A stretch of 64,000 bases of DNA from Polyangia bacterium (GTDB lineage: Bacteria; Myxococcota_A; Polyangia; Polyangiales; JAUICN01). The notes beneath the pieces were generated by a model. The model was not told the DNA's origin. It did no database searches and saw only the letters and a program-made list of their open reading frames with translations. Positions within the stretch are counted from its first letter, which is position 1, and each line of letters begins with the position of its first letter. Both the position numbers and the translations under genes were made by a program. Where the stretch lies: assembly GCA_030427835.1 (NCBI GenBank), contig JAUICN010000002.1:248001-312000 (forward strand). The letters run 5' to 3'. Positions 1 to 64,000 of the stretch are shown here, one piece after another.

Positions 1-1095
1 TAGGGGTATGAACTGAGTTTTTAGCGCGGACATGCCTCGTCCTTCTTGGGAGGATGTATCTGACTTTCTCTTTGATCCAACCACGTGCAATAGGATTGCG
101 CTAACAGCAAAAGCGGCTCCCGAGATCCAAAGTATGTCTGTTGTGCGCGCAAGGCGGTCCGCCCGGTCAGCGGCCTGTTCCCCATCGGATTGCAGTTGAA
201 GCCTTTCCGCGGAGGTTGGGGTAGGGTCATCGAGTTGATCGAGCACATTTTCGAAATCGTTTTCTGCGGATAGGGCTAACACTCCCGTTATTACTGCAGA
301 TAGCAATGCGGCACCCGAGACCCCTGCGCTCACCACAACGGGCCACCATACCTGGTTTGCTTCGGCGGAAGATGGCTTGTTGGAGTCGGTAGCTTTCAGA
401 TTTGACGGTTGTTGTGTTGCGTCCGTGTCCTCGGCTGAATCGAGATTGGCGGCTAGGGGCTCTATGGGTTGAGCCGGGCGTGTCGCCACTTGGGTTTTGG
501 GTACCGTGGGAGTGAGTAGATTTGTGCGCTGTAGTGTAACCTGCTCTTGGGTCGGGGTGCCTCCCCATATCATCACTTGTTTTTCTGCCGTGACATACCC
601 GTTGTGTCGGACACTCACGTGGTGCACGCCCACCGCAAGGCGAATGGCTTCATGAATAGGGGCGGTGCGCTTTTCGATACCGTCAATGACGACTTCGGAT
701 CCGTCGGGGCTCACGTCAAGAACCAGGGTACCTACCTTCGTTTCGAGTGCGTCGATGCTGGCTTCGATGTTGACTCTCTGCTCTTGGGTGGTTTCAGTTT
801 CTGACAAATAGGATTCGTAGTGAAATATGGCTGGTATTGGATTGTTAAGGGCCTCGTAGCAATGGGCCATGTTCAACCGTACGCTGGGATGGGGAGCCAG
901 GCGGTATGCTTCTTGGAAAGCCGCCAGGGCTTCTTCGTACTTCGTTTGTTGAACATAGCTTACGCCACTGGAGAACAGCTCCCGGGCTCGAGCTCGGTTG
1001 AGATCGGCGTCTTGGGCTCCCACGGTGGTTGCAACGAATACTGCCAGCGCGGGTATCCATCCGAACCGAGAAGCTAGCCGACGACACCTACTCAC
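1..1095 (-). CDS. TPR and PEGA-domain membrane protein, 3' end outside window
   Basis: Continuous frame of 365 codons with no stop before the window edge, so the C-terminus is missing. It opens at a GTG; no clear ribosome site precedes it. Residues 1-27 look like a signal peptide (cleavage near VGA/QDA). Residues 32-105 read as TPR-like helices (a YEEALAAFQEAYRLAP core), and 120-175 resemble a PEGA domain (VGTLVLDVSPDGSEVVIDG). A Pro/Thr/Gln-rich linker follows, then two hydrophobic segments at about 250-275 and 319-338 separated by a charged helix. This architecture is common in myxobacterial envelope proteins, where PEGA is thought to bind surface glycans. Role in this cell unknown; architecture call is fairly firm, function is not. 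Confidence 0.8.
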   Translation of the reverse strand, partial: MSRCRRLASRFGWIPALAVFVATTVGAQDADLNRARARELFSSGVSYVQQTKYEEALAAFQEAYRLAPHPSVRLNMAHCYEALNNPIPAIFHYESYLSETETTQEQRVNIEASIDALETKVGTLVLDVSPDGSEVVIDGIEKRTAPIHEAIRLAVGVHHVSVRHNGYVTAEKQVMIWGGTPTQEQVTLQRTNLLTPTVPKTQVATRPAQPIEPLAANLDSAEDTDATQQPSNLKATDSNKPSSAEANQVWWPVVVSAGVSGAALLSAVITGVLALSAENDFENVLDQLDDPTPTSAERLQLQSDGEQAADRADRLARTTDILWISGAAFAVSAILLHVVGSKRKSDTSSQEGRGMSALKTQFIPL

Positions 1096-1149
1096 ATACA
1101 GGTTGTGAACGCAACCTGTTGTCCGTTCAACCCCAAAAAAGTGGGGTAG

Positions 1150-1231
1150 TGCGAGAGGCGGGACTCGAACCCGCACATCCTAGGACACTGGAACCTAAAT
1201 CCAGCGCGTCTACCAGTTCCGCCACCCTCGC
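1150..1231 (-). tRNA. tRNA-Leu, anticodon UAG
   Basis: The minus strand folds as a class II tRNA: acceptor GCGAGGG pairs with CTCTCGC, the anticodon stem CTGGA/TCCAG encloses the loop TTTAGGT (anticodon TAG), and the T arm reads GCGGG-TTCGAGT-CCCGC. The discriminator is A at position 1150 and CCA is not encoded. 82 nt is right for tRNA-Leu with a long variable arm. Confidence 0.95.
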
Positions 1232-1247
1232 TTAGGTGAGACGTAAG

Positions 1248-1274
1248 GGTTTATGGGGTTTGGGTTCCAGTCAA
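1248..1274 (-). promoter_or_regulatory. possible promoter of tRNA-Leu
   Basis: On the minus strand a good -35 hexamer TTGACT lies at 1274-1269. The best -10, TAAACC at 1253-1248, has a short 15-bp spacer. It ends about 17 bp upstream of the tRNA 5' end. The -35 is convincing, the -10 weak. Confidence 0.4.
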
Positions 1275-1397
1275 GGCGCAACGTTCGTTCTTGTGGTTTG
1301 AGAACTATGAAATCCTTTCCACAGTGACTTTTTGGGGCTTTGTTTTTTCTCAAACTGTCCCTCCCACCCCTTTTTGTGGCGGCCCCACCCGATTGGG

Positions 1398-1416
1398 TTT
1401 CTACCCAGGGTAGAAA
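1398..1416. promoter_or_regulatory. perfect 9+1+9 palindrome, operator-like
   Basis: TTTCTACCC-A-GGGTAGAAA is a perfect inverted repeat with a one-base centre, the size of a dimeric repressor site. A similar site, TTCGACCC-T-GGGTCGAA, lies at 7236-7252 on the other side of the same operon. No regulator gene is adjacent. Confidence 0.4.
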
Positions 1417-1606
1417 AAAGGGGAATAGAAACATGGGTTGGGATAGGTCTGGGTAGAAAATGGGGTGGTAGACGCAACGGGTGGGGAGGATGGTCCGATA
1501 CCCGGGCATGGGTCCTCCACGTCGTATTGTTGCTGCCCAAACCGTCTGCACTGTCCCTTCCCGAGGGGCCGGCAAGAGGTGGTGGTATGGATGACCCTTG
1601 AGGGGG

Positions 1607-2401
1607 TTAGGGGAGGTAGGGGTGGGGGGTGTTGTTGTTGGTGAACTTTTGGAGGGCTTTTTTTAGGGCGGGGCGTTGGGCCAGGTTTAGGAAGGTTTGT
1701 TTTTCTTGGTGGAGGCGTTCCTTGGGGTGGGGTTTGGCGAAGTGTTTGGATTGGGCGATGGTTTCTCGGTCGAACTTGGCGGACTGAAGGGCGAGGCGAC
1801 GGGCGGTGGTTAGGCCTTGGCCGTTGTTGACGAGTTGGGCGACCCAGCCCAGTTCATGTGCCCGGCTGGCACGGATGCTGCGGCCGGAGAAGAGAAGGTC
1901 TCGGATGACTGCGTTTGGGACTTCCCGTTCCAGGCGGGGGATGCCCCCGAAGCCGGGGATCAAGCCCAAACGGGATTCGGGAAATGCGAAGCGTGCACTC
2001 TTTTCGGCGATGAGCATGTCGCAGGTGAGCGCCAGTTCGAAACCCCCACCGAAGACGGTACCGTGGACTACGCCAATGGTGATGAGTGGTGCCTGGTCAA
2101 TTTGGTCTGCGACGCGATGGATTCGATCAATGAATTGGCGCAGCTGTTGTTCGGTTGAGGCATCTGATGACGAGTCGATGAGACCATCGTTGAGTTCCCG
2201 CAGATTTGCCCCTGCGCAGAACCCGTTTTTCAAGCTGCTGTGGAGGATCATCACCTTGGGCGGTGCGGGGTCCTTGCGGCTGAGTGTTGTGGCCACGCCC
2301 TCCAGGGCTGCGAGCATGCCGGTGCCAATTTCGTTGCAGGGTGGAGCACAGAGTTCCACTTCGAGAATGTCGTGTTCTTCAAGGGTGTGTAGGTAGGTCA
2401 T
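1607..2401 (-). CDS. enoyl-CoA hydratase/isomerase (crotonase) family protein
   Basis: 264 residues, the normal crotonase length. The oxyanion-hole segment FCAGANLREL is near residue 62. The second block, FGGGFELALTCDMLIAEKSA followed by FPESRLGLIPGFGG, carries the conserved Glu positions expected of hydratases. It should act on acyl-CoA substrates in the cytoplasm. The start overlaps the stop of the acyl-CoA ligase gene by 4 bp (ATGA), so it is the translationally coupled last gene of a four-gene operon. Whether it serves beta-oxidation or a biosynthetic route cannot be told; the ligase partner suggests a fatty acyl-CoA. Confidence 0.88.
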   Translation of the reverse strand: MTYLHTLEEHDILEVELCAPPCNEIGTGMLAALEGVATTLSRKDPAPPKVMILHSSLKNGFCAGANLRELNDGLIDSSSDASTEQQLRQFIDRIHRVADQIDQAPLITIGVVHGTVFGGGFELALTCDMLIAEKSARFAFPESRLGLIPGFGGIPRLEREVPNAVIRDLLFSGRSIRASRAHELGWVAQLVNNGQGLTTARRLALQSAKFDRETIAQSKHFAKPHPKERLHQEKQTFLNLAQRPALKKALQKFTNNNTPHPYLP

Positions 2402-4092
2402 GCGTAGATTTGATCGAGGGCATCCTTGAAGTGTTGTTCCAGGGCACGTCGTTTCAGTTTTTGGTTGGCGGTGAGAAGGCCGTTTTCAGGGGTAAGTTCA
2501 TCCCGAGTAATATGAATTTTGCGGATGCGTCGGTAGTGGGGGAGGCTCGCATTTATTTGCTCCAGCGCTTTTTCAGCGCTGCTCGCGTCTAGGTTGGAGC
2601 CTGAAAGTACGGCGGAAAGGAAGGGTTTTCCGTGCCCGAAGACGACTGCGTGTTCCACGCCTTCAATGGTGTCCTTGAGTTTGTCTTCGATGGGCTCGGG
2701 AGCCACGTTGTGCCCAGAGTTGGGAACCAGGATGTTCTTGGTACGCCCAATGATCCGGATGCGGCCCTGCTCGTCCTTGTCCGCGGCGTCCCCGGTTTGG
2801 AACCAACCGTCCCTGAATGCTTCTCGGGTTGCGTCCTTTTGATTCCAGTACCCAGCGAAGATGTGGGGGCCCTTTACCCAGAGTTCGCCGTCCTCGTCGA
2901 TGCGGGTCTCGCAGCCCTCAATGGGAACGCCCACCCGCCCAGGCTCTGCAAGGCCAGGCCTGTCCATGGTGACGATGGCGGTGGTTTCGGTAAGGCCGTA
3001 GACCTGTAAGACCGGCAGTTGCAACATCTCGAACCACCTTTGGGTTTCGGGTGACAGCGGAGCGGACCCACAGATGAACGCCTTTAGGTTCGGACCGATC
3101 ATGGGGCGGATTTTTTGAAACAACACACGCTCGGCGAGACGGTGTAGCCATCGATCACCACGTCTGGGATTGCCCTCCCGTATCCGTGTGTGGGCGGCCT
3201 TGGCAGATCTCCAGAGTTTGTGAATCAAGCCACCACGGGCGCGAATGTTCTTTTCTACCCCGTCGCGAATGCGTTCCAACATGACTGGAACGTTGAGGGC
3301 GTAGTGGGGTTTGGCGGCCGTCATTTCGTCCTTGAGGTTGTCAAGGTTGGTGGAAAGCCAGATGGGGTTGCCACGGTAGAGTTGCGTCCACAGGACCATA
3401 CGGGAGCCCGCGAAGCACAGGGGCAGGTAGTGAAATACGCGGTGGGGTTCAGGTTCACCCTTCATCAGTTCCGTCAGTGCCGTACTTGTGACTGGCAGCA
3501 TATGGTCGACGTTGGAGCGGGTAAGCACCACGCCCTTGGCAGCACCACTTGTCCCTGATGTGTAGATGATGGTGACCGGGTCGCTGGACTTTCCCTGATG
3601 GAACGGTGTGGAGTGGAAGGGAATGGTGTCTGCCGAGCCGTCTGCAGGGCGTGTGGGAAAGAATGCATTGAACGTGATCAGCGGTGCCCGGCCCCATCGC
3701 TGTCGAATGGATTCGGCGATCTCTTCGGTCGCGCAGATGACTGCCCGTGGTTCGCAGTCGTGCATCATTTCCACAAGTTCGTCCGGGCATTGCCGGGCGT
3801 ACATGGGCACACAAATGGCCCCCTCGGCGAGGATGGCGATGTCTGCCGCGACCCAACGTGCGGAGTTGGGCGCCACGAGTACGACCCGATCTCCTTGCTT
3901 GATGCCATGGCCCTGCAACGTGCCTCGGCCGGCGGCGATCAGTGCGGTAAGTGACCGCCCGGTGATGGAAACTTGCTTGGAACCCTGCATTTCAAACAGC
4001 ACGGGGTCGCCAGGGTGTTTGTGCAGGTGGGTTTCGAGATTTTGTAGGAACTGCATGTCGGGTGCGCGGTCTAGTTCATAAGATGGCGGCAA
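2398..4092 (-). CDS. AMP-dependent acyl-CoA synthetase (long-chain fatty acid ligase type)
   Basis: 564 residues of the ANL (acyl-adenylating) superfamily. The P-loop-like motif YTSGTSGAAKG is near residue 178 and the adenine motif YGLTET near 375. GELWVKGPHIFAGYW leads to DGWFQTGD near 430 and the hinge GRTKNILVP. These match FadD / long-chain acyl-CoA synthetases, which make acyl-AMP and then acyl-CoA. It overlaps the upstream pyruvyltransferase-like gene by 22 bp and the downstream hydratase by 4 bp. The company of two acyl reductases suggests it supplies acyl-CoA for reduction. Chain length is not predictable from sequence. Confidence 0.9.
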   Translation of the reverse strand: MPPSYELDRAPDMQFLQNLETHLHKHPGDPVLFEMQGSKQVSITGRSLTALIAAGRGTLQGHGIKQGDRVVLVAPNSARWVAADIAILAEGAICVPMYARQCPDELVEMMHDCEPRAVICATEEIAESIRQRWGRAPLITFNAFFPTRPADGSADTIPFHSTPFHQGKSSDPVTIIYTSGTSGAAKGVVLTRSNVDHMLPVTSTALTELMKGEPEPHRVFHYLPLCFAGSRMVLWTQLYRGNPIWLSTNLDNLKDEMTAAKPHYALNVPVMLERIRDGVEKNIRARGGLIHKLWRSAKAAHTRIREGNPRRGDRWLHRLAERVLFQKIRPMIGPNLKAFICGSAPLSPETQRWFEMLQLPVLQVYGLTETTAIVTMDRPGLAEPGRVGVPIEGCETRIDEDGELWVKGPHIFAGYWNQKDATREAFRDGWFQTGDAADKDEQGRIRIIGRTKNILVPNSGHNVAPEPIEDKLKDTIEGVEHAVVFGHGKPFLSAVLSGSNLDASSAEKALEQINASLPHYRRIRKIHITRDELTPENGLLTANQKLKRRALEQHFKDALDQIYA

Positions 4093-5552
4093 TCGGCGGA
4101 GAGTGAGGGCAGGTGCTTGAGGGGATCCCCATGGCTACCAAACGTGGGATTGAGTGGAAACTCCGGATGGGTGTCTCGGATATGGTCCACGAAGCGCATG
4201 CCCATGCGGCCCATGCGCTCCAGGTTGCGTAGTACGGATTCTCGGATTCGTTCCTTGGTTTGCTCCTGTTGTTCTTGCACTTGCTGCAGGGCCTGTAGGA
4301 GGTGGTCGGCAAGTTCTGGATCGTCCACGTTCAGGCACCACTGGGGCTCCCCGCGATCGTCCATGAGGTTTTTGATGCGTTCGTCCATGGTGATACCAAT
4401 GGAGGGAACCAGGCCCGGCATGGAGGTGACCATGGCGTGGTACCGTGAGGACACCACGTAGCTGGATTGCCGTAGAATGCTCACTAGGGTGAACATGTCG
4501 TGGGTGTCTGCAACAAACATGGGGGTGCTTGGGGTGGTGGAATCGCCCTTGGGATCCAGTGCATCTTGCAGCGCGTTGCAGGCGCGCCGGTCGAGTGCCT
4601 CCATGCCCACAAGGATTGGGAAGACTGGGGTCTTGCTGCGGAACTCACGGACTGCGTTGGCGATGGACTCGATGTAGCGCTGTTGTTTTTGCCGAATGGA
4701 GGTTCCGTCTGCGTGGAAATATACCGAAGCGTAGTGGCTTGGGTCCTGCTTTTGGGGGTTGAGTACTTTGCCTAGGGCCATGGTGGCGGTGCGCCCGAGA
4801 TCGGGTTTGACAGGCCACCAAAATGGATTGATCGGGCACAGCGCGAGAATGGGGGTGTGGCCGTCCCAGCCGTGTTGTTCCAGTAGGCGTCTCGCGTTCG
4901 CTGCGGGTGCGGGCTCAAACGTCCATGCGGTGTCTGTTCCGCTTTCGGCCTGAATGCCCAGGCCCCCAAGGATTTGCGTGGAGGCTTCATTGCGCGTGAG
5001 AATGAAGGAGTCGGCGCAGTAACGTTTTACTAGCCTTTCGAGGTTTGCATCCATGGCACCGGCTTCACCGCCGTAACCGATGGCGAGTTTGTTTTCTGCC
5101 GCTGCCAGGCCCAGGCTGCCGACCATCATGGTGGAGAGTGCATTGGCAAACCTGGATTTGAACATGGACCCTTCGCAGGTGACGACGCCGTGTTGGTGGT
5201 GAACGGTGTCGAACAGAAAACGGGGGAAGATTTTTGGCAAGGTGTGTTGCCGCGCGGTGGCGAAGTAGTTGCGGGATTGCTTTGGATCGATGGTGAGGAT
5301 GGAGAGTTCCGCATGGTCGTCGCCCAGCAGATGGCGAAACTGGCGGATCATTTCCTCCACGCGAACGTCGGCACCTGTGTTGCGGGTTCCGCTGTAGCCT
5401 GCAAGCAATAGCTTTAGGGGTTTCCCGGGTTGGTATTGGGGGGTCGGGTTACGATGCCTGTTGAGTTTGTGACGGATCCGGGCCGCTTCCACGAAGCCTG
5501 CCATGGTGTGTTGCAGTAGTAGATCTGGATCGAGGTGAAGTGATGACCTCAT
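4071..5552 (-). CDS. polysaccharide pyruvyl transferase family protein
   Basis: 493 residues. The N-terminal third has LLLAGYSGTRNTGADVRVEE, the opening typical of the CsaB / polysaccharide pyruvyltransferase fold. It is followed by AIGYGGEAGAMD, a segment reading SFILTRNEAST, and near the C-terminus SSRYHAMVTSM, the conserved SxRxHA block. Family members add pyruvate ketals to cell-envelope sugars, often to anchor surface proteins. The C-terminal 80 residues are a charged, coiled-coil-like helix (EQQEQTKERIRES). It overlaps the upstream reductase by 4 bp and the ligase by 22 bp. A sugar-modifying enzyme within a fatty-acyl operon hints at a glycolipid product; that is inference. Confidence 0.8.
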   Translation of the reverse strand: MRSSLHLDPDLLLQHTMAGFVEAARIRHKLNRHRNPTPQYQPGKPLKLLLAGYSGTRNTGADVRVEEMIRQFRHLLGDDHAELSILTIDPKQSRNYFATARQHTLPKIFPRFLFDTVHHQHGVVTCEGSMFKSRFANALSTMMVGSLGLAAAENKLAIGYGGEAGAMDANLERLVKRYCADSFILTRNEASTQILGGLGIQAESGTDTAWTFEPAPAANARRLLEQHGWDGHTPILALCPINPFWWPVKPDLGRTATMALGKVLNPQKQDPSHYASVYFHADGTSIRQKQQRYIESIANAVREFRSKTPVFPILVGMEALDRRACNALQDALDPKGDSTTPSTPMFVADTHDMFTLVSILRQSSYVVSSRYHAMVTSMPGLVPSIGITMDERIKNLMDDRGEPQWCLNVDDPELADHLLQALQQVQEQQEQTKERIRESVLRNLERMGRMGMRFVDHIRDTHPEFPLNPTFGSHGDPLKHLPSLSADCRHLMN

Positions 5553-6835
5553 GGTTGGGGCCTTTGGGGAGCGGGCCGGCGAACCTTTGGGGTAGAGCCG
5601 TTGGGGGGCGTTGGACTCTTGCGTTCTGCACCCGTGCGCTCCACGTCGTTTTTGGGAATGGCTCGAAAAGGATGGGCTGGCTTTTTTAAATGAACGCGAC
5701 GTTCCGGGAGGGGAGCGTAGGGGTATTTAAAACCTTGCTTTGTGGCGAACTGGTAGAGCGCTCGGCCGTAGGAGGTGAAGGACGTGGGGGCCAGGTTGGT
5801 TTCCTGGATCACACGTTGGTTGTTGAACACGGTGTCGAATGTGACGTAGGGCCAAAACACTTTCAGCAATGCCCCCATGTGGGCGAGATTCCGAATCTGT
5901 TTTTGTGAGGTTCTGGCGGGTAGGGAGTTCATGCCGTTGATGGCCATGCGAAATGAGGGCTCTAGGGAGGGCAGGAATGTGGGAACGCGTTTGCCCTTGG
6001 GTGTTGTGCTTTGTGCCACCTGGCCCGCTGTTGGGGAGGCTGTGCCCGAGGAGAGGTGGTAGATCGTGTGTTGCAGGGTGGCCTTTTGGTGGAGTGTGGC
6101 GATGGCTGCTCCCACAAAGTCTGCGTTGACGATGTCGAGATGCAGGTTTGGGTCCATGGGGAGGACGGGCAGGTCTGCCAGTGCGCAGAATGCGCGTACC
6201 ATGTCGAATTGGGAGGTGCGTTCGTGGCGGGAGTCACCCATGACAATGGATGGGCGCAACACAAGCCGGGGTGTGTTGGGCAGCAACTCCTGGAATAGGT
6301 ATTCTGCATACTTCTTGGTCCGGGCGTAGGGGTCGTAGTCGGATCGGTTCCAGTCGATGGAGGTGTCTTCCTCCACGACTTCTTGATGCCGCTTTCCGGC
6401 CACGGCCACGGTGGATACTTGAGTAAGGCGGCGCAGCCCGTGGGTGGCTTCCACGGCCCTGGCGAATTGGGCCACGTGTAGGGAGCCGCGTAGGTTTGCG
6501 TTGAGGCAGGCTTTCTCAGATTTGCGGTTGAGGGAAGCCGCAATATGCAGAATGGATTCGGTGTCCTGGACAATCTCTTTGGTCACGTCCTCGTCGAGCC
6601 CGAGGCCCGGTGCGGTGAGATCACCGAGTGCAAACGTGACGCGGCCCAGGGTCTCCCAGAACTCTTCGGCGGTTTGGTGCAGTTGCAGCCCTCTCCAGAG
6701 TTTTTCTTCGGCCTCCGGTATGTCCTTGGCGCGGGTGAGTATGGTGAAACGCGCATCGGGATGATGCCGGCTTAGATGATCGAGTACGTAGGAGCCCAGG
6801 TATCCCGTCGCCCCTGTGATGAATATGTTCCCCAT
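5549..6835 (-). CDS. NAD(P)-dependent acyl reductase-like SDR (thioester-reductase/male-sterility type)
   Basis: About 428 residues from an ATG at 6835, chosen over an in-frame GTG two codons upstream because GGGAGA sits 6 bp before it. The N-terminus has the Rossmann motif FITGATGYLGS. LHIAASLNRK and the active-site pair YARTKKYAE (YxxxK) follow, then VLRPSIVMG. These match the NAD-binding_4 family, which includes thioester reductases and fatty acyl-CoA reductases. The C-terminal 60 residues are basic and Pro-rich. First gene of the minus operon running to 1607. Substrate is probably an activated acyl chain; an epimerase-like role cannot be excluded. Confidence 0.8.
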   Translation of the reverse strand: MGNIFITGATGYLGSYVLDHLSRHHPDARFTILTRAKDIPEAEEKLWRGLQLHQTAEEFWETLGRVTFALGDLTAPGLGLDEDVTKEIVQDTESILHIAASLNRKSEKACLNANLRGSLHVAQFARAVEATHGLRRLTQVSTVAVAGKRHQEVVEEDTSIDWNRSDYDPYARTKKYAEYLFQELLPNTPRLVLRPSIVMGDSRHERTSQFDMVRAFCALADLPVLPMDPNLHLDIVNADFVGAAIATLHQKATLQHTIYHLSSGTASPTAGQVAQSTTPKGKRVPTFLPSLEPSFRMAINGMNSLPARTSQKQIRNLAHMGALLKVFWPYVTFDTVFNNQRVIQETNLAPTSFTSYGRALYQFATKQGFKYPYAPLPERRVHLKKPAHPFRAIPKNDVERTGAERKSPTPPNGSTPKVRRPAPQRPQP

Positions 6836-6865
6836 GCCCACTCTCCCGTTGCCCTGTATTTTCTA

Positions 6866-6903
6866 GCGCCTGTGTTCTCTGGCGCCCTGTGTTCTCTGGC
6901 GCC
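6866..6903. repeat. short direct repeat, about 2.3 copies of 16-17 bp
   Basis: The unit GCGCCTGTGTTCTCTG occurs at 6866-6881 and again, with one extra C, at 6882-6898. The first bases of a third copy follow. It lies 30 bp upstream of the reductase start, within the probable leader of the operon. Confidence 0.7.
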
Positions 6904-7235
6904 GCGTGTTGCCGACCGCACGGTTGCCCAGGTGATGGCTTGGCGGATGGGGGTAGGACTGTCAACGACGGGCTGTCCGTAAGAAGGCCACCTGTCCTGG
7001 TGTCCCTTGAGGTGTCCGTCTGTTTACTTACAAGCGTTCCCCTATCCCATCTAGCTTGCGGTCAAATTTTTTATTTTTCCTAAATAATTTCAATCCCATT
7101 TTTCATTGTCGAAAATAAGACACATGCTGATATTCATTTTCGGACACGACTGCCGCGTTGGGGCTTTCTTTCCGCCGTTCGACCCCATGCCCGCCCCTAG
7201 AATGGGTTCATTTCCCTTGAAATTATTGATCAATT

Positions 7236-7252
7236 TTCGACCCTGGGTCGAA
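7236..7252. promoter_or_regulatory. perfect 8+1+8 palindrome, operator-like
   Basis: TTCGACCC-T-GGGTCGAA lies in AT-rich sequence, with imperfect extension of both arms (CAATT/AATTG). Its plan resembles the palindrome at 1398-1416 (shared ACCC-N-GGGT core with flanking TTY/RAA). Confidence 0.4.
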
Positions 7253-7291
7253 TTGAGGTCGCATCAAATGATGTGTGCTGTAGGGGCAAAG

Positions 7292-7326
7292 AAAAAGGCA
7301 GGGGCCCTGGGGCGCCCTGCCTTTTT
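7292..7326 (-). terminator. intrinsic terminator (also A-tract on the other side)
   Basis: AAAAAGGCAGGG and CCCTGCCTTTTT form a perfect 12-bp stem around an 11-nt loop, with T-tracts readable on either strand. It begins 22 bp past the stop of the secreted protein gene at 7349, so it most likely ends that transcript. Confidence 0.85.
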
Positions 7327-7348
7327 GCATTTGGGGGCTAGATGGTGG

Positions 7349-8503
7349 TTAGCAGGGTTCCTTGAAGGTGACGCTGAGATCCCTGATCCCGAAGAAGTCA
7401 CGTTCTTCTGTGTGGAGGCTCTGTGGGATGACCGTTCCCGGGGCTAGTACGGTTGGGCCGAGTTCTGGTCCACCTACTACAATCCCTGCGAGTGGGGCGA
7501 CGAAGTGTTTCATGCTGGTGGGTGTGGTGAACTGCATTGTGATGTTGACCCACCGATTTAGTGGAAGGCCGTTGTGGCCTACGCACCCAATCGGGTGGCC
7601 GGAGTTCATGCTGACTGCGTCCGCCATGGCGTTCGAATAGATGCCCTTTGCGTGGTAGTCGCCAGAGCCGCGGTAACCGCTCCAGCCGCCGTTTGGAAAG
7701 AAGCCTTGGATTTCGCCGTTGATCGACCCGCCCGTGGTAAGGCCGAAACAAAATGGAGCGGTACTGACGTCGTAGGACCCCGCGATGAGATTTGCCGAGA
7801 GCTTGTAGAGTTGCTTGGGCTTTGCCGCTTGGGTCAGTGAGCCGGTGAGAATCGTACTGTGCCCTCGGATGATGGCATGGTTGTCAGGTGATTGAATACT
7901 CCACATCTGTTCGAGGAGTTCGAAGCGGCGTGCGGAAGAAAGCCCGTGCTGTTGGTATGGTGCTAGGTTTGAGTTCGCAACAACGGTATTCAGCGGGTTG
8001 TTGTTGAACCCAATGGTGTCGATATTGGCATTGCCGGAGAGTTGGTGGAGAGCCGGTCCGAAGAAACCACCGTTGTTGACGATTTCGCGTTCACAGAAGT
8101 TGGAAGAGCCGGATCCGGGGTTGTAGGTCACTGCGCCCCCGGCCGCGGTTGAGCCCGGGCGGAAGCCTGTGCAGCCGCCGATGCGGCTACAGTTGGATTC
8201 GTCGCCGCCGGCGAGCAACACGTCACCGGTTTCTTCGTCGGTGATGACGAAGGAGACGTTCTGTAGATCTTCGTTGAAGGAGACGGAGCTTGGCTCGAGA
8301 GGGGTGGGTTCGTCCTTGGGGGCTTGCCGTTGCTCGAGTGCACTTTGTTCTTCAAGGGCGGTGGCTGCTCCAGCATTGTCCTCGGTCAGATGGGTGGTGT
8401 TGGGATCGGCCCCAGGCTCGGTGGCGCAGGCGGTGAGAGTGAGTGCCAACATCCAGATGGAATGGATTTTTAGGTTGGGGGTTTTGGCGATTGCGGTGGG
8501 CAT
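7349..8503 (-). CDS. secreted lipoprotein of unknown function
   Basis: About 384 residues from the ATG at 8503, preferred over a start 12 codons upstream because AAGGAG lies 8 bp before it. The N-terminus ends in ALTLTAC, a good lipobox with C near residue 26. An acidic, low-complexity linker of about 60 residues follows (EDNAGAATALEEQSALEQ). The globular part is rich in Gly, Asn and Cys pairs (SNCSRIGGC, FCFGLTTGG, HPIGCVGHNG), with a segment MQFTTPTSMKHFVAPLAG near the end. No known family was recognised. It is monocistronic with its own terminator. Likely anchored in the outer membrane by lipid; anything further would be guesswork. Confidence 0.75.
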   Translation of the reverse strand: MPTAIAKTPNLKIHSIWMLALTLTACATEPGADPNTTHLTEDNAGAATALEEQSALEQRQAPKDEPTPLEPSSVSFNEDLQNVSFVITDEETGDVLLAGGDESNCSRIGGCTGFRPGSTAAGGAVTYNPGSGSSNFCEREIVNNGGFFGPALHQLSGNANIDTIGFNNNPLNTVVANSNLAPYQQHGLSSARRFELLEQMWSIQSPDNHAIIRGHSTILTGSLTQAAKPKQLYKLSANLIAGSYDVSTAPFCFGLTTGGSINGEIQGFFPNGGWSGYRGSGDYHAKGIYSNAMADAVSMNSGHPIGCVGHNGLPLNRWVNITMQFTTPTSMKHFVAPLAGIVVGGPELGPTVLAPGTVIPQSLHTEERDFFGIRDLSVTFKEPC

Positions 8504-8586
8504 CAATGTTTCTCCTTGGGTGGGGCTCGATGTGAGCATTCCTCAGTAATGCAACGCCTGTGCCAATAGCGGCCGTGTGGCCAGTA

Positions 8587-10350
8587 TCAGGAAACGCGCT
8601 GGTTTTGGATGTGCGCTGATGTGCGCTGACCGGGGATTGCGTCCTGTGTGACGTCACGTGGAACGCTCCATGTTCCACTTTGGAGCATTTGGTGTGCCAC
8701 AACGGCTTGGGTGGCGGGCAGGGGGCCGTCGTTGGGGACGGGGCGGTTGTGGATGAGGGGGAGGCTCCACAGGGCAAGGCCCGGGACGTGGGTGTGCACC
8801 CAGTAGGTGCGCCAATCCAGGGTTTCGATGTCGTACTCAAAGAGGTGCTTTTGGTCTTCGGGGAGTCGATCGGAGAGTTCACCGATGTGGTCGGCCACGA
8901 AGTGGTAGTCGTTGTCGAGGATGAAGGGGCGGTAGAGGTTGAGCAGGGTGTGGATGCGGCGTAGAGGTTGTACGAGTTTGGTCACACGGCTGTGCAGTTT
9001 GTCTGCCCAGGTGGCACGGCCGAGTTGTCGCAGCAGTGAGCTCAGGCCGGCTTCCAGTTGGTTGAGGCGTTGTAGGAAGTGTTCCGGGGCGTGGTGTGCA
9101 ATGGCGTCCAGGGTGTGGATGCCAGCGATTTGGGCACCGAGGTTTCGGGCGAGGGGTTCTCGGCCTTCGGCCAGGTCCTGGTTGGCCTGATCGTGCAGCA
9201 GCCGCACGCCCATGGCGGTGAGTTCGATGGCTCGCTCAAAGTTGAGTGCGTTGCGTGTACCCGAGGAGAGATGCACCACGCGTGGCAGTTCTTGCTCCGT
9301 TTTTGTGCCCGCGGGTGTGCCTGTGCCTGTATTGGGGTCTGTGTTTGGGCCGGTGAGGTCTGCCCCTTCTAGAATGTGGGCCACTTCGAGTGTCATGCCC
9401 CGGGCAACGAGATCCACTGGAACCACATCGAACCGGTGGTTTGGGTTGGCGGGAAAGCGCCGAAAGGGAGTTGAAAGCAGCCACACCAGAGGTGAGGAGG
9501 TGTTGACGCCTTCGTTCCATCCCGCAAAGGGGTAGGCCCTTGCGGATTCCACCACGCTGGGACGTACGATGGTGGTTTGGATGTCGGGATAATCGCAGAG
9601 GTCCATTTCTGCGATGCCCTTGCTTAGGGTGTAGATGTTGGGCCAGCCCAGGGATTGGGCCCATTGCGTGGTTTCAGCCTTGCGCTGTTGGCGCGCCGCT
9701 TTGGTGTCTGCACCCGTCTGGGAAGGCATACATTTTTTCTTGAAGGTTTCCCGCAGCTCCCGTGCGCTGATGTTCGTGCCGTTGGGGGTGTGGGCGGGGC
9801 GCACGGTTTCTTGCACAGGGGGCACTGTTTTTCCGCGGTGCCCCTGTGGCAGGTTGCCTGCCACAAATGCGGTGGAGATATGGATGAGGCGTATGCCACG
9901 GGTGTGTCGAGTGATTTCCGCGGCGTGGCGTGCCCCCTGTGTGTTGGTGGCAAAGGCTTGCCTGGGGTCGGGGTTGAAATGGGTAAGCCCCGCCAGGTTC
10001 ACGACCACGTCGATTTGGCGCAGCAGGGGGGTGACCCAACGCCAGTCCAATCCCAACAGGGGTAGGGTGACGTCTCCGTCGAGTACGAGGGTTTTTTTGG
10101 CGAGTTGCTCCCGGAACTCTGGCCCCCAATGGGTGCGTAGGGCCCGAAAGGCGGGGGATTGTTCCGCCATTTCCTGGAAGCGTTCTTCGGCGGTGCTGTG
10201 GGTACCGGCGCGCATGACCAATACGATGCGTTCAAGTTGCGGTACGTCCTGGAGCAACTGGGCTACCCATACTTTGCCGAGAAACCCTGTGGCCCCAGTG
10301 GCAAGCAGGGTGCGGTGTGCGAGTTGTTGTTGGACGTTCAGTGGAGTCAT
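8587..10350 (-). CDS. fatty acyl-CoA reductase-like SDR
   Basis: 587 residues. The Rossmann motif LLATGATGFLGKVW is at residues 15-28. The catalytic pair YTLSKGIAE (YxxxK) and TTIVRPSVVES follow, with a C-terminal helical half of about 230 residues. This is the layout of male-sterility / fatty acyl-CoA reductases, which use NADPH to reduce acyl-CoA to alcohol; the C-terminal part resembles the FAR_C region. It overlaps the gene upstream by 4 bp (ATGA), so the two are coupled. The extra Thr/Gly-rich insert near residue 350 (NTDPNTGTGTPAGT) is probably a loop. Wax ester, ether lipid or fatty alcohol formation are all possible. Confidence 0.85.
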   Translation of the reverse strand: MTPLNVQQQLAHRTLLATGATGFLGKVWVAQLLQDVPQLERIVLVMRAGTHSTAEERFQEMAEQSPAFRALRTHWGPEFREQLAKKTLVLDGDVTLPLLGLDWRWVTPLLRQIDVVVNLAGLTHFNPDPRQAFATNTQGARHAAEITRHTRGIRLIHISTAFVAGNLPQGHRGKTVPPVQETVRPAHTPNGTNISARELRETFKKKCMPSQTGADTKAARQQRKAETTQWAQSLGWPNIYTLSKGIAEMDLCDYPDIQTTIVRPSVVESARAYPFAGWNEGVNTSSPLVWLLSTPFRRFPANPNHRFDVVPVDLVARGMTLEVAHILEGADLTGPNTDPNTGTGTPAGTKTEQELPRVVHLSSGTRNALNFERAIELTAMGVRLLHDQANQDLAEGREPLARNLGAQIAGIHTLDAIAHHAPEHFLQRLNQLEAGLSSLLRQLGRATWADKLHSRVTKLVQPLRRIHTLLNLYRPFILDNDYHFVADHIGELSDRLPEDQKHLFEYDIETLDWRTYWVHTHVPGLALWSLPLIHNRPVPNDGPLPATQAVVAHQMLQSGTWSVPRDVTQDAIPGQRTSAHIQNQRVS

Positions 10351-11108
10351 GGTTGCTGCACGTATGATGTGGTGTGCTTGGATCGATGGACCTGTGCCGC
10401 TGGGTTGACCGGGTTGGCTGGGTTGGCTGGGTTGGCTGAGCTAACCGGGTGGGCCTGATTGAATTGGGTGCAATCCTCCAGGTCCAAATCCTGCTGGTGT
10501 GACCACCCTAGGAGAGCCGGGGCCATGCTCTGTTCGCTGAGAATAGGCGCGCACAGCCGCCCGGTGGTTCGTTGGTAGGTCATGTTCGGCCTGCCAACGT
10601 CACCCGTGCTTTGGGTCCTGGGCATGGTGAGGTTGGCCATTTCCAGTTGGTTGCAGAGGGCCACCTCCACTGGGGTGATTTGCTTGCTTATTTCCATGGC
10701 AAGGGGGTGGGCGATGACGTCGGGCCAGGTGGTGACAAGGCAAATACGTTTGTGGGTTTGGGCCAGGCGAACCAGCCATGTGGATTTCTCTGGTGGGATA
10801 CCGGCGACCCATCGTTTGGCGGCAAGTTCACCGAGGGTGTGGATTCGGTCGGCGGCCATCGCACATAGGGGGTGCCAAAGGCGCGCGATTCCCTGGGCGG
10901 TGAGGTGTTGCCCCGTGACTGTGGCGACGGGGTGTTGTGCGGCCCGTAGGCTGATTTGAACGCACCGGGTGGCCCGCTGACGTATCCCCGAGGAACGGGC
11001 GGCAAACCACAATGCCGGGGCAAGGTCCCGGGGTTGCATGCCGGTGAGGATGTCCCGCTCCAGCCGTAGGAGTGCGACGGGCTTGGCTCCGGTAGGGGTT
11101 TGGACCAC
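10347..11108 (-). CDS. HAD-like protein lacking the catalytic motif, coupled to acyl reductase
   Basis: 253 residues, coupled by a 4-bp overlap to the acyl-CoA reductase. The stretch from residue 90 to 170 reads like an HAD-IB scaffold: RIHTLGELAAKRW, a middle helix, THKRICLVTTWPDVIAHPLA (motif II position), then a Leu/Glu helix and TTGRLCAPI. The DxDGT nucleophile motif expected near the N-terminus is absent (LERDILTG there). HAD-IB domains are known next to or fused with fatty acyl-CoA reductases in other bacteria. The C-terminus holds a NPANPANPVNPA repeat. Family call is tentative; if right, it is a non-catalytic partner. Confidence 0.55.
   Translation of the reverse strand: MVQTPTGAKPVALLRLERDILTGMQPRDLAPALWFAARSSGIRQRATRCVQISLRAAQHPVATVTGQHLTAQGIARLWHPLCAMAADRIHTLGELAAKRWVAGIPPEKSTWLVRLAQTHKRICLVTTWPDVIAHPLAMEISKQITPVEVALCNQLEMANLTMPRTQSTGDVGRPNMTYQRTTGRLCAPILSEQSMAPALLGWSHQQDLDLEDCTQFNQAHPVSSANPANPANPVNPAAQVHRSKHTTSYVQQP
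10400..10440. repeat. 9-bp tandem repeat, about 4.5 copies, inside a gene
   Basis: Units of CTGGGTTGG (variants CTGGGTTGA and CCGGGTTGG) run in tandem and encode the NPANPANPVNPA tail of the HAD-like protein. The unit is a multiple of three, so copy changes keep the frame. Confidence 0.8.
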
Positions 11109-11155
11109 GGAGCCGGTCCTAGCCCATGGTCATGGCTTTGTCAGTTGGATCCGGT

Positions 11156-12112
11156 TCATTGCCAATGCTGTTGAATCAGCGCACCGAGTTCGGCGGGGGC
11201 GTCCACATGGACCCAATGGCCGGCGTTTTCAATGGTGTGGGTGTGTGTCGCACCCATGCTGCCGAGAGCCTGCTTTTCTAACAGGGAAACGGTGTTGGAA
11301 AGGCCTCCCCATAGGAGGTGGCACTGGCAGGCCTGGGTGAGCTCCTGCATCGCGTCTGTGAGGTCGGTGCGAAAGTAGTCGTCCAGCAAACTGGAAATGC
11401 CCTGCACATCCAACTGCAGTCGAAAGGGTTGCCCCTCCTGGGCCCTGTCGCGGCGCACGTTCATGGCGAGCCAGCGCGCGATTTCCGTGCTGTGGCCCAT
11501 CTGCACCAGTTGGGTGACGGCGTCATCCCGGCGAGCAAAGGTGGGGGTGAGTTGGGTGAGGTCACGGAGGATGCGGCTGGTGTTGCTCACGTTCGTCGCG
11601 CTGTTGGCTTCATCGCGGCTGGCCCCTTCAGGGTTGGGGTTTGCGGAAAGCGCGGAATCCACAATCCACAGTTGTTTTGGGCACAGCTGCCCTGCCTGTG
11701 TGGATGTGGCCACCCTGTGGGTTGCCAGGGTGACTACTTTTCCTCCAAAACTGTGCCCGAGAATGGCCAGGGGCGGGCCCCCCAATTCGTGCTGAAGCCT
11801 GGGCAACAGGTCGACGATGTCCTGGGCGGCGGCTTGCAGTGTGTGGGGTGGCGGTTGGAACTGGGATTCCCCGTGGAGCCGTAGGTCCACCAACACGGCC
11901 GCTCTTCGTGCGGGGCTTGTGCCAGGGCCTGTGGTTTGTGCGTTCACCCAGCTGCGTGCAATGGACCTCCAGTTGGCACGTGTGCCCAGGATCCCGTGAA
12001 CAAATAGCGCCCATTGGGTGGGCCCAGGTTGGATGGGCCCAGGTTGCATGGACCCGGGCTCCATGGGTGTGGGGTCTTTCTTCCCATGCAGAATGTCGTA
12101 CACCAGGGCCAT
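11156..12112 (-). CDS. alpha/beta hydrolase (YbfF-like esterase type)
   Basis: About 318 residues from an ATG at 12112; an in-frame ATG at 12181 is also possible. FVHGILGTRANWRS gives the oxyanion segment, LVDLRLHGESQ a strand-turn typical of the family, ILGHSFGGKVV the nucleophile elbow, and NAGHWVHVDAP the catalytic His. Cytoplasmic esterase or thioesterase on acyl chains is likely. A repeated PGPIQPGPTQ segment follows the N-terminus. The ATG at 12112 lies within the CCATGG that also holds a plus-strand ATG at 12111, so one or both starts are uncertain. Confidence 0.85.
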   Translation of the reverse strand: MALVYDILHGKKDPTPMEPGSMQPGPIQPGPTQWALFVHGILGTRANWRSIARSWVNAQTTGPGTSPARRAAVLVDLRLHGESQFQPPPHTLQAAAQDIVDLLPRLQHELGGPPLAILGHSFGGKVVTLATHRVATSTQAGQLCPKQLWIVDSALSANPNPEGASRDEANSATNVSNTSRILRDLTQLTPTFARRDDAVTQLVQMGHSTEIARWLAMNVRRDRAQEGQPFRLQLDVQGISSLLDDYFRTDLTDAMQELTQACQCHLLWGGLSNTVSLLEKQALGSMGATHTHTIENAGHWVHVDAPAELGALIQQHWQ

Positions 12113-12596
12113 GGCAGGGAAGGTAACCGATTCTCGCCCGGCTGGCGTGTTTCCAGGCACGTGGGCTGTGGCGCTGTTCATCGCCGTGGTGTGGGGCGCC
12201 CAGGTGTACTTCGTGGTCCGTGCCTATGACGATCCCCACGTGCATTTTGGGTATCAGCCTTTCAATGAATCCAGCATCTGGCGGGGGGAGATTTGGCGGG
12301 TGTTTCCGGACGGCCGCCGTGTTTCGATCCGGGAAGGCTGGGAGGGTTACCATTGGGATGTGCTCGTGCGGGACCGGGTTCGGAACCCTTGGAACTTTCG
12401 GCGCGCCGATTCGGGGGTGGGCTCCACGCTTGCGTTTGTTCAGGAGGCCCTTCACTGGGTGTCTCGTCATACCCCCAACGATTGTGAAACGGAATACCTG
12501 GAAGCCCGCATCGAGTACGTGCACAACCGGCGGGAACCCCAGTTTCAAGTGTTCCGTTCCGCCCCTCGTGAGTTGGCTCCGGAGTGTGATCTGTGA
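12111..12596 (+). CDS. membrane-anchored protein of unknown function, partner of HTTM protein
   Basis: About 161 residues from ATG 12111. One hydrophobic segment near residues 15-36 (WAVALFIAVVWGAQVYFVV) is followed by a soluble domain rich in aromatic and charged residues (SIWRGEIWRVFPDGRRVSI, EGYHWDVLVRDRV). No family was recognised. Its stop overlaps the GTG of the HTTM gene (GTGA), so the two are translationally coupled and probably form a unit in the membrane. The start is not certain: no good ribosome site is seen, and it sits head-to-head on the hydrolase start. Confidence 0.7.
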   Translation: MAGKVTDSRPAGVFPGTWAVALFIAVVWGAQVYFVVRAYDDPHVHFGYQPFNESSIWRGEIWRVFPDGRRVSIREGWEGYHWDVLVRDRVRNPWNFRRADSGVGSTLAFVQEALHWVSRHTPNDCETEYLEARIEYVHNRREPQFQVFRSAPRELAPECDL

Positions 12597-13507
12597 CGGG
12601 CAAAGTGCTGGATTCGGTGAGCTCCCCTGGGGCAACGTTGTGGGTGCGGTGTGGTTCGCAAGTGCAGTCGCTTCTGGGGGCGCGGGGCAATGTGCGTGCG
12701 CTGTGTGCACTGAGGGGGATTCTTGGCGTGTTGGTGTGGCTGCACCTGAAGCCGTTTCTCAAGCGCATGGGGGAGGGCATTGCCTACAGCGACGTGTTTT
12801 ATGACCCGTGGGTTTCCTGGTATCCAGAGGCGTCGCGGTCGGTCTACTTCGCCATCCTGATCCTGGCGTGCATTACGGCGACCTGCATGGTGGTGGGGCT
12901 ATGGAGTCGTGTGGTGACCCCCATGACGTTTGTGTTGCTCGCCTACAACCTGTTTTTGAGCGAAACTTTTTTTCGCCACAACCGTCATTTCCTTTTGGTG
13001 TTTTTGGGTTGCCTAAGTTTTGTGGACACGGGGCGCGCCTTTGCGTTGGATGTGTGGATCCGACGTTGGAGGGGCAAACCCGCGTTGGATGTGCGGGATG
13101 TACCGCTGTGGCCGCTTTGGATGTTGCGGGGCCTTGCGGTGATTCCCTATTTTGCTTCTGGTTTTAGCAAGGCCCTGGACCCGGATTGGCGTTCCGGTGT
13201 GGTGACCTGGGATCGGGTACTGCGGTACCGCCACCATGTGCAAGGAAGTGTGGCCGAGGGCATTCCGTTTGTGGAAGGGCTGGTGGCCCGGGCTTCCACC
13301 CTGGAGTTTCACAGTTTCTTTGCTCCGTTGGCGATTGGCACGGAGCTGTTTCTTTCCGTGGGCCTTTTGTGGAATCCCACGCGGCGCCTGGCCATGGTCG
13401 TGGCGTTTTTGTTCCATTTGTCCATTGAGTTGAGTGCAAGCGTTCAAGTGTTCAGTTACCTGGGCATGGCGGCGGTATTGATTTGGGTGTCGCCTAAGAA
13501 AACCTGA
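12593..13507 (+). CDS. HTTM domain (vitamin K gamma-carboxylase-like) membrane protein
   Basis: 304 residues from a GTG that overlaps the upstream stop. Several membrane segments are visible (LRGILGVLVWLHL, FAILILACITATCMVVGL, FVLLAYNLFL, FLLVFLGCLSF, LFLSVGLLW, AMVVAFLFHLSIE). The blocks ETFFRHNRHFL, PYFASGFSKALDPDWR and FHLSIELSA match the HTTM family related to vitamin K-dependent carboxylase, where they carry conserved His/Lys residues. Bacterial HTTM proteins are mostly uncharacterised; gamma-carboxylation has not generally been shown. Here it is linked to a small membrane protein of unknown role. Confidence 0.8.
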   Translation: MTGKVLDSVSSPGATLWVRCGSQVQSLLGARGNVRALCALRGILGVLVWLHLKPFLKRMGEGIAYSDVFYDPWVSWYPEASRSVYFAILILACITATCMVVGLWSRVVTPMTFVLLAYNLFLSETFFRHNRHFLLVFLGCLSFVDTGRAFALDVWIRRWRGKPALDVRDVPLWPLWMLRGLAVIPYFASGFSKALDPDWRSGVVTWDRVLRYRHHVQGSVAEGIPFVEGLVARASTLEFHSFFAPLAIGTELFLSVGLLWNPTRRLAMVVAFLFHLSIELSASVQVFSYLGMAAVLIWVSPKKT

Positions 13508-13519
13508 CGTAGTCCCCGA

Positions 13520-13548
13520 TTGGTTCTAGGCTCTCGTTCCGCTGTAAT
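13520..13548 (+). promoter_or_regulatory. probable sigma70 promoter of citrate synthase
   Basis: TTGGTT at 13520-13525, a 17-bp spacer, then TGTAAT at 13543-13548. Distance to the preferred ATG is about 60 bp. The -10 is good and the -35 fair. Confidence 0.5.
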
Positions 13549-13610
13549 TGGAACACTTGCAACGTGTTTCACTTTAGGGGAATCTCGTGATCAAAGAGGA
13601 GCACTACGTA

Positions 13611-14912
13611 ATGTCTAAGGACGGGTCGAAAGAAACATTGACGGTAACCGACAACCGTACAGGAAAAGCCTACGAGCTTCCCATCACGAATGGGACGATT
13701 CGAGCCATGGATCTACGCCAGATCAAGGTGGAGGAGAACGAATTTGGCATGATGTCGTACGACCCTGCCTTCACGAATACCGCGTCGACGAAAAGCAAAA
13801 TTACGTACATCGATGGTGCCAATGGTGTGCTGCGCTACCGGGGCTACACCATTGCGGACCTGGCCGAGAACGCCTCGTTCCTTGAGGTTTCTTACCTGCT
13901 TGCCAATGGCGAGTTGCCCAATCGGTCCAACTTGGATGAGTTTGTTCACAACATCACGTATCACACGCTCGTTCACGAAAATATTCGTCAGTTCATCGAT
14001 GCATTCCGTTACGACGCGCACCCCATGGGGATTTTGACCAGCACGGTTGCCGCGCTTTCCACGTTTTACCCAGATGCCAAGCATGTTTCCGACCCGGAAA
14101 CGAGGCGTCTACAGATGTACCGTTTGATTGCAAAAATGCCGACCTTGGCCGCCTATGCGTACCGCCACCGTCGGGGTTTGCCCTACGTGTACCCGGACAA
14201 CGACTTGAGTTACGCGGGTAACTTCATGAGCATGCTTTTTAAGATGACGGAGGTGAAGTACAGGCCGAGCCCCGTGATTGAAAAGGCATTGGATACACTT
14301 TTCATTCTTCACGCAGATCATGAGCAGAACTGTTCGGCCAATGCCATGCGCAGTGTGGGGTCGTCCCAGGTGGATCCCTACAGTGCGACCGCCGCTGCCT
14401 GTGCGGCGCTCTACGGCCCCTTGCATGGAGGCGCCAACGAGGCTGTGGTTCGCATGCTCCACGAGATTGGTTCTGTAGCGAAGATCCCGGAGTACCTTGA
14501 AAAGGTGAAGCGGGGTGAGGTGCGGCTCATGGGCTTTGGCCACCGCGTGTACAAGAACTACGACCCACGGGCCAAGGTGATCAAAAAGCTTGCCTACCAG
14601 GTGTTCGACGAGGTCGGCAAGAACCCCTTGATCGACATGGCAGTGGAGCTGGAAAGGATTGCCCTTGAGGATGATTATTTCGGTTCTCGCCGGCTGTACC
14701 CGAACGTGGATTTCTATTCAGGCATTATCTACCAGGCCCTGGGTTTGCCAGTGGATATGTTCCCGGTGCTGTTTGCCATCGGCCGCACCCCCGGTTGGAT
14801 CGCCCAGTGGGAGGAGCTGCTGACGGATGAGGAGCAGCGAATCGCTCGCCCGAGGCAGATCTACCTTGGGTACGACGAGCGCAAATATGTTCCCATCATG
14901 CAGCGGGGTTGA
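13611..14912 (+). CDS. gltA: citrate synthase
   Basis: 433 residues from ATG 13611, chosen because GAGGAG lies 9 bp upstream; an in-frame GTG at 13587 also has a purine-rich site. Catalytic regions of type II (hexameric) citrate synthase are present: LHADHEQNCSANAMR (His), PLHGGANEAV, MGFGHRVYKNYDPR (His) and GRTPGWIAQWEE. It condenses acetyl-CoA with oxaloacetate at the entry of the TCA cycle. Length and start of domain (SKITYIDGANGVLRYRGY) match the long Gram-negative form. It stands alone with its own promoter. Confidence 0.97.
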   Translation: MSKDGSKETLTVTDNRTGKAYELPITNGTIRAMDLRQIKVEENEFGMMSYDPAFTNTASTKSKITYIDGANGVLRYRGYTIADLAENASFLEVSYLLANGELPNRSNLDEFVHNITYHTLVHENIRQFIDAFRYDAHPMGILTSTVAALSTFYPDAKHVSDPETRRLQMYRLIAKMPTLAAYAYRHRRGLPYVYPDNDLSYAGNFMSMLFKMTEVKYRPSPVIEKALDTLFILHADHEQNCSANAMRSVGSSQVDPYSATAAACAALYGPLHGGANEAVVRMLHEIGSVAKIPEYLEKVKRGEVRLMGFGHRVYKNYDPRAKVIKKLAYQVFDEVGKNPLIDMAVELERIALEDDYFGSRRLYPNVDFYSGIIYQALGLPVDMFPVLFAIGRTPGWIAQWEELLTDEEQRIARPRQIYLGYDERKYVPIMQRG

Positions 14913-14933
14913 AGCGGCAGGGGGCCGGGTGCT

Positions 14934-14972
14934 GGGCTGACGCTTTGGGCTGATGCTCTGGGCCGACGCTCT
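14934..14972. repeat. 13-bp tandem repeat, 3 copies
   Basis: GGGCTGACGCTTT, GGGCTGATGCTCT and GGGCCGACGCTCT follow each other directly in the 202-bp gap between citrate synthase and mreB. No coding or promoter role is evident. Confidence 0.8.
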
Positions 14973-15093
14973 GGTGCGGTTGGGGCTGCTCATCCGTTCT
15001 CCTGCGGCACGCTCTGGGTGCTTGATCGGCGGATGGGCGGGTGATAGGTCAGGTGGCTCCATTCCTTTGACGGTACCGCTCTGTGTGCCGTAG

Positions 15094-16149
<1,056 letters not shown>

Positions 16150-16252
16150 TCAGGGCATGGACCCTTGATCGGGGCTGGATCTAGTTCGGCTGGTATCCAG
16201 GTTGAGTTGGTGTCCAGGTTGGTTTGTTGGGCAGATTGGGTGAGGCACACGT

Positions 16253-17101
16253 TTGGGATTGTTTAAGAAAGTTCGGGATGTGGTGGTGGTGGTGGTGTTG
16301 CTGCTCATTCCGTTTTTCTTTTTGCGTGCCAACCTGGTGCGTGTGGAGGAACGCAGCGGCTTGGATGAGCTGCTCTTGCAGATTAGCGCCCCTGTGCAGT
16401 ACGCGGCCCGCCATGCCGCGGGCGGTGTTTCTTCGGTGGTCCAGGAGTACCTGTGGCTTGTGGATGTTAAACGTAACAACGACCAACTGGTGGACGAAAA
16501 TGCCCGGCTACGCCGTCGGTTGCGCCAGTTGACAGAGGTCTCTGCGGAGAACCGGAGGCTCCGTCGCCTTATGGAGGTTCGGGAAACCATTCAGCCTCCG
16601 GGGTTTACGGCGGAGGTGGTGGCCAAGGAGGTTTCACCCTTCTTTCGGGTGATGCGTGTGCGTTTGGACCGGGGAGACTTGGACGGGATCCAGGCGGGCA
16701 TGCCGGTGGTTTCGCCCAATGGTCTTGTGGGCCAGGTGCGGCGGGTTTGGGGGCGGTACAGCGATGTGCTGTTGACTGTGGACCGGAGCAGCGCCGTGGA
16801 TGTGGTGGTGAAGCGCTCAGGTGCCCGGGGCATGTTGCGAGGCACGGGGGAATCCAACCGGTATGCCTGCCGGGTGGAGTATCTAGAGCGGGGGCACGAC
16901 GTCAAAAAGGGAGACCTGTTGGTCACTTCCGGTATGGGTGCCCGGTTTCCTGAGGGGCTTGCGGTCGGGCGTGTTGCCAGGGTTGATCGCAAGGAGTTTG
17001 GCCTCTATCAAGAGGTGGAGGTGACCCCGGTGGTTGGTTTTTCAGAGTTGGACGAGGTCTTGGTGCTGCGTCACGAATCCCGCCGATTGCCAGCGGACTA
17101 G
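16253..17101 (+). CDS. mreC: rod shape-determining protein MreC
   Basis: 282 residues from a TTG start with TGAGG 6 bp upstream. A short cytoplasmic start (LFKKVRD) leads into one membrane segment (VVVVVVLLLIPFFFL), then a coiled coil (NNDQLVDENARLRRRLRQL) and the periplasmic beta-domain (VVSPNGLVGQVRRVWGRYSDVLL, GDLLVTSGMGARFPEGLAVG). This is the standard MreC plan; it links the MreB filament to periplasmic wall enzymes. It follows mreB after 103 bp that contain repeated GTCCAGGTTG-like words. Confidence 0.95.
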   Translation: MGLFKKVRDVVVVVVLLLIPFFFLRANLVRVEERSGLDELLLQISAPVQYAARHAAGGVSSVVQEYLWLVDVKRNNDQLVDENARLRRRLRQLTEVSAENRRLRRLMEVRETIQPPGFTAEVVAKEVSPFFRVMRVRLDRGDLDGIQAGMPVVSPNGLVGQVRRVWGRYSDVLLTVDRSSAVDVVVKRSGARGMLRGTGESNRYACRVEYLERGHDVKKGDLLVTSGMGARFPEGLAVGRVARVDRKEFGLYQEVEVTPVVGFSELDEVLVLRHESRRLPAD

Positions 17102-17120
17102 GCCCAGGAACGGAACTGCC

Positions 17121-17792
17121 ATGGGCTTTCTTTTTTGCATTGTATTGGGTTGGTTGCTGCTGGTTGTGCAGGGCGTGGGTGCCACCCTTGTTTCGAAGGT
17201 TTGGTTGCACCCAGACCTGGTGTTTCCATTGGTGGTCTACCTGGCCATGCATACGTTGCCGTCCTCCCCGTCCTCCCCGTCCTCCCCATCTTCTGAAGGG
17301 GGTGGTGGTGCCGGAGGTGGGCTGATGTCTTCTGGGTCGGTGTCTTCTAGTTTGGCAGTTCAGGGGCAGGCCTCCCGTGGCCTGGCCCCGTTGCGACTGG
17401 CCGCGGGGACCACGTTTGTATTGGGCTACTTGGTGGATCTCTTCTCTGGCAATTCCCTTGGGCCCCACACGTTTACCTATATGTTGGTGTTTGTGGTGGG
17501 CCGGTTTGCGGGAGTGAGCTTTTTGGTTCGTGGCCCCGTTTCTCAGCTGTTTCTGACTTGGATGTTGGCCTGTGCTGGGCAGGGTATTGTGTTTTCCCTC
17601 CGCAGCATCTTTGAGATTACGGTTCCCATCCCTGCCCATCAGGCGTCTTACGTGGCTTGGGTCATTGCGTTGGGTGGTTTGGTGACGGCGGTGGCTTCCC
17701 CTGTCGTATTTTGGTTCGCAGCGCGGGTGTTTTTGTGGGCAGGGCACCGTCAGGGGGAACGGATCCACGGGGATCGGGTGCAGGGCTCATGA
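17121..17792 (+). CDS. mreD: rod shape-determining protein MreD
   Basis: 223 residues from ATG 17121, supported by AGGAA 11 bp upstream and by position 19 bp after mreC. Hydrophobic throughout, with the MreD-like LGYLVDLFSGNSLGPHTFTYMLVFVVGRFAG. Unusual for MreD is a loop of about 50 residues after the second membrane segment, rich in Ser, Pro and Gly (three SSP units then a GGGGAGGG run). The stop overlaps the PBP2 start (ATGA). Membrane partner of MreC. Confidence 0.9.
   Translation: MGFLFCIVLGWLLLVVQGVGATLVSKVWLHPDLVFPLVVYLAMHTLPSSPSSPSSPSSEGGGGAGGGLMSSGSVSSSLAVQGQASRGLAPLRLAAGTTFVLGYLVDLFSGNSLGPHTFTYMLVFVVGRFAGVSFLVRGPVSQLFLTWMLACAGQGIVFSLRSIFEITVPIPAHQASYVAWVIALGGLVTAVASPVVFWFAARVFLWAGHRQGERIHGDRVQGS
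17261..17287. repeat. 9-bp tandem repeat in mreD, 3 copies
   Basis: GTCCTCCCC is repeated three times and encodes the SSP units in the extra loop of MreD. The unit keeps the reading frame. Confidence 0.85.
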
Positions 17793-19639
17793 GCTTTTTG
17801 TCCCAGCGCAGGGAAGTGGGCCAGTTTCGTGGTCGCTACCGGTGGATGACATTTGCAGTCCTGTTTGTCTTTGTCGTGATTTTTGCCCGGTTCGTACAGT
17901 TGCAGTTTTTTCAATACGACAAGTACCAGGCCATCGCGATTGACAATATCAGCCAAACCCAGTCGCTTGAGGCGGAGCGGGGCGTGTTGCTGGACGTGAA
18001 GGGTCGGGAGATGGCTACCAACCGACCTTCCTACGTGGTGTCGGTGGTTCCCGCCGCCATGTCGGATCACGTTGTGGAACGGTTTTGTCATTACATGGGC
18101 TTTGATGGCGGCGATTGCGATGGGTTTCGCCTGCGCCTTTCTCAGATCCCGGACAGGAGAAAAAGACACCGGGTCATGATGTTTACGGATCTCACCCGCA
18201 GCCAGGTTGCGGCACTTGAAACCCATGCCACGGAGCTTGCGGATATTCGTGTGCAGTCGGTGCCCCTGCGGGTGTACCCCTTGAAGGAACTGGGCGCCCA
18301 TTCCATTGGCTATCTCAACGAAATCTCCGCCGAGGAACTTGCCCTGGGAAGGCAGAACGGCATGCGTATGGGAGATCGCGTGGGCCGGGTGGGGTTGGAG
18401 CAGGCCCTCGAGCCCCAATTGAGGGGCCGGCGTGGCCGTGTACGGCGTACCTCGCCGAGTGTTTTGCGGGGTGTTTCCCTTCGGGAGGTGCAGGAGGATC
18501 GCACGGAACCTGAACCGGGAAAAAACGTTCGCCTCACCTTGGATGTGGATTTGATGCGCATTGTGAAGCGGGCATTTCACAGGCACCCCTCGGGTGCGGC
18601 GGTGGTGGTGGAAGTGAATACGGGGCGTGTTGCGGCTTTGTTTTCTAAGCCCTCCTATGACCCCAATGAAATGATGCTTGGTATGTCTGTGGCGCGTTAC
18701 CGCGAGCTGTCTTCCAATCCCTACCGACCACTGATCGATAAGACGGTTTATGAAAGCTATTTCCCTGGATCCACGTTTAAGCCCTTTGCGGCTCTGGCGG
18801 CATTGGGAGATGGCCATGTTGAGGCCACCCAGCGATACACCTGCCCGGGTTTTCACGAGATTGGCAATCAGAGGCTGCGCTGTACCAGTGTTCACGGAGA
18901 AGTGGACCTACGTCACGCGCTTGTGCAGTCGTGCAATGTCTATTTTTGGGAGCTTGCAGAACAGCTCGGGTTGGAGCGTCTCAACTGGTACGCGCGGGAG
19001 TTTGGCTTTGGCAAGGTGATGGGGCTTGGCATCAATAGCGAAGCCTCAGGGTTTCTCGCAAGTCGCGAATGGTATGAGAATCGCTTTGGGCGTTTTCGCC
19101 TGGGTTTCACGCTGAATACGGCGATTGGTCAGGGCAATACCCGGGCCACGGTGCTGCAGGTAGCGTCGGCCTACGCAACGCTTGCAAATGGAGGCACCCT
19201 GTACCAGCCCCAGCTTGTGGAAGAAGTGCGTGATGTGAAAGGCCATGTTCACTCCGGGTTCAGGCCCATTGAGGTGAGGAAGGTCCGGATTCGTTCGGAA
19301 CACTTGCAGGAGGTGAGGCGGGGGCTTGTGGGGGTTGTGAATGATGCCGAGGGTACAGCTGCCGATGCCCGTATCGAGGGGCCGATTCAAGTGGCGGGGA
19401 AAACGGGTACGGCCCAGGTGGCCCGACAGGGGGGGCGGCGCCCGAGTTCACCGAGTGCCAACCAGGGCAGGCGGGGGCCCGATTTGGATCGCGACCACGC
19501 ATGGTTTGCGGGTTATGCGCCGGTGGAGAACCCCAGGTATGCGATTGCCGTGGTGCTTGAACATGGGGGAGCGGGCGGAAAGTACGCGGCTCCTGTGGCC
19601 GTGCGTATTCTTCACGACTACTTGAGTGAGGCCCCATGA
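17789..19639 (+). CDS. mrdA: penicillin-binding protein 2 (peptidoglycan transpeptidase)
   Basis: 616 residues from ATG 17789, which overlaps the mreD stop by 4 bp. One N-terminal membrane anchor (FAVLFVFVVIFARFVQLQFF), then the pedestal region (EAERGVLLDVKGREMATNRP), and a transpeptidase domain with all three active-site motifs: STFK near residue 327, SCN near 380 and KTGTAQ near 537. PBP2 cross-links lateral-wall peptidoglycan with RodA. The segment after KTG (RQGGRRPSSPSANQGRRG) is a polar insert. The stop overlaps rodA by 4 bp. Confidence 0.97.
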   Translation: MSFLSQRREVGQFRGRYRWMTFAVLFVFVVIFARFVQLQFFQYDKYQAIAIDNISQTQSLEAERGVLLDVKGREMATNRPSYVVSVVPAAMSDHVVERFCHYMGFDGGDCDGFRLRLSQIPDRRKRHRVMMFTDLTRSQVAALETHATELADIRVQSVPLRVYPLKELGAHSIGYLNEISAEELALGRQNGMRMGDRVGRVGLEQALEPQLRGRRGRVRRTSPSVLRGVSLREVQEDRTEPEPGKNVRLTLDVDLMRIVKRAFHRHPSGAAVVVEVNTGRVAALFSKPSYDPNEMMLGMSVARYRELSSNPYRPLIDKTVYESYFPGSTFKPFAALAALGDGHVEATQRYTCPGFHEIGNQRLRCTSVHGEVDLRHALVQSCNVYFWELAEQLGLERLNWYAREFGFGKVMGLGINSEASGFLASREWYENRFGRFRLGFTLNTAIGQGNTRATVLQVASAYATLANGGTLYQPQLVEEVRDVKGHVHSGFRPIEVRKVRIRSEHLQEVRRGLVGVVNDAEGTAADARIEGPIQVAGKTGTAQVARQGGRRPSSPSANQGRRGPDLDRDHAWFAGYAPVENPRYAIAVVLEHGGAGGKYAAPVAVRILHDYLSEAP

Positions 19640-20742
19640 ACCTTTCTCGGAACGCCACAACCCAGTTTGATTGGGTGTTGTTTGTGGTGGTGTCTGCCAT
19701 TGCAGTGCTTGGGATTATCAATCTCTACAGTGCCACCAGTTCCCATCAGGAAACCCTGGGTGGCCTGTATTTGCAGCAGATCTATTGGTTGACCCTGGGT
19801 GCGGGGGTGGCGGTGCTTGTGGCCGTGGTGGACTACCGCGTGCTCGATCGGCACGCCTGGGTGATTTACGGGGTGGGGCTGGCGCTGTTGATTCTGGTGT
19901 TTTTGTTGGGGACCACCGTGCGCGGATCCACTCGTTGGATCCAGGTGGGTTCCTTTGCTCTTCAGCCAAGCGAGGTCATGAAGGTGGTGCTGGTGGTGGC
20001 CCTGGCGCGCCATTTTCAGCACGAGGTTCGGTCGGATGGGCTAACCCTACGGGATCTGCTCGTGCCTGGATTGCTGTTGGGGGTGCCTTCGTTGCTTATC
20101 CTTTCCCAACCGGATTTGGGAACGGCATTGATCCTGGCGTTCATCTTCTTCAGCGTGCTCGCGTTGGTTCGAATGCATTGGGGGTCGGTCGCCACAGTGG
20201 CACTTGTTGCGGTGGTCACGGCCCCCCTGGTCTACACCTACGTGCTCAAGGATTACCAGCGGGATCGGTTGCTGGCGTTTGCGAGCCCAGATGCGGATGT
20301 TTTGGGCATTGGTTGGCATACGCACCAATCCTTGATTGCGATTGGAAGTGGCGGCCTTTGGGGTAAGGGGTTTCTTCAGGGTACCCAGAATCACTACAAG
20401 TACTTTCCGGATCAACACAGCGATTTTCCCCTTGCGGTGTGGGCAGAGGAGCAGGGTTTCATGGGGGTGCTTCTTCTCCTGGGCCTCTATCTTGTGTTGG
20501 TGCTGTGGGGCATTCGTATTGCAAGCCAGGCCCGGGACCGATTTGCCGCGGTGTTGGCCATCGGTGTGACCGCCATGATCTTTTGGCAAACCATTGTAAA
20601 CGTGGGAATGGTCTGTGGTTTACTCCCGGTGGTGGGGGTCACGTTGCCCTTGTTTAGCTACGGCGGATCCAACGTACTCACCACCATGATCGGTATTGGC
20701 CTATTGATGAACGTCTCCATGCGAAGGTTCCGGTTTTCATGA
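19636..20742 (+). CDS. rodA: rod shape-determining protein RodA (SEDS glycosyltransferase)
   Basis: 368 residues with about ten membrane segments. Family signatures include GSTRWIQVGSFALQPSEVMK, SQPDLGTALIL (with the catalytic-region Asp), GSGGLWGKGFLQGTQNHYKYFPDQHSDFPLAVWAEEQG (written here as the known SEDS loop) and GVTLPLFSYGGSN. RodA polymerises lipid II into glycan strands together with PBP2. Both neighbours overlap it by 4 bp, so expression of the whole wall module is coupled. Confidence 0.97.
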   Translation: MNLSRNATTQFDWVLFVVVSAIAVLGIINLYSATSSHQETLGGLYLQQIYWLTLGAGVAVLVAVVDYRVLDRHAWVIYGVGLALLILVFLLGTTVRGSTRWIQVGSFALQPSEVMKVVLVVALARHFQHEVRSDGLTLRDLLVPGLLLGVPSLLILSQPDLGTALILAFIFFSVLALVRMHWGSVATVALVAVVTAPLVYTYVLKDYQRDRLLAFASPDADVLGIGWHTHQSLIAIGSGGLWGKGFLQGTQNHYKYFPDQHSDFPLAVWAEEQGFMGVLLLLGLYLVLVLWGIRIASQARDRFAAVLAIGVTAMIFWQTIVNVGMVCGLLPVVGVTLPLFSYGGSNVLTTMIGIGLLMNVSMRRFRFS

Positions 20743-21551
20743 CACAAACGTTGGTTGGGGTGGTGCAGATGACTTCTACTGCGGACGTGGAGGCGAATCT
20801 GGTTTGCGTGGAAGATCTCGTGGAGCAGGCCTGTGCTCGTGGGGCGCGGCTGGTGGTTTTGCCGGAGTGTTTTGGGTTTTTGGGGCCGGGAGATGGCAAG
20901 TTGGATGTGGCGGAGTCTCTTTCGGGGGATGGGCCCATCCTTGCCCGGTGTGCCTCGTTGGCGGTGCGTCACGGGGTGGAGTTGCTGTTGGGTGGATTTT
21001 GGGAGCTGTGTACGGAGCCAGGCAAGGTGTACAACACGGCGGTTCATTTGGACGCGGATGGCCAGGTAAGGGCGGTTTACCGGAAGATTCATCTGTTTGA
21101 TGTGGATTTGCACGATGGCACGGCGATTCGCGAGTCGGACTCCATGGTGCCCGGGCAAGATGTGGTGGTGGCCGATACGGTGGCCGGGCGAATGGGTTTA
21201 AGTATTTGTTACGACGTGCGATTCCCAGAGTTGTATCGGAGACTGGTGGACGGTGGAGCCCGTGTGCTTGCTGTACCTGCTGCGTTTACGTTGAGTACGG
21301 GTAAGGAGCATTGGCATGTATTGCTACGGGCACGGGCGATTGAGAGCCAGTGTTATGTGCTTGCTGCAGCTCAAACGGGCCGACACTTTGGCAACCGCTT
21401 TTCCTACGGTCACGCCATGATTGTGGACCCATGGGGTGTTGTCATTGCCCAATGTGGTGAGGGCCCTGGTGTGGCCGTGGCGCCCGTGGAGCTAGACCGA
21501 GTTGACGCGGTGCGAGCGATGCTCCCAAGCCTTCAGCACCGTCGTCTTTAG
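20739..21551 (+). CDS. carbon-nitrogen hydrolase (Nit1/omega-amidase-like)
   Basis: 270 residues of the nitrilase superfamily with the full catalytic triad: Glu43 (LPECFGF), Lys116 (YRKIHLFD) and Cys157 (SICYDVRFPELYR). The sequence around Cys and the HLFDVDLHDG segment resemble the Nit1/Nit2 branch, whose members hydrolyse deaminated glutathione or alpha-keto-glutaramate. That is a metabolite-repair role in the cytoplasm. It is coupled to rodA by an ATGA overlap, an odd place for a housekeeping amidase; a link with wall synthesis may be only transcriptional. Confidence 0.88.
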   Translation: MTQTLVGVVQMTSTADVEANLVCVEDLVEQACARGARLVVLPECFGFLGPGDGKLDVAESLSGDGPILARCASLAVRHGVELLLGGFWELCTEPGKVYNTAVHLDADGQVRAVYRKIHLFDVDLHDGTAIRESDSMVPGQDVVVADTVAGRMGLSICYDVRFPELYRRLVDGGARVLAVPAAFTLSTGKEHWHVLLRARAIESQCYVLAAAQTGRHFGNRFSYGHAMIVDPWGVVIAQCGEGPGVAVAPVELDRVDAVRAMLPSLQHRRL

Positions 21552-21591
21552 GTATCCCTGGTTGGTGTACTGTCGCAAACCCGGGCGCCCT

Positions 21592-21616
21592 CAAAACCAA
21601 CCTGGGTTGTTTTGAA
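21592..21616 (+). terminator. weak possible terminator after the cell-shape operon
   Basis: CAAAACCAACC-TG-GGTTGTTTTG can form a short imperfect stem followed by a few T residues, 40 bp after the amidase stop. The stem is A/T rich and the T-tract poor, so this is tentative. Confidence 0.3.
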
Positions 21617-21823
21617 GTCGTTTTGAAGTCACAATACTGAACAAATCTTCACTTCAATATCTCTTTTATTTTCAGGTACTTGTCGCTTGTTTGGGTTGCC
21701 CAGTTCCCTTATGGTGACTGTATTTTTCTTTTTTTAACGGAAATAATGAACTGTCTGGCGCGGTGTACCTGGGTTTCTCCATGGCTGCTCGGTGCCACCA
21801 CTCAATCTGTAAAGGGGGCACAG

Positions 21824-24277
21824 ATGGGGAACATTTTCATACACAGGATGGATACGCAGCGGGTCTTCTGGACGGCGTTGTTGGTTTCGGGATTGGTTAT
21901 TGGTGTTGGGGGCTGTAGCGCCGAGGACGCAAGTCGCGAAACACCAAGTGAGGCGGAAGATGGTCTGCCCTTCGATGATATTGCTGCGATGAACCCAGAG
22001 GAGATGGCCGAAGGTGTGGATGCTGTGCATGACGAGCACGTGGGTGGCGGCGATAGCCACGGGACGAGCTACGGGAGTTCTGGAAATACCGACTCCGACG
22101 ATGACGGAGACACGGACTCTGAAGATTCGGACGACGATTCCGTAGGACCGGATGATGACCCCACGCCTGACTCGGATGACGGCGATTCCTCTGAAGAGGG
22201 TGACGAGGATTCTGACCCCGGAAATACGGATGCAAATGGTTCTGATCCGTCAGGCGACGATGATGATGCAGGGGATGACGACGCAGAGGATGATAACGAA
22301 GGGGATGACGACGGAGGGGATGACCCCCAGGAGGAACCGGCGCCCCAGTGTGTCTCGGACAGCGACCACGATGGGGTCTGTGATGATGTGGATCGATGCT
22401 GGGGATCCAATGACAGTCTTGATGATGATGGGGACGGCGTTCCCAATGGTTGTGATCAATGCGAAGGTGCCGACGACGACGGTCCGGATGCCGACCACGA
22501 CGGCGTTGTGGATGCCTGTGATGTTTGTGCGCTTGGGGCCGATACCGCCGATGCGGATATGGATCAGGTTCCAGACGCCTGCGATGTTTGCCCAGGCTCT
22601 GATGATCGTATGGATGACGACGGGGACGGTACGCCCAACGGTTGCGATGCGTGCCCTTCGGGCTCCCACGATTCCGATAGGGATGGTGTTCCAGACGCTT
22701 GTGACACGTGCGCCTATGGGGACGACGCGCTGGACGGCGACGGTGACGGCGTTCCGGATGCCTGCGACCTGTGCCGGGAGGGTGACGATACCCAGGACTC
22801 GGATGGCGACGGTGTTCCGGATGCCTGCGATCTCTGCCCAGGAGGAAACGATTCAGAAGATATGGATGGCGATTCTGTTCCGGATACCTGTGATGTGTGC
22901 CTGAAGGGCGATGATTTGGTGGATCGGGACCTGGATGGCGTGCCTGACGCCTGCGATATTTGCACTTCCTATGACGATGGTGTGGACAGCGACAGGGATG
23001 GGGTGCCTGACGGTTGTGACGTCTGTGCTGGCGGCGATGACGATCAGGACGCAGACGGTGATGGTGTACCTGATGCTTGCGACATGTGTGCGGCGGGCGA
23101 TGACGGGCTGGATGGCGACGGGGACGGTACGGCGGATGCCTGTGACCTGTGCCCAAGTGTCGCTTACCAGAATGATCGATTGGATAGCGATGGCGACGGA
23201 ACGCCTGATGCTTGTGACCCCTGTGGGCCCAATATGGCTCTGGGCCCACTGGCCCACTGGCCATTGAGCGATGGGGTTGGGAGCCAGGTCGCCGAGGATG
23301 CCACGGGCAATGGCTACGATGCTCGAGTTACGGATGGCCTTGTGTTTGGAGCGGCATCATCCGATCCTGGCGGACAAACAGCCGCATTCTGGGGTGACGA
23401 AGACTACTCCCGTGCCGTGGTTTCTCCGTTCAATGGTTTTCCGGCAACGGAAGTCAGCGTGGGGTTTTGGTTCAGGAGGGATGCCACAGAAGAGGTGGGC
23501 CGTGGTGTGCATCGTGAGCCGGGACATATCTCCTACGCCACCAGCAACTCCAACCACAATGCCTTTTTGGTGTTTACGGATTGGAACCAAAATGGATACG
23601 ACCTACGGGTCTATGTGGGTGGGTACTACTTTAATACGGGGTACCCATTCGAGTCCGGTGAATACAAGGGGCATATGGATGGCCAATGGCATCACGTTGC
23701 CGTCTCCTGGAAGAGCGACGGAGGCCGTGTGCGTGTCTATGTGGATGGTGAAGTTGTGGGTCGCTACAATGGGTTCCGGGCGGGGTACACAATCCCGGAC
23801 GGTGGATCTTTTGTACTGGGTCAGGAGCAGGACCGCGTGGATGGTGGGTACGACAACTGCCAAAACGTACGTGGATGGATGTCCGATGTGGCGCTGTACG
23901 ACAGTGAACTGAATGCATCTGACGTGCAGTCCATGGTGAACCGTAGGACCTCCACTGCCTGTACGGTCCCTTGCGATGGATTGGGTTCGACCTTTGGGTG
24001 CGCTGCATCCTCCTGTGAGGCCATCCATCGGGATGATTCAAACGCCGAAAGCGGAACCTATTGGATCGATGGGGGGCGGGTTTCTGAGGTGGAGGATAGG
24101 TACTCCAACGTGGATTCATCCTTTGAGTTTGTCCATCCACCGGAGGCCATGTACTGCGATATGGAGGCCTTTGATGATGGTGACGATGACGACGACGATG
24201 ACGATGATGACGATGGAAGGCGCCCCCATCCGGGGCGTCACCTGGGTCGGGGTGGGCATCACCCCCATCATCGCTAG
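21824..24277 (+). CDS. lipoprotein with thrombospondin type 3 (calcium) repeats and LamG-like domain
   Basis: 817 residues from ATG 21824 (AAGGGGG 5 bp upstream). Residues 9-30 form a signal peptide ending in the lipobox GVGGC. A linker of about 130 residues is dominated by Asp, Ser, Glu and Gly. Residues about 180-475 hold roughly a dozen thrombospondin type 3 units (DxDxDGxPDxCDxC), which in known proteins wrap Ca2+. A LamG/concanavalin-like domain follows (LAHWPLSDGVG ... WHHVAVSWKSDGGRVRVYVDG). Near the C-terminus ESGTYWIDGG ... MYCDMEAFDDG resembles the start of a fibrinogen-type domain, cut short by an Asp run and an RPHPGRHLGRGG tail. Probably a surface adhesin; ligand unknown. Confidence 0.85.
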   Translation: MGNIFIHRMDTQRVFWTALLVSGLVIGVGGCSAEDASRETPSEAEDGLPFDDIAAMNPEEMAEGVDAVHDEHVGGGDSHGTSYGSSGNTDSDDDGDTDSEDSDDDSVGPDDDPTPDSDDGDSSEEGDEDSDPGNTDANGSDPSGDDDDAGDDDAEDDNEGDDDGGDDPQEEPAPQCVSDSDHDGVCDDVDRCWGSNDSLDDDGDGVPNGCDQCEGADDDGPDADHDGVVDACDVCALGADTADADMDQVPDACDVCPGSDDRMDDDGDGTPNGCDACPSGSHDSDRDGVPDACDTCAYGDDALDGDGDGVPDACDLCREGDDTQDSDGDGVPDACDLCPGGNDSEDMDGDSVPDTCDVCLKGDDLVDRDLDGVPDACDICTSYDDGVDSDRDGVPDGCDVCAGGDDDQDADGDGVPDACDMCAAGDDGLDGDGDGTADACDLCPSVAYQNDRLDSDGDGTPDACDPCGPNMALGPLAHWPLSDGVGSQVAEDATGNGYDARVTDGLVFGAASSDPGGQTAAFWGDEDYSRAVVSPFNGFPATEVSVGFWFRRDATEEVGRGVHREPGHISYATSNSNHNAFLVFTDWNQNGYDLRVYVGGYYFNTGYPFESGEYKGHMDGQWHHVAVSWKSDGGRVRVYVDGEVVGRYNGFRAGYTIPDGGSFVLGQEQDRVDGGYDNCQNVRGWMSDVALYDSELNASDVQSMVNRRTSTACTVPCDGLGSTFGCAASSCEAIHRDDSNAESGTYWIDGGRVSEVEDRYSNVDSSFEFVHPPEAMYCDMEAFDDGDDDDDDDDDDDGRRPHPGRHLGRGGHHPHHR

Positions 24278-24281
24278 TGCG

Positions 24282-26717
24282 TTAGCGTATGAGTTTGAGG
24301 TGGGGAACGGGGGCGTGTGCGGACACGACCCCACTTTCCTCTGCCACGTAGATCCAGCCACGCTCATCCACACGGAGGAAGTCAGGCACTAAATCGCATT
24401 CGAGGGTGGGGCCGAGCGGTAGGCCATCCGACGGCCGTAGACTGTGAACCCTTGAAGAAGGCACGAAAAGTGCAGCTCCCCGGAGAATGGGTTCCAGTGT
24501 TCTGGGGAGTTCGTCGGTGGAATAGTCGGCCAGCACTTGGCTCCAGCGGTATTCCCCGGTTTTCGTATCCAGTGAGGCAAACAGCCCACTGGGTGAGTTG
24601 ATCATAAGATCGTTGTCCATGCGTAGGGATGCAGCGCCTGCGAAAAGACCCGGGTCCTTTACCCGCCAGAGTTCGTTGCCGGTCACGCGATGTAGGCCCA
24701 CCAGTTGTTGTCCACGTTTGCGATCCATGGTGGGTACAATCATGGCCACCTGTGTGGCGATCGGCCCCGCGGTTACGGTTTGATCTAGGGGTGTGGACCA
24801 AAGAATCTCGCCGCTGATCAGGTGAATGTGTAGTGCGACACAGGAGGTGTGATTGCTTGTGCCGGCAACTACGGTGACCGTATCCCCTACTACGGAGGGA
24901 GCGTGAAGGATGGGCAACTCAGTGGATGTTCGCCACAGGGGTTCGCCGGTGCGCACGTCGAGGGCTTGCAACATGGGCTCTCCCGATACTGCGAGAAGGA
25001 TTCGCCCACAACGATGCAGCCGTATGGGTCCGGATCCGGGTGTATGAAGGCGCCAAACCATTTCCCCGTGACGCATGTCGAGTGCAGCCAACCGGTTGGG
25101 GCCCTCTGTCACCAGTGCCAACGGGGGGTCCTTGGGCCCTCCGCCTCGCAGTGCTGGGCTGAGGGATAGGCCCTGGGGTTCGATGTTGCCGCGCGCGACA
25201 AGATCGCCGTGTTCCACGTCGCAGAACTCAAGCTCCCCTTCTGGAGATTGCAGCAACAGTGTGGTTCCAATCATGGAGGCCGTGCCGCCTGGCGTGGGGC
25301 GGGACCAAAGCAGGTCACCGTTGTTGCGATCCAGGGCAAAGGCACGTCGAGGAGTCGCGAGTACCAGCCTGTCTCCACATAGGAAGGTGGAGCATGCGTC
25401 CAACTCGGGCACCTCGATTTGCCAACGTTCTCCAAATCGCAATGTTCGTTCGGTAGCTTGGCTCCCGTTTGTGGATAGGTTGCCTGAGGCGTTCCTAGGA
25501 GAGTTGTCTATGTGGGCGTTTCTTTCGTCCTGGTCATTTTCTGGAGAATCCTGGCTTTCAATGAGCCCTTCGGTGCGCCATCGATCCACTTCGATGTTGG
25601 TCAATTGGGTGGCCTGGCGTGCCTGCTTGAGTGATTTTCGGAGCTGCCTTACCTGATCTCGCATGTTTCGAATGCGTAGATTTCGCAGTTGGGAGCGATC
25701 GGCGTTGACCAGTGCACGGATAATATCTGCCCCTACTCGGAGTACGGGGTGGACCAGGTCGTGCATATCCAGGTGGGGTATGGTGTTGGGCTTTCCATGG
25801 TCGGAACCGAGGGTGAGGTTGACTACGCCCTTGTCACTACGCTGAACCCCAAATAGGAAATTTCCCGCGGTGAGTTTCGTAAGAAGCTTTCGATCGTTTT
25901 GATGGGCATCAACGAGGGCCACGCACCCCGCGATCATACGTTGCAGGGCCAATAGAATGGGGCCCCGAGCCACGTTCAGCCGTTTCCCACGGCTCCATAG
26001 CCACAGATCTCCATCGAGAAGCAGCGCGTGGGTGTCTGCTCTGTACACTCCATTTGCACCTGTGTTTCTGTAGGTGGGGATTTGAATACGGAAACCGAAG
26101 GATAGGGGATGGGCTTCGCCTGGATCCTCCTGCTGGCCCCCTTGACGGTGCAATGTGGGTGCGGGCTCGGGGGAGGGTTCGGTTGTGTAGTCGGTGTGAG
26201 CGCGATGCAGCATGGCCCGGTGTAATCGCTGGTCGGATCCGTGTACCACGAGCTCCTCAAGTGTTTCCGAAAGGAAATGGAGCATGTCTGCGATGGGTAC
26301 AGGCCGGTGGCTGACTCGCACATCTGGGTTGGCGTGGGTTTCGTAGCAACTTACGTGTAAATGTTTCCTGTGGCGCGTAAATGCGATTTCGGCAGGCGTG
26401 TCGGCGAGGGGTAGGGTGACCTTGCGGAGGGGGGTGCCACATAGGGTGGCTACCCCATGAATGATATCGGTTGTATTGGGCAGGGGTAGTCGGGCATCAC
26501 CCAGCAGAAGTTCCGCCAGTGCCTGTCGTGCTTGCGCCTGCCGCGCTTGTGACTGCCGCGTTGGTGTTTGTTGGAGGCCTGACGGCGGGGTTGCGCTCCT
26601 GTCCTGTTGCTCCGCTTGCTGTGAAGCGGCTTGGCTTGGATTGGGTTTGGTGTTGACGGGCCGCAAATGCATGGTCGTATCAGGCGATCCCAGGCCGCCT
26701 GGGCGCGGGTCATCCAA
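24282..26717 (-). CDS. PQQ-like beta-propeller protein with unrecognised N-terminal domain
   Basis: Up to 811 residues from a TTG; an in-frame ATG at 26672 is an alternative. The C-terminal 390 residues are a beta-propeller of PQQ/WD40-like blades (ALDRNNGDLLWSRP, ALDVRTGEPLWRTS, HRVTGNELWRVKD, SLDTKTGEYRWSQV). Propellers of this type often serve as scaffolds (BamB) or bind cofactors. The first 400 residues include a Gln/Ala-rich start, a globular part (CGTPLRKVTLPLADTPAEIAF) and a coiled coil (QVRQLRKSLKQARQAT), which I do not recognise. There is no signal peptide, so it may be cytoplasmic. Last gene of the minus operon; it converges with the calcium-repeat gene, 4 bp apart. Confidence 0.75.
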   Translation of the reverse strand: MDDPRPGGLGSPDTTMHLRPVNTKPNPSQAASQQAEQQDRSATPPSGLQQTPTRQSQARQAQARQALAELLLGDARLPLPNTTDIIHGVATLCGTPLRKVTLPLADTPAEIAFTRHRKHLHVSCYETHANPDVRVSHRPVPIADMLHFLSETLEELVVHGSDQRLHRAMLHRAHTDYTTEPSPEPAPTLHRQGGQQEDPGEAHPLSFGFRIQIPTYRNTGANGVYRADTHALLLDGDLWLWSRGKRLNVARGPILLALQRMIAGCVALVDAHQNDRKLLTKLTAGNFLFGVQRSDKGVVNLTLGSDHGKPNTIPHLDMHDLVHPVLRVGADIIRALVNADRSQLRNLRIRNMRDQVRQLRKSLKQARQATQLTNIEVDRWRTEGLIESQDSPENDQDERNAHIDNSPRNASGNLSTNGSQATERTLRFGERWQIEVPELDACSTFLCGDRLVLATPRRAFALDRNNGDLLWSRPTPGGTASMIGTTLLLQSPEGELEFCDVEHGDLVARGNIEPQGLSLSPALRGGGPKDPPLALVTEGPNRLAALDMRHGEMVWRLHTPGSGPIRLHRCGRILLAVSGEPMLQALDVRTGEPLWRTSTELPILHAPSVVGDTVTVVAGTSNHTSCVALHIHLISGEILWSTPLDQTVTAGPIATQVAMIVPTMDRKRGQQLVGLHRVTGNELWRVKDPGLFAGAASLRMDNDLMINSPSGLFASLDTKTGEYRWSQVLADYSTDELPRTLEPILRGAALFVPSSRVHSLRPSDGLPLGPTLECDLVPDFLRVDERGWIYVAEESGVVSAHAPVPHLKLIR

Positions 26718-26750
26718 GCCATGTTACGGAGTGGGGCCTCGGTCGCGAAA

Positions 26751-27938
26751 TTACTGCAGGAGATCTTTTGCCAGGGTTTCGATGGCTTCTGCCCAGGCCT
26801 GGGTACTGTGGTGTAGGCGCAGGTAGGCAGTTCTTTGGGAAGTTGAAGGGGGTTTTGTGAGCCCGGTGAGGATTGCCTGCACAAGGGACTGGGGGTTTTC
26901 CCCGTCAAATCCGGTGACTAGGTGTTCCACGGGCAGATCCTGTGTGGCTTGCCTTGCCGCGATCACGGGCAGGTCCGTACGAAGGGCTTCCAGCAATTTG
27001 ACAGGGAGGCCCCCCGGTGTTTTTCGCGGAACAAGGATGGCGTTCCCCGAAAAAAATCTGGAGCCAGAGCCGCTTCGGTCAGGAAGGGGGTTGGTTTCCA
27101 CCCGATCGTCGACTCCTCGCCGCTTTGCGTATTGCCATAGGGGGGCCGTGTCGGATTGGGTTTGTATGCTCAGAAGTAGCTTGGGGATGCGCGCTCGGAG
27201 TTCCACCAGGGCGTCCAACATGGTTTCCCATCCTTGGTAGGGATCCAGGTTGCCGGCGTATGTCAGCCGAACGTGGTCAGGTTGCGTCGCATCTGTGGAG
27301 GCGGCGCTTGCGGGTGGAGTTGGGTTTGTGGATGCCTCGTAGGCGGGTGGCCAGGGGATTGGCAGGGTGCTCACAGGACGATCGTGACGCTCTTGCAGAA
27401 TTTTGGCGAGGTGTGTGGAAACGGCGGCCGTGCGATCTGCCCGTTGCACGAGGTACCTCTCCAACATCGATCCAGCCTGTGTGAGTACATTCTGTGGCCC
27501 CCCTGGAAAGTAGGTAGGCAGTTCGGAACCGAGTTCCGTATGGGCCAGGAAGATCAGGGGACGCAGATTGAGTTGCAGGCATATCCACGCGGCCTCGACG
27601 TGATGGGCCACGAATATTTTTGCCTGTGCGGATCCGCGGCTCCCACCGGAGCCGGTTGGACGGATGTGGCGGCGCAGACGTAGGGCCAGGCGACCGTCGT
27701 CGAGAAGTCGTTGAACGGATACTCCAGAACGAAACCCCCTTCCGGGAGCAAATGTTCCCGGGCGGAAGTGTGGGTAGGGCAACGGGGGATGAGGCTCGCC
27801 CCGATGGTGTGTGATGAGTTGGACGTCGTGCCCCCCTTGGTGGGATGCACACACCATGGAGTGGATCGCCGCTTGGGTGCCCTGGGGGGTTGGGAACGGC
27901 AGGGCTGCCACGTGAATGTACTGTGGGTGCGGATCCAC
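26751..27938 (-). CDS. glycosyltransferase family 4 protein
   Basis: 395 residues from a GTG with AAGGA 10 bp upstream. The N-terminal half has LPFPTPQGTQAAIHSMV and HHVEAAW; the C-terminal Rossmann half has VRLTYAGNLDPYQGWETMLDAL and a donor-binding region VPRKTPGGLPVKLLEALRTDLPVIAA. That is the usual GT4/GT-B pattern, with a nucleotide-sugar donor expected. The usual EGFG/E-x7-E motif is degenerate (GGLPVKLLEAL keeps the second Glu). It sits between phosphatase-superfamily enzymes and the propeller protein, consistent with building or decorating an envelope glycan. Confidence 0.82.
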   Translation of the reverse strand: MDPHPQYIHVAALPFPTPQGTQAAIHSMVCASHQGGHDVQLITHHRGEPHPPLPYPHFRPGTFAPGRGFRSGVSVQRLLDDGRLALRLRRHIRPTGSGGSRGSAQAKIFVAHHVEAAWICLQLNLRPLIFLAHTELGSELPTYFPGGPQNVLTQAGSMLERYLVQRADRTAAVSTHLAKILQERHDRPVSTLPIPWPPAYEASTNPTPPASAASTDATQPDHVRLTYAGNLDPYQGWETMLDALVELRARIPKLLLSIQTQSDTAPLWQYAKRRGVDDRVETNPLPDRSGSGSRFFSGNAILVPRKTPGGLPVKLLEALRTDLPVIAARQATQDLPVEHLVTGFDGENPQSLVQAILTGLTKPPSTSQRTAYLRLHHSTQAWAEAIETLAKDLLQ

Positions 27939-27958
27939 CGGGTTTGGGTCCTTGCTTG

Positions 27959-29725
27959 TTAGTCGATATAACCCAGGGCGCGCATGCGCTCCTCAAGTTT
28001 CTCCGGCTGTGCTGTAGACTTGTTCGGCTGTGGTGTGGGAGATGGTTCGGGGCCGAGTAACCTGTTTCTTTGTACGGAAGGGCCCTGGGGGGCCACGCCT
28101 GGTCTGTGGTTTTGGGACTTGGATGCCATCGGTGTGATTTCGCGGAGCGCCTCCCACAGAACGCGGCCTTCGGCGGAACTGTGGAGATTTTCCATGCCGT
28201 GGGTGAGTCCGATACGGGCGAGCGTGGTGGTGGCCGCATCCACCATATGAGCGTCGATTTCCCCGCAGGGTTCCACGGTTGGGCCGTGCGCAATGAAAAC
28301 CCCCCTGGGCCGGTGGCTTCCTGGGAGGCTGCGCCCTTTGCGGCCCAAGTACTCTGTTTCCGCAAGCTTTCTCCAGGGCCCGGTGCCCACGGGGGCCGTG
28401 GCAGAGGGTTGCAAGTTGTAGGTGTGGCCGTTGTCTTCGTGAAGGTCCAACAACAAATCGGGAGCGCGTTCCACGTGGGGACCGTGAAAGAGATCCTGCC
28501 GTTTCCAGACGTTGCGAAACACGGGCTTGTGGGTCCAGGGATCCCTCACGCTCCGAAGGAAGGTTTGCAGTTCTAGGACATGGGCATCCACATTCTCGGG
28601 GTACAAAGTGCCTTCGGGTTCCCTGCCCACAATGTTGAGGTGGATGGCAGGGAAGTAGTTGAGCTCGTCACTGAATGCTCGGGTGTGTGCCATGTCGATG
28701 GCGGCGAAACGGTTTTGGGATTCCAACCATCCTGGGAGTGCTTTCCCTGCCACCCGAAATAGGCCCTGGCGAACCTGGGGTGGAAGTGTTGTTAACGCGG
28801 CGTCCTTCAGGCGCGTCGCCCACCTTGTGGTGCCCGCGGACTTCCATTGGAGGAATCCTGCTTCGTGCAGCAATCGGTTGAGGTAGAGCACCTTGTCGGA
28901 GGCACCGCCGGAGCCGTGATCGCTGACGATCGTGATTTCCACCGGGGATTTTTTCTGTGCTCGAACCTGATTTGCGAGACGGCCCAGGGATTCGTCGATG
29001 GCTGTGTACACCTGGGTGAGGCCGCTTTCGGTGTGCGATCGGACTCCTTTGGGTGCCCGGGGGGAGGAAGGGTCGTGCAAACTGAAGAGATGGTGGCTTG
29101 CGGTATCCGTTTCACCAAAATAGACAGCCACCACGTCCCAGGGGCCCTGTTGAAGGATCCATTGCACCAGTTCCGTACGCTTCCAGATGCGTTTGCAAAG
29201 TTGATCTGGAAGACGTTGATGCCACCCGGGTTGTTCTGCATCGAACTCGTTGACGTCGTCAAAGGCGATGGTTCCGAACTTTTCCGTGATTCGTTTGTGG
29301 AGCTCGGGAGGATGTACGAAGCTGGTGTCTGCGGTGAAAGCCACGGGAGAATCCCAACCGCTGATGAACACTCCGTGTTTCAGGGGCTCTGGTGGCCAGG
29401 TGCCGGGGAAGCCCAGGCAGGCGCAGCGTAGACCCTGATCATCGAGGGTTCGGATCCATGTGGGCAGGGCACGGACGGTGCCTCCGGTGAAGGCCACCTG
29501 GTAGCCCTTGCGGGTGGTAAAATCGAATACGCCGTGACGCCCGGGGTTGGCTCCCGTGAGAAACGTGGTCCAGTTGGGAAGCGTTGCGGGTGGCTGTACA
29601 CTTTGCAGTGCGGCAAATGTTCCTTCTTCTCTCCATCGAAACAGGTTGGGTAGCTGCTCTGGCCCCATGCTGTGGATGAGATCGGGATCGGCGCCGTCCA
29701 CGCCGAAGATAAGGTGGGTCGTCAT
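27959..29725 (-). CDS. alkaline phosphatase superfamily phosphodiesterase (type I PDE/NPP-like), copy 2
   Basis: 588 residues from ATG 29725, which sits 10 bp after the upstream gene; the frame stays open further up but overlaps that gene. FGVDGADPDLI gives the first metal Asp, PPATLPNWTTFLTGANPGRHGVFDF the nucleophile Thr region, GETDTASHHLF and VSDHGSGG further metal ligands. This matches the PF01663 type. Such enzymes cleave phosphodiesters or transfer phospho-groups. No signal peptide is seen. The C-terminal 60 residues are Pro/Gln rich and end in LEERMRALGYID. Adjacent to a second member of the same superfamily, so a tandem duplication followed by divergence is likely. Confidence 0.85.
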   Translation of the reverse strand: MTTHLIFGVDGADPDLIHSMGPEQLPNLFRWREEGTFAALQSVQPPATLPNWTTFLTGANPGRHGVFDFTTRKGYQVAFTGGTVRALPTWIRTLDDQGLRCACLGFPGTWPPEPLKHGVFISGWDSPVAFTADTSFVHPPELHKRITEKFGTIAFDDVNEFDAEQPGWHQRLPDQLCKRIWKRTELVQWILQQGPWDVVAVYFGETDTASHHLFSLHDPSSPRAPKGVRSHTESGLTQVYTAIDESLGRLANQVRAQKKSPVEITIVSDHGSGGASDKVLYLNRLLHEAGFLQWKSAGTTRWATRLKDAALTTLPPQVRQGLFRVAGKALPGWLESQNRFAAIDMAHTRAFSDELNYFPAIHLNIVGREPEGTLYPENVDAHVLELQTFLRSVRDPWTHKPVFRNVWKRQDLFHGPHVERAPDLLLDLHEDNGHTYNLQPSATAPVGTGPWRKLAETEYLGRKGRSLPGSHRPRGVFIAHGPTVEPCGEIDAHMVDAATTTLARIGLTHGMENLHSSAEGRVLWEALREITPMASKSQNHRPGVAPQGPSVQRNRLLGPEPSPTPQPNKSTAQPEKLEERMRALGYID

Positions 29726-29735
29726 CGGGCACCGG

Positions 29736-31199
29736 TCATAGCCTGTTTGCGGCTTCGATCCCAGCGAGGTTTTCTGCAACGGGTGACTTCCCTGGGAGAT
29801 CCAAGGGTATGGGTACGCCCATGAGGCGGCAGAGGGTGGGGGCAAAATCCAGGTACTGAAACCCTTGGATTTCTCCGCGGATGGAAACGTCTGGGCCAGC
29901 GAGTGCAAGAATCCCTTTCGGGGCGTGGTTGCACGGATCCATCCCTTGATCGTTGTTCGCGACCCAGCAGGAGGCGTGGCCCAGGGTTCCCAGGCACCGG
30001 TACCTGTAGTTGTCCACCTCCACCATGAGGTCCGGAGGTGTGCCCCGGGCGTGCCTGTACAGGCGGGACGGATCGTGGGTACGGATCGTTGTCCCCTGAT
30101 CTTTCGATTCCCTTTGTAGTTCGTCGATCAAACTCTGTTTGGTTTTTTCCATTTCCTGTTCGGGCACGGCCCCCTGGGGTTCTCGGCCCATCACATTGAG
30201 TTGGATGCGCCCAATGTAGCCACCCTGGGCCCAGGCGCGGGTGTTGTTCCAATCCACTTTGTTGGGATCGAGTGCGGTGGGTGTTTCTCCACCAGGGTGA
30301 GGTTGCTTGAGACGCAACCAACCCTTCTGCTGGAGCCACGTGTTGATGCAGAACCCGCCGACCATGGGTTGCGCCCCATGATCACTGACGATGACGATGT
30401 TGGTGTCCTGGGAAGTGGCCGATATCAGTCGCCCGACCTGTTCATCCACGTAGCGGTAGTAACGGCGCCCCTCTTGGGCGAGAGGATGGCTTGGATCGTA
30501 TTGGGGGTGGTTGGGATCCATGCGGTGCCAAAGCGCGTGGTGGAGCCGATCCGTGCCAATCTCCACCATCATCAAAAAGTCGGGTTGGCGCGTGGTCCAC
30601 AGGTGGTGGGCCATGTTGAAGCGCTGCCGGGTGCCGCGATAGAGGGATGCGAGGATCTTTTGGGTGTTGCCACTTCGATGCCCTTCCACATCTGGAACGT
30701 AGGGGCCGAACCGTTCTTCAAGTTCCGTGCCTAGCTGCGTTGGATGTGCCCAGGGTAGGCTGGAGCTGGGGTCCCAAAGAAAACAGGAGAGCGCTTCCGT
30801 CGGATCCGTCGGGGAAAGGGCGGGTGGCACGGAGGGTGGAACAAAGAGCCGGATGCTGCGTTTTCCGTGGGAGGAGAAGTGGCCCCAAATATGGGGAACC
30901 TGGAGGTCGGCGGCGGTGGAAAACCTATGTTGGTAGCTGTTGGGTTGTCGGGTTTGGAATCCGTAGAGGCCCACGGATCCCGGGTCGTGGCCTGTGGTCA
31001 GGCAAGCCCAGGCGGGTACTGTGATGGGAGGCGTGCAGGTGTGCATGGGCCCCCACGCTCCACGGCCCATGAGGCTTTGTACGTGGGGCATGTCGCTTGC
31101 GTAGCGGTCGAAAACCAGGGATGGGTCGGCACAGTCGAGGCCGATCACGAGGGTGGCGGATCCCTGTGGGCAGGTGCCGCGTAGTACGGGTTGCTCCAA
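29736..31199 (-). CDS. alkaline phosphatase superfamily phosphodiesterase (type I PDE/NPP-like), copy 1
   Basis: 487 residues from a TTG, with no better start nearby. LVIGLDCADPSLVFDRY carries the first metal Asp, PPITVPAWACLTTGHDPGSVGLYGF the nucleophile Thr, VEIGTDRLHHALWH and IVSDHGAQPMVGGF the remaining metal ligands, and a C-terminal FAPTLCRLMGVPIP block is typical. All metal-binding positions look intact, so it should be active. It lies 5 bp after the repeat lipoprotein gene and 10 bp before its paralogue. Substrate unknown; a phosphorylated or nucleotide-linked glycan precursor fits the neighbours. Confidence 0.85.
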   Translation of the reverse strand: MEQPVLRGTCPQGSATLVIGLDCADPSLVFDRYASDMPHVQSLMGRGAWGPMHTCTPPITVPAWACLTTGHDPGSVGLYGFQTRQPNSYQHRFSTAADLQVPHIWGHFSSHGKRSIRLFVPPSVPPALSPTDPTEALSCFLWDPSSSLPWAHPTQLGTELEERFGPYVPDVEGHRSGNTQKILASLYRGTRQRFNMAHHLWTTRQPDFLMMVEIGTDRLHHALWHRMDPNHPQYDPSHPLAQEGRRYYRYVDEQVGRLISATSQDTNIVIVSDHGAQPMVGGFCINTWLQQKGWLRLKQPHPGGETPTALDPNKVDWNNTRAWAQGGYIGRIQLNVMGREPQGAVPEQEMEKTKQSLIDELQRESKDQGTTIRTHDPSRLYRHARGTPPDLMVEVDNYRYRCLGTLGHASCWVANNDQGMDPCNHAPKGILALAGPDVSIRGEIQGFQYLDFAPTLCRLMGVPIPLDLPGKSPVAENLAGIEAANRL

Positions 31200-31204
31200 T
31201 GGAG

Positions 31205-32338
31205 TTATTGGATGCGAACGTTGCCGCAGTGGCTTGTGGCGGTGCCCTGGCGGATGCTCACCATTCCGCCGTTGGATGTGTTGGGAATACGAATGTGTAG
31301 TTGGTTACCCGTACGGCGTACTACCTGAGCGTTTTGGTTGCCCACTTTGACATGGGTGCTCCCGGACCAACCCCGCCCGTTTAGGATGAGGATGTCGCCG
31401 CGCCCTGTTCGGGTGGTGGTGAGCTGACATTGCAGCCGGGGAGCCGCAGCAGCCGCGCCAGTGGATCGCCCCGGGTTGGTCGAACGGCCCGTAGAACTGG
31501 AGATCCCTGTTGAGTTTGCTCCGGTTGAAGACCCGGTGTTGGAAGCGATTCCGGTGGAGGAGGCTGTACCTGTGGAGGACCCGGTGTTGGAAGCGATGCC
31601 AGTGGAAGAGGCTGTACCTGTGGAGGACCCGGTGTTGGAAGCGATTCCGGTGGAGGATGCGGTACTTGTGGAGGAACCGGTGTTGGAAGCGATGCCTGTG
31701 GAAGAGGCTGTACCTATGGAAGACCCGGTGTTGGAAGCGATTCCGGTGGAGGATGCGGTGCCTGTGGAGGAACCGGTGTTGGTGGCAATGCCTGTGGAGG
31801 ATGCGGTGCGTGGGTTTTGCCGGACGGTGGCGGTGCCAGAACGGGATCGTGTTGTATTGCCGCGTGCCGTGCTGGTGCGTGCCGTGCTGGTGCGGGTTGG
31901 TGTGCCCTGGCTTGCTGCCATGGTGCTGTTGTGATGAACGCTTGCATGGTGTGCACTGGCGTGTTGATTGTGGTGCGCTGCGTGGTTGTGATGCGTGGGT
32001 TGAACCGCGTAGGCGTTGGTGCGGTAGCCCCGGTTTGAGCTTGTGGATTGATCCACTACTTGAACCGATGAACTATCCTGCTGGTTGTGCACCGTGTTTT
32101 GTTGGTTTTGGGTTGTGTTGGTTTGCTGGTTGACCGGGATGGCCTGGGCACTGGTATTCGTTGTTGTGTTTGAACTATTGGTGGAGTTCGAACTGGTGGA
32201 AGAGGAGCCCCCCACGTTGGCGGACGCACGGTAGTTGGCCCGATAGTGAACATTTGTGGTGTCTGAGGGGCAGGTTCGGTAGCAGCCTGAAAGTGTCGTG
32301 GTGATGAATAGCGCTGGAACTAGTAGGGATTTCGTCAT
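31205..32338 (-). CDS. Ser/Thr-rich repeat lipoprotein with C-terminal Ig/IPT-like domain
   Basis: 377 residues from ATG 32338, preferred over an upstream in-frame start because GGAGA lies 7 bp before it. FITTTLSGC is the lipobox. The mature protein has an Asn/Ser/Thr/Gln region, a His/Ala patch (HNHAAHHNQHASAHHASVHH), and about six copies of a 16-residue Thr/Ser/Gly unit (TGIASNTGSSTGTASS). An 80-residue beta domain ends the protein (RGDILILNGRGWSGSTHVKVGN), resembling IPT/TIG folds. The repeat would be a good stalk or O-glycosylation substrate, and a glycosyltransferase lies in the same operon. First gene of that operon. Confidence 0.78.
   Translation of the reverse strand: MTKSLLVPALFITTTLSGCYRTCPSDTTNVHYRANYRASANVGGSSSTSSNSTNSSNTTTNTSAQAIPVNQQTNTTQNQQNTVHNQQDSSSVQVVDQSTSSNRGYRTNAYAVQPTHHNHAAHHNQHASAHHASVHHNSTMAASQGTPTRTSTARTSTARGNTTRSRSGTATVRQNPRTASSTGIATNTGSSTGTASSTGIASNTGSSIGTASSTGIASNTGSSTSTASSTGIASNTGSSTGTASSTGIASNTGSSTGTASSTGIASNTGSSTGANSTGISSSTGRSTNPGRSTGAAAAAPRLQCQLTTTRTGRGDILILNGRGWSGSTHVKVGNQNAQVVRRTGNQLHIRIPNTSNGGMVSIRQGTATSHCGNVRIQ
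31536..31823. repeat. 48-bp in-frame tandem repeat, 6 copies, with 96-bp higher-order pattern
   Basis: Units begin at 31536, 31584, 31632, 31680, 31728 and 31776. Copies 1, 3 and 5 read GCGATTCC near the start, copies 2 and 4 GCGATGCC, a synonymous difference, so the array partly grew by doubling a 96-bp unit. It encodes the Ser/Thr stalk of the lipoprotein. Confidence 0.9.
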
Positions 32339-32449
32339 GGTGTGTTCTCCGGACCATAGTGTTACGGAACCTCTCGAGTTTCCATTCATTTCTGTACACT
32401 GGTATCATGGAATATCGGTGTACCGGTGTTGCAGATGGGGAATGGAAAA

Positions 32450-33163
32450 GTGAACGAATTCAGTGCTTGGAGAACGGTTTGTGGGTGGAAACACGGTGCG
32501 TGTACCGTTTTGGTGCTGCTTAACGGCGCCTGCGGCGGTACGGGTAGGGAGCCGGGTGCAGGGGGATCCGGGGACGGTACGGCCGGCGACGAGGCTTTGG
32601 AGTCTCCGGTGTGGGCATCCCAGCAAGTCCCGTTGCCCCACGCCACACATGGGCGAGCACCGGAGACTGAACCCCCTACCCATGGCCAAGGGGGGGGCAC
32701 AGGGGATGTGTCCACGGAGGCCGGGTCCGACACCCACCGAGCGAACTTTGGAACGTTGACTCTACGTCCCGGATTTTCCCCAGGACTTCGGGTGCTGCGT
32801 GGTGTTTCGGGTGGGCTTATCGACGCGCGGGAGCTGCGCGGTCATTGCCGTGGCTGGATTTCCAACACACCCGATCACTTGTTGGTGGTGGAGGACGCCA
32901 TTTCGGACCTGCGGGTGCTTGTCCGTTCTGACCAGGATACAACGCTCATCGTGGCCGACGACCAGGAAAACGGTACGGTCGGTTCTGTTTGGTGTGACGA
33001 TGACAGTGGCACGGATCGTAACCCTGCGGCCACGATGGATATTCCGGTTGGAACCTATCGAGTCTGGATTGGAAGTTATCGGGAGGGCGCGAATGCGCAC
33101 TACTCCTTGGGAGTGACCGAGGATCCAAGCGTGCGAACGGAAGACCTTCCTAGCCCGCAGTAG
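32450..33163 (+). CDS. lipoprotein with PPC-like (pre-peptidase C-terminal type) beta domain
   Basis: About 237 residues if it begins at GTG 32450; GTG 32426 or ATG 32435 are possible. TVLVLLNGAC is a lipobox. A linker of 70 residues rich in Gly, Pro, Glu and His follows. The last 130 residues (GWISNTPDHLLVVEDAISDL, SDQDTTLIVADDQENG, WCDDDSGTDRNPAATMDIPVG, YRVWIGSYREGANAHYSLGV) resemble PPC-type beta domains seen on secreted myxobacterial proteins. Surface-exposed protein; no enzyme domain. Its 3' end overlaps the convergent histidine kinase gene by 14 bp. Confidence 0.75.
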   Translation: MNEFSAWRTVCGWKHGACTVLVLLNGACGGTGREPGAGGSGDGTAGDEALESPVWASQQVPLPHATHGRAPETEPPTHGQGGGTGDVSTEAGSDTHRANFGTLTLRPGFSPGLRVLRGVSGGLIDARELRGHCRGWISNTPDHLLVVEDAISDLRVLVRSDQDTTLIVADDQENGTVGSVWCDDDSGTDRNPAATMDIPVGTYRVWIGSYREGANAHYSLGVTEDPSVRTEDLPSPQ

Positions 33164-35075
33164 GGCCTGCAGTAGGGCTCGCGGTAGCGCTCGAGCTGGG
33201 AGGCGAAAGCGATGGAGGTTTATCCTCCCGCAGGGACTTTGAAACGGTGAAATGAAACGTGGATCCCTCTCCCAGTTTGGATTCCACCCAAATTTCTCCA
33301 CGGTGGTGTTCCACCACGCGTTTGCATATGGCCAAACCGATGCCGGTGCCTTCGTATTCGGTTTTTCCGTGGAGCCGTTGGAATACATCAAAAATCCGGG
33401 AAGCATACTTCATGTCCATGCCTATTCCGTTGTCCGAAATGGACAGGATCCACGCTCTGGGTGATTCCTTCGCGGTCACCTGGATGTGAGGTGATTTGTC
33501 TCTTACAAACTTCATGCCGTTGCCGATGAGATTTTGGAAGAGCTGGGTCAGTTGGCTGCTGTCTCCGTAGATTGTAGGTAGTTCCTGGTGAGTGATCGTT
33601 GCGCCCTTTTCCTTAATCGATGCGGCGAGATTGAACGTCGCATTTTCAAGAATACTTTCTAGGGAAACCTCTTCCATCACGCCGCCTGTGCGATCGATTC
33701 TCGAAAAGGCGAGAAGGTCTTTGATCAGTTGCTGCATGCGACGTGCCCCGTCCACGGCGTAGTGGATGAATAGGTCTGCGTCCTTGTCGAGCTTTCCCGT
33801 GTATTCAGAGGCCAAAAGTTCGCAGTAGTTTCTCACCATACGCAGGGGTTCCTGCAGGTCATGGGAGGCCACGTAGGCAAACTGCTCCAGGTCCGCGTTG
33901 GACTGCTTTAGATCTTCTTCACGGAGCTTGAGTTCCGTGAGGTCTCTCATCACTGTGGAGAAGTACGTTGGATTCCCTTGGGTGTCTCTGTGAAGAAGAA
34001 TGATCTGACTCACGGGTTTTGTGGAGCCCTGTTGGGATTGGACAATCGACTCCCCTTGCCACATGCCTTTTTTCAATACTGTGGGAAAGATTTCGGTCCT
34101 GAGCCTGGTGGAGACGTCTTCTGGGTAGAAATCACTGGCCGTGTAGTTGCCCTCGTTGACGTCTGGTGTTTGGGCCCATTCGCTAAACGCCCGATTGTGC
34201 CAAACCACACGCCCTTCCAAGGATGTTGTTCCGATAAAATCGGGCGTGGCTTCCACGATTTCGAGTAGGCGACGGTTCTGTTCCCGGACCCGTTGTCGCT
34301 CGGTGACGTCCCAACAGACCCCCATCGTGCGATCGATTTCTCCCTTTTTGTTTTTGAGAGTGACCGCCCTGGATTCAATCCATCGATATTCCCCAGTCGT
34401 GTTTTTCAATCGATAGAGCCAGTGTTCCCGTTGGCTCTCTGCACGGACGAGCCGTTGGACCTTGGCCAAAAACTCTTCTTGATCCTCTGGGTGAACACGT
34501 TCGAAAATCTGGTCCAGGCTGTCGCTGGGGTGCACCTGGAGAAGTTCAGCACAGCGTGAATCCATGGTGGTGTTGCCGGAACTCAAGTCCCGTTCCCAGA
34601 TGCCCATTTCGCTGGTTTCGAGCGCCAGTGCGAGGCGTCTTCGTTCGGAGTGCAGATTTAGGTTGAGCCCCTCGAGTTGATTGGCATGCCGTTGCCGATC
34701 GGTTACGTCGTGAAAAATAATGGCGACCCGGAGGTTCCCCAGGGGAAAGCCTTGGGCGTCAAATAGGCGGCGGGTCCCGGTATTGTCCTCAAGACGGCTT
34801 TGGGGAAGCTCCTGGGCTTGCTGGTTTTTTAGGATGTGTTGGTAGAGAAACGGGTGCTGGCTTTTGTGAAACTCGGGCAGGGCCTGTGCAATCCGTTGGT
34901 TCAAATTTTGTTGGAGGCCTTCTACGAGAACCGGTTGGTCACAGCCTGCTTGGTTCACATAGGTGAAGCGAAAAGACCCCAGATCTTCAAGATCTTCGAA
35001 CTCGCCGACCACGACGGGCACAGGAAGGTGTTCCACAAGCGTACGAAACCCGTTGTGTTCTGTACCTGTCTCCAT
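33150..35075 (-). CDS. PAS-domain sensor histidine kinase
   Basis: 641 residues with GAGAGGGGGG just upstream of the ATG. No membrane segment, so it is a cytoplasmic sensor. Three PAS-like regions occur at about 5-130, 145-265 (EMGIWERDLSSGNTT, with a PAC-type ending GVCWDVTERQR) and 270-390. A HisKA domain follows near 405 (FAYVASHDLQEPLRMVRNYCE, phospho-His). The HATPase has the N box NLIGNGMKF, G1 ISDNGIGM and GTGIGLAICKRVVE. The class resembles phytochrome-like/PAS kinases with the SHDLQEPLR motif. No response regulator is adjacent. The C-terminal 20 residues are a Ser/Pro/Thr repeat from the 12-bp array at 33157. Confidence 0.92.
   Translation of the reverse strand: METGTEHNGFRTLVEHLPVPVVVGEFEDLEDLGSFRFTYVNQAGCDQPVLVEGLQQNLNQRIAQALPEFHKSQHPFLYQHILKNQQAQELPQSRLEDNTGTRRLFDAQGFPLGNLRVAIIFHDVTDRQRHANQLEGLNLNLHSERRRLALALETSEMGIWERDLSSGNTTMDSRCAELLQVHPSDSLDQIFERVHPEDQEEFLAKVQRLVRAESQREHWLYRLKNTTGEYRWIESRAVTLKNKKGEIDRTMGVCWDVTERQRVREQNRRLLEIVEATPDFIGTTSLEGRVVWHNRAFSEWAQTPDVNEGNYTASDFYPEDVSTRLRTEIFPTVLKKGMWQGESIVQSQQGSTKPVSQIILLHRDTQGNPTYFSTVMRDLTELKLREEDLKQSNADLEQFAYVASHDLQEPLRMVRNYCELLASEYTGKLDKDADLFIHYAVDGARRMQQLIKDLLAFSRIDRTGGVMEEVSLESILENATFNLAASIKEKGATITHQELPTIYGDSSQLTQLFQNLIGNGMKFVRDKSPHIQVTAKESPRAWILSISDNGIGMDMKYASRIFDVFQRLHGKTEYEGTGIGLAICKRVVEHHRGEIWVESKLGEGSTFHFTVSKSLREDKPPSLSPPSSSATASPTAGPTAG
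33157..33192. repeat. 12-bp tandem repeat, 3 copies, at convergent gene ends
   Basis: GCAGTAGGGCCT, GCAGTAGGGCTC and GCGGTAGCGCTC run in tandem. On the minus strand they encode the Ser/Ala-Pro-Thr-Ala-Gly tail of the kinase; on the plus strand each contains a TAG in the lipoprotein frame, the first being its stop codon. Confidence 0.85.
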
Positions 35076-35175
35076 GCCCCCCTCTCGACGTAGGGTATCA
35101 GTTCAGGGTTGTGATGAATACACGCAAGTCTTCGATACCTATCTGTATGCAAACCCGGGAAGAACACGACGGATC

Positions 35176-35991
35176 TTAAGTCAGGTGCGACCGGGCCTGA
35201 TGGGTGAGCTGCTGGACTTGCTGGCGGATCTGGTCTGCAAACTCCTTCACCGAAGGTGTATTCGTGAGCGAGGCGCTTTTTTTGGGTTGGCTGGGTATGG
35301 CGTTGCCGATTTGCATGGATACTTCCAAACGTGGACGTTGGGTGACACGGAGTGCGTAGTCCACAAAGGAATGCTCCACGAACTCGGTTCCCTCAGGGTA
35401 GGCAATGCCCACGGGGATGATTGTGGCGTTGGCATCCCTTGCGGCGGCAAAGGCCCCCGAGCGAAATGGATGCACTTCGTCACCCGCGTGGGTGGTTCCT
35501 TCCGGGAACACCAACACGGTTTGCCCTTGCCTGAGCAGGGAGCGAATGGTGAAAATGGCGCGAGCGCCGCTGTTGTGGTCTTCACGATCCACGAAGACTG
35601 TGCCCACCCGTTGGGCGGCTTTTCCTAGCAGCGGCCAATCCTTGAGGTCTGCGCGGCTTACGAAGTGCCCGCCGAACTGTTGGAGGAGAAGAACGATGTC
35701 CAGGGGGGATCGGTGGTTGGCCACCACAAGGGTTGGGGTGGACCGTGTATCGTGGGTGGGGCCGTGCAGGAGGGCTCGAACGCCCAAAATGTGCAAGTTG
35801 CCCTGGGCCCAAACCCGCGTGGTTTTGTTCCAATCCGTATCCTCGGGGTGGCGGTGGCCCGGTTGAAGGCGTTGTGTTGCAACTTTGAGGCTCGAGGCCC
35901 CAAGAACGCCCGCCGTCCATCCACATAGGGCCACACCCCGCAAAAGGGCGCGCGGCGTGGCGCGGTGGACCCCTTTTGCAACTTCTTCCAT
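35176..35991 (-). CDS. plsC: 1-acyl-sn-glycerol-3-phosphate acyltransferase (PlsC family)
   Basis: 271 residues. The catalytic motif NHRSPLD (HX4D) is near residue 92 and the glycerophosphate-binding FPEGTT near 162, with VFVDRED and IIPVGIAYPEG as further family blocks. One hydrophobic N-terminal segment anchors it to the inner membrane. It acylates lysophosphatidic acid to phosphatidic acid, or a similar acceptor. Divergent from the AlgH-like gene with 100 bp between. A specialised acyltransferase of the same family is possible. Confidence 0.88.
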   Translation of the reverse strand: MEEVAKGVHRATPRALLRGVALCGWTAGVLGASSLKVATQRLQPGHRHPEDTDWNKTTRVWAQGNLHILGVRALLHGPTHDTRSTPTLVVANHRSPLDIVLLLQQFGGHFVSRADLKDWPLLGKAAQRVGTVFVDREDHNSGARAIFTIRSLLRQGQTVLVFPEGTTHAGDEVHPFRSGAFAAARDANATIIPVGIAYPEGTEFVEHSFVDYALRVTQRPRLEVSMQIGNAIPSQPKKSASLTNTPSVKEFADQIRQQVQQLTHQARSHLT

Positions 35992-36091
35992 ATTTTTGAT
36001 CTACAGGTTCTTTTAGCTCTGGTCCACGGGTGTTTGGGGGTGCGGATATTAAGTTCTACCTTTGTGAGCGGTTTAGCGGCACCATGGGGTA

Positions 36092-36778
36092 GTGAGCTCG
36101 TTGTTTAAGCCATGTTTGTTAGTGGCTTCTCCCACACTGCAGTGCCCGGTGTTTGGAAGAAGTGTGGTTCTTTTGATGGAGCACCGTGAGGAAGGGTCCC
36201 TGGGGTTTCTTCTCAATCGAACCGCGGACCTGGATTTTGATGAGCTGCGGGAACAACTTGACCTGGGAGAAAGCTCACATATTCGGGCACCTGAACTGCC
36301 TGTGTTGCTGGGTGGGCCGGTGATGCCGGAGCAGGGGTGGGTTCTTTTTGAGGCGGGTCCAACATTATTGAGCACGCTGGAGTCGGAGTTTCAGGAAGGT
36401 ACCGTCGAGGACGGTGATGGGCTCGACGGATCTCTATTGAAAGTTGATGAACGGGTGTGTGTGAGCCCCAACCTGGACGTGCTGGCGCATCTTTGTGGGG
36501 CGGGTGCCGAATCGCTGGGTTCTGCTCCTCTGGGTTCTGCCCCTCTGGGAGATGGACCGCTTCGGGCGGTGGACAACCGTTATCTATTGTTGTTGGGGTA
36601 TGCGGGTTGGGCCCCTGGCCAACTGGATCAGGAAATGGCGGAAGGATCCTGGCTGGCGGTTGATTTTCAGGAGGACTTGGTTTTCGATGTCCCCCTGGAG
36701 GAGCGTTGGGAAACTGCTCTTGCCCACCTTGGCATTCATGCAGGGCAGGTTAGTGTGGGTGTTCCTGGGCTCGCCTAG
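36092..36778 (+). CDS. YqgE/AlgH family protein
   Basis: 228 residues from a GTG. The family hallmarks are VASPTLQCPVFGRSVVLLMEH, EGSLGFLLNR and LLLLGYAGWAPGQLDQEMAEGSWLAVD. YqgE/AlgH proteins are widespread and poorly understood; the name comes from a link to alginate regulation in Pseudomonas. The member here is longer than the usual 185-190 residues because of an acidic, Gly/Leu-rich insert at about 115-160, which includes a GSAPLGSAPLG repeat. Confidence 0.9.
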   Translation: MSSLFKPCLLVASPTLQCPVFGRSVVLLMEHREEGSLGFLLNRTADLDFDELREQLDLGESSHIRAPELPVLLGGPVMPEQGWVLFEAGPTLLSTLESEFQEGTVEDGDGLDGSLLKVDERVCVSPNLDVLAHLCGAGAESLGSAPLGSAPLGDGPLRAVDNRYLLLLGYAGWAPGQLDQEMAEGSWLAVDFQEDLVFDVPLEERWETALAHLGIHAGQVSVGVPGLA

Positions 36779-36946
36779 ACCGTTTCGGAATTTATCTGAT
36801 CGACCCTCGGCACCCAGCAAAACCACCATGACTTTCCAGTCTCCTCACCAATACTCGGCATTGTGTCGTCGAATGTCACGCCCTGGAGGTTCCGCTGGGC
36901 ACCGATCATTCGTTCATCTAAATCCCGAAGCGGCCTAGGTCTTGCC
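36779..36946. other. 168-bp gap before queD with no assigned feature
   Basis: I checked it for a preQ1-type riboswitch, a terminator and a gene and found none that is convincing. A short frame continues through it from the preceding gene in another phase but looks non-coding. Confidence 0.4.
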
Positions 36947-37321
36947 ATGACATCATCCAAGCCAATCACTGAAATTTCTAGGGACTTTCGTTTTGAGGCC
37001 GCCCATCGGTTGCCAAATGTTCCCCCCGATCACAAGTGCTTCCAGATGCACGGGCACAGTTTCCGTGTGACCGTGGTGGTGGAAGGCGAGCTGGACCCAA
37101 AGTTGGGGTGGATTTGTGACTTTGCAGAGCTTGCCCGCGCCTGGGAGCCTTTTCACAGGGCCCTGGATCACAAGGTGCTTAACGATGTGCCGGGCCTGGA
37201 GAACCCCACCAGCGAACTGTTGGCCCACTACGTGGCTCAGCGGTTTGATCCCCCTGGGGGTCGTTTGGCCCGTGTGACTGTGCATGAGACCTGTACTTCT
37301 TCCTGTACGGTTCGCCTGTGA
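36947..37321 (+). CDS. queD: 6-carboxy-5,6,7,8-tetrahydropterin synthase (QueD)
   Basis: 124 residues from ATG 36947. The Zn-binding His residues (FEAAHRLP at 20, MHGHSF at 35 and 37), the catalytic Cys31 and the block GWICDFAELARAWEP ... LDHKVLNDVPGLENPTSE match E. coli QueD closely, including the ETCTSSC end. QueD converts dihydroneopterin triphosphate to carboxy-tetrahydropterin in queuosine synthesis. No other que gene is nearby; a thioesterase follows after 6 bp. Confidence 0.93.
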   Translation: MTSSKPITEISRDFRFEAAHRLPNVPPDHKCFQMHGHSFRVTVVVEGELDPKLGWICDFAELARAWEPFHRALDHKVLNDVPGLENPTSELLAHYVAQRFDPPGGRLARVTVHETCTSSCTVRL

Positions 37322-37327
37322 GTTAGG

Positions 37328-37828
37328 ATGGTGGGGACCATGGAAACTGGAAAACGGGTGCAGGATTCCTATACCGAGATGACGGAGTTGCTGTTGCCGC
37401 AACATGCGAACGCGATTGGCACGGCGTTTGGTGGAACGATTCTTTCCTGGATCGATATCTGTGCGGCCATTGCGGCCCAACGGCACTGCGGCACCATTGC
37501 AGTGACGGCTGCCATCGACGAGATGCAGTTTCTTGCGCCCATCTGTGTGGGGGATGTGGTGCGCCTTCGGGGTTGGATTAACGCTGCGTTTGGGACCTCC
37601 ATGGAGGTTCAGGTGGAGGTGCTGCGCGAGCGTGCTTCCGAGTCGAGCCTTACACCCTGCGCCAATGCCATCCTTGTTTTCGTCAATCGCGACTCTTCTG
37701 GCCGTCCGGTCAAGGTTCCTTTGTTGCATGCGGTTACGCCTGAGGAAAAATCCCGCGAGATCGCGGCAAAGGAGAGGAAGCGAGCCCGCCTGGAGCGCGC
37801 CCGGAATCCTGTCTGCCCGGTCGGATAG
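37328..37828 (+). CDS. acyl-CoA thioesterase (YciA/BACH-type hotdog)
   Basis: 166 residues (or 162 from ATG 37340). The hotdog core GTAFGGTILSWIDICAAIAAQRH followed by DEMQFLAPICVGDVVRLRGWIN matches YciA-type thioesterases, which hydrolyse acyl-CoA. The last 40 residues are a basic helix (EEKSREIAAKERKRARLERA). It follows queD closely, so the two are probably co-transcribed with no obvious functional tie. Confidence 0.88.
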   Translation: MVGTMETGKRVQDSYTEMTELLLPQHANAIGTAFGGTILSWIDICAAIAAQRHCGTIAVTAAIDEMQFLAPICVGDVVRLRGWINAAFGTSMEVQVEVLRERASESSLTPCANAILVFVNRDSSGRPVKVPLLHAVTPEEKSREIAAKERKRARLERARNPVCPVG

Positions 37829-37908
37829 ATAAAATTTAGCCGTGAATGGGGATAGGTTGCGCCCCGGCTTCCTTGTTTCCATTCCTTTGACGGTTCATAC
37901 CGTGGTGG

Positions 37909-39537
37909 ATGTTGCATGGTGGAAGAATCGTCGCGCGCGCCCTGAAGTTGGAAGGTGTGGACCACGTGTTCACGCTTTGCGGAGGACACATCCAACACAT
38001 CTACGATGGTTGTTTGGATGAGGGAATTCGTGTGGTGGATGTTCGGCACGAACAGACGGCCGGCCACGCCGCGGATGGTTATGCTCGGGTGACCGGGAAA
38101 CCAGGTGTGGCGCTGGTGACTGCGGGCCCAGGGCTGACCGACGTGGTGACCGCGGTGGCGAATGCCAAGAGCGCCGGTGTGCCCATGGTGTGCATCGGTG
38201 GGGCAGGGCCCCTGGTGAACCGGCATATGGGATCGCTACAGGACATGGATCACGTGGAGTTGATGCGCCCCATTACCAAATGGGCCGCCACTGTGACCGA
38301 GACACGGCGCCTTGAGGAGTACGTTACCACGGCGTTTCGCCATGCCATGACGGGTGTTCCAGGCCCGGTATACCTGGAGATGCCCTTGGATGTTCTTGGG
38401 AACTTCTCCACGGACGAGCAAATGGTGCGGGCGACTCAATACCGGACCCGTGCGGTTCCTGCTCCGGAAAAAGCTTCCTTGGACGAGGCCGCTGCACTGC
38501 TGTCCAAGGCGGAGCGCCCCATGGCGATTGTGGGTTCCCAGTTTCGATGGTCCTCCGATCGGGATGCACTGTATGCCTTTGCTGAGAAGAACCCCATGCC
38601 CATCTTTTTGAACGGCATGGCCCGCGGTGCGCTTGGGCCTGGGGACCCGTGTTTCTTTTCCCGCTCTCGCCGGTTCTGTTTGGGCAAGGCGGATGTGGTG
38701 CTTGTGTTTGGTACGCCTTTTGATTTTCGTTTGGACTATGGCCGCACGGGTACCTGGGCGGAGGATGCCAAGGTGATTCAGGTGGATCTGGACCCGACGG
38801 AGATTGGGCGGAACCGCCCCGTGGATGTGGGTATGATCGCGGACTCTGGGTTGGCGTTGCGGGCGCTGGCGGAGCAGGTTTCCAACACAACCACCGGCCC
38901 ATGGATGGAAGCGGTGACCCAGGCGGAAGAAAAGAAGCTTGCCGCCATGCGCATGGAAATGGAGCTTGCCGATTCGCCTCCCAATCCACTTCGGGTGTGT
39001 TCCGAGGTGGCCAAGTACGTCGACGACAATACGGTCGTGGTGGGCGACGGTGGCGATTTTGTGGCCAGCGCGGCCTACACCATGCCCGTGCGATGGCCCG
39101 GTGTGTGGATGGATCCAGGGCCCTTTGGCACCCTGGGTGTGGGCCCGGGCTACGCCATGGCAGCCAAGCTCGCGCGGCCTGATGCGAAGGTGATTCTCAT
39201 GTACGGCGATGGGGCTTTTGGTCTGCATGCCATGGAGTGGGAAGCCATGGCCCGGCAGGGGATCAAGGTGGTTGCCGTGATCGGCAACGATGCGGGGTGG
39301 ACGCAAATTCTACGGGGCCAGCGCGAGATGTTTGGCCCGGAGCGTATTCCCGCCACCACCCTTGCCTACACCCACTATGAGAAGGTGGCGGAAGCGTGCG
39401 GTGCCCGTGGGTTTTATGTGGAGAAGTCGGAGGACCTGGCCGCGGCCCTGGAGCAGGCGTTTGCCTGCCCCGAGCCTGCGGTGGTTAACGTGAAAATCGG
39501 CCAAAGCGATTTCCGAAAAGGCTCCATCAGCGTTTAG
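37909..39537 (+). CDS. thiamine diphosphate-dependent enzyme, acetolactate synthase-like
   Basis: 542 residues in the usual three-domain ThDP order. The catalytic Glu is in [16 protein letters not shown], the Pyr-domain block is [20 protein letters not shown], and the ThDP/Mg motif [17 protein letters not shown] ... GNDAGWTQI is near the end. The family includes acetolactate synthase, 2-hydroxyacyl-CoA lyase and related carboligases. No small subunit (ilvH) is adjacent, so it is unlikely to be the main branched-chain enzyme. The specific reaction is unresolved. Confidence 0.85.
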
Positions 39538-39541
39538 GGTT

Positions 39542-40318
39542 CTAGTCGTTGTCGCCACTGAGTCGGTCGATGATTGTTCCCTGTCGGTCTCCGGTCACGG
39601 AGTTTGGAATACGAATCTGCCCTCCATTCGGCCACCCGTGCCAGCCGTCACCGTCGAATGGATGGTGGTATTCGAGTAGGGTTTGTACTTTGAAAAACGT
39701 GTCTACGGGTTCCTCGATGGTGTTTTTATCGCTGAGGGCGTTTTTGGAAAGCTCGTTCACGAGTACTCCAATGTGAAAAAGACTGTGGTTCTCTGTGAAG
39801 TTGAGGCTCAGTTGTTCTGTGAGGGCAGTCTTCACGTTCCGCAGTACGGCGACCCATTTTTCAGGAGTCTCTACGGGCGTTTCCGCAACCAGGACTTGCC
39901 AGTCTTCGGAGATTGTGCCGTTTTTGATGGTTGCTGCGGTTCTGCAGATAGGTGACTCAAATCGTGAATTGGTGCCCTTGGTCACTACATACGCGGTAAC
40001 GGTATCGTCGAGCAGAACGTTGGAGTTGTGGTGGATGATGAGTTCCAACTCACTTCGTTCACAGTCGGCAAGGCTGGACGCAACAGTACCTACCTCTTTC
40101 ACAGGGAAAAAGCGGAGGCCTATGTAGTGATTTAGGTAGGAGGACTCTTCGATGTAATCCACGACGGTTGAAACGTAGGCGCCGGGGTGGATTGGGTTTT
40201 CGTTTTCGTCAGGGGTAACGTCGCCTGATTTGGTCTGTGAACTGGCTGCCTCAAGGGCGCAGGCCTGGGAGGACAGTACGGCAACGAGTGCCAGGGCTAG
40301 GTACGGGGGGCGGTTCAT
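39542..40318 (-). CDS. lipoprotein of unknown function, paralogue A
   Basis: 258 residues with a signal peptide ending in the lipobox SSQAC. It is homologous to the next gene: matching order of segments such as PGAYVSTVVDYIEESS, a middle TPEKWVAVLRNVKTAL ... HIGVLVNELSKNAL and the ending DGDGWHGWPNGGQIRIPNS. No known family was recognised. Its upstream region is a copy of that of its paralogue, including promoter and a distal palindrome. Function unknown. Confidence 0.72.
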   Translation of the reverse strand: MNRPPYLALALVAVLSSQACALEAASSQTKSGDVTPDENENPIHPGAYVSTVVDYIEESSYLNHYIGLRFFPVKEVGTVASSLADCERSELELIIHHNSNVLLDDTVTAYVVTKGTNSRFESPICRTAATIKNGTISEDWQVLVAETPVETPEKWVAVLRNVKTALTEQLSLNFTENHSLFHIGVLVNELSKNALSDKNTIEEPVDTFFKVQTLLEYHHPFDGDGWHGWPNGGQIRIPNSVTGDRQGTIIDRLSGDND

Positions 40319-40373
40319 GGGGGGACTTCCTTACTGCTTGTTTCTTGTGCCCACTCTGGGCCACGGGCGGCGT

Positions 40374-40402
40374 GTCATAGGTCCGCAAGAACTGCATATC
40401 AA
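40374..40402 (-). promoter_or_regulatory. sigma70 promoter of lipoprotein A
   Basis: TTGATA (40402-40397), 17-bp spacer, TATGAC (40379-40374). The identical hexamers with the same spacing occur upstream of paralogue B, embedded in conserved sequence, which supports real use. It sits 56 bp from the ATG. Confidence 0.75.
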
Positions 40403-40477
40403 GTGGCGTGCCAACCTTTTTTTAGGGTGTTTTTCGCTGAAAGCATTGACTTCATATGGTGACCCATGTCGCCGGTG

Positions 40478-40492
40478 TGACATTTTCTGTCC
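40478..40492. promoter_or_regulatory. distal palindrome upstream of lipoprotein A promoter
   Basis: TGACA-TTTTC-TGTCC, an inverted repeat with one mismatch at the outer base, lies 75 bp upstream of the -35. The same element, with perfect arms, is at nearly the same distance in the second copy, so it may be an activator or repressor site. Confidence 0.45.
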
Positions 40493-40542
40493 AGCGGGCT
40501 GGATTTGAGTCGACCTGTGGGGCCTGGGTTTCCGCAAGTCGT

Positions 40543-41355
40543 TTATTCGTTGCTGTAAAAGGCGTCGTGTCCGCGCCCGCTATGGTTGGGAACCGCAATC
40601 AGGATTTTTTCGGCGTTGGGCCAATCGCTCCAGTAGTGACCATCGTAGTCGTGGTTGTATCCCGCACCGATTGCATCGCTTTGGGTAAGAGCCTTGCGGA
40701 TCTCAATGTGCTGAGATGTTTCCTGGAGAACCATGTTGTCAGTGCGGGATTCGTTCCCATAGGCACGCGCCAGATTGTTTGCCAGAACGCCAAGGTGAAA
40801 ACGGGCGTTTCCAATTGCGATGGCATCGTGGTTTTCGGAGAGATGGGTGGCCAGGTTTTCAAAAGCTTTGACCCAGTCCTTGGGATTCAGGTCGCCCAGG
40901 TCCAAATCATCGTGCTCGGACTTATGATCGACGGTGGTCCACCCTGGGGGCAGGGTGTTGTCAGGTGAGCCCTCTATCGCGGTCTCGATATCACATATGT
41001 GTTTTTGCTCTTCGCTGTTTTCTACCTTGTAGAACCGTAGGTTGTCGTAGAGGGCACTCTCTTCCCGTTGCAGCACCAACGAGATTTCGGCATCCCCGCA
41101 TTGGGATTTATTCGCTTGGTATGAACCTGCCTTGCGAACGTTGTGGATTTGTAGCTCGGCATAGAGGTTGTCTTCCACTAGACCCAAATTCCAGTGCGCG
41201 TTGACGTGGGATACGTGAACGCCGGGCCCTGGAGTTTCGGGGCTTTTTGTCTGGGAAGCCGGGTCCATGGAACAGGCGCTCAGCAGTGTGACCGTTAGGG
41301 AGACGGTTAGCCCCACGGAGTTTGAAAGAATTGGGTTTGCGGGGTGGAGACTCAT
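40543..41355 (-). CDS. lipoprotein of unknown function, paralogue B
   Basis: 270 residues with a signal peptide ending in LLSAC. It aligns along its length with paralogue A: a segment GPGVHVSHVNAHWN, a Cys in NKSQCGDAEISLVLQ matching ADCERSELELII, then NPKDWVKAFENLATHL ... FHLGVLANNLARAY, and a C-terminal DYDGHYWSDWPNAEKILIAVPN. Downstream of it is the promoter region of paralogue A. The pair probably arose by a tandem duplication of promoter plus gene and then diverged. Function unknown. Confidence 0.72.
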   Translation of the reverse strand: MSLHPANPILSNSVGLTVSLTVTLLSACSMDPASQTKSPETPGPGVHVSHVNAHWNLGLVEDNLYAELQIHNVRKAGSYQANKSQCGDAEISLVLQREESALYDNLRFYKVENSEEQKHICDIETAIEGSPDNTLPPGWTTVDHKSEHDDLDLGDLNPKDWVKAFENLATHLSENHDAIAIGNARFHLGVLANNLARAYGNESRTDNMVLQETSQHIEIRKALTQSDAIGAGYNHDYDGHYWSDWPNAEKILIAVPNHSGRGHDAFYSNE

Positions 41356-41411
41356 GTGGGGGCTTCTTGATTTGAAGGTTCGATTGACCTACTTCAGGTC
41401 AACGGCGGCGT

Positions 41412-41440
41412 GTCATAGGCTCGCAAGAACTGCATATCAA
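41412..41440 (-). promoter_or_regulatory. sigma70 promoter of lipoprotein B
   Basis: TTGATA (41440-41435), 17-bp spacer, TATGAC (41417-41412); same hexamers and spacing as for paralogue A. Confidence 0.75.
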
Positions 41441-41516
41441 GTCCTGTGCCAACCATTTTTACGGAGTTTTTACTATGAAGATCAGGGTTTGGAGGTGGTG
41501 ACTCGGGCGGCCGGTA

Positions 41517-41531
41517 GGACATTTTCTGTCC
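41517..41531. promoter_or_regulatory. distal palindrome upstream of lipoprotein B promoter
   Basis: GGACA-TTTTC-TGTCC, perfect 5-bp arms, lies 76 bp upstream of the -35. It also falls 31 bp before the divergent bamD-like start. Confidence 0.45.
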
Positions 41532-41562
41532 GTGCGGCCAGATCCTGGTTTCCCCGTAGGGG

Positions 41563-42486
41563 TTGGTTGCAGCGGCAGGGCTATGGGGCTACGTGCCTGG
41601 GGCTTTGCCCAAATCCCATTCCCATTTGGTTTGGAACCCCAGCTGTCGCCCTGCGGGTCTCCTTTTTCTGGCTGCTGGCGCTGTCCTTGCTGTGGCCCTG
41701 GGCGCAGGCTGCGGAGCGAAACAGGATACTGCCGATTTGAGTTACTCCGAGGGCGCAGAGGTGGCGTTTGCGGAGGCCATGAAGGATTTTGATCGGGGCA
41801 ACTGTTTGGAGGCGGAACCCGCGTTTCGTCAGGTTCGAAAAGGTTTTCCGTTTAGCGGGTATGCGGCTCTTTCGGAGCTTCGCCTTTCTGACTGTATGTT
41901 TCGCCAGCAGAAGTATGCGGAGGCGGTGGAGGCCTATCGCCGCTTTGTGCGCAGCCGCCCGGCCCATGCAGAGCTTCCCTACGCACGGTTTCAGATTGCA
42001 CGGTCCTATTTTAAGCAGATCCCTGGGGACTGGTTTTTGGCGCCGCCCGCCCACGAGCGCGACCAATCTGCCACCAAGGATGCGCTGATACAATTGCAGC
42101 GTTTCATTGCGGACTACCCTGAAAATGAACTTGCGGAGCAGGCCCGTGAGTTGCAGCAGAAGTGCCTTAGCAGGCTTGCCCGACATGAGCTTTACGTGGC
42201 GCGGTATTACGTGAGCAAGGGCAAACGCCTGGGGGCCATGGGGCGTTTGCAGGGAATGTTGACAACTTACCCCGGGAGTGTGGTGGAGCCGGAGGCGATG
42301 TTGTTGTTGGGGCGACTTTACATGGAAGACCGGGATCGTGATCGGGCGCGTAGGATGTTTGTTGCTATCCGGGAGCGCTACCCGGAGACTGACGAGGGGC
42401 GGCGTGCGAAGGGGTTCCTGAATCGATTGGGTTCCCCGGTCACGGCTCCCTCGGTTATCACTTCCTCGTCAGCAGAGCCGTTGTGA
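41563..42486 (+). CDS. bamD: outer membrane assembly lipoprotein BamD-like
   Basis: Up to 307 residues from a TTG; GTG starts a few codons in are possible. The lipobox is VALGAGC. The mature protein is built from TPR-like repeats (EAEPAFRQVRKGFPFSGYAALSEL, AEAVEAYRRFVRSRPAHAELPYARFQIARSYF, then DALIQLQRFIADYPENELAEQA). That is the BamD/YfiO pattern (Sel1-free TPRs with the Y/F-rich ARFQIARSYF). BamD helps BamA insert outer-membrane proteins. The stop overlaps the next TPR gene by 1 bp (TGATG). Confidence 0.88.
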   Translation: MVAAAGLWGYVPGALPKSHSHLVWNPSCRPAGLLFLAAGAVLAVALGAGCGAKQDTADLSYSEGAEVAFAEAMKDFDRGNCLEAEPAFRQVRKGFPFSGYAALSELRLSDCMFRQQKYAEAVEAYRRFVRSRPAHAELPYARFQIARSYFKQIPGDWFLAPPAHERDQSATKDALIQLQRFIADYPENELAEQARELQQKCLSRLARHELYVARYYVSKGKRLGAMGRLQGMLTTYPGSVVEPEAMLLLGRLYMEDRDRDRARRMFVAIRERYPETDEGRRAKGFLNRLGSPVTAPSVITSSSAEPL

Positions 42487-43211
42487 TGTCGGTGCAGGAA
42501 TCCACAAAGCAGGCCCTGGCGCTTGGGCGGGAGCACTATGAACGGGGCGAGTTTGAAAGCGCCGTAGACCATTTGGAACAGGTTGTGGACTCGGGAGTTC
42601 GATTTGCGGACGTCTACAACATGTTGGGATTGATTTATCACTCGAGGGACGATTTTGGGGCCGCCTGTGATGCGTTCCGCAATGCCCTGACCATCAATCC
42701 AGGTTACACGGAAGCGGCCCTGCACTTGGCGGTGACCTTAAATGAACTTGGCAAATACGATGAAGCCAGGGTGGTGTACCGAAATGCCCGTTCCCATAGC
42801 AAGAGTACGGACGCCGGTTTGGATCGCTTTGTGAAGGGCAAGATTGCCAACCTTCATGTGCAGGTGGCCCAAGCCTACAACGACGCCGGAGCGGTTTCCG
42901 AAGCTGTGGCGGAGCTACGAAAGGCGGTGTTGCTCTGCCCTGAATATGCGGATTTGCGGATGCGACTTGCTACGCTGCATCGGCAGCGGGGTGATCTGGA
43001 GGCTGCCGCCCATCAACTTGAGCAGGCCGTTGCCCTCCGATCCAACTACGTGGCAGCTCGCTTGTCCCTGGGTGTGGTTCGGCTCGCCCAGGGAGATGTG
43101 GAGTCTGCAGTGTTTCAATGGCGAGCGGTGCTCGATGTTGAACCCGAGCACCGTGCGGCCAGGATGTACCTCCGCACGGCGGAAGGCCTTGGCGAAGTGG
43201 AGTCCGCCTGA
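42486..43211 (+). CDS. TPR repeat protein
   Basis: 241 residues from ATG 42486. At least five TPR units are visible (YERGEFESAVDHLEQVV, FADVYNMLGLIYHSRDDFGAA, EAALHLAVTLNELGKYDEARV, VQVAQAYNDAGAVSEAVAEL, RMRLATLHRQRGDLEAAAHQL). No signal peptide, so it is probably cytoplasmic. It is coupled to bamD-like gene by a TGATG overlap, which suggests a shared role, perhaps in envelope assembly. A specific partner cannot be named. Confidence 0.85.
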   Translation: MSVQESTKQALALGREHYERGEFESAVDHLEQVVDSGVRFADVYNMLGLIYHSRDDFGAACDAFRNALTINPGYTEAALHLAVTLNELGKYDEARVVYRNARSHSKSTDAGLDRFVKGKIANLHVQVAQAYNDAGAVSEAVAELRKAVLLCPEYADLRMRLATLHRQRGDLEAAAHQLEQAVALRSNYVAARLSLGVVRLAQGDVESAVFQWRAVLDVEPEHRAARMYLRTAEGLGEVESA

Positions 43212-43250
43212 AGCGGAGTATGACCCCTGTGTGGTGTAGGGAGTTTTCCG

Positions 43251-43559
43251 TTAGGCCAGGTCGGCATCAAGCACCCGTAGGGTTACTTTTCCCACGGGTT
43301 CCGCCAACTTGATCTGGCAGGTGAGACGTACGTCCGGTCCGTCCCCGAAGATGTCGAGCACGTCCTGTTCCTCGTCTTCTATTTCAGATAGGCCGTCCAG
43401 ACCCTCCAGGACCTGTACACGGCATGTTCCGCAGCTTGCGGAACGGCAGGAGTAGGGAACACGGGACTCGGGATGTTCGTCGGTCACATCCACCAGTGCG
43501 GTGCCTACTTGAACATCATCCACTTCCACGCCTGCGGGTTCAAAACGTACAACGGTCAT
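43251..43559 (-). CDS. 2Fe-2S ferredoxin (plant/adrenodoxin fold)
   Basis: 102 residues. Four cluster cysteines are at 38, 43, 46 (CRSASCGTC) and 81, the standard plant-type spacing. The middle has an acidic stretch (EIEDEEQDVLDIFGDG) typical of this fold. It carries electrons in the cytoplasm; no reductase partner is adjacent. Confidence 0.92.
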   Translation of the reverse strand: MTVVRFEPAGVEVDDVQVGTALVDVTDEHPESRVPYSCRSASCGTCRVQVLEGLDGLSEIEDEEQDVLDIFGDGPDVRLTCQIKLAEPVGKVTLRVLDADLA

Positions 43560-43591
43560 GGCGGCTACCCTGTTGTGTTCCTAGCGGTTCG

Positions 43592-45037
43592 TCAATGGTT
43601 GGTGGTCGTCATTTTTCCATAGCGCTTCTGGAGGGCATGGTAGAGGGCCCTTAGGCCAAGGGTTTCTCCACCCACAGGGCAGTCGGGCCTGGATCCGTTG
43701 TTGTAGGCCATGGTGTCAATATGTACCCAGGGCGTGTTTTTGGGTACAAACTCCCGAAGAAAAAGGGCGGCTGTAATGGCACCGCCGTAGCTGCCGGACG
43801 CAATGTTGTTGATGTCTGCCACGGTGCTGTCCAACCCTGTACGGTACTTTTGGTGAAGAGGCATTTGCCATAGTGGATCCTGGTGTGTGTTGCCGCTTTC
43901 TAGCAGGGCGCTTGCCCAGGTTGGATCCGTGGAAAATAGGGCGGGGAGATCGGCACCCAGGGCTACCCTTGCCGCGCCTGTGAGGGTGGCCATGTCAACG
44001 ATGAGCTCAGGGTTCTCTTCTCCAGCCCATGTGAGCGCGTCTGAAAGAATGAGCCTCCCCTCGGCGTCCGTGTTTCCGATTTCTACCGTCATGCCCCGGC
44101 GGGTTTGTAGAACGTCGAGGGGTCGGAATGCGGTTTCTGAAATGCAGTTGTCTACTGCTGGGATCAGCACCCGAAGCTGAATCGGTATGCCGGAATCCAT
44201 GAGAGCATGGGCCAGGCCTAGAACGGTGGCGGCGCCGCCCATGTCCTTTTTCATGAGTTTCATGGCCGCGGGAGGCTTGAGATCGAGGCCTCCGCTATCA
44301 AAACAGACGCCCTTGCCCACCAATGTGATTTTTGGTGTGGTTTCTGGCTCCGTACCTTTTTTTGGGGCCCAGCGAAGTTCGATCAGCCGAGGCGCCCGGT
44401 GGCTTGCCCGTCCCACGGCGTGAATGGAGGGAAACTCGCTTTCAAGTTTCTTTCCTTGGATCACAGTGCACTTGGCCCCGTGAAGCTTTGCCAACGCCTC
44501 CGTCACGGATTGTAGATCCGCCGGGCCCATATCTTCTGCGGGCGTGGTGATGAGATCCCTGCCGAGCGCGATGCCCTGGTAGATCCGTGTTGTTTCTGCA
44601 GCGTCTGCGCCAGCGGGCCAGAGCAGCTGTTGGGATGAGGATGGCCTCTTGGGTTGGGTGAAGGAACGGTACCGGTCGAAACGGTAGGCGCCCAGGGCCC
44701 AGCCCAGGGTTTGGCTATTGAGTCGTTGCCCGTTTGCATCGGGTTCGGGCGATAGCAGTTTGTACTTTCCCTTCGGAAGTGCTTGCTGTAGCTGTGCGAG
44801 ATCGGCGATCGGGTCAGCCACCACGGAGACCACTGCGGCAAGTTCTCCGTTGCTGTTGGGTATTAAGCAATGGGTGCCAGGTGTACCTTCGAACCCGGAT
44901 GCCTTGACCCAGTTTTTCCATGTTTTTGGCTGTTTCCCTAACCACCGTTTCCATTGTTTGGGGCTTAGGGTGTGAACCGGTATGGTGTTTTTTGCTCGCG
45001 CAACGAAGGGGAGGTGGGTCTGTATTTCGGGTGGCAT
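43592..45037 (-). CDS. leucyl aminopeptidase family protein (M17)
   Basis: 481 residues from ATG 45037, placed just after the upstream gene ends. The C-terminal catalytic domain has the metal- and substrate-binding LVGKGVCFDSGGLDLKPP, MKLMKKDMGGAATVLG and the M17 signature NTDAEGRLIL, all intact. It removes N-terminal residues from peptides in the cytoplasm, with two metal ions. The N-terminal domain is shorter than in PepA, as in many M17 relatives. Confidence 0.93.
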   Translation of the reverse strand: MPPEIQTHLPFVARAKNTIPVHTLSPKQWKRWLGKQPKTWKNWVKASGFEGTPGTHCLIPNSNGELAAVVSVVADPIADLAQLQQALPKGKYKLLSPEPDANGQRLNSQTLGWALGAYRFDRYRSFTQPKRPSSSQQLLWPAGADAAETTRIYQGIALGRDLITTPAEDMGPADLQSVTEALAKLHGAKCTVIQGKKLESEFPSIHAVGRASHRAPRLIELRWAPKKGTEPETTPKITLVGKGVCFDSGGLDLKPPAAMKLMKKDMGGAATVLGLAHALMDSGIPIQLRVLIPAVDNCISETAFRPLDVLQTRRGMTVEIGNTDAEGRLILSDALTWAGEENPELIVDMATLTGAARVALGADLPALFSTDPTWASALLESGNTHQDPLWQMPLHQKYRTGLDSTVADINNIASGSYGGAITAALFLREFVPKNTPWVHIDTMAYNNGSRPDCPVGGETLGLRALYHALQKRYGKMTTTNH

Positions 45038-45050
45038 GGGCGAGAGGTTA

Positions 45051-46118
45051 TCACAGTTGTGTTGTCCACATCCCCACGTAGGATCGTAGGGTTGCAAGCC
45101 GTTCGGACCACCCGTTGAGGCGCGCTTCGTTTGCTGGGTCCGGAGGGAATGTGTTTTGTATTGCCCGTTCAAGCGGACCTAGGGGAAGTTCCCTCAACCG
45201 GGTTACGAAATGTTCTGGAAACTGCTGCACGTGGTGCAGTCGATCCAGGAGCTGTTGATGATCTTCGCTTCCAAGTTGTTCCGGAAACGCACGGGCATAT
45301 CCCCAGGCAAAAATCCGGTTCTGGTCGGGGAGCCCATGCCAGGTTCGAGTCTCGAGGCGCCCCCAATTGCCCGTCACGTAGTCGAGCACGATCATGGCGA
45401 CCATGTCGTCGTAGCGGGGGTACTTTTCAGGCTCCTGGGCCGCTCCCTTGCTGAGGCGTTTCATCCACCGTTGCATTCGCTTGTGGGGTTCCTGGCCATA
45501 GGCGCGGGTCCCGTTGGGCCAGGGCGTGGCGGTACCCTGTACGTTTCCGTGGGAGTCCTTGCGCAACCGATCGAGCACGGCGCCGCAGGTGACGTCGACC
45601 CCGCTTCGTACCGAACATCGCTGTTCGATGGTCTTGTATGGGATGGGTGCTTCCAGGGCTGGGGGAACGTTGTTGAAACCGAGGGCACAGGCCACGGCAT
45701 AGGTGGCTTGGATTGCGGCAGGGGCCTGGGCCTGTTCCCGGGCACTGGGCCACCAGTGATAGCGGGCCCTGTTGGGAGTGATGGTTTCAAACTGGATGGG
45801 GCGTGCACTTACCACCTGCAGCGTTGTATGACCTTCCGCTAGGGCAAGGTCACGGTGTGGAAGCGCGGCTCCCTTTTGATATAAAAAAGGCGGGCATTCT
45901 GATTTCGATCCCGCTGGGGGTGAGGGTTTGGCGTGGCCTGTTTTGGCTGTGTTCTTCACAGAGCCGTTGGGTGCCCCGTTGTGCTGTTGCTTTGAAGGAC
46001 TCTGGACCGGAACAACCTGTTCGGGTGAGGATCCACAGCCGGGTTCACATCCGCTGATCGCCAACCCTATGCCGACGACCAGGATTCGGTTGTTTCTGAA
46101 TCGGCGTCTAGAGGCCAC
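45051..46118 (-). CDS. lipoprotein, faint FAM20/HipA-like kinase resemblance
   Basis: About 355 residues from GTG 46118 (TTG 46145 is also in frame; both overlap the stop of the acyl-CoA dehydrogenase). [14 protein letters not shown] is the lipobox. After a Ser/Pro/Lys linker, a domain begins near residue 80. [19 protein letters not shown] recalls the DYxxGNxDR block of secreted FAM20/Four-jointed kinases, but the Asp is Gly here, and the later metal motif DNG is not found (FAWGYARAF). So it may be a pseudokinase, or the resemblance may be chance. Function unknown. Confidence 0.6.
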
Positions 46119-47256
46119 TGGCCAGCAAATTGCGTGCAATGACAATGCGTTGGATTTGGGAGGTGCCTTCGTAGATCTGGAGGATTTTTGCGTCGCGCAT
46201 GAGTTTTTCCACGGGGTAGTCTCTCATGTAGCCGTTGCCGCCGAAGATTTGCACGGCATCGGTGGCGACTTGCATGGCGCTGTCGGCGCCGAACGCCTTG
46301 CTGTAGGAGGCGACGACTGAGTTTCGGCTGCCCTGGTCAATCATCCAGGCGCCCTTCAGCACGAGTAGGCGTGTGGCCTCGTACTTCATGGCCATGTCCG
46401 CGAGAATGGTTTGAATGGCCTGGTGTTGCCCAATGGGCACGCCGAAGGTTTTCCGTTCGTTTGCGTAGGCCAGGCATTCTTCAAGGGATCGGCGCATGAT
46501 GCCGCATGCGGATGCGCCGATGTCTGGGCGTGTTCGGTCAAAGGTTTGCATGGCCAACTTGAAACCTTCGCCGGGGGCTGCGAGTAGCTGGCTATTGGGT
46601 ACACGCACGTCCTCTAGGATGATGGTGGCCGTGTCGCTTGCGCGTTGACCCATCTTGTCTTCCTTTTTTCCAAGGCTTACGCCTGGGGTGTCGCGATCCA
46701 CGATGAACGCCGCAATGCCCCTGTGGCGAAGGCCCACGTCTACGGTTGCAAAGACGATGTACCAGGATGCCCAGGAGGCGTTGGTGATGAAGCACTTTTG
46801 GCCGTTGATGACCCAACTGTCACCCTCCTGCGTGCAGGTGGTCTGGATGGCGGAGGCGTCGCTTCCGGCGCCGGGTTCCGTGATGGCGTAGGACGCGTAG
46901 ATGGGCTCTGAGGTCAGTTGGCCGAGGTACTTCTTTTTTTGCTCGTCACTTCCAGCGATAAGAATGGGCGTGGCAGCCAGGGTGTTGGCGGTGATGCTGG
47001 TTTGAATTCCGCTGCACCCGTAGGCGATTTCTTCGGTGAGAAGTACGTGATCGGTTTCGGAAAGCCCCGAGCCCCCCCACTGCTCCGGGATGGTGGGTGC
47101 TGTGATGCCCAGTTCCCAGGCCTCCTTGAACACGTCGTCTGGGAATTTACTGTCGCGGTCGCAATCTCCAGCGATGGGGGTGATACGGTCTCGCACGAAC
47201 TTACGAACGTTGTCGACGAGGGCCTTTTGTTCTTCGGTGAGTGAAAAATCGAACAT
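46108..47256 (-). CDS. acyl-CoA dehydrogenase
   Basis: 382 residues, the typical length. FAD- and substrate-binding blocks are present: [31 protein letters not shown], and the catalytic Glu363 in [11 protein letters not shown]. It most resembles medium/short-chain ACADs, which oxidise acyl-CoA to trans-2-enoyl-CoA with ETF as acceptor. Ribosome site AAGG 12 bp upstream. No other beta-oxidation gene is adjacent; two crotonase-family genes are elsewhere in the window. Confidence 0.95.
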
Positions 47257-47333
47257 GTTTTTTTCTGCCTTGTTTGCTTGCTGGTTCCACCCGCAAGGGT
47301 GGATGGAGGGTGCGTATTCTTCGTGTTTCTGGT

Positions 47334-47462
47334 TTATCGTCGCCTGCGTTGGTTCTGTTCTTCCAGTTCTCGGCGTGCCGCCTTTGCGCCCAGCCGAAAC
47401 CCGAGTGTTAAGCCCACCAGTAGGATCCCCGGAATGTACAGGATATGGGCAATGTTTGGCAT
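47334..47462 (-). CDS. 42-residue single-pass membrane protein of the ccm group
   Basis: A short gene, 42 residues: [20 protein letters not shown] is a membrane segment, followed by a basic helix ending in RRRR. It begins 4 bp after the stop of the CcmD-like gene, so it lies in the same transcript as ccmC. Small, single-pass, basic C-tail proteins are usual near heme exporters. I do not recognise the family. Confidence 0.6.
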
Positions 47463-47466
47463 TTGC

Positions 47467-47871
47467 CTAGGAGTTCTCTCCCTGGGGAGTGCCCTCTGGC
47501 GAACTGGTTTCTGGCGAACTGGTTTCTGGCGAACTGGTTTCTGGCGAACGGGCCGTTGGACCCAAGGATTGGATGCGTGTTTGAAGCTCCTGCAGCTTCT
47601 CTGTGTTTTTCTGGTGGCTGCGTTGGATTCCGAGCACGAGTCCGAGAAGAAGAACCCACACCAGAATGTAGGCCGTAGCAAGTAGGGGGCCCCCGGGTAT
47701 GCTTTCAGTGATGGGGCCGTCTACCGCCACAAAGGAGGTGGCCCGGTCGTCCTGGGCCAATGCGATGGTTCCGGTAAGAAAGCTGCCTGCCACCATGGCC
47801 GCGGCACGGAAGGTCACCTGGAGCCGTCGGTGCACAGTTGTATGGGTGAGGTTTGGGGGAGGTTGGATCAT
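47467..47871 (-). CDS. CcmD-like cytochrome c maturation protein
   Basis: 134 residues from ATG 47871, overlapping the ccmC stop by 4 bp. A cleavable signal (AAAMVAGSFLTGTIALAQ) is followed by a second membrane segment LLATAYILVWVLLLGLVL and a coiled coil (NTEKLQELQTRIQSL). That plan fits the alternative CcmD family of deltaproteobacteria. The C-terminus carries three ETSSP units from a 15-bp repeat. Presumably helps heme delivery to CcmE with CcmC. Confidence 0.72.
   Translation of the reverse strand: MIQPPPNLTHTTVHRRLQVTFRAAAMVAGSFLTGTIALAQDDRATSFVAVDGPITESIPGGPLLATAYILVWVLLLGLVLGIQRSHQKNTEKLQELQTRIQSLGPTARSPETSSPETSSPETSSPEGTPQGENS
47496..47550. repeat. 15-bp tandem repeat, about 3.7 copies
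   Basis: CTGGCGAACTGGTTT units at 47496, 47511 and 47526 and a partial fourth encode the ETSSP repeats of the CcmD-like protein, keeping frame. Confidence 0.9.
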
Positions 47872-48638
47872 TGGGTTTCCTGCACGGGATGGGCGGCTTC
47901 GTGTTCTAGATCTTCCACGGCCCAGGTAAGCTCCGTGATCGATTGGTTTTCTGCCAGCGATCGGGCCCGTGTCCAGAGCAGCAAGGCCACGAGGGCCGTG
48001 AATGTTGCCATGCTGATGCCGAGCGTGGCGCCCATGGTGGGATCGAGGCCGCCACCGCCCTTGCTGATGACCTGGGGGTGTTGGCCTTGCCAACGCTGCA
48101 CGCTGTAGTGGATGAGGGGAATGTCGAGAATGCCAACAATGGCGATGCCGGCGGAAAAACGACGCTCCACTTCGCCGGTGGTACCAAGGCTCCGTAGGGC
48201 CAGGTAGGCGGCGAACACCATTCCGGCAAGCATGGTGGTGGTGAGGCGCGGATCCCAGGTCCACCAAAGGCCCCAGGCCTTGCGTGCCCAAAGGGGGCCC
48301 GTGAGAAGCACGATGGCACAGAAGAGTACGCCCACTTCGGCGCCGGCCTGCCCCCAGGCGTCGGCCCGGGGGTGGTGGGTTTTCAGGTAGATGGCACTTG
48401 CCACCGCACTTACGAAAAAGCCCAGGTACATGGCGTAGGCGCTGGGCACGTGAACGTAGAAGATCTTCTGCACGATCCCCATTTGCAGCTCCACAGGCGC
48501 CCAAAATGCAATGGCGCACAGGGTGGCGACCATGCCAACAAGGGTCACGGCCCAAAGGGTGATCCATATTCCCCGGCTGAGTTTTCCGGGGTTTGTTGTC
48601 TGGTCGGCGGCTGCCACGGCTTTGTGGGGTTGTAGCAC
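47868..48638 (-). CDS. ccmC: heme exporter protein CcmC
   Basis: 256 residues from a GTG. Six hydrophobic segments and the conserved heme-handling motif WGLWWTWDPRLT near residue 125 identify the CcmC/CcsA heme-handling family, with VHVPSAYAMYLGFF and IHYSVQRWQGQHP providing the external His positions. It presents heme to CcmE in cytochrome c maturation. The GTG lies in the loop of a 10-bp inverted repeat. ccmA and ccmB are not in the window on this side. Confidence 0.93.
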   Translation of the reverse strand: MLQPHKAVAAADQTTNPGKLSRGIWITLWAVTLVGMVATLCAIAFWAPVELQMGIVQKIFYVHVPSAYAMYLGFFVSAVASAIYLKTHHPRADAWGQAGAEVGVLFCAIVLLTGPLWARKAWGLWWTWDPRLTTTMLAGMVFAAYLALRSLGTTGEVERRFSAGIAIVGILDIPLIHYSVQRWQGQHPQVISKGGGGLDPTMGATLGISMATFTALVALLLWTRARSLAENQSITELTWAVEDLEHEAAHPVQETQ

Positions 48639-48656
48639 TAAAAGTTACCCCACAAA
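48621..48656. promoter_or_regulatory. 10-bp perfect inverted repeat around the ccmC start codon
   Basis: TTTGTGGGGT (48621-48630) and ACCCCACAAA (48647-48656) flank 16 bp that contain the GTG start of ccmC (48638-48636). In ccmC mRNA the upstream arm includes the only purine-rich ribosome-binding stretch (GGGG), so the stem would hide it. On DNA it could be an operator between the divergent genes. Confidence 0.6.
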
Positions 48657-48675
48657 TGCTATATCGGTGGGCTGT

Positions 48676-50022
48676 ATGGGTGATGGCCGAATCGATGGAA
48701 ACTGGGAAGCATCCTGGGAGAGGTTGGTGGATTGGATTTACCAGGTGGCTCCGGGCGTTCTTGGTGCGAAGGATCTTAGGGCAACGGCACTTGGGGAAAA
48801 CGTGGGTGAGTTGAGTCGCCTCTACAACCGGCAGGAACAGGGGGCCACGGCGGGCGGCTCTTTTTCCGATGTTTCCAGCGCCCAGGATGCGGGCTTCCTG
48901 GCTGCAAAGCTGAGGTTTTTTTCTGCGCGCGATGTGGCAAAATTTTGGGGACCGCTCGTGGAACTTGCCCAGGCGCCCGGGTTTGTTCCGCCTGCGGATT
49001 TGGCCCAGGGCGCAGCGGATTCGGACCAGGGCGCTGCACCCTTTCGGGTGCTGGACTTGGGAGCGGGGCTAGGAACCGCTACCTGGTCCTTTGTGGAATG
49101 GCTGCGGTCCACAGCGCCCCACGTTCAAGCGGTGGATGTTACTGCGGTGGATTCGAGTTCAGGGGCCCTGCGGGTGATGGAACGGTTGGCGGCTTCCGCG
49201 GGAACGATGGGTTGGCCCAAGGTCACCCTGAAAACCCGAGTGGCGGACCTTCGGGAACGACCGGTGAACGATGTGGCGCCCACAGGAGGGTTTGATGTGG
49301 TGCTGCTGGGATCCACACTGAATGAATGGTTGGACCTTTCTGATTCGGGAGTGCCCGAGTTCGAACCGATCGCGGCCCGGTTGGAGCAGTGTGTGAAGAC
49401 CCTACGCCCTGGGGGCGCGGTGGTGGTTGTGGAGCCTGCCCTGCGCCGGGTGGCTCGCATGTTGCACGGTGTTCGCGACTTGCTTGTGGCGCGCGACAAC
49501 GGGGTGTTTGTGTTTGGTCCCTGTTTGACAGATCGGCCTTGCCCCATGTTGGGTTCCGACAGGCATTGGTGCCATGGGGAGAAACCATGGCGCATGCCCC
49601 AGGGTTTGGGGGAGCTTGCACGGGGAGCTGGGTTGCGTGATCAAAAAGTGACCTACAGTTATCTCACCCTTCGTGGTGAGGAGGGGCACCTGGGGGATGC
49701 TGTGGGCGGCGAGAAAGATCTGTTTCGTGTGGTGGGTTCCCGGCTTCGTCACAAGGGAAGATCTGAATGGCGCGTCTGCGGCGACGGGTGTTCTAGATTG
49801 GATGAGGTTGCAGCGGATGGGGTGCTGGATGGGGAATCCGAAACGAACGGGCCTGCGCGGATGGTGCAACTGAAACGGGATCGGAACTCCGGGTCGTCTG
49901 ACGTGCAGGACATCCAGCGTGGGGATGTGATTGCCTGTGCGTCCGTGGGGTCGAAAAACAGGGAGCTTCGGTTGGGCTCCGAATCGACGCTTCAGCGGAT
50001 TCATTTCCCCCTCGACCGATGA
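48676..50022 (+). CDS. Rsm22-family small ribosomal subunit methyltransferase-like protein
   Basis: 448 residues from ATG 48676. The SAM-binding Rossmann motif is FRVLDLGAGLGTATWSF; DVVLLGSTLNEWLD and LRPGGAVVVVEP follow. The Rsm22 Cys/His cluster reads CLTDRPCPMLGSDRHWCH. TYSYLTLR near the end also fits. Rsm22 relatives act in small-subunit rRNA modification or ribosome assembly, best studied in mitochondria, and bind an Fe-S cluster. Divergent from ccmC across only 37 bp. Confidence 0.85.
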   Translation: MGDGRIDGNWEASWERLVDWIYQVAPGVLGAKDLRATALGENVGELSRLYNRQEQGATAGGSFSDVSSAQDAGFLAAKLRFFSARDVAKFWGPLVELAQAPGFVPPADLAQGAADSDQGAAPFRVLDLGAGLGTATWSFVEWLRSTAPHVQAVDVTAVDSSSGALRVMERLAASAGTMGWPKVTLKTRVADLRERPVNDVAPTGGFDVVLLGSTLNEWLDLSDSGVPEFEPIAARLEQCVKTLRPGGAVVVVEPALRRVARMLHGVRDLLVARDNGVFVFGPCLTDRPCPMLGSDRHWCHGEKPWRMPQGLGELARGAGLRDQKVTYSYLTLRGEEGHLGDAVGGEKDLFRVVGSRLRHKGRSEWRVCGDGCSRLDEVAADGVLDGESETNGPARMVQLKRDRNSGSSDVQDIQRGDVIACASVGSKNRELRLGSESTLQRIHFPLDR

Positions 50023-50109
50023 TGACGACGCAGCGCGCCACATCCCATGCTCGACTTTCGGGAATGATCCCCTCACCCTAGACGTAAGCCTTTCAACAGG
50101 TGATTCCCC

Positions 50110-50562
50110 ATGTTGTATTCGTTTCTTCAAAGATGTAGCTCTGCGAGATTGTCTGCCGGTGCGGGATTGTCCGCCGGTAGGATTTTCGCGGTAGTTGGTA
50201 TGATTGCGGCGTTCCTGGGGTTTTCTGGCCTGGGGTTTTCTGGCTGCATCATTGATGAGGGAAGTGACTACATTCAGCTCTATGCGGGTTGTGCACGCAC
50301 ACCGGAGTGTGAGGGCCGTGCGGATGCGTGCTTTCAGCTGGAGATGAACGCCGACCAACACGTGGGGCACATGTGTTCGTCCTACTGCAGCAATGATTCT
50401 GAGTGCCCTGGAAACGGTGCGTGCTTGAACCTGGAGAACGCCCCCATTCCATCCCAGATTTGTTACTCACGGTGTGAGAGGAATGACGATTGCGCGAACG
50501 GTTTTGAGTGTGTGGGTGAGGCCATGGGTAGCCGTAGCTCGGTTTGCCTGCCCACCCGTTAG
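50110..50562 (+). CDS. small cysteine-rich lipoprotein
   Basis: 150 residues with AGGTGA 8 bp before the ATG. A hydrophobic signal ends in the lipobox GFSGC near residue 46. The mature part has about a dozen Cys in short CxxDxxC and CxNGxxC patterns (SNDSECPGNGACLN, ERNDDCANGFECVGE), as in disulfide-rich surface domains common in myxobacteria. Target unknown. Its stop overlaps the convergent ArsA-like gene by 4 bp. Confidence 0.8.
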   Translation: MLYSFLQRCSSARLSAGAGLSAGRIFAVVGMIAAFLGFSGLGFSGCIIDEGSDYIQLYAGCARTPECEGRADACFQLEMNADQHVGHMCSSYCSNDSECPGNGACLNLENAPIPSQICYSRCERNDDCANGFECVGEAMGSRSSVCLPTR

Positions 50563-51488
50563 ACCGCGAGTTGATTTGCGAAGGCCTGCAGCTGCTCGGT
50601 ATGGATGTCCTGTCCCCACAGGTTGGGTAGTGCGGCTGTGGGTGTGTGCGGCGAGTTGATTCCCTTCACCAACTGTGCGTGTTGTCGTTGTTGTTCGTCC
50701 GCCAATGCCATTTGGTAGAGAGCCGCTGAAAGTCGCGCAGAATTTTTGGCGGCTCCGGGTTGCCCGTGAAGAACATGGAGCGCTTTGTGTTCGTCCGGGT
50801 TGAAGCGGCGAGGGACGGTACGGTTGCACACAAGGAGGCCCACCTGGATTCCCAGTTCCTTTTCAAGGGAGTGGAACGTGCCGCAGGTTTCGTTGACGGG
50901 CATTTCTTCAAGCAAAGTTACTAGAACCGCTGCGGTCTGTGTTGGATCCTGAAATAGGGATCTTGCTGCCGCAGCTTCCTGACGGAGTAGGCCGGGGGGA
51001 GCCACCCGTTCGATGACATTTGGGACGCGCATCATGTCCATTCCGTGCCCGGTGGCGGGGGCGTCCACAATAACCAGATCGTAGCGAGGTGTTCCATCTG
51101 GGTTTTGTTCCCGGGTATGATGGAATGCTTTTCCCAGCATGGACCAGGCTTCCAGCCCGGGAACACCCCGCAGGAACGGTTCCATGAAGCGATTTTCGAA
51201 TAGGGCCCGGTAGAGGCTTGGAAGCTTGAGTACGAGGTTGCCGTACTCCTGAAGGGCCTGCTTGGGAACTATGTTGACCGCGTCGATTCCGGGGTGGACC
51301 GTGTGGTGGTGGTGATCGATGGGTGGCACATGCAAAAAATGGCTGAGGCGCTCCTTGGCGTTGCACATGCACAGGAGGACGGATTTGCCCTGTTGTGCCG
51401 CCGCGAGGGCCAGGCTGGCTGAAACGGTGGTTTTTCCCACGCCGCCCTTGCCCATGACGTAGAGAAATTTGCGGTCCAACAGCCCCAT
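50559..51488 (-). CDS. ArsA-like ATPase (anion-transporting ATPase family)
   Basis: 309 residues, single ArsA half. The P-loop variant GKGGVGKTT is at residues 13-21, DAPATGHG follows as the switch, and LVCNRTVPRRF lies later. The Cys pair in LCMCNAK is not the classical arsenite site. Members of this branch in myxobacteria usually come in pairs as motility or cell-polarity ATPases (AglZ-free relatives); the partner could be elsewhere, as none is adjacent. Active nucleotide binding is very likely, role uncertain. Confidence 0.85.
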   Translation of the reverse strand: MGLLDRKFLYVMGKGGVGKTTVSASLALAAAQQGKSVLLCMCNAKERLSHFLHVPPIDHHHHTVHPGIDAVNIVPKQALQEYGNLVLKLPSLYRALFENRFMEPFLRGVPGLEAWSMLGKAFHHTREQNPDGTPRYDLVIVDAPATGHGMDMMRVPNVIERVAPPGLLRQEAAAARSLFQDPTQTAAVLVTLLEEMPVNETCGTFHSLEKELGIQVGLLVCNRTVPRRFNPDEHKALHVLHGQPGAAKNSARLSAALYQMALADEQQRQHAQLVKGINSPHTPTAALPNLWGQDIHTEQLQAFANQLAV

Positions 51489-51562
51489 CGGAACTCAGCC
51501 TAGTGGCTTGGCTGGCTTGCGCCAAGGGGGCTTGGCACCTACACAGGGCTTTGGAGAATTGC

Positions 51563-53059
51563 ATGCCAGGACGCGGTGCCACGGATTTAGGGTTTAGCGA
51601 GCCATTGATTTTTGATCGGGGTGCCCCGGGTCGCTGCGGCGCTTCTTTACCGGAATCGGATGTGCCTGCGGTGGATGCCCAGGCGGCTTTCGGGGCCCAG
51701 TTTCGTGGGGTGGCGCCTGAGCTGCCCGAAGTCTCGGAACCAGAGGTATTTCGGCACTACGTTCGGTTGAGTGGCCAGAACTTTGCCATTGATAAGGGGA
51801 TGTACCCGCTGGGCTCTTGCACCATGAAGTACAACCCGAAGGTGAACGAGTGGGCGGCCCGGTTGGATGGGTTTGCGGGTTTGCATCCATGTGCGCCTGA
51901 GGAGGATTCCCAGGGGGCGTTGGAGCTGATGTTTCGCTTGGAACGTGCCCTGGCGGAGATCTGCGGAATGGACGCGGTTTCGTTGCATCCCGCGGCAGGT
52001 GCCCAGGGTGAACTGGCCGGCTTGATGATGATTTGCGCCTATCATGGGGATCAGGGGCGAAGCCCGAAGAAGGTGTTGATTCCTGATACGGCACACGGCA
52101 CGAACTCGGCTTCCTGCGCCCTGAATGGGCTGGAAACCGTGTCGTTTCCCATGGGTGAGAACGGGATTGTGGATCCTGCGGCCCTGGCCCCGTTGGTTAC
52201 GGAGGATGTGGCTGCCATCATGCTTACGAACCCCAACACCGTGGGTTTGTTCGAGACGCATCTTCCTCAAGTGGCGGAAATGGTGCACGCCAAGGGTGGG
52301 TTGGTGTACGGCGACGGTGCGAACCTCAATGCCATTATGGGTAAGGCCCGCCCGGGGGATCTGGGAATTGATGTGATGCAGTTCAATCTGCACAAGACCT
52401 TCACAACTCCCCATGGCGGCGGTGGGCCTGGTTGTGGCCCGGTGGCGTATAGGGCCCACTTGGACCCGTTTGCGCCGGTTCCGGTGGTGGTTCGGGATGG
52501 GGATGGTGTCTACAGGTTGGATCGCGATCGTCCGAAGACTGTGGGGAGGCTCCGCAGTTTTCAGGGCAATTTTGGGATGATGGTTCGCGCCTACAGCTAC
52601 ATTCGAGAACTTGGGCCGGAAGGTCTGCGGCAGGTCAGTGAACTTGCGGTGCTCAATGCCAACTACCTACGGGCGAGGCTTGGGGAGCTGTGGAACGTGC
52701 CTTTTGACCAAACCTGCATGCATGAGGTGGTGATCAACGACCGTCATCTCAAGGAAACCGGTGTGACGACCTTGGATGTGTCAAAGCGTTTGATCGACTA
52801 CGGTTTTCACCCACCCACGATGTATTTCCCGTTGGTGGTGAAGGGAGCCATGCTTGTGGAGCCCACGGAAACTGAAACGCGGCAGTCCTTGGATGCATTT
52901 GTGGATGCCATGGACGCTATTCAGGAAGAGGCGAAAACCAATTCCGAACATGTGAAAACCGCGCCTCACCATACACGGTTGGGGCGGTTGGATGAGACCC
53001 GTGCAGCGCGGCAACCCGTGTTGCGGTGGCAACCTTCAAACACCCCCATGGAGCAGTAG
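51563..53059 (+). CDS. gcvPB: glycine dehydrogenase (decarboxylating) subunit 2
   Basis: 498 residues from ATG 51563. FAIDKGMYPLGSCTMKYNPK and the PLP-lysine block NLHKTFTTPHGGGGPG near residue 277 identify the P-protein beta subunit of the split (archaeal/Gram-positive type) enzyme. It is the PLP-bearing half that decarboxylates glycine. The alpha half (gcvPA), gcvT and gcvH are not adjacent: the upstream gene runs the other way. Either the rest of the system lies elsewhere or this half is orphaned. Confidence 0.95.
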   Translation: MPGRGATDLGFSEPLIFDRGAPGRCGASLPESDVPAVDAQAAFGAQFRGVAPELPEVSEPEVFRHYVRLSGQNFAIDKGMYPLGSCTMKYNPKVNEWAARLDGFAGLHPCAPEEDSQGALELMFRLERALAEICGMDAVSLHPAAGAQGELAGLMMICAYHGDQGRSPKKVLIPDTAHGTNSASCALNGLETVSFPMGENGIVDPAALAPLVTEDVAAIMLTNPNTVGLFETHLPQVAEMVHAKGGLVYGDGANLNAIMGKARPGDLGIDVMQFNLHKTFTTPHGGGGPGCGPVAYRAHLDPFAPVPVVVRDGDGVYRLDRDRPKTVGRLRSFQGNFGMMVRAYSYIRELGPEGLRQVSELAVLNANYLRARLGELWNVPFDQTCMHEVVINDRHLKETGVTTLDVSKRLIDYGFHPPTMYFPLVVKGAMLVEPTETETRQSLDAFVDAMDAIQEEAKTNSEHVKTAPHHTRLGRLDETRAARQPVLRWQPSNTPMEQ

Positions 53060-53065
53060 TGGCCA

Positions 53066-53854
53066 ATGTCAGATGTTGAAGAAGCAAACACCATTGAGGT
53101 TAGTACGGTCGACCGGATCGCAACCATCACCCTGAACCGCCCCGACCGGCGCAACGCGATTACGCGTGCCATGTACGTTCGCTTGACCGAGGTTTTCGAG
53201 GGGCTCGCCACGGACCCTGCGGTTCGTGTTGTGGTGCTGCGCGCCGAAGGTGAACATTTTTGTTCCGGCAACGATATTGGCGATTTTGCTTCGCTTGCGG
53301 AATGGAACCGCGAAAACCCGGCTCCCCTGAGGTTTGTGAAGGCCATTGCGAGCTTTCCGAAAGCCATTGTGGCGGGCGTGCAGGGGTATGCGGTGGGTGT
53401 GGGTGCCACCATGTTGTTGCACTGTGACCTGGTCTACGTGGCAGAGGATGCCCAGTTTACCTATCCATTCACGAAGCTCGGGCTTGTGCCGGAGGCGGGC
53501 TCGAGCCTGTTGCTTCCCATGCTTTTGGGCCGTGTGCGCGCCGCAGAACTTATGCTTTTGGGGGAACCGGTGAGTGCGGATCGGGCAGTGGCTCTGGGTT
53601 TGGCCAATGGCCGGGTCACAGGTGCCGATCTGCAGGCGCACATTCAAGCCCAGGCGGAGCGTTTGGTGGCGTTGCCGCCAGAGGCCCTACGCCAAACCAA
53701 GAAGTTGTACGCCCATCAGGATCTGGAGAGTCTCATGGCTCGGATCGATGCTGAAGTGGTGGTATTTACGGAGCGGCTGCAGTCTCCCGAGGTGATGGAG
53801 GCGATGACGGCGTTTTTGCAGAAGCGGGATCCGGACTTCTCTTCCTTTTCGTAG
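53066..53854 (+). CDS. enoyl-CoA hydratase/isomerase family protein
   Basis: 262 residues. The oxyanion segment FCSGNDIGDF and the block QGYAVGVGATMLLHCDLVYVAEDAQF lead to FTKLGLVPEAGSSLLLP, the Glu-containing region where hydratases carry a catalytic residue. Peroxisomal-type (PaaG-like) crotonases share the LPEAGSS wording. It begins 6 bp after gcvPB, so the two are likely co-transcribed. Confidence 0.9.
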   Translation: MSDVEEANTIEVSTVDRIATITLNRPDRRNAITRAMYVRLTEVFEGLATDPAVRVVVLRAEGEHFCSGNDIGDFASLAEWNRENPAPLRFVKAIASFPKAIVAGVQGYAVGVGATMLLHCDLVYVAEDAQFTYPFTKLGLVPEAGSSLLLPMLLGRVRAAELMLLGEPVSADRAVALGLANGRVTGADLQAHIQAQAERLVALPPEALRQTKKLYAHQDLESLMARIDAEVVVFTERLQSPEVMEAMTAFLQKRDPDFSSFS

Positions 53855-53883
53855 GCCTTACTTTTTTTTCGCCGGATATTCTG

Positions 53884-53959
53884 GTGTTTCGGTGGTGACA
53901 TGGCGTTTCGGCGGTGGAGCGGTGTTTCGGCGGTGGTACCGTGTTTCGGCAGTGGCGCG
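53884..53959. repeat. 19-bp tandem repeat, 4 copies
   Basis: Units start at 53884, 53903, 53922 and 53941 with the core GTTTCGGCGGTGG. They sit in the 160-bp gap before the SCP2 gene, downstream of the hydratase. No coding frame. Confidence 0.85.
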
Positions 53960-54015
53960 GTGCCGTTGCCGATGCTACTCCATTGTTTCATTGCGCACGC
54001 GCAGAAGGAGAGTCC

Positions 54016-54327
54016 ATGTCTGAATTGATGAGCCGAATCACCGACAAGATTGCAGCGGATCCTGAGAAGGCCAAGACCGTTGGGGCCGTGTTTCTTTTCA
54101 AGCTGAATGGCGATGATGGCGGCACCTGGACTGTGGACATGAAAGAGAACCCTGGGGTTCGCGAGGGCGAACAGGGTGCTGCGGACTGCACCATCGAGAT
54201 GAGCGTGGATGATTGGAAAGGTATTCTTGCCAATCCCGGGTCTGCCATGGGGCTTTACTTCCAGGGTAAGCTCAAGGTTGCTGGCAATGCGATGTTGGCT
54301 ACCAAGCTCCAGCAAATCCTAGCCTAG
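54016..54327 (+). CDS. SCP2 sterol-binding domain protein
   Basis: 103 residues from ATG 54016, with AAGGAG 5 bp upstream. The SCP2 fold core is evident: AVFLFKLNGDDGGTWTVDMKENPGV, ADCTIEMSVDDWKGILAN, and PGSAMGLYFQGKLKVAGNAMLATKLQQIL. Such stand-alone domains bind lipids or acyl chains in the cytoplasm. It fits the wider lipid theme. Its stop codon overlaps the left arm of the inverted-repeat element at 54326. Confidence 0.93.
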   Translation: MSELMSRITDKIAADPEKAKTVGAVFLFKLNGDDGGTWTVDMKENPGVREGEQGAADCTIEMSVDDWKGILANPGSAMGLYFQGKLKVAGNAMLATKLQQILA

Positions 54328-54485
54328 ATCGATTTGAACTTGGGCTGACTGCGGGTTCGTGCTCTCTCAGAGCCCGTACCCTCCCCTGCTCGTCGGGGGG
54401 AAGTACCTTGTTCGTGCTCTTGTGGAGCCCTCACCGTCCCCCGCTGCCGGGGCGCTCGCACTCAACTCCAAGTTCAAATCGATCT
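54326..54485. repeat. 160-bp element with 18-bp perfect terminal inverted repeats
   Basis: AGATCGATTTGAACTTGG at 54326-54343 is exactly repeated in reverse complement at 54468-54485. Between them lie two related 55-57-bp units, each starting GTTCGTGCTCT and containing a GC-rich hairpin (CCCTCCCC-loop-GGGGGG in the first, CCCCCG-loop-CGGGG in the second). It fills the space between convergent genes. No protein is encoded. It could act as a structured bidirectional terminator, a non-coding RNA, or a MITE-like relic. Confidence 0.75.
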
Positions 54486-54496
54486 GTGTGGGTGGT

Positions 54497-55090
54497 CTAG
54501 GAGTCTTTGGACTCGTCTGCCAGGTAGGACAGGATGACTTCGTCCAGGGATTTCTCGTGGGTGACGTCGTCGAAGATGGAGAGCTCTTCTTCCTTGGCTT
54601 TCAACTGGGCCTGCTTTTGGAGTTGGGCCGGCGACGGTGCGTTGAACATGGGGGATACGCCGCCTAGGTCGTCCAGGTCTACTTGGATCTCCACGTCGCC
54701 TTCCGTCTTGCGACGTTGTGCCATGATCTTTGCGACTTCTTGCTCCTGGGCGTCGTACACGCCGTCGCGCAGTGCGATGAATACGGCTTTGTGCTGCTCT
54801 TTCATCAGGGCGCGGATCTGATCCTCGAGGTCGTTTGGGTTGTGGTTTCCTTCCGCTGAGCTCCCTGTGGCGTTTTCCAGAAGGTGCGCGTAGGAGGTTT
54901 TTTTTGAGTCGATGATGCGACCACCATCTGCGAACAGGTGGGTCATGATGTGGGGGCGGGCGAGCCCCGAGTCTTCTGTTTGCAGGTGATACAGCTTTCC
55001 CGAATGACGCACATTGGTGTTGTACCCAACGAGGGGGGAGGTGTGGGTCAGGGGGGTTCCTGGGGGAGGTATGGTACCGGGACGGGCCAT
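54497..55090 (-). CDS. conserved hypothetical protein (deltaproteobacterial type)
   Basis: 197 residues. The N-terminal 65 residues are globular (LVGYNTNVRHSGKLYHLQTEDSG, THLFADGGRIIDSKKTSYAH), wording I recall from uncharacterised myxobacterial proteins. A charged helical part (VYDAQEQEVAKIMAQRRKTEG) and an acidic C-terminus (SIFDDVTHEKSLDEVILSYL) follow. No signal or membrane segment. Role unknown. Start at ATG 55090 lacks a clear ribosome site. Confidence 0.7.
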   Translation of the reverse strand: MARPGTIPPPGTPLTHTSPLVGYNTNVRHSGKLYHLQTEDSGLARPHIMTHLFADGGRIIDSKKTSYAHLLENATGSSAEGNHNPNDLEDQIRALMKEQHKAVFIALRDGVYDAQEQEVAKIMAQRRKTEGDVEIQVDLDDLGGVSPMFNAPSPAQLQKQAQLKAKEEELSIFDDVTHEKSLDEVILSYLADESKDS

Positions 55091-55241
55091 GGTGTCTGGC
55101 TACCAATTTAGCACAGGTGGCCTGGTGCCCATGAGAATCCGGCAGAGGGTTTTCAGGGTTCGGGCAAACGGGATGCTTTTTGGGTGGTCCGGGGGGGGTT
55201 GGGTGGTGTAAGCACGGCCCTGCTGTATTGAGGTTCCTGTT

Positions 55242-56321
55242 ATGCCGCCATCGCCCGCTTCATCGAAATCGCCTGTACCCAAAACTGCTGTGTCCAAATC
55301 TTCCAAGACACGTCCCCTGCTGGTTCGGGAGGGTGCACGTTACACCTGTTTTGGGGATGGCCTGTGTTGCTCGGATTTGCACGGGCTTGGCCCACTTACC
55401 CGCGCAGAGGTGAAGGATCTGGAACGGATTTCCCTGGATGTGGTGGCGCGAGCGGATGAAACTGGCTTTGACGAGCCCATGCTGAAGACCCGTGAGGATG
55501 GGTATTGCCTGTTCCGTACCCAGGATCGTTGTGAGCTGCACGCCTCCCTGGGGGAGCCCGCCAAGCCGGAGGGTTGCCGGCGGTTTCCCTATGGACTTAC
55601 GGCGACGCCCCTTGGGGGTCGTGTGACCACGTGGCACCGTTGCCCGTGCCGCACCCTGGGGGATCGCCCCGAGATCACGGCGGAGGGTGCGCAGGGGTCG
55701 CTTGTGGATGGTCGGGGTCGGCTTTCTGCGGACCGACGGATCGATGGTCGTGTGCCCCTGGCCCCAAGGAAATCTGTGGCCTTTTCCACTTGGGCTACCC
55801 AGGAGGAGGGGCTGTTGAGCCGTTTGCGCTCCGGTGAAACACCGGAATCGGTGTTGGACGCGCCTTCGTTTCCCGCACTTGAGGGCCTGTCGTGGGCTTC
55901 TGAGGCGGCGGAGATGCTTGAAGACGGGGTGGATGGTTCCCGTTTTGGGGTGGCCCTTGAATGGTTTGCCCACGGTATTCGGGTGCTCCATCTGGGTAAG
56001 AAGTTTGCACCCAGTGAGCTCCCCTGGGGGGATGCGTTCGATCGGGCCCAGACACGATCTACCGCGGTGGGTGTTCCCGAGGAGATGTTCGCGGATTGGC
56101 TTTCGGATGAGATATGGGCCATGCGCTGGGTGGAGTCTGCAAAGCATTTCCAGCGCGCTCGAGCGGAGTGGGCGACCCGGCTGGCCATTGGGCGTTACCT
56201 TGCGGGCCGTATTGAACTTGCGGGAACCCGTGCTGACCGTGCGGCTGCGGAGGCGATTTCAATCATTGATTTGATCGGTGATTCGGAATGGTGGACCGAC
56301 ATTGTGGACGCCATAAAGTAG
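55242..56321 (+). CDS. YkgJ-family cysteine cluster protein (possible Fe-S/Zn)
   Basis: 359 residues from an ATG with GAGG 8 bp upstream. The family cysteines are visible: YTCFGDGLCCSDLHG (with the CC pair), DGYCLFRTQDRCELHA, EGCRRFPYGL and WHRCPCRTLGD. The cluster is usually thought to bind a metal or Fe-S centre. The 200-residue C-terminal extension is helical and basic and not recognised. It precedes the LytS/LytR pair by 44 bp, perhaps in the same transcript. Confidence 0.8.
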   Translation: MPPSPASSKSPVPKTAVSKSSKTRPLLVREGARYTCFGDGLCCSDLHGLGPLTRAEVKDLERISLDVVARADETGFDEPMLKTREDGYCLFRTQDRCELHASLGEPAKPEGCRRFPYGLTATPLGGRVTTWHRCPCRTLGDRPEITAEGAQGSLVDGRGRLSADRRIDGRVPLAPRKSVAFSTWATQEEGLLSRLRSGETPESVLDAPSFPALEGLSWASEAAEMLEDGVDGSRFGVALEWFAHGIRVLHLGKKFAPSELPWGDAFDRAQTRSTAVGVPEEMFADWLSDEIWAMRWVESAKHFQRARAEWATRLAIGRYLAGRIELAGTRADRAAAEAISIIDLIGDSEWWTDIVDAIK

Positions 56322-56365
56322 CCCGCGGGATGGGGTGGGCGGATTCCTGCTAGGTTGGTAGCTCT

Positions 56366-57592
56366 ATGAATCTTTTTGCCCTGATGTTGCAGGCTGCAGA
56401 GAAGATGGGGTTGCTCGCCGCAGCTGCCCTGTTTGCCGTGCTGTTGCCGCCGCTTCGGGATCGGGTGTTGGGGATTGGGGCGCGCCGGGAAAAGGCGGCG
56501 GCCCTGGTGTTTGGATTGGCCCTGTCCATTTGGGGGACGACGCTGGGTTTCCAGGTGATGGGAGAGTACGTGAGCGTGCGCACGGTGGGCGTGCTTATCG
56601 CGGCGATTCTTGGTGGTCGTAAGGCGGGTGCGGTTGCGGGGGTGGCCTCGGGGTTGTTCTTTGCGGCCCGTGTGGATGAACAGACGGCGCCCTGGGTGTT
56701 GGTGGCCTCTTCGGTGGATGGGATCCTTGCTGGACTTGTGGCGAAGCACCGGCCGGAGCTGTTTTCTCCAACCCGTGTGTTTTTTACCGCCCTGGGAATT
56801 CAGGCGGTGCATTTGGTCATTGTGGGAATGGGGTTGCTCGCTGTGGGTCACGCGGCCCGTTATCTACCCGCCTGGCCCGCCCACCTTACGAAGTTTGTGG
56901 TGAACGCGGCGGGGACGACGTTGTTTGTTTCCGTGGCGCGCCTTGTGATCAGCCGCGAGGAATCTGCTGTGGCGTTGGTGAAGGCCCGGGCCGATGCGGA
57001 TCAATCTGCGTTGCAGTTGTTGCGGCAACGTTTGGAGCCCCATTTTTTGTTCAACGCGCTGAATACGCTTCGGGCGACCATTCGGGTCAACCCGGACCGG
57101 GCACGGTCGCTGGTGGACGATCTGGCGGACCTGTATCGGTACCTGCTTTCCCACCCTGAGGATGCGACGCTGAAAGAGGAATACGATCACGCCCACGCCT
57201 ATCTGGCGATTGAGCAGGCCAGGCTTGGGGCGGATCGCATCACGGTCGAAATGCACCTACCCGATGCACTTGCGGGTGTGGTGGTTCCCGCCCTGTTGCT
57301 TCAGCCGTTGGTGGAAAATGCGGTTCGCCACGGGGTGGCCGCACATGAGGGCCCCGGGCGTGTGCGGGTTTCTGCGAGGATGGAGGAAGGGCGTGTGCGG
57401 GTTGAGGTGGACAACTTGCATGGGGGGCCCCGGTATTCAGGAGATACGACGGGCAACGGCATTGGCCTTGAGACGCTGCGGAGGCGTTTGACGCGCAGAT
57501 TTGGGCCTGGGGCGGGGCCCCATTTGGAGGCCATCGAATCGGGGATGCGTGCTTGGCTTGAACTTCCGCCCGGGGCCGCCCAGGGCTCCTAG
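56366..57592 (+). CDS. LytS/YehU-type membrane sensor histidine kinase
   Basis: 408 residues. The N-terminal 200 residues have five to six membrane segments with conserved glycine-rich loops (TVGVLIAAILGGRKAGAVAGVASG), as in the 5TM-LYT receptors. The kinase part begins with the LytS-family QRLEPHFLFNALNTLRATIR (phospho-His near 226). LLLQPLVENAVRHGV (N box) and GNGIGLETLRRRL (G box) follow. It should signal to the LytTR regulator next door. Ligand unknown; family members sense wall stress, sugars or pyruvate. Confidence 0.92.
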   Translation: MNLFALMLQAAEKMGLLAAAALFAVLLPPLRDRVLGIGARREKAAALVFGLALSIWGTTLGFQVMGEYVSVRTVGVLIAAILGGRKAGAVAGVASGLFFAARVDEQTAPWVLVASSVDGILAGLVAKHRPELFSPTRVFFTALGIQAVHLVIVGMGLLAVGHAARYLPAWPAHLTKFVVNAAGTTLFVSVARLVISREESAVALVKARADADQSALQLLRQRLEPHFLFNALNTLRATIRVNPDRARSLVDDLADLYRYLLSHPEDATLKEEYDHAHAYLAIEQARLGADRITVEMHLPDALAGVVVPALLLQPLVENAVRHGVAAHEGPGRVRVSARMEEGRVRVEVDNLHGGPRYSGDTTGNGIGLETLRRRLTRRFGPGAGPHLEAIESGMRAWLELPPGAAQGS

Positions 57593-57599
57593 GGTTTCC

Positions 57600-57669
57600 G
57601 GGGTTTGATGCCAGGGGTTTGATGCCAGGGGTTTGATTCCAGGGGTTTGATGCCTGGGGTTTGGTGCCT
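57600..57669. repeat. 14-bp tandem repeat, 5 copies, between sensor and regulator
   Basis: GGGGTTTGATGCCA is repeated at 57600, 57614, 57628, 57642 and 57656 with one to three changes per copy. It occupies most of the 110-bp gap before the regulator gene. Confidence 0.9.
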
Positions 57670-57702
57670 TTACCTCTGCGGTGTAGGCTGAGGGTACCGC
57701 CC

Positions 57703-58497
57703 ATGACGCTTTCTTTGCATGTATTGATTGTGGACGATGAGCCTCCGGCTCGGGATGAACTGGCGTTTCTTTTGGAGGGCCTGGAGGGGGTTCAGGTGCG
57801 TGCCCAGGCGGGGCATGCGCGTGAGGCCATGGAACAGGTGGGCGATGCAACGATCAATTTGGCATTTCTCGATCTACGCATGCCGGGCCCGGATGGATTG
57901 GCCCTTGCGGAGTTGCTGCACAATCAGCGACCGGAACTGCCCATTGTGATGGTGTCTGCTCACGACGAGGGCGCGTTGAAGGCCTTTGATGCGGGGGTGG
58001 TGGACTATCTTCTGAAGCCGGTGCGTTTGGAAAGGCTCAAGCGCACCATCGAACGGGTGCGGGCCCAGCTTGCGCAGGTGCCCCCGGGGGCGCGGCGGAG
58101 CCCGGCGACACCCCAAGACCCGTTGGAGTCGCAAGTACCCCTGGAATCGAGGGAGATGCTCGATCGCCTTGCCGTGCGATGCGAGGGTGGATTTACGGTG
58201 CTTGCGGTAAGCGATATTGCTTACTTTGAGATGGGAGATGAGTTGGTGTGGGCGGTGACCGACGGGGATCGTTTTTCGTTGGATCTCTCCCTTAGCCAGC
58301 TTGAGGCGCAGCTTCCTTGGGATGTTTTTTTTCGGTGCCATCGCAGCGCCATTGTGCGTATCGACCGGATCCGTTCGATGGAAGCGGTGGGCAACGGTAC
58401 CTATGAACTTGTGCTCGATCACCCGAGCGTTGCGCGACTTCCGCTTGCCCGGGACCGCACCAAACTCCTGCGCCAACACATTCCCGTGGGTGGTTAG
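57703..58497 (+). CDS. LytR/AlgR-type response regulator (REC-LytTR)
   Basis: 264 residues from ATG 57703. The receiver has the acidic pair in VLIVDDEPPARDEL and the phospho-Asp57 in FLDLRMPGPDG, with LLKPVRLERLKRTI as the lysine switch. The LytTR DNA-binding domain occupies about 150-264 (DIAYFEMGDELVWAVT, FFRCHRSAIVRIDRI). It probably acts with the kinase just upstream. A low-complexity linker (PPGARRSPATPQDPLESQ) joins the domains. Confidence 0.93.
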   Translation: MTLSLHVLIVDDEPPARDELAFLLEGLEGVQVRAQAGHAREAMEQVGDATINLAFLDLRMPGPDGLALAELLHNQRPELPIVMVSAHDEGALKAFDAGVVDYLLKPVRLERLKRTIERVRAQLAQVPPGARRSPATPQDPLESQVPLESREMLDRLAVRCEGGFTVLAVSDIAYFEMGDELVWAVTDGDRFSLDLSLSQLEAQLPWDVFFRCHRSAIVRIDRIRSMEAVGNGTYELVLDHPSVARLPLARDRTKLLRQHIPVGG

Positions 58498-58507
58498 GTG
58501 TTCTCGG

Positions 58508-59200
58508 TTAGAACCTTAGGAATGCATTGAGGGAAAGGACGTGGCTTGTGGTGGTGATGGCTTTTCGGGGGACGATGACGTTGAGGTAGCCCACCTCGAT
58601 GCGCAGGTGGGGGTTTGGCAAGTAGGCGATGCCTAGGAAAAGACGGTTCTGGTCAAAGCCTGATTGCAGGCCCCAGTCCGTCGTGTTCAGTTGCCACAGG
58701 ACTTCGTCGGTCACCACGGCCCAGAAGGTGTTGGAGAGCCGGGCCATGCCCCGAATGAGTTCCCGGGCGCGCAGGCCGACCTGGCTTGAAGTGTGGAAGA
58801 GGCGCTGCTCAAAACGGGAGCGGGAGGCCAGTACGAACGTGGGTTCCGAAAGGTGCAGGGAGAGTTGTTGCCACGTGCGGTGTTCGTGGCGGGAGGCTTG
58901 GCTGCCATCCTCAAAATATCTGGGAAACCAACCGTAGCCGGCCCAGGCGGTGGCCCAGGGCGTGGGCCGGTACCCGAGGGCCGGGCGAAGAATCATGAGC
59001 GTAGAATCCGGCCCCTGCCGTACGTGGTTGTCCATCCACAGGGATAGTTTGTTTGAAAAATCCGCTCTTGTGGCAACCATGGACCAGGTTTGGAAGTCGC
59101 GTTCCTGGGCTTTTGCGCCGTTTTGCATTGCGAAGAAGCCGAAAAAGAGGGCAACAGCTGAGAAAATGGCTTGTTTCACGGAGCCCACACCATGGCCCAC
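58508..59200 (-). CDS. DUF2490-like outer membrane beta-barrel protein
   Basis: 230 residues. A signal peptide (VKQAIFSAVALFFGFFAMQN ending near AKAQ) precedes a repetitive pattern of alternating aromatic and polar residues (WSMVATRADFSNKLSLWMDNH, WATAWAGYGWFPRYFEDG, LSLNAFLRF at the very end with a terminal Phe). That fits DUF2490 proteins, thought to be outer-membrane barrels. The true start may be the GTG at 59179. It converges with the response regulator. Confidence 0.75.
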   Translation of the reverse strand: MGHGVGSVKQAIFSAVALFFGFFAMQNGAKAQERDFQTWSMVATRADFSNKLSLWMDNHVRQGPDSTLMILRPALGYRPTPWATAWAGYGWFPRYFEDGSQASRHEHRTWQQLSLHLSEPTFVLASRSRFEQRLFHTSSQVGLRARELIRGMARLSNTFWAVVTDEVLWQLNTTDWGLQSGFDQNRLFLGIAYLPNPHLRIEVGYLNVIVPRKAITTTSHVLSLNAFLRF

Positions 59201-59266
59201 GCCGGTGGCCTCTTCCAGTTACGAAGCGCCGAATTTCCAGACCTTTCGTGGTCGTATTTGGAATCC

Positions 59267-59295
59267 TTGACCGAGTAGGACTCGGCCGCCATACT
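59267..59295 (+). promoter_or_regulatory. probable sigma70 promoter of rpsO
   Basis: TTGACC at 59267-59272, a 17-bp spacer, CATACT at 59290-59295; the ATG is about 40 bp beyond. The spacer and -35 edge contain a perfect CCGAGT-AGG-ACTCGG inverted repeat (59271-59285), which might be an operator. Confidence 0.6.
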
Positions 59296-59335
59296 GCGCC
59301 GCCCAAAAAGAGAAGTTACGAATAGGGCAGAGGCC

Positions 59336-59605
59336 ATGGCGTTACATCCAGAAAACAAAAGTAAAATCGTAGAACAGTTCCGTACCCATGAATCCGATAC
59401 GGGATCCCCTGAGGTGCAAGTTGCACTGCTCACTACGCGAATTCAGTACCTTACGGATCATTTCAAGACCCACAAGAAGGATCATCACTCCCGCCGTGGT
59501 TTGTTGAAGCTTGTAAGCCTTCGCCGTGGTCTTCTGGACTACGTGAAGCGTAAGAGTTTCGATCGCTACCAGAAGCTGATTACCGAGCTTGGCATCCGTA
59601 AGTGA
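59336..59605 (+). CDS. rpsO: 30S ribosomal protein S15
   Basis: 89 residues, exact family length, with the S15 signature [23 protein letters not shown] and the [11 protein letters not shown] stretch. It binds 16S rRNA early in 30S assembly. Followed by pnp, the classic rpsO-pnp arrangement found in many bacteria. Confidence 0.98.
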
Positions 59606-59803
59606 TCGCTGGGTTCCCTGCTGTAGTCGCACGGAGCCCTGAACACCAGGGTGACCTGGGGCGTTTGTGTTGAGTGCCGTACTTGCGCTGGGTGCCATGG
59701 AAGCGCTGGGCGCCATGGAAGCGTGTGTGAGTTCCCCTGCGGGAGGAACGATCGCGCTTGGCGCGGCCAGAGATTTTAAAGAATGAAGGAAAGAGGAGGG
59801 ACT
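59606..59803. other. rpsO-pnp intergenic region
   Basis: 198 bp with short repeated words (GGTGCCATGGAAGCGCTGGG-like) near 59690-59730 and no gene. In other bacteria this gap carries the PNPase/RNase III control hairpin; I could not identify an unambiguous stem here. Confidence 0.4.
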
Positions 59804-62176
59804 ATGATTCGAGAAACCGTTCAGGTCGGTGACAAGACCATTACATTTGAGACAGGCCGCATCGCGAAGCAGGCCCAGGGATCTATCATGATCACCTGTG
59901 GTGAGACCATGGTGCTTTGCACGGTGTGTGGAGCGAAAGAGGATCGTCCCGGAGTTGATTTTCTACCGCTTACGGTGGACTACATGGAGAAGACCTACGC
60001 TGCGGGCAAGATCCCCGGCGGGTTCTTCAAGCGCGAGGGCAGGTTGCGTGACAACGAGGTGCTCACCTCCCGTTTGATCGATCGCCCGTTTCGCCCCCTG
60101 TTTCCCGAGGGCTACCGGCGGGAGGTTCAGGTCATCACCACGGTGATGTCCGCAGACAAGATTAATCCTTCGGATGTGCTCGCCATGACCGGTGCCTCCG
60201 CGGCGTTGCACATCAGCCCCATTCCCTGGGATGGCCCGGTGGCAGGCGTTCGTGTGACCCGTTTGAACGGTGAGCTTATTGCGAACCCCACCTACGAGCA
60301 GATCGAGGCCGGTGATTGTGACCTCATGATTTCTGCGAGCCGCGACGCCATTGTGATGGTGGAGGGTGGCGCCGAGGAACTGAGTGAAGAGGAGTTGTTG
60401 GAGGCCCTGTTCTTTGGTCATGAGGCGATACAGCCCGTGATCGATGTGATCGAAAAGCTTCGTGCATCCATCGGTGAAGAGAAGTGGCCCTTTACGCCGC
60501 CATCCCGTGATGGAGCTATCGATAAGCGTGTGGCTGAGGTGGGTCTTGGCCCGCTGACGGAAGCCATTAACATTCACGACAAGCATTCCCGCTACGGCAA
60601 GTTGGATGAGGTGAAAAAGCAGGTTGTTGCGCAGCTTTCGTCTGAGTTCCCTGAGGGGGAAAAGGACATCAAGGAGGCCTACGGCGACCTTAAGTACAAC
60701 ACCATGCGTAGCCAGGTGCTCGACGAGAAGCGCCGTGTGGATGGCCGTGACTTCACGACCGTACGCCCCATTGACATTGAGGTTGGGTTGCTTCCCCGGG
60801 TCCACGGATCGTGCCTGTTCACCCGCGGTGAGACCCAGGCCATCGTGACGACTACCCTGGGTACCCGTACCGATGAGCAGAAGATTGACAATCTGGTGGA
60901 GGACTACTGGAACAACTTCATGCTCCACTACAACTTCCCTCCCTATTCCGTGGGGGAGACCCGGTTCCTCCGTGGGCCTGGGCGTCGTGAAATCGGTCAC
61001 GGCCATCTTGCGGAGCGCGCCCTGCGCCAGATGATCCCATCCAGGGAAGAGTTCCCCTACACGATTCGCATCGTGAGTGAGATTACGGAATCCAACGGTT
61101 CCTCTTCCATGGCGAGTGTTTGTGGTGGTGCCCTTTCCATGATGGATACGGGTGTTCCCATTAAGAACCCTGTAGCCGGTGTGGCCATGGGTCTTATCAA
61201 GACCGGCGAGAAGTACGCGGTGCTTACCGACATCCTTGGGGATGAGGACCATCTGGGAGACATGGACTTCAAGGTGTGTGGAACCGAAAACGGAATCACC
61301 GCCATTCAGATGGACATTAAGATCAAGGGGCTCAGCCGAAAGATCATGGAGGAAGCGCTGCACCAGGCTCGCGAAGGCCGCCTGCACATTCTTGGCAAGA
61401 TGAACGAGGCCCTTTCCACACCCCGTGAGGAGATGTCTGAGCACGCCCCACGCATTACCAACATTAAGGTGAAGCCGGATCAGATCCGAGTGATCATCGG
61501 GCCTGGTGGAAAGATGATTAAGACGATCATCGAAGAGACCGGTGCTCAGATCAATGTGGATGATGACGGCACGGTATCGATCGCGTCTTCTGATTCAGGG
61601 GCCATTCGTGCAGCCATTGAATGGATCGAGAAACTTACGCTCGAGCCAGAAGAGGGCATGGTGTTCACTGGACCCATTCGCCGCGTGGAACGCTACGGGG
61701 TGTTTGTGGAACTTGCGCCAGGCAAGGACGGATTGCTTCACGTTTCAGATATGTCCTGGGAGCACGTGGAAAACGTGGAAGACGAGTACAGCCTGGGTGA
61801 TGAGATCGAGGTGAAGGTCACCCAGATCGACCGTGAAGGAAAGATTCGGCTTTCGAGGAAAGAGTTGCTGCCCAAGCCTGAGGGTTATGAGGAGCGTCCG
61901 GCCCGGTCCGATCGGGACGGAGATCGCGGTCGGGGACGTGACGGAGGCCGTGGTCGCGACGGTGGTCGCGGACGTGACGGTGGTCGCGGACGTGATGGAG
62001 GCCGTGGTCGCGATGGTGACCGGGATCGGCCCAGGCGCCCACGCCGTGAGGGCGATGATCGCAGGCCAGCACGTAGCCGTGACGGTGGTGGTGGTGAGGG
62101 TGCTGGGGATCAGAGCCGCGAAGGTGCAGAGGCTCCAGCGGCCAAGGTCCCCGCGGTTGCTGAGCCCACCGAGTAG
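59804..62176 (+). CDS. pnp: polynucleotide phosphorylase (PNPase)
   Basis: 790 residues from ATG 59804 (AGAGGAGGG 4 bp upstream). Two RNase PH cores are seen, with [27 protein letters not shown] in the first and [23 protein letters not shown] in the second. KH ([20 protein letters not shown]) and S1 ([26 protein letters not shown]) domains follow. It degrades RNA phosphorolytically and can add tails. The C-terminal 85 residues are an unusual RG/DG-repeat tail (about five GRGRDG units) not present in E. coli PNPase. Confidence 0.97.
61917..62030. repeat. 18-bp-period repeats encoding the RG-rich PNPase tail
   Basis: The words GGTCGCGACGGT / GGACGTGATGGAG recur with an 18-bp or 36-bp period, encoding GGRGRD units. 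In frame with pnp. Confidence 0.75.
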
Positions 62177-62208
62177 CCTTTCCATTCCTCGGCCCAGGCC
62201 TATTGTCC

Positions 62209-62655
62209 ATGGAAACGAAATTGCTTTTGCATATCCAACGGCTTCGGCCGACTGCCCAGTTGCCCCTTCGCGCAAGCGAGGGTGCGGCGGGCTGGGACGT
62301 GCACGCATGCATTGAGGAGCCCTTGGTTCTTGGGGTGGGTAAGCGCGCGCTAGTTCCCACAGGGTTTGCGATGGCCCTACCTGCCGATCATGAGGCCCAA
62401 ATACGTGCCCGTTCGGGTTGGGCCTACAAGCATGGGGTGATGGTGCTCAATGGCCCCGGAACGATCGACGAGGATTACCGCGGCGAAGTGAAGGTGTTGT
62501 TGGCCAATCTTGGGCAAGAGCCTTTTACCATTCACCCGGGGGATCGGGTGGCTCAGATCGTGGTTCAGAGGGTTCCGTCTATTGTTGTGGCTGAGGTGGA
62601 AACGTTGCCGTCCACGGTGAGGGGTGCGGGCGGGTTCGGTAGTACCGGGCAGTAG
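62209..62655 (+). CDS. dut: deoxyuridine 5'-triphosphate nucleotidohydrolase (dUTPase)
   Basis: 148 residues from ATG 62209. All five trimeric dUTPase motifs are present in order: GWDVHA, ARSGWAYKHG, NGPGTIDEDYRGE, GDRVAQIVVQR, RGAGGFGSTG. It removes dUTP and supplies dUMP for thymidylate. Spaced 32 bp from pnp. Confidence 0.97.
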   Translation: METKLLLHIQRLRPTAQLPLRASEGAAGWDVHACIEEPLVLGVGKRALVPTGFAMALPADHEAQIRARSGWAYKHGVMVLNGPGTIDEDYRGEVKVLLANLGQEPFTIHPGDRVAQIVVQRVPSIVVAEVETLPSTVRGAGGFGSTGQ

Positions 62656-62717
62656 TTGCGGTTCCTGGGTTGGGTGTGCTGGGTTGGGTGTGCCCGGGTT
62701 GCTGCAATGGCCAGCAA

Positions 62718-62751
62718 CGAAAAAAGGACCCCCGAAGGAGTCCTTTTTTCG
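62718..62751. terminator. bidirectional intrinsic terminator
   Basis: A 10-bp stem (about GAAAAAAGGAC/GTCCTTTTTTC) around a short C/G loop lies between the dut gene and the convergent trxA. A- and T-tracts serve both directions. Confidence 0.9.
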
Positions 62752-62775
62752 CTAAATCAGGAACTGCCTTCGTGA

Positions 62776-63105
62776 TTAGAGGGCGCCCTCAACAAGTTGC
62801 TCGATGGTGTTCTTGGGAACGGCTCCGACCTGTTGGCCCACCACTTCTCCGCCCTTGAATACGTACAGGGTGGGGACTCCGCGGATGCCGTATTTTTGGG
62901 CCGTGCCTGGGCTTTCGTCGATGTCGATTTTTGCCACCTTGGCCCGCCCGTCATAGGCGTCAGCCACCTGGTCGATCAGGGGCGCGATTTGCCGGCAGGG
63001 GCCGCACCATGTGGCTGAGAAGTCCACCAGTACGGGTACGTCGGAGCTCAGTACTTCCTGATCGAAGTTGATGTCGTTGACTGTCAATACCTTGTCTGAG
63101 GCCAT
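62776..63105 (-). CDS. trxA: thioredoxin
   Basis: 109 residues with the active site WCGPC (Cys34, Cys37) and the cis-Pro in RGVPTLYVFKGGE. It is a cytoplasmic disulfide reductase. AAGGAGGG lies 6 bp before the ATG. Single gene with its own promoter and terminator. Confidence 0.97.
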   Translation of the reverse strand: MASDKVLTVNDINFDQEVLSSDVPVLVDFSATWCGPCRQIAPLIDQVADAYDGRAKVAKIDIDESPGTAQKYGIRGVPTLYVFKGGEVVGQQVGAVPKNTIEQLVEGAL

Positions 63106-63154
63106 GAAGGCCCTCCTTCCTTGACTGAAACCTATTCAGCGCTGTCGTACCTAC

Positions 63155-63183
63155 TACGTAAGCACCGCGGGGTGGGTTGTCAA
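63155..63183 (-). promoter_or_regulatory. promoter of trxA (strong -35)
   Basis: A consensus TTGACA (63183-63178), a 17-bp spacer, and TACGTA (63160-63155), about 50 bp upstream of the ATG. The -35 is perfect, the -10 matches only partly. Confidence 0.6.
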
Positions 63184-63259
63184 TTCTGCACTGGGGGCAA
63201 TGGCCCCCATCCCCTCGCCGGGGCCATGTTTTTGCCGCCACTTGTGGTAGGCTGGGGAG

Positions 63260-63649
63260 ATGGCAGACCCTCGCCCCAACTGCTTGTTTGTGTCCCAGGA
63301 GACGCTCGATCAGTGGCTCACTGAGGAACGGGTCAATATCGATGACGATAAGATGACCCTATTGCCCGCAAATATTCGATTTCAGGTGGAAACGGCACTT
63401 CGGTTCCTAAGCGAGGTTGCGGGTGGTGGAGACGAATCGAAGCTCGTGGGTAAGGTGAAAGTGCTTGAGGAGGTTGTTTCCTCTGGCGGTGAGTACGCGG
63501 CGGGCACCGTGATCTTGGGTGATAACGCCTATGAGGTGGTGGAGGGGTTTGTTGCAAAACCCTTGATCGATGAGCTGGTGGCCAGGGCAAAGAAGAGCAC
63601 CGATATCTCCCAGTTGATTTCCAAGATTGAGGAAAAGAAGTCCTCGTAG
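63260..63649 (+). CDS. conserved hypothetical protein (myxobacterial type)
   Basis: 129 residues, no signal or membrane segment. The order DQWLTEERVNIDDDKMTL, FQVETALRFLSEVAGGGDE, GKVKVLEEVVSSGGEYAAGTVILGD and NAYEVVEGFVAKPL resembles uncharacterised myxobacterial proteins I have seen beside cytochrome c assembly genes. The C-terminus is a Lys-rich helix. It starts 155 bp from trxA, divergently, and lies just before a CcsA-like gene. Confidence 0.72.
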   Translation: MADPRPNCLFVSQETLDQWLTEERVNIDDDKMTLLPANIRFQVETALRFLSEVAGGGDESKLVGKVKVLEEVVSSGGEYAAGTVILGDNAYEVVEGFVAKPLIDELVARAKKSTDISQLISKIEEKKSS

Positions 63650-63667
63650 GGGACGACTGAGGGTTCC

Positions 63668-64000
63668 ATGGACGCGCAAACGTTGGATGCTGTTTTGTTT
63701 GCGGTTGTGACTGCGCTGTATGCGTTTTCCTTTGGCGGTTTTGTTTCGGTGCTTCTGCGGGGCTCACAGAGAGTGGAGCAGCTTGCGGTGGTGGTGCTTG
63801 GCATTGCACTTGTGGCTCAGTTGGTTCGTATGAGCCTTGTGGTGAGCCAATCCTCCCTGGGGGGGGTGCAGGGTTTGTTTGCACACCGCCTGTCGTCGGT
63901 TGTGGCTTTTGCCATCGGTGTGGCCTATTTGGGGGCTCGCCGTTTTCAGCGAGTCTCTCTTCTGGGGGCCTTTGTGACGCCCATTGCGTTGTTGCTTTTT
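63668..64000 (+). CDS. cytochrome c assembly CcsA/HemX-like membrane protein, 3' end outside window
   Basis: 111 codons from ATG 63668 with no stop before the edge. The visible part has at least four membrane helices (LFAVVTALYAFSFGGFVSVLL, AVVVLGIALVAQLVRMSLVV, SSVVAFAIGVAYLGA, LLGAFVTPIALLLF), as in the N-terminal half of CcsA-type heme-handling proteins; the WWxWD motif would lie beyond the window. It follows the hypothetical gene closely (18 bp). Confidence 0.75.
   Translation, partial: MDAQTLDAVLFAVVTALYAFSFGGFVSVLLRGSQRVEQLAVVVLGIALVAQLVRMSLVVSQSSLGGVQGLFAHRLSSVVAFAIGVAYLGARRFQRVSLLGAFVTPIALLLF

Follow-up and report, generated by a model that had tools for sequence, protein, structure and literature searches.

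The two adjacent minus-strand genes A and B raise the question of what switches them on, and why their control regions have stayed so much more alike than their coding regions. The genes lie in the window (the whole stretch of DNA analysed here, 64,000 nucleotides) as follows:

39542..40318, minus strand: gene A, an open reading frame for a 258-aa lipoprotein with N-terminus MNRPPYLALALVAVLSSQAC-ALEAASSQTKS, lipobox read directly
40543..41355, minus strand: gene B, an open reading frame for a 270-aa lipoprotein with N-terminus ...SLTVTLLSAC-SMDPASQTKS, lipobox read directly

The lipobox with its cysteine, identified both by rule and by eye, reads SSQAC in A and LLSAC in B. By alignment, the coding regions are 46.8% identical in nucleotides (34% at third positions) and the proteins 32% identical in amino acids. 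Judged from these sequences, A and B are strongly diverged lipoprotein paralogues, as a sequence-only reading of this DNA had claimed. Sequence searches of Pfam (A and B), NCBIfam (none for B) and PDB with the pair gave no useful match, and an AlphaFold model built from a two-row alignment of the pair reached a pLDDT of 32. A search of 288 further genomes of the class, of a collection of genome contigs, of viral contigs and of plasmids turned up no homologue of A or B. Tandem lipoprotein pairs of about 23% identity recur in the genome (L237:457-4272, L245:6117-9151, L248:1508-5861).

The intergenic regions upstream of the two genes (minus strand, before 40318 and 41355) have identical block order, and their local alignment scores 69, whereas 300 shuffles never exceeded 15. 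Set beside the coding identity, this score bears out the earlier claim that the coding regions have diverged far more than the control blocks. The motifs which that reading reported in the same order at both genes, TTGATA-17 bp-TATGAC and GACA-TTTTC-TGTC, are all found in these minus-strand upstream regions, the latter as read on the plus strand. The best-kept stretch reads, on that strand, GGTTGGCAC-N5-TTGATATGCAGTTCTTGCG-N2-CCTATGACACGCCGCC, the last two bases of the N5 also being common (AC). The similarity is patchy: between identical blocks (the palindrome, TTGGCAC and TTGATATGCAGTTCTTGCG) lie stretches of weak similarity, the N5 of the sigma-54-type element among them. About 35 bases downstream of -12 are conserved between A and B and are not accounted for by that element; they may belong to a second promoter or a leader element, or may be initially transcribed. 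The upstream features are:

40398..40414, minus strand: sigma-54-type -24/-12 element of gene A, TTGGCAC-GCCAC-TTGAT, with a variant -12 (GA for GC), from genomic pattern search and alignment
41436..41452, minus strand: sigma-54-type -24/-12 element of gene B, TTGGCAC-AGGAC-TTGAT, from genomic pattern search and alignment
40387, minus strand: predicted transcription start of gene A, placed 12 nt downstream of the -12 base
41425, minus strand: predicted transcription start of gene B, placed 12 nt downstream of the -12 base
40402-40374, minus strand: TTGATA-17-TATGAC of gene A, within the conserved block, rejected by the sigma-70 scan
41440-41412, minus strand: TTGATA-17-TATGAC of gene B, conserved with A, rejected by the sigma-70 scan
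40479..40492, minus strand: enhancer-like palindrome of gene A, GGACA-GAAAA-TGTC, centre about -98 from the predicted start
41518..41531, minus strand: enhancer-like palindrome of gene B, GGACA-GAAAA-TGTC(C), centre about -99 from the predicted start

The 5' leaders each contain a small hairpin (window 40349-40361 and 41387-41399) with two compensatory pair changes. As a riboregulator this hairpin was set aside: the A leader folds no better than shuffles, and only the B leader folds better.

Our results suggest that the promoters of A and B are of the sigma-54 type. The N5 has diverged (GCCAC versus AGGAC), while the flanking TTGGCAC and TTGAT are identical in both promoters. The GG at -24 lies in a perfect TTGGCAC in both genes, and the element agrees with TTGGCAC-N5-TTGCW at 11 of 12 positions, the one mismatch being A for C at -12. 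The GC at -12 is the most conserved dinucleotide of sigma-54 promoters, whose transcription starts about 12 nt past the -12 base. Since A and B have TTGAT at the right spacing in place of TTGC, which is present at the third palindrome copy described below, we class their promoters as sigma-54-like, the -12 being a variant, and do not count them as certified members. The 3.32-Mb genome has no TTGGCAC-N5-TTGATA beyond these two, and the reversed control has none at all. The GA variant at -12 recurs once, as TTGATCC at C30:253402 (L131), before a lipoprotein gene (MESWSSG...LLPACVPVSG). The earlier assignment of TTGATA and TATGAC as the -35 and -10 of a sigma-70 promoter is not supported: a sigma-70 scan of 39400-41700 returned 0 promoters because TATGAC does not have the last T (T6) of the -10 box, and the sigma-54 element fits instead. 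On this negative scan, and with the A2/T6 pair of the -10 box incomplete, sigma-70 was rejected as the main promoter.

The palindrome is rare only in its full form. On the plus strand, GACATTTTCTGTC at 40479-40491 and 41518-41530 makes up the only two GACA-N5-TGTC sites of the window (0.87 expected), and GGACA-N5-TGTC is found 20 times genome-wide versus 18 in the reversed control. As a general motif, GACA-N5-TGTC is thus at chance level, and only the form with the GAAAA spacer matters. The full 14-mer GGACAGAAAATGTC, whose definition drew only on A and B before the genome-wide search, has 3 genomic copies versus 0 in the control and 0.009 expected from base composition. The third copy (C7:172765) is unlinked to A and B and has the same orientation relative to its gene; 33 bp further on comes TGGCAC-ATTGC-TTGC, which is a perfect sigma-54 core, with a lipoprotein gene (MKVDTHPRFFSRTIRSIVALSLALSGACSS...) behind it. 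The genome search for the palindrome near other promoters, which the sequence-only reading had proposed as a check, therefore yields one further copy with a sigma-54 core and a lipoprotein gene downstream. Standing in for a comparison of orthologues, this third copy agrees with a regulatory role predicted from sequence. A strong sigma-54-like element lies downstream of 3/3 copies with the GAAAA spacer but of 0/13 GGACA-N5-TGTC sites with other spacers, and specificity therefore resides in the whole site, spacer included.

Enhancers of bEBPs are usually located about 80-150 bp upstream of the start. The dimer-type palindromes of A and B, at about -98 and -99, lie within this range, and the third copy is closer in, its spacing to the promoter being 33 bp versus 65-66 bp in A and B. 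Helical phasing was considered and dropped, with distances from palindrome centre to TGGCAC of 40, 60, 61, 72, 73 and 78.5 bp, which are only roughly in phase. The common regulator postulated earlier is likely to exist at the palindrome; its kind is not wholly unknown, the sigma-54-type element making it most likely a bEBP.

The genome encodes the machinery that such control would use. It has one rpoN gene (E=1.5e-65) with the canonical RpoN box ARRTVAKYRE, and 15 bEBPs with a full AAA+ domain, 14 of them with a GAFTGA-type loop. Among ten bEBPs scanned for domains, seven have FHA and three have a receiver. A search of the genome for the cognate bEBP through autoregulatory sites and gene neighbourhood gave nothing decisive. 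An arrangement in which a response-regulator bEBP gene is directly followed by a sigma-54-type element and a small lipoprotein gene was also seen (L012:1081-2487, L092:812-1207).

We then propose a mechanistic model, which we consider likely, in which each gene has its own sigma-54-type promoter and a bEBP enhancer at about -98, forming a small regulon within a larger sigma-54 lipoprotein regulon. The elements, their conservation, genome-wide rarity and co-occurrence, and the rpoN and bEBP genes are observed in the genome; binding, sigma-54 dependence, bEBP identity, signal and lipoprotein role are inferred in the account that follows. A bEBP dimer would bind the palindrome GGACA-GAAAA-TGTC and, upon arrival of a signal, would assemble into an active AAA+ oligomer. 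By DNA looping, the oligomer would reach the closed sigma-54 polymerase and the promoter would be opened, so that A and B would be switched on jointly with at least 1 unlinked lipoprotein gene bearing the same 14-mer.

The GA at -12, the ~35 conserved downstream bases and the unequal spacing of the palindromes speak against the sigma-54 reading, and A and B count as one observation because their upstream regions are homologous. One alternative takes the downstream bases as its starting point: the promoters could be dual and overlapping, the sigma-54-type one activated and TTGATA-17-TATGAC, or another element of the downstream block, a basal one of the sigma-70 family. Conservation from TTGATA to TATGACACGCCGCC indeed equals that of the sigma-54 boxes, more than a sigma-54 element by itself would call for. 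However, TATGAC is a poor -10 without its final T, the scan finds no sigma-70 promoter, and the 17-bp spacer is itself conserved at 15/17 positions, unusual for a sigma-70 spacer; we consider dual promoters rather unlikely. The view of the sequence-only reading, that of a sigma-70 promoter whose palindrome binds an unrelated activator or repressor, could draw on the occurrence of TTGATA-17-TATGAC in both genes and on a palindrome that could suit any dimeric regulator, but it meets the same negative scan and leaves TTGGCAC unexplained. At the third palindrome copy, moreover, the sigma-54 element is perfect and no TTGATA-17-TATGAC was reported, and we hold a simple sigma-70 promoter to be very unlikely.

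The conservation could also stem from gene conversion or a fresh duplication that copied one upstream region, and not from regulatory selection. In its favour, the A/B conservation extends past the known elements, and other diverged tandem lipoprotein pairs in the genome have no comparable conserved upstream regions, such conservation not being the rule. A single recent event, however, would leave even similarity, whereas the similarity here is patchy and the N5 has diverged; we regard copying as improbable. Because the third copy is unlinked, the functional reading is independent of the copying question.

To return to the sigma-54 model, the larger regulon that it supposes has genome-wide counts in its favour. 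TGGCAC-N5-TTG occurs at 79 genomic sites versus 46 in the reversed control, and the stricter TTGGCAC-N5-TTGCW at 8 versus 0. With lipoproteins called by one automatic lipobox rule, a lipoprotein start codon lies no more than 100 nt downstream of 23/45 TGGCAC-N5-TTGC sites. The corresponding figures are 3/26 for sites whose -12 is GG or GT (p=9e-4) and 2.55% for 4000 random positions (p=5e-24). Inspection by eye adds a few more of the 45 to those that precede lipoproteins. The sigma-54-type targets also include FliD and FlgB, identified by eye, as expected for sigma-54. In an unbiased 464-kb sample, a strong sigma-54-like element precedes 7/67 predicted lipoproteins but 3/296 other genes (p=4e-4), and 2 of these 3 other genes resemble missed lipoproteins. 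In the window, another lipoprotein gene, 8503(-), has a perfect TTGGCACAGGCGTTGCA promoter at 8550-8566 with a GGARC-N7-GYTCC palindrome (8660-8676) upstream.

This second type of palindrome is found at 78 places genome-wide, compared with 45 for the control; examples (L214-L225) are G000:C17:70346-70393, C15:174536-174580 and C5:10276-10321. The copies are frequently paired, 19-31 bp apart. Of 20 regions inspected, roughly half carry a sigma-54-like element, in some cases a degenerate one, together with a lipoprotein gene immediately downstream. The GGARC-N7-GYTCC type has the core ACA-N5-TGT in common with the A/B palindrome. Both types are present at the C7 promoter, and a hybrid is found at L078 (GGAACACGAAATGTCC).

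The lipoproteins behind these promoters tend to show [ASTG]-K-[SG] 4-16 residues past the lipid cysteine, seen in A as CALEAASSQTKS and in B as CSMDPASQTKS. The signature was first spotted by eye, and the set used afterwards to test it was for the most part a different one. In the 464-kb sample, with a slightly wider rule than [ASTG]-K-[SG], a score threshold picked among three and lipoproteins called by a simple rule, it is present in 10/13 lipoproteins with a strong sigma-54-like element versus 8/54 without one (p=3e-5), and with the window left out in 8/10 versus 8/47 (p=3e-4). The protein bodies are mostly unrelated, with few pairwise matches and Pfam domains in only a handful. Elsewhere in the order, about 6 of 17 TTGGCAC-N5-TTGCW sites stand before lipoproteins as judged by eye (L260, L261, L263, L267, L268, L270); neither palindrome and no clear K-S signature was found at those sites. 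The link between sigma-54 and lipoproteins may thus be wider than this genome, and the enhancers and the tag look lineage-specific from these comparisons.

Activation of sigma-54 through bEBP enhancers is an already-known mechanism. The M. xanthus sigma-54 consensus is TGGCACG-N4-TTGC(T/A), and the sigma-54/Nla28 regulon of that species resembles the present case in its -24 box, spacing, upstream dimer-type sites and many bEBPs (PMC9765219). It differs in that A and B have GA at -12, although the M. xanthus nla6 promoter is also off consensus there, in that the targets here are mostly lipoproteins, and in its enhancer, the Nla28 half-site CT(C/G)CG(C/G)AG being unlike GGACAGAAAATGTC (PMC9765219). 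In Leptospira, EbpA-RpoN regulates two lipoprotein genes and amtB, with sigma-54 elements directly before the lipoprotein genes and activation there by an upstream-bound bEBP, as proposed here; the system belongs to a different phylum and comprises two lipoprotein genes versus tens here, and the passages of the review consulted report no shared N-terminal signature (reviewed in PMC12655853). In Borrelia, Rrp2-RpoN-RpoS controls outer-surface lipoproteins, so that sigma-54 activity likewise leads to lipoprotein expression, but indirectly, through RpoS, whereas here the sigma-54-type elements are direct (PMC3037356). Francke et al. 2011, comparing many phyla, argued that what sigma-54 controls has to do with the exterior of the cell, including its lipoproteins; here, in one genome, half of the consensus sites stand before lipoprotein genes (PMC3162934). 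In the open-access library searched, we found no lipoprotein regulon of such size, no such enhancers and no coupled N-terminal signature. Our analysis replaces an anonymous shared promoter with a circuit that can be tested, in which the sigma factor is named, the enhancer is defined and the candidate activators number about 15. It suggests that sigma-54 is largely a lipoprotein regulator in this Myxococcota-like lineage, a concrete large-scale case for the idea of exterior control. The placement of the lineage is tentative: for one housekeeping protein, the best named match comes from a Myxococcota MAG, at 54% identity, and Nannocystaceae rank among those that follow.

The signature is a candidate sorting or processing tag, at this stage a lead rather than a result, and it supplies a tag for lipoprotein sorting that can be tested. 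It is tempting to speculate, if doubtfully, that there is a dedicated sigma-54 lipoprotein system, in which dozens, perhaps more than 100, otherwise unrelated lipoproteins would be switched by bEBPs via two related palindromes (GGACA-N5-TGTCC and the paired GGARC-N7-GYTCC), their common [ASTG]-K-[SG] serving as a signal for sorting, export or attachment that a putative envelope machine would read. If so, regulation and address would be coupled.

Examples that bear the signature are 40318(-) and 41355(-) in the window, and L245:17055-18401, L237:457-2295, L248:3687-5861, L235:5225-6724 and L241:19411-19998.
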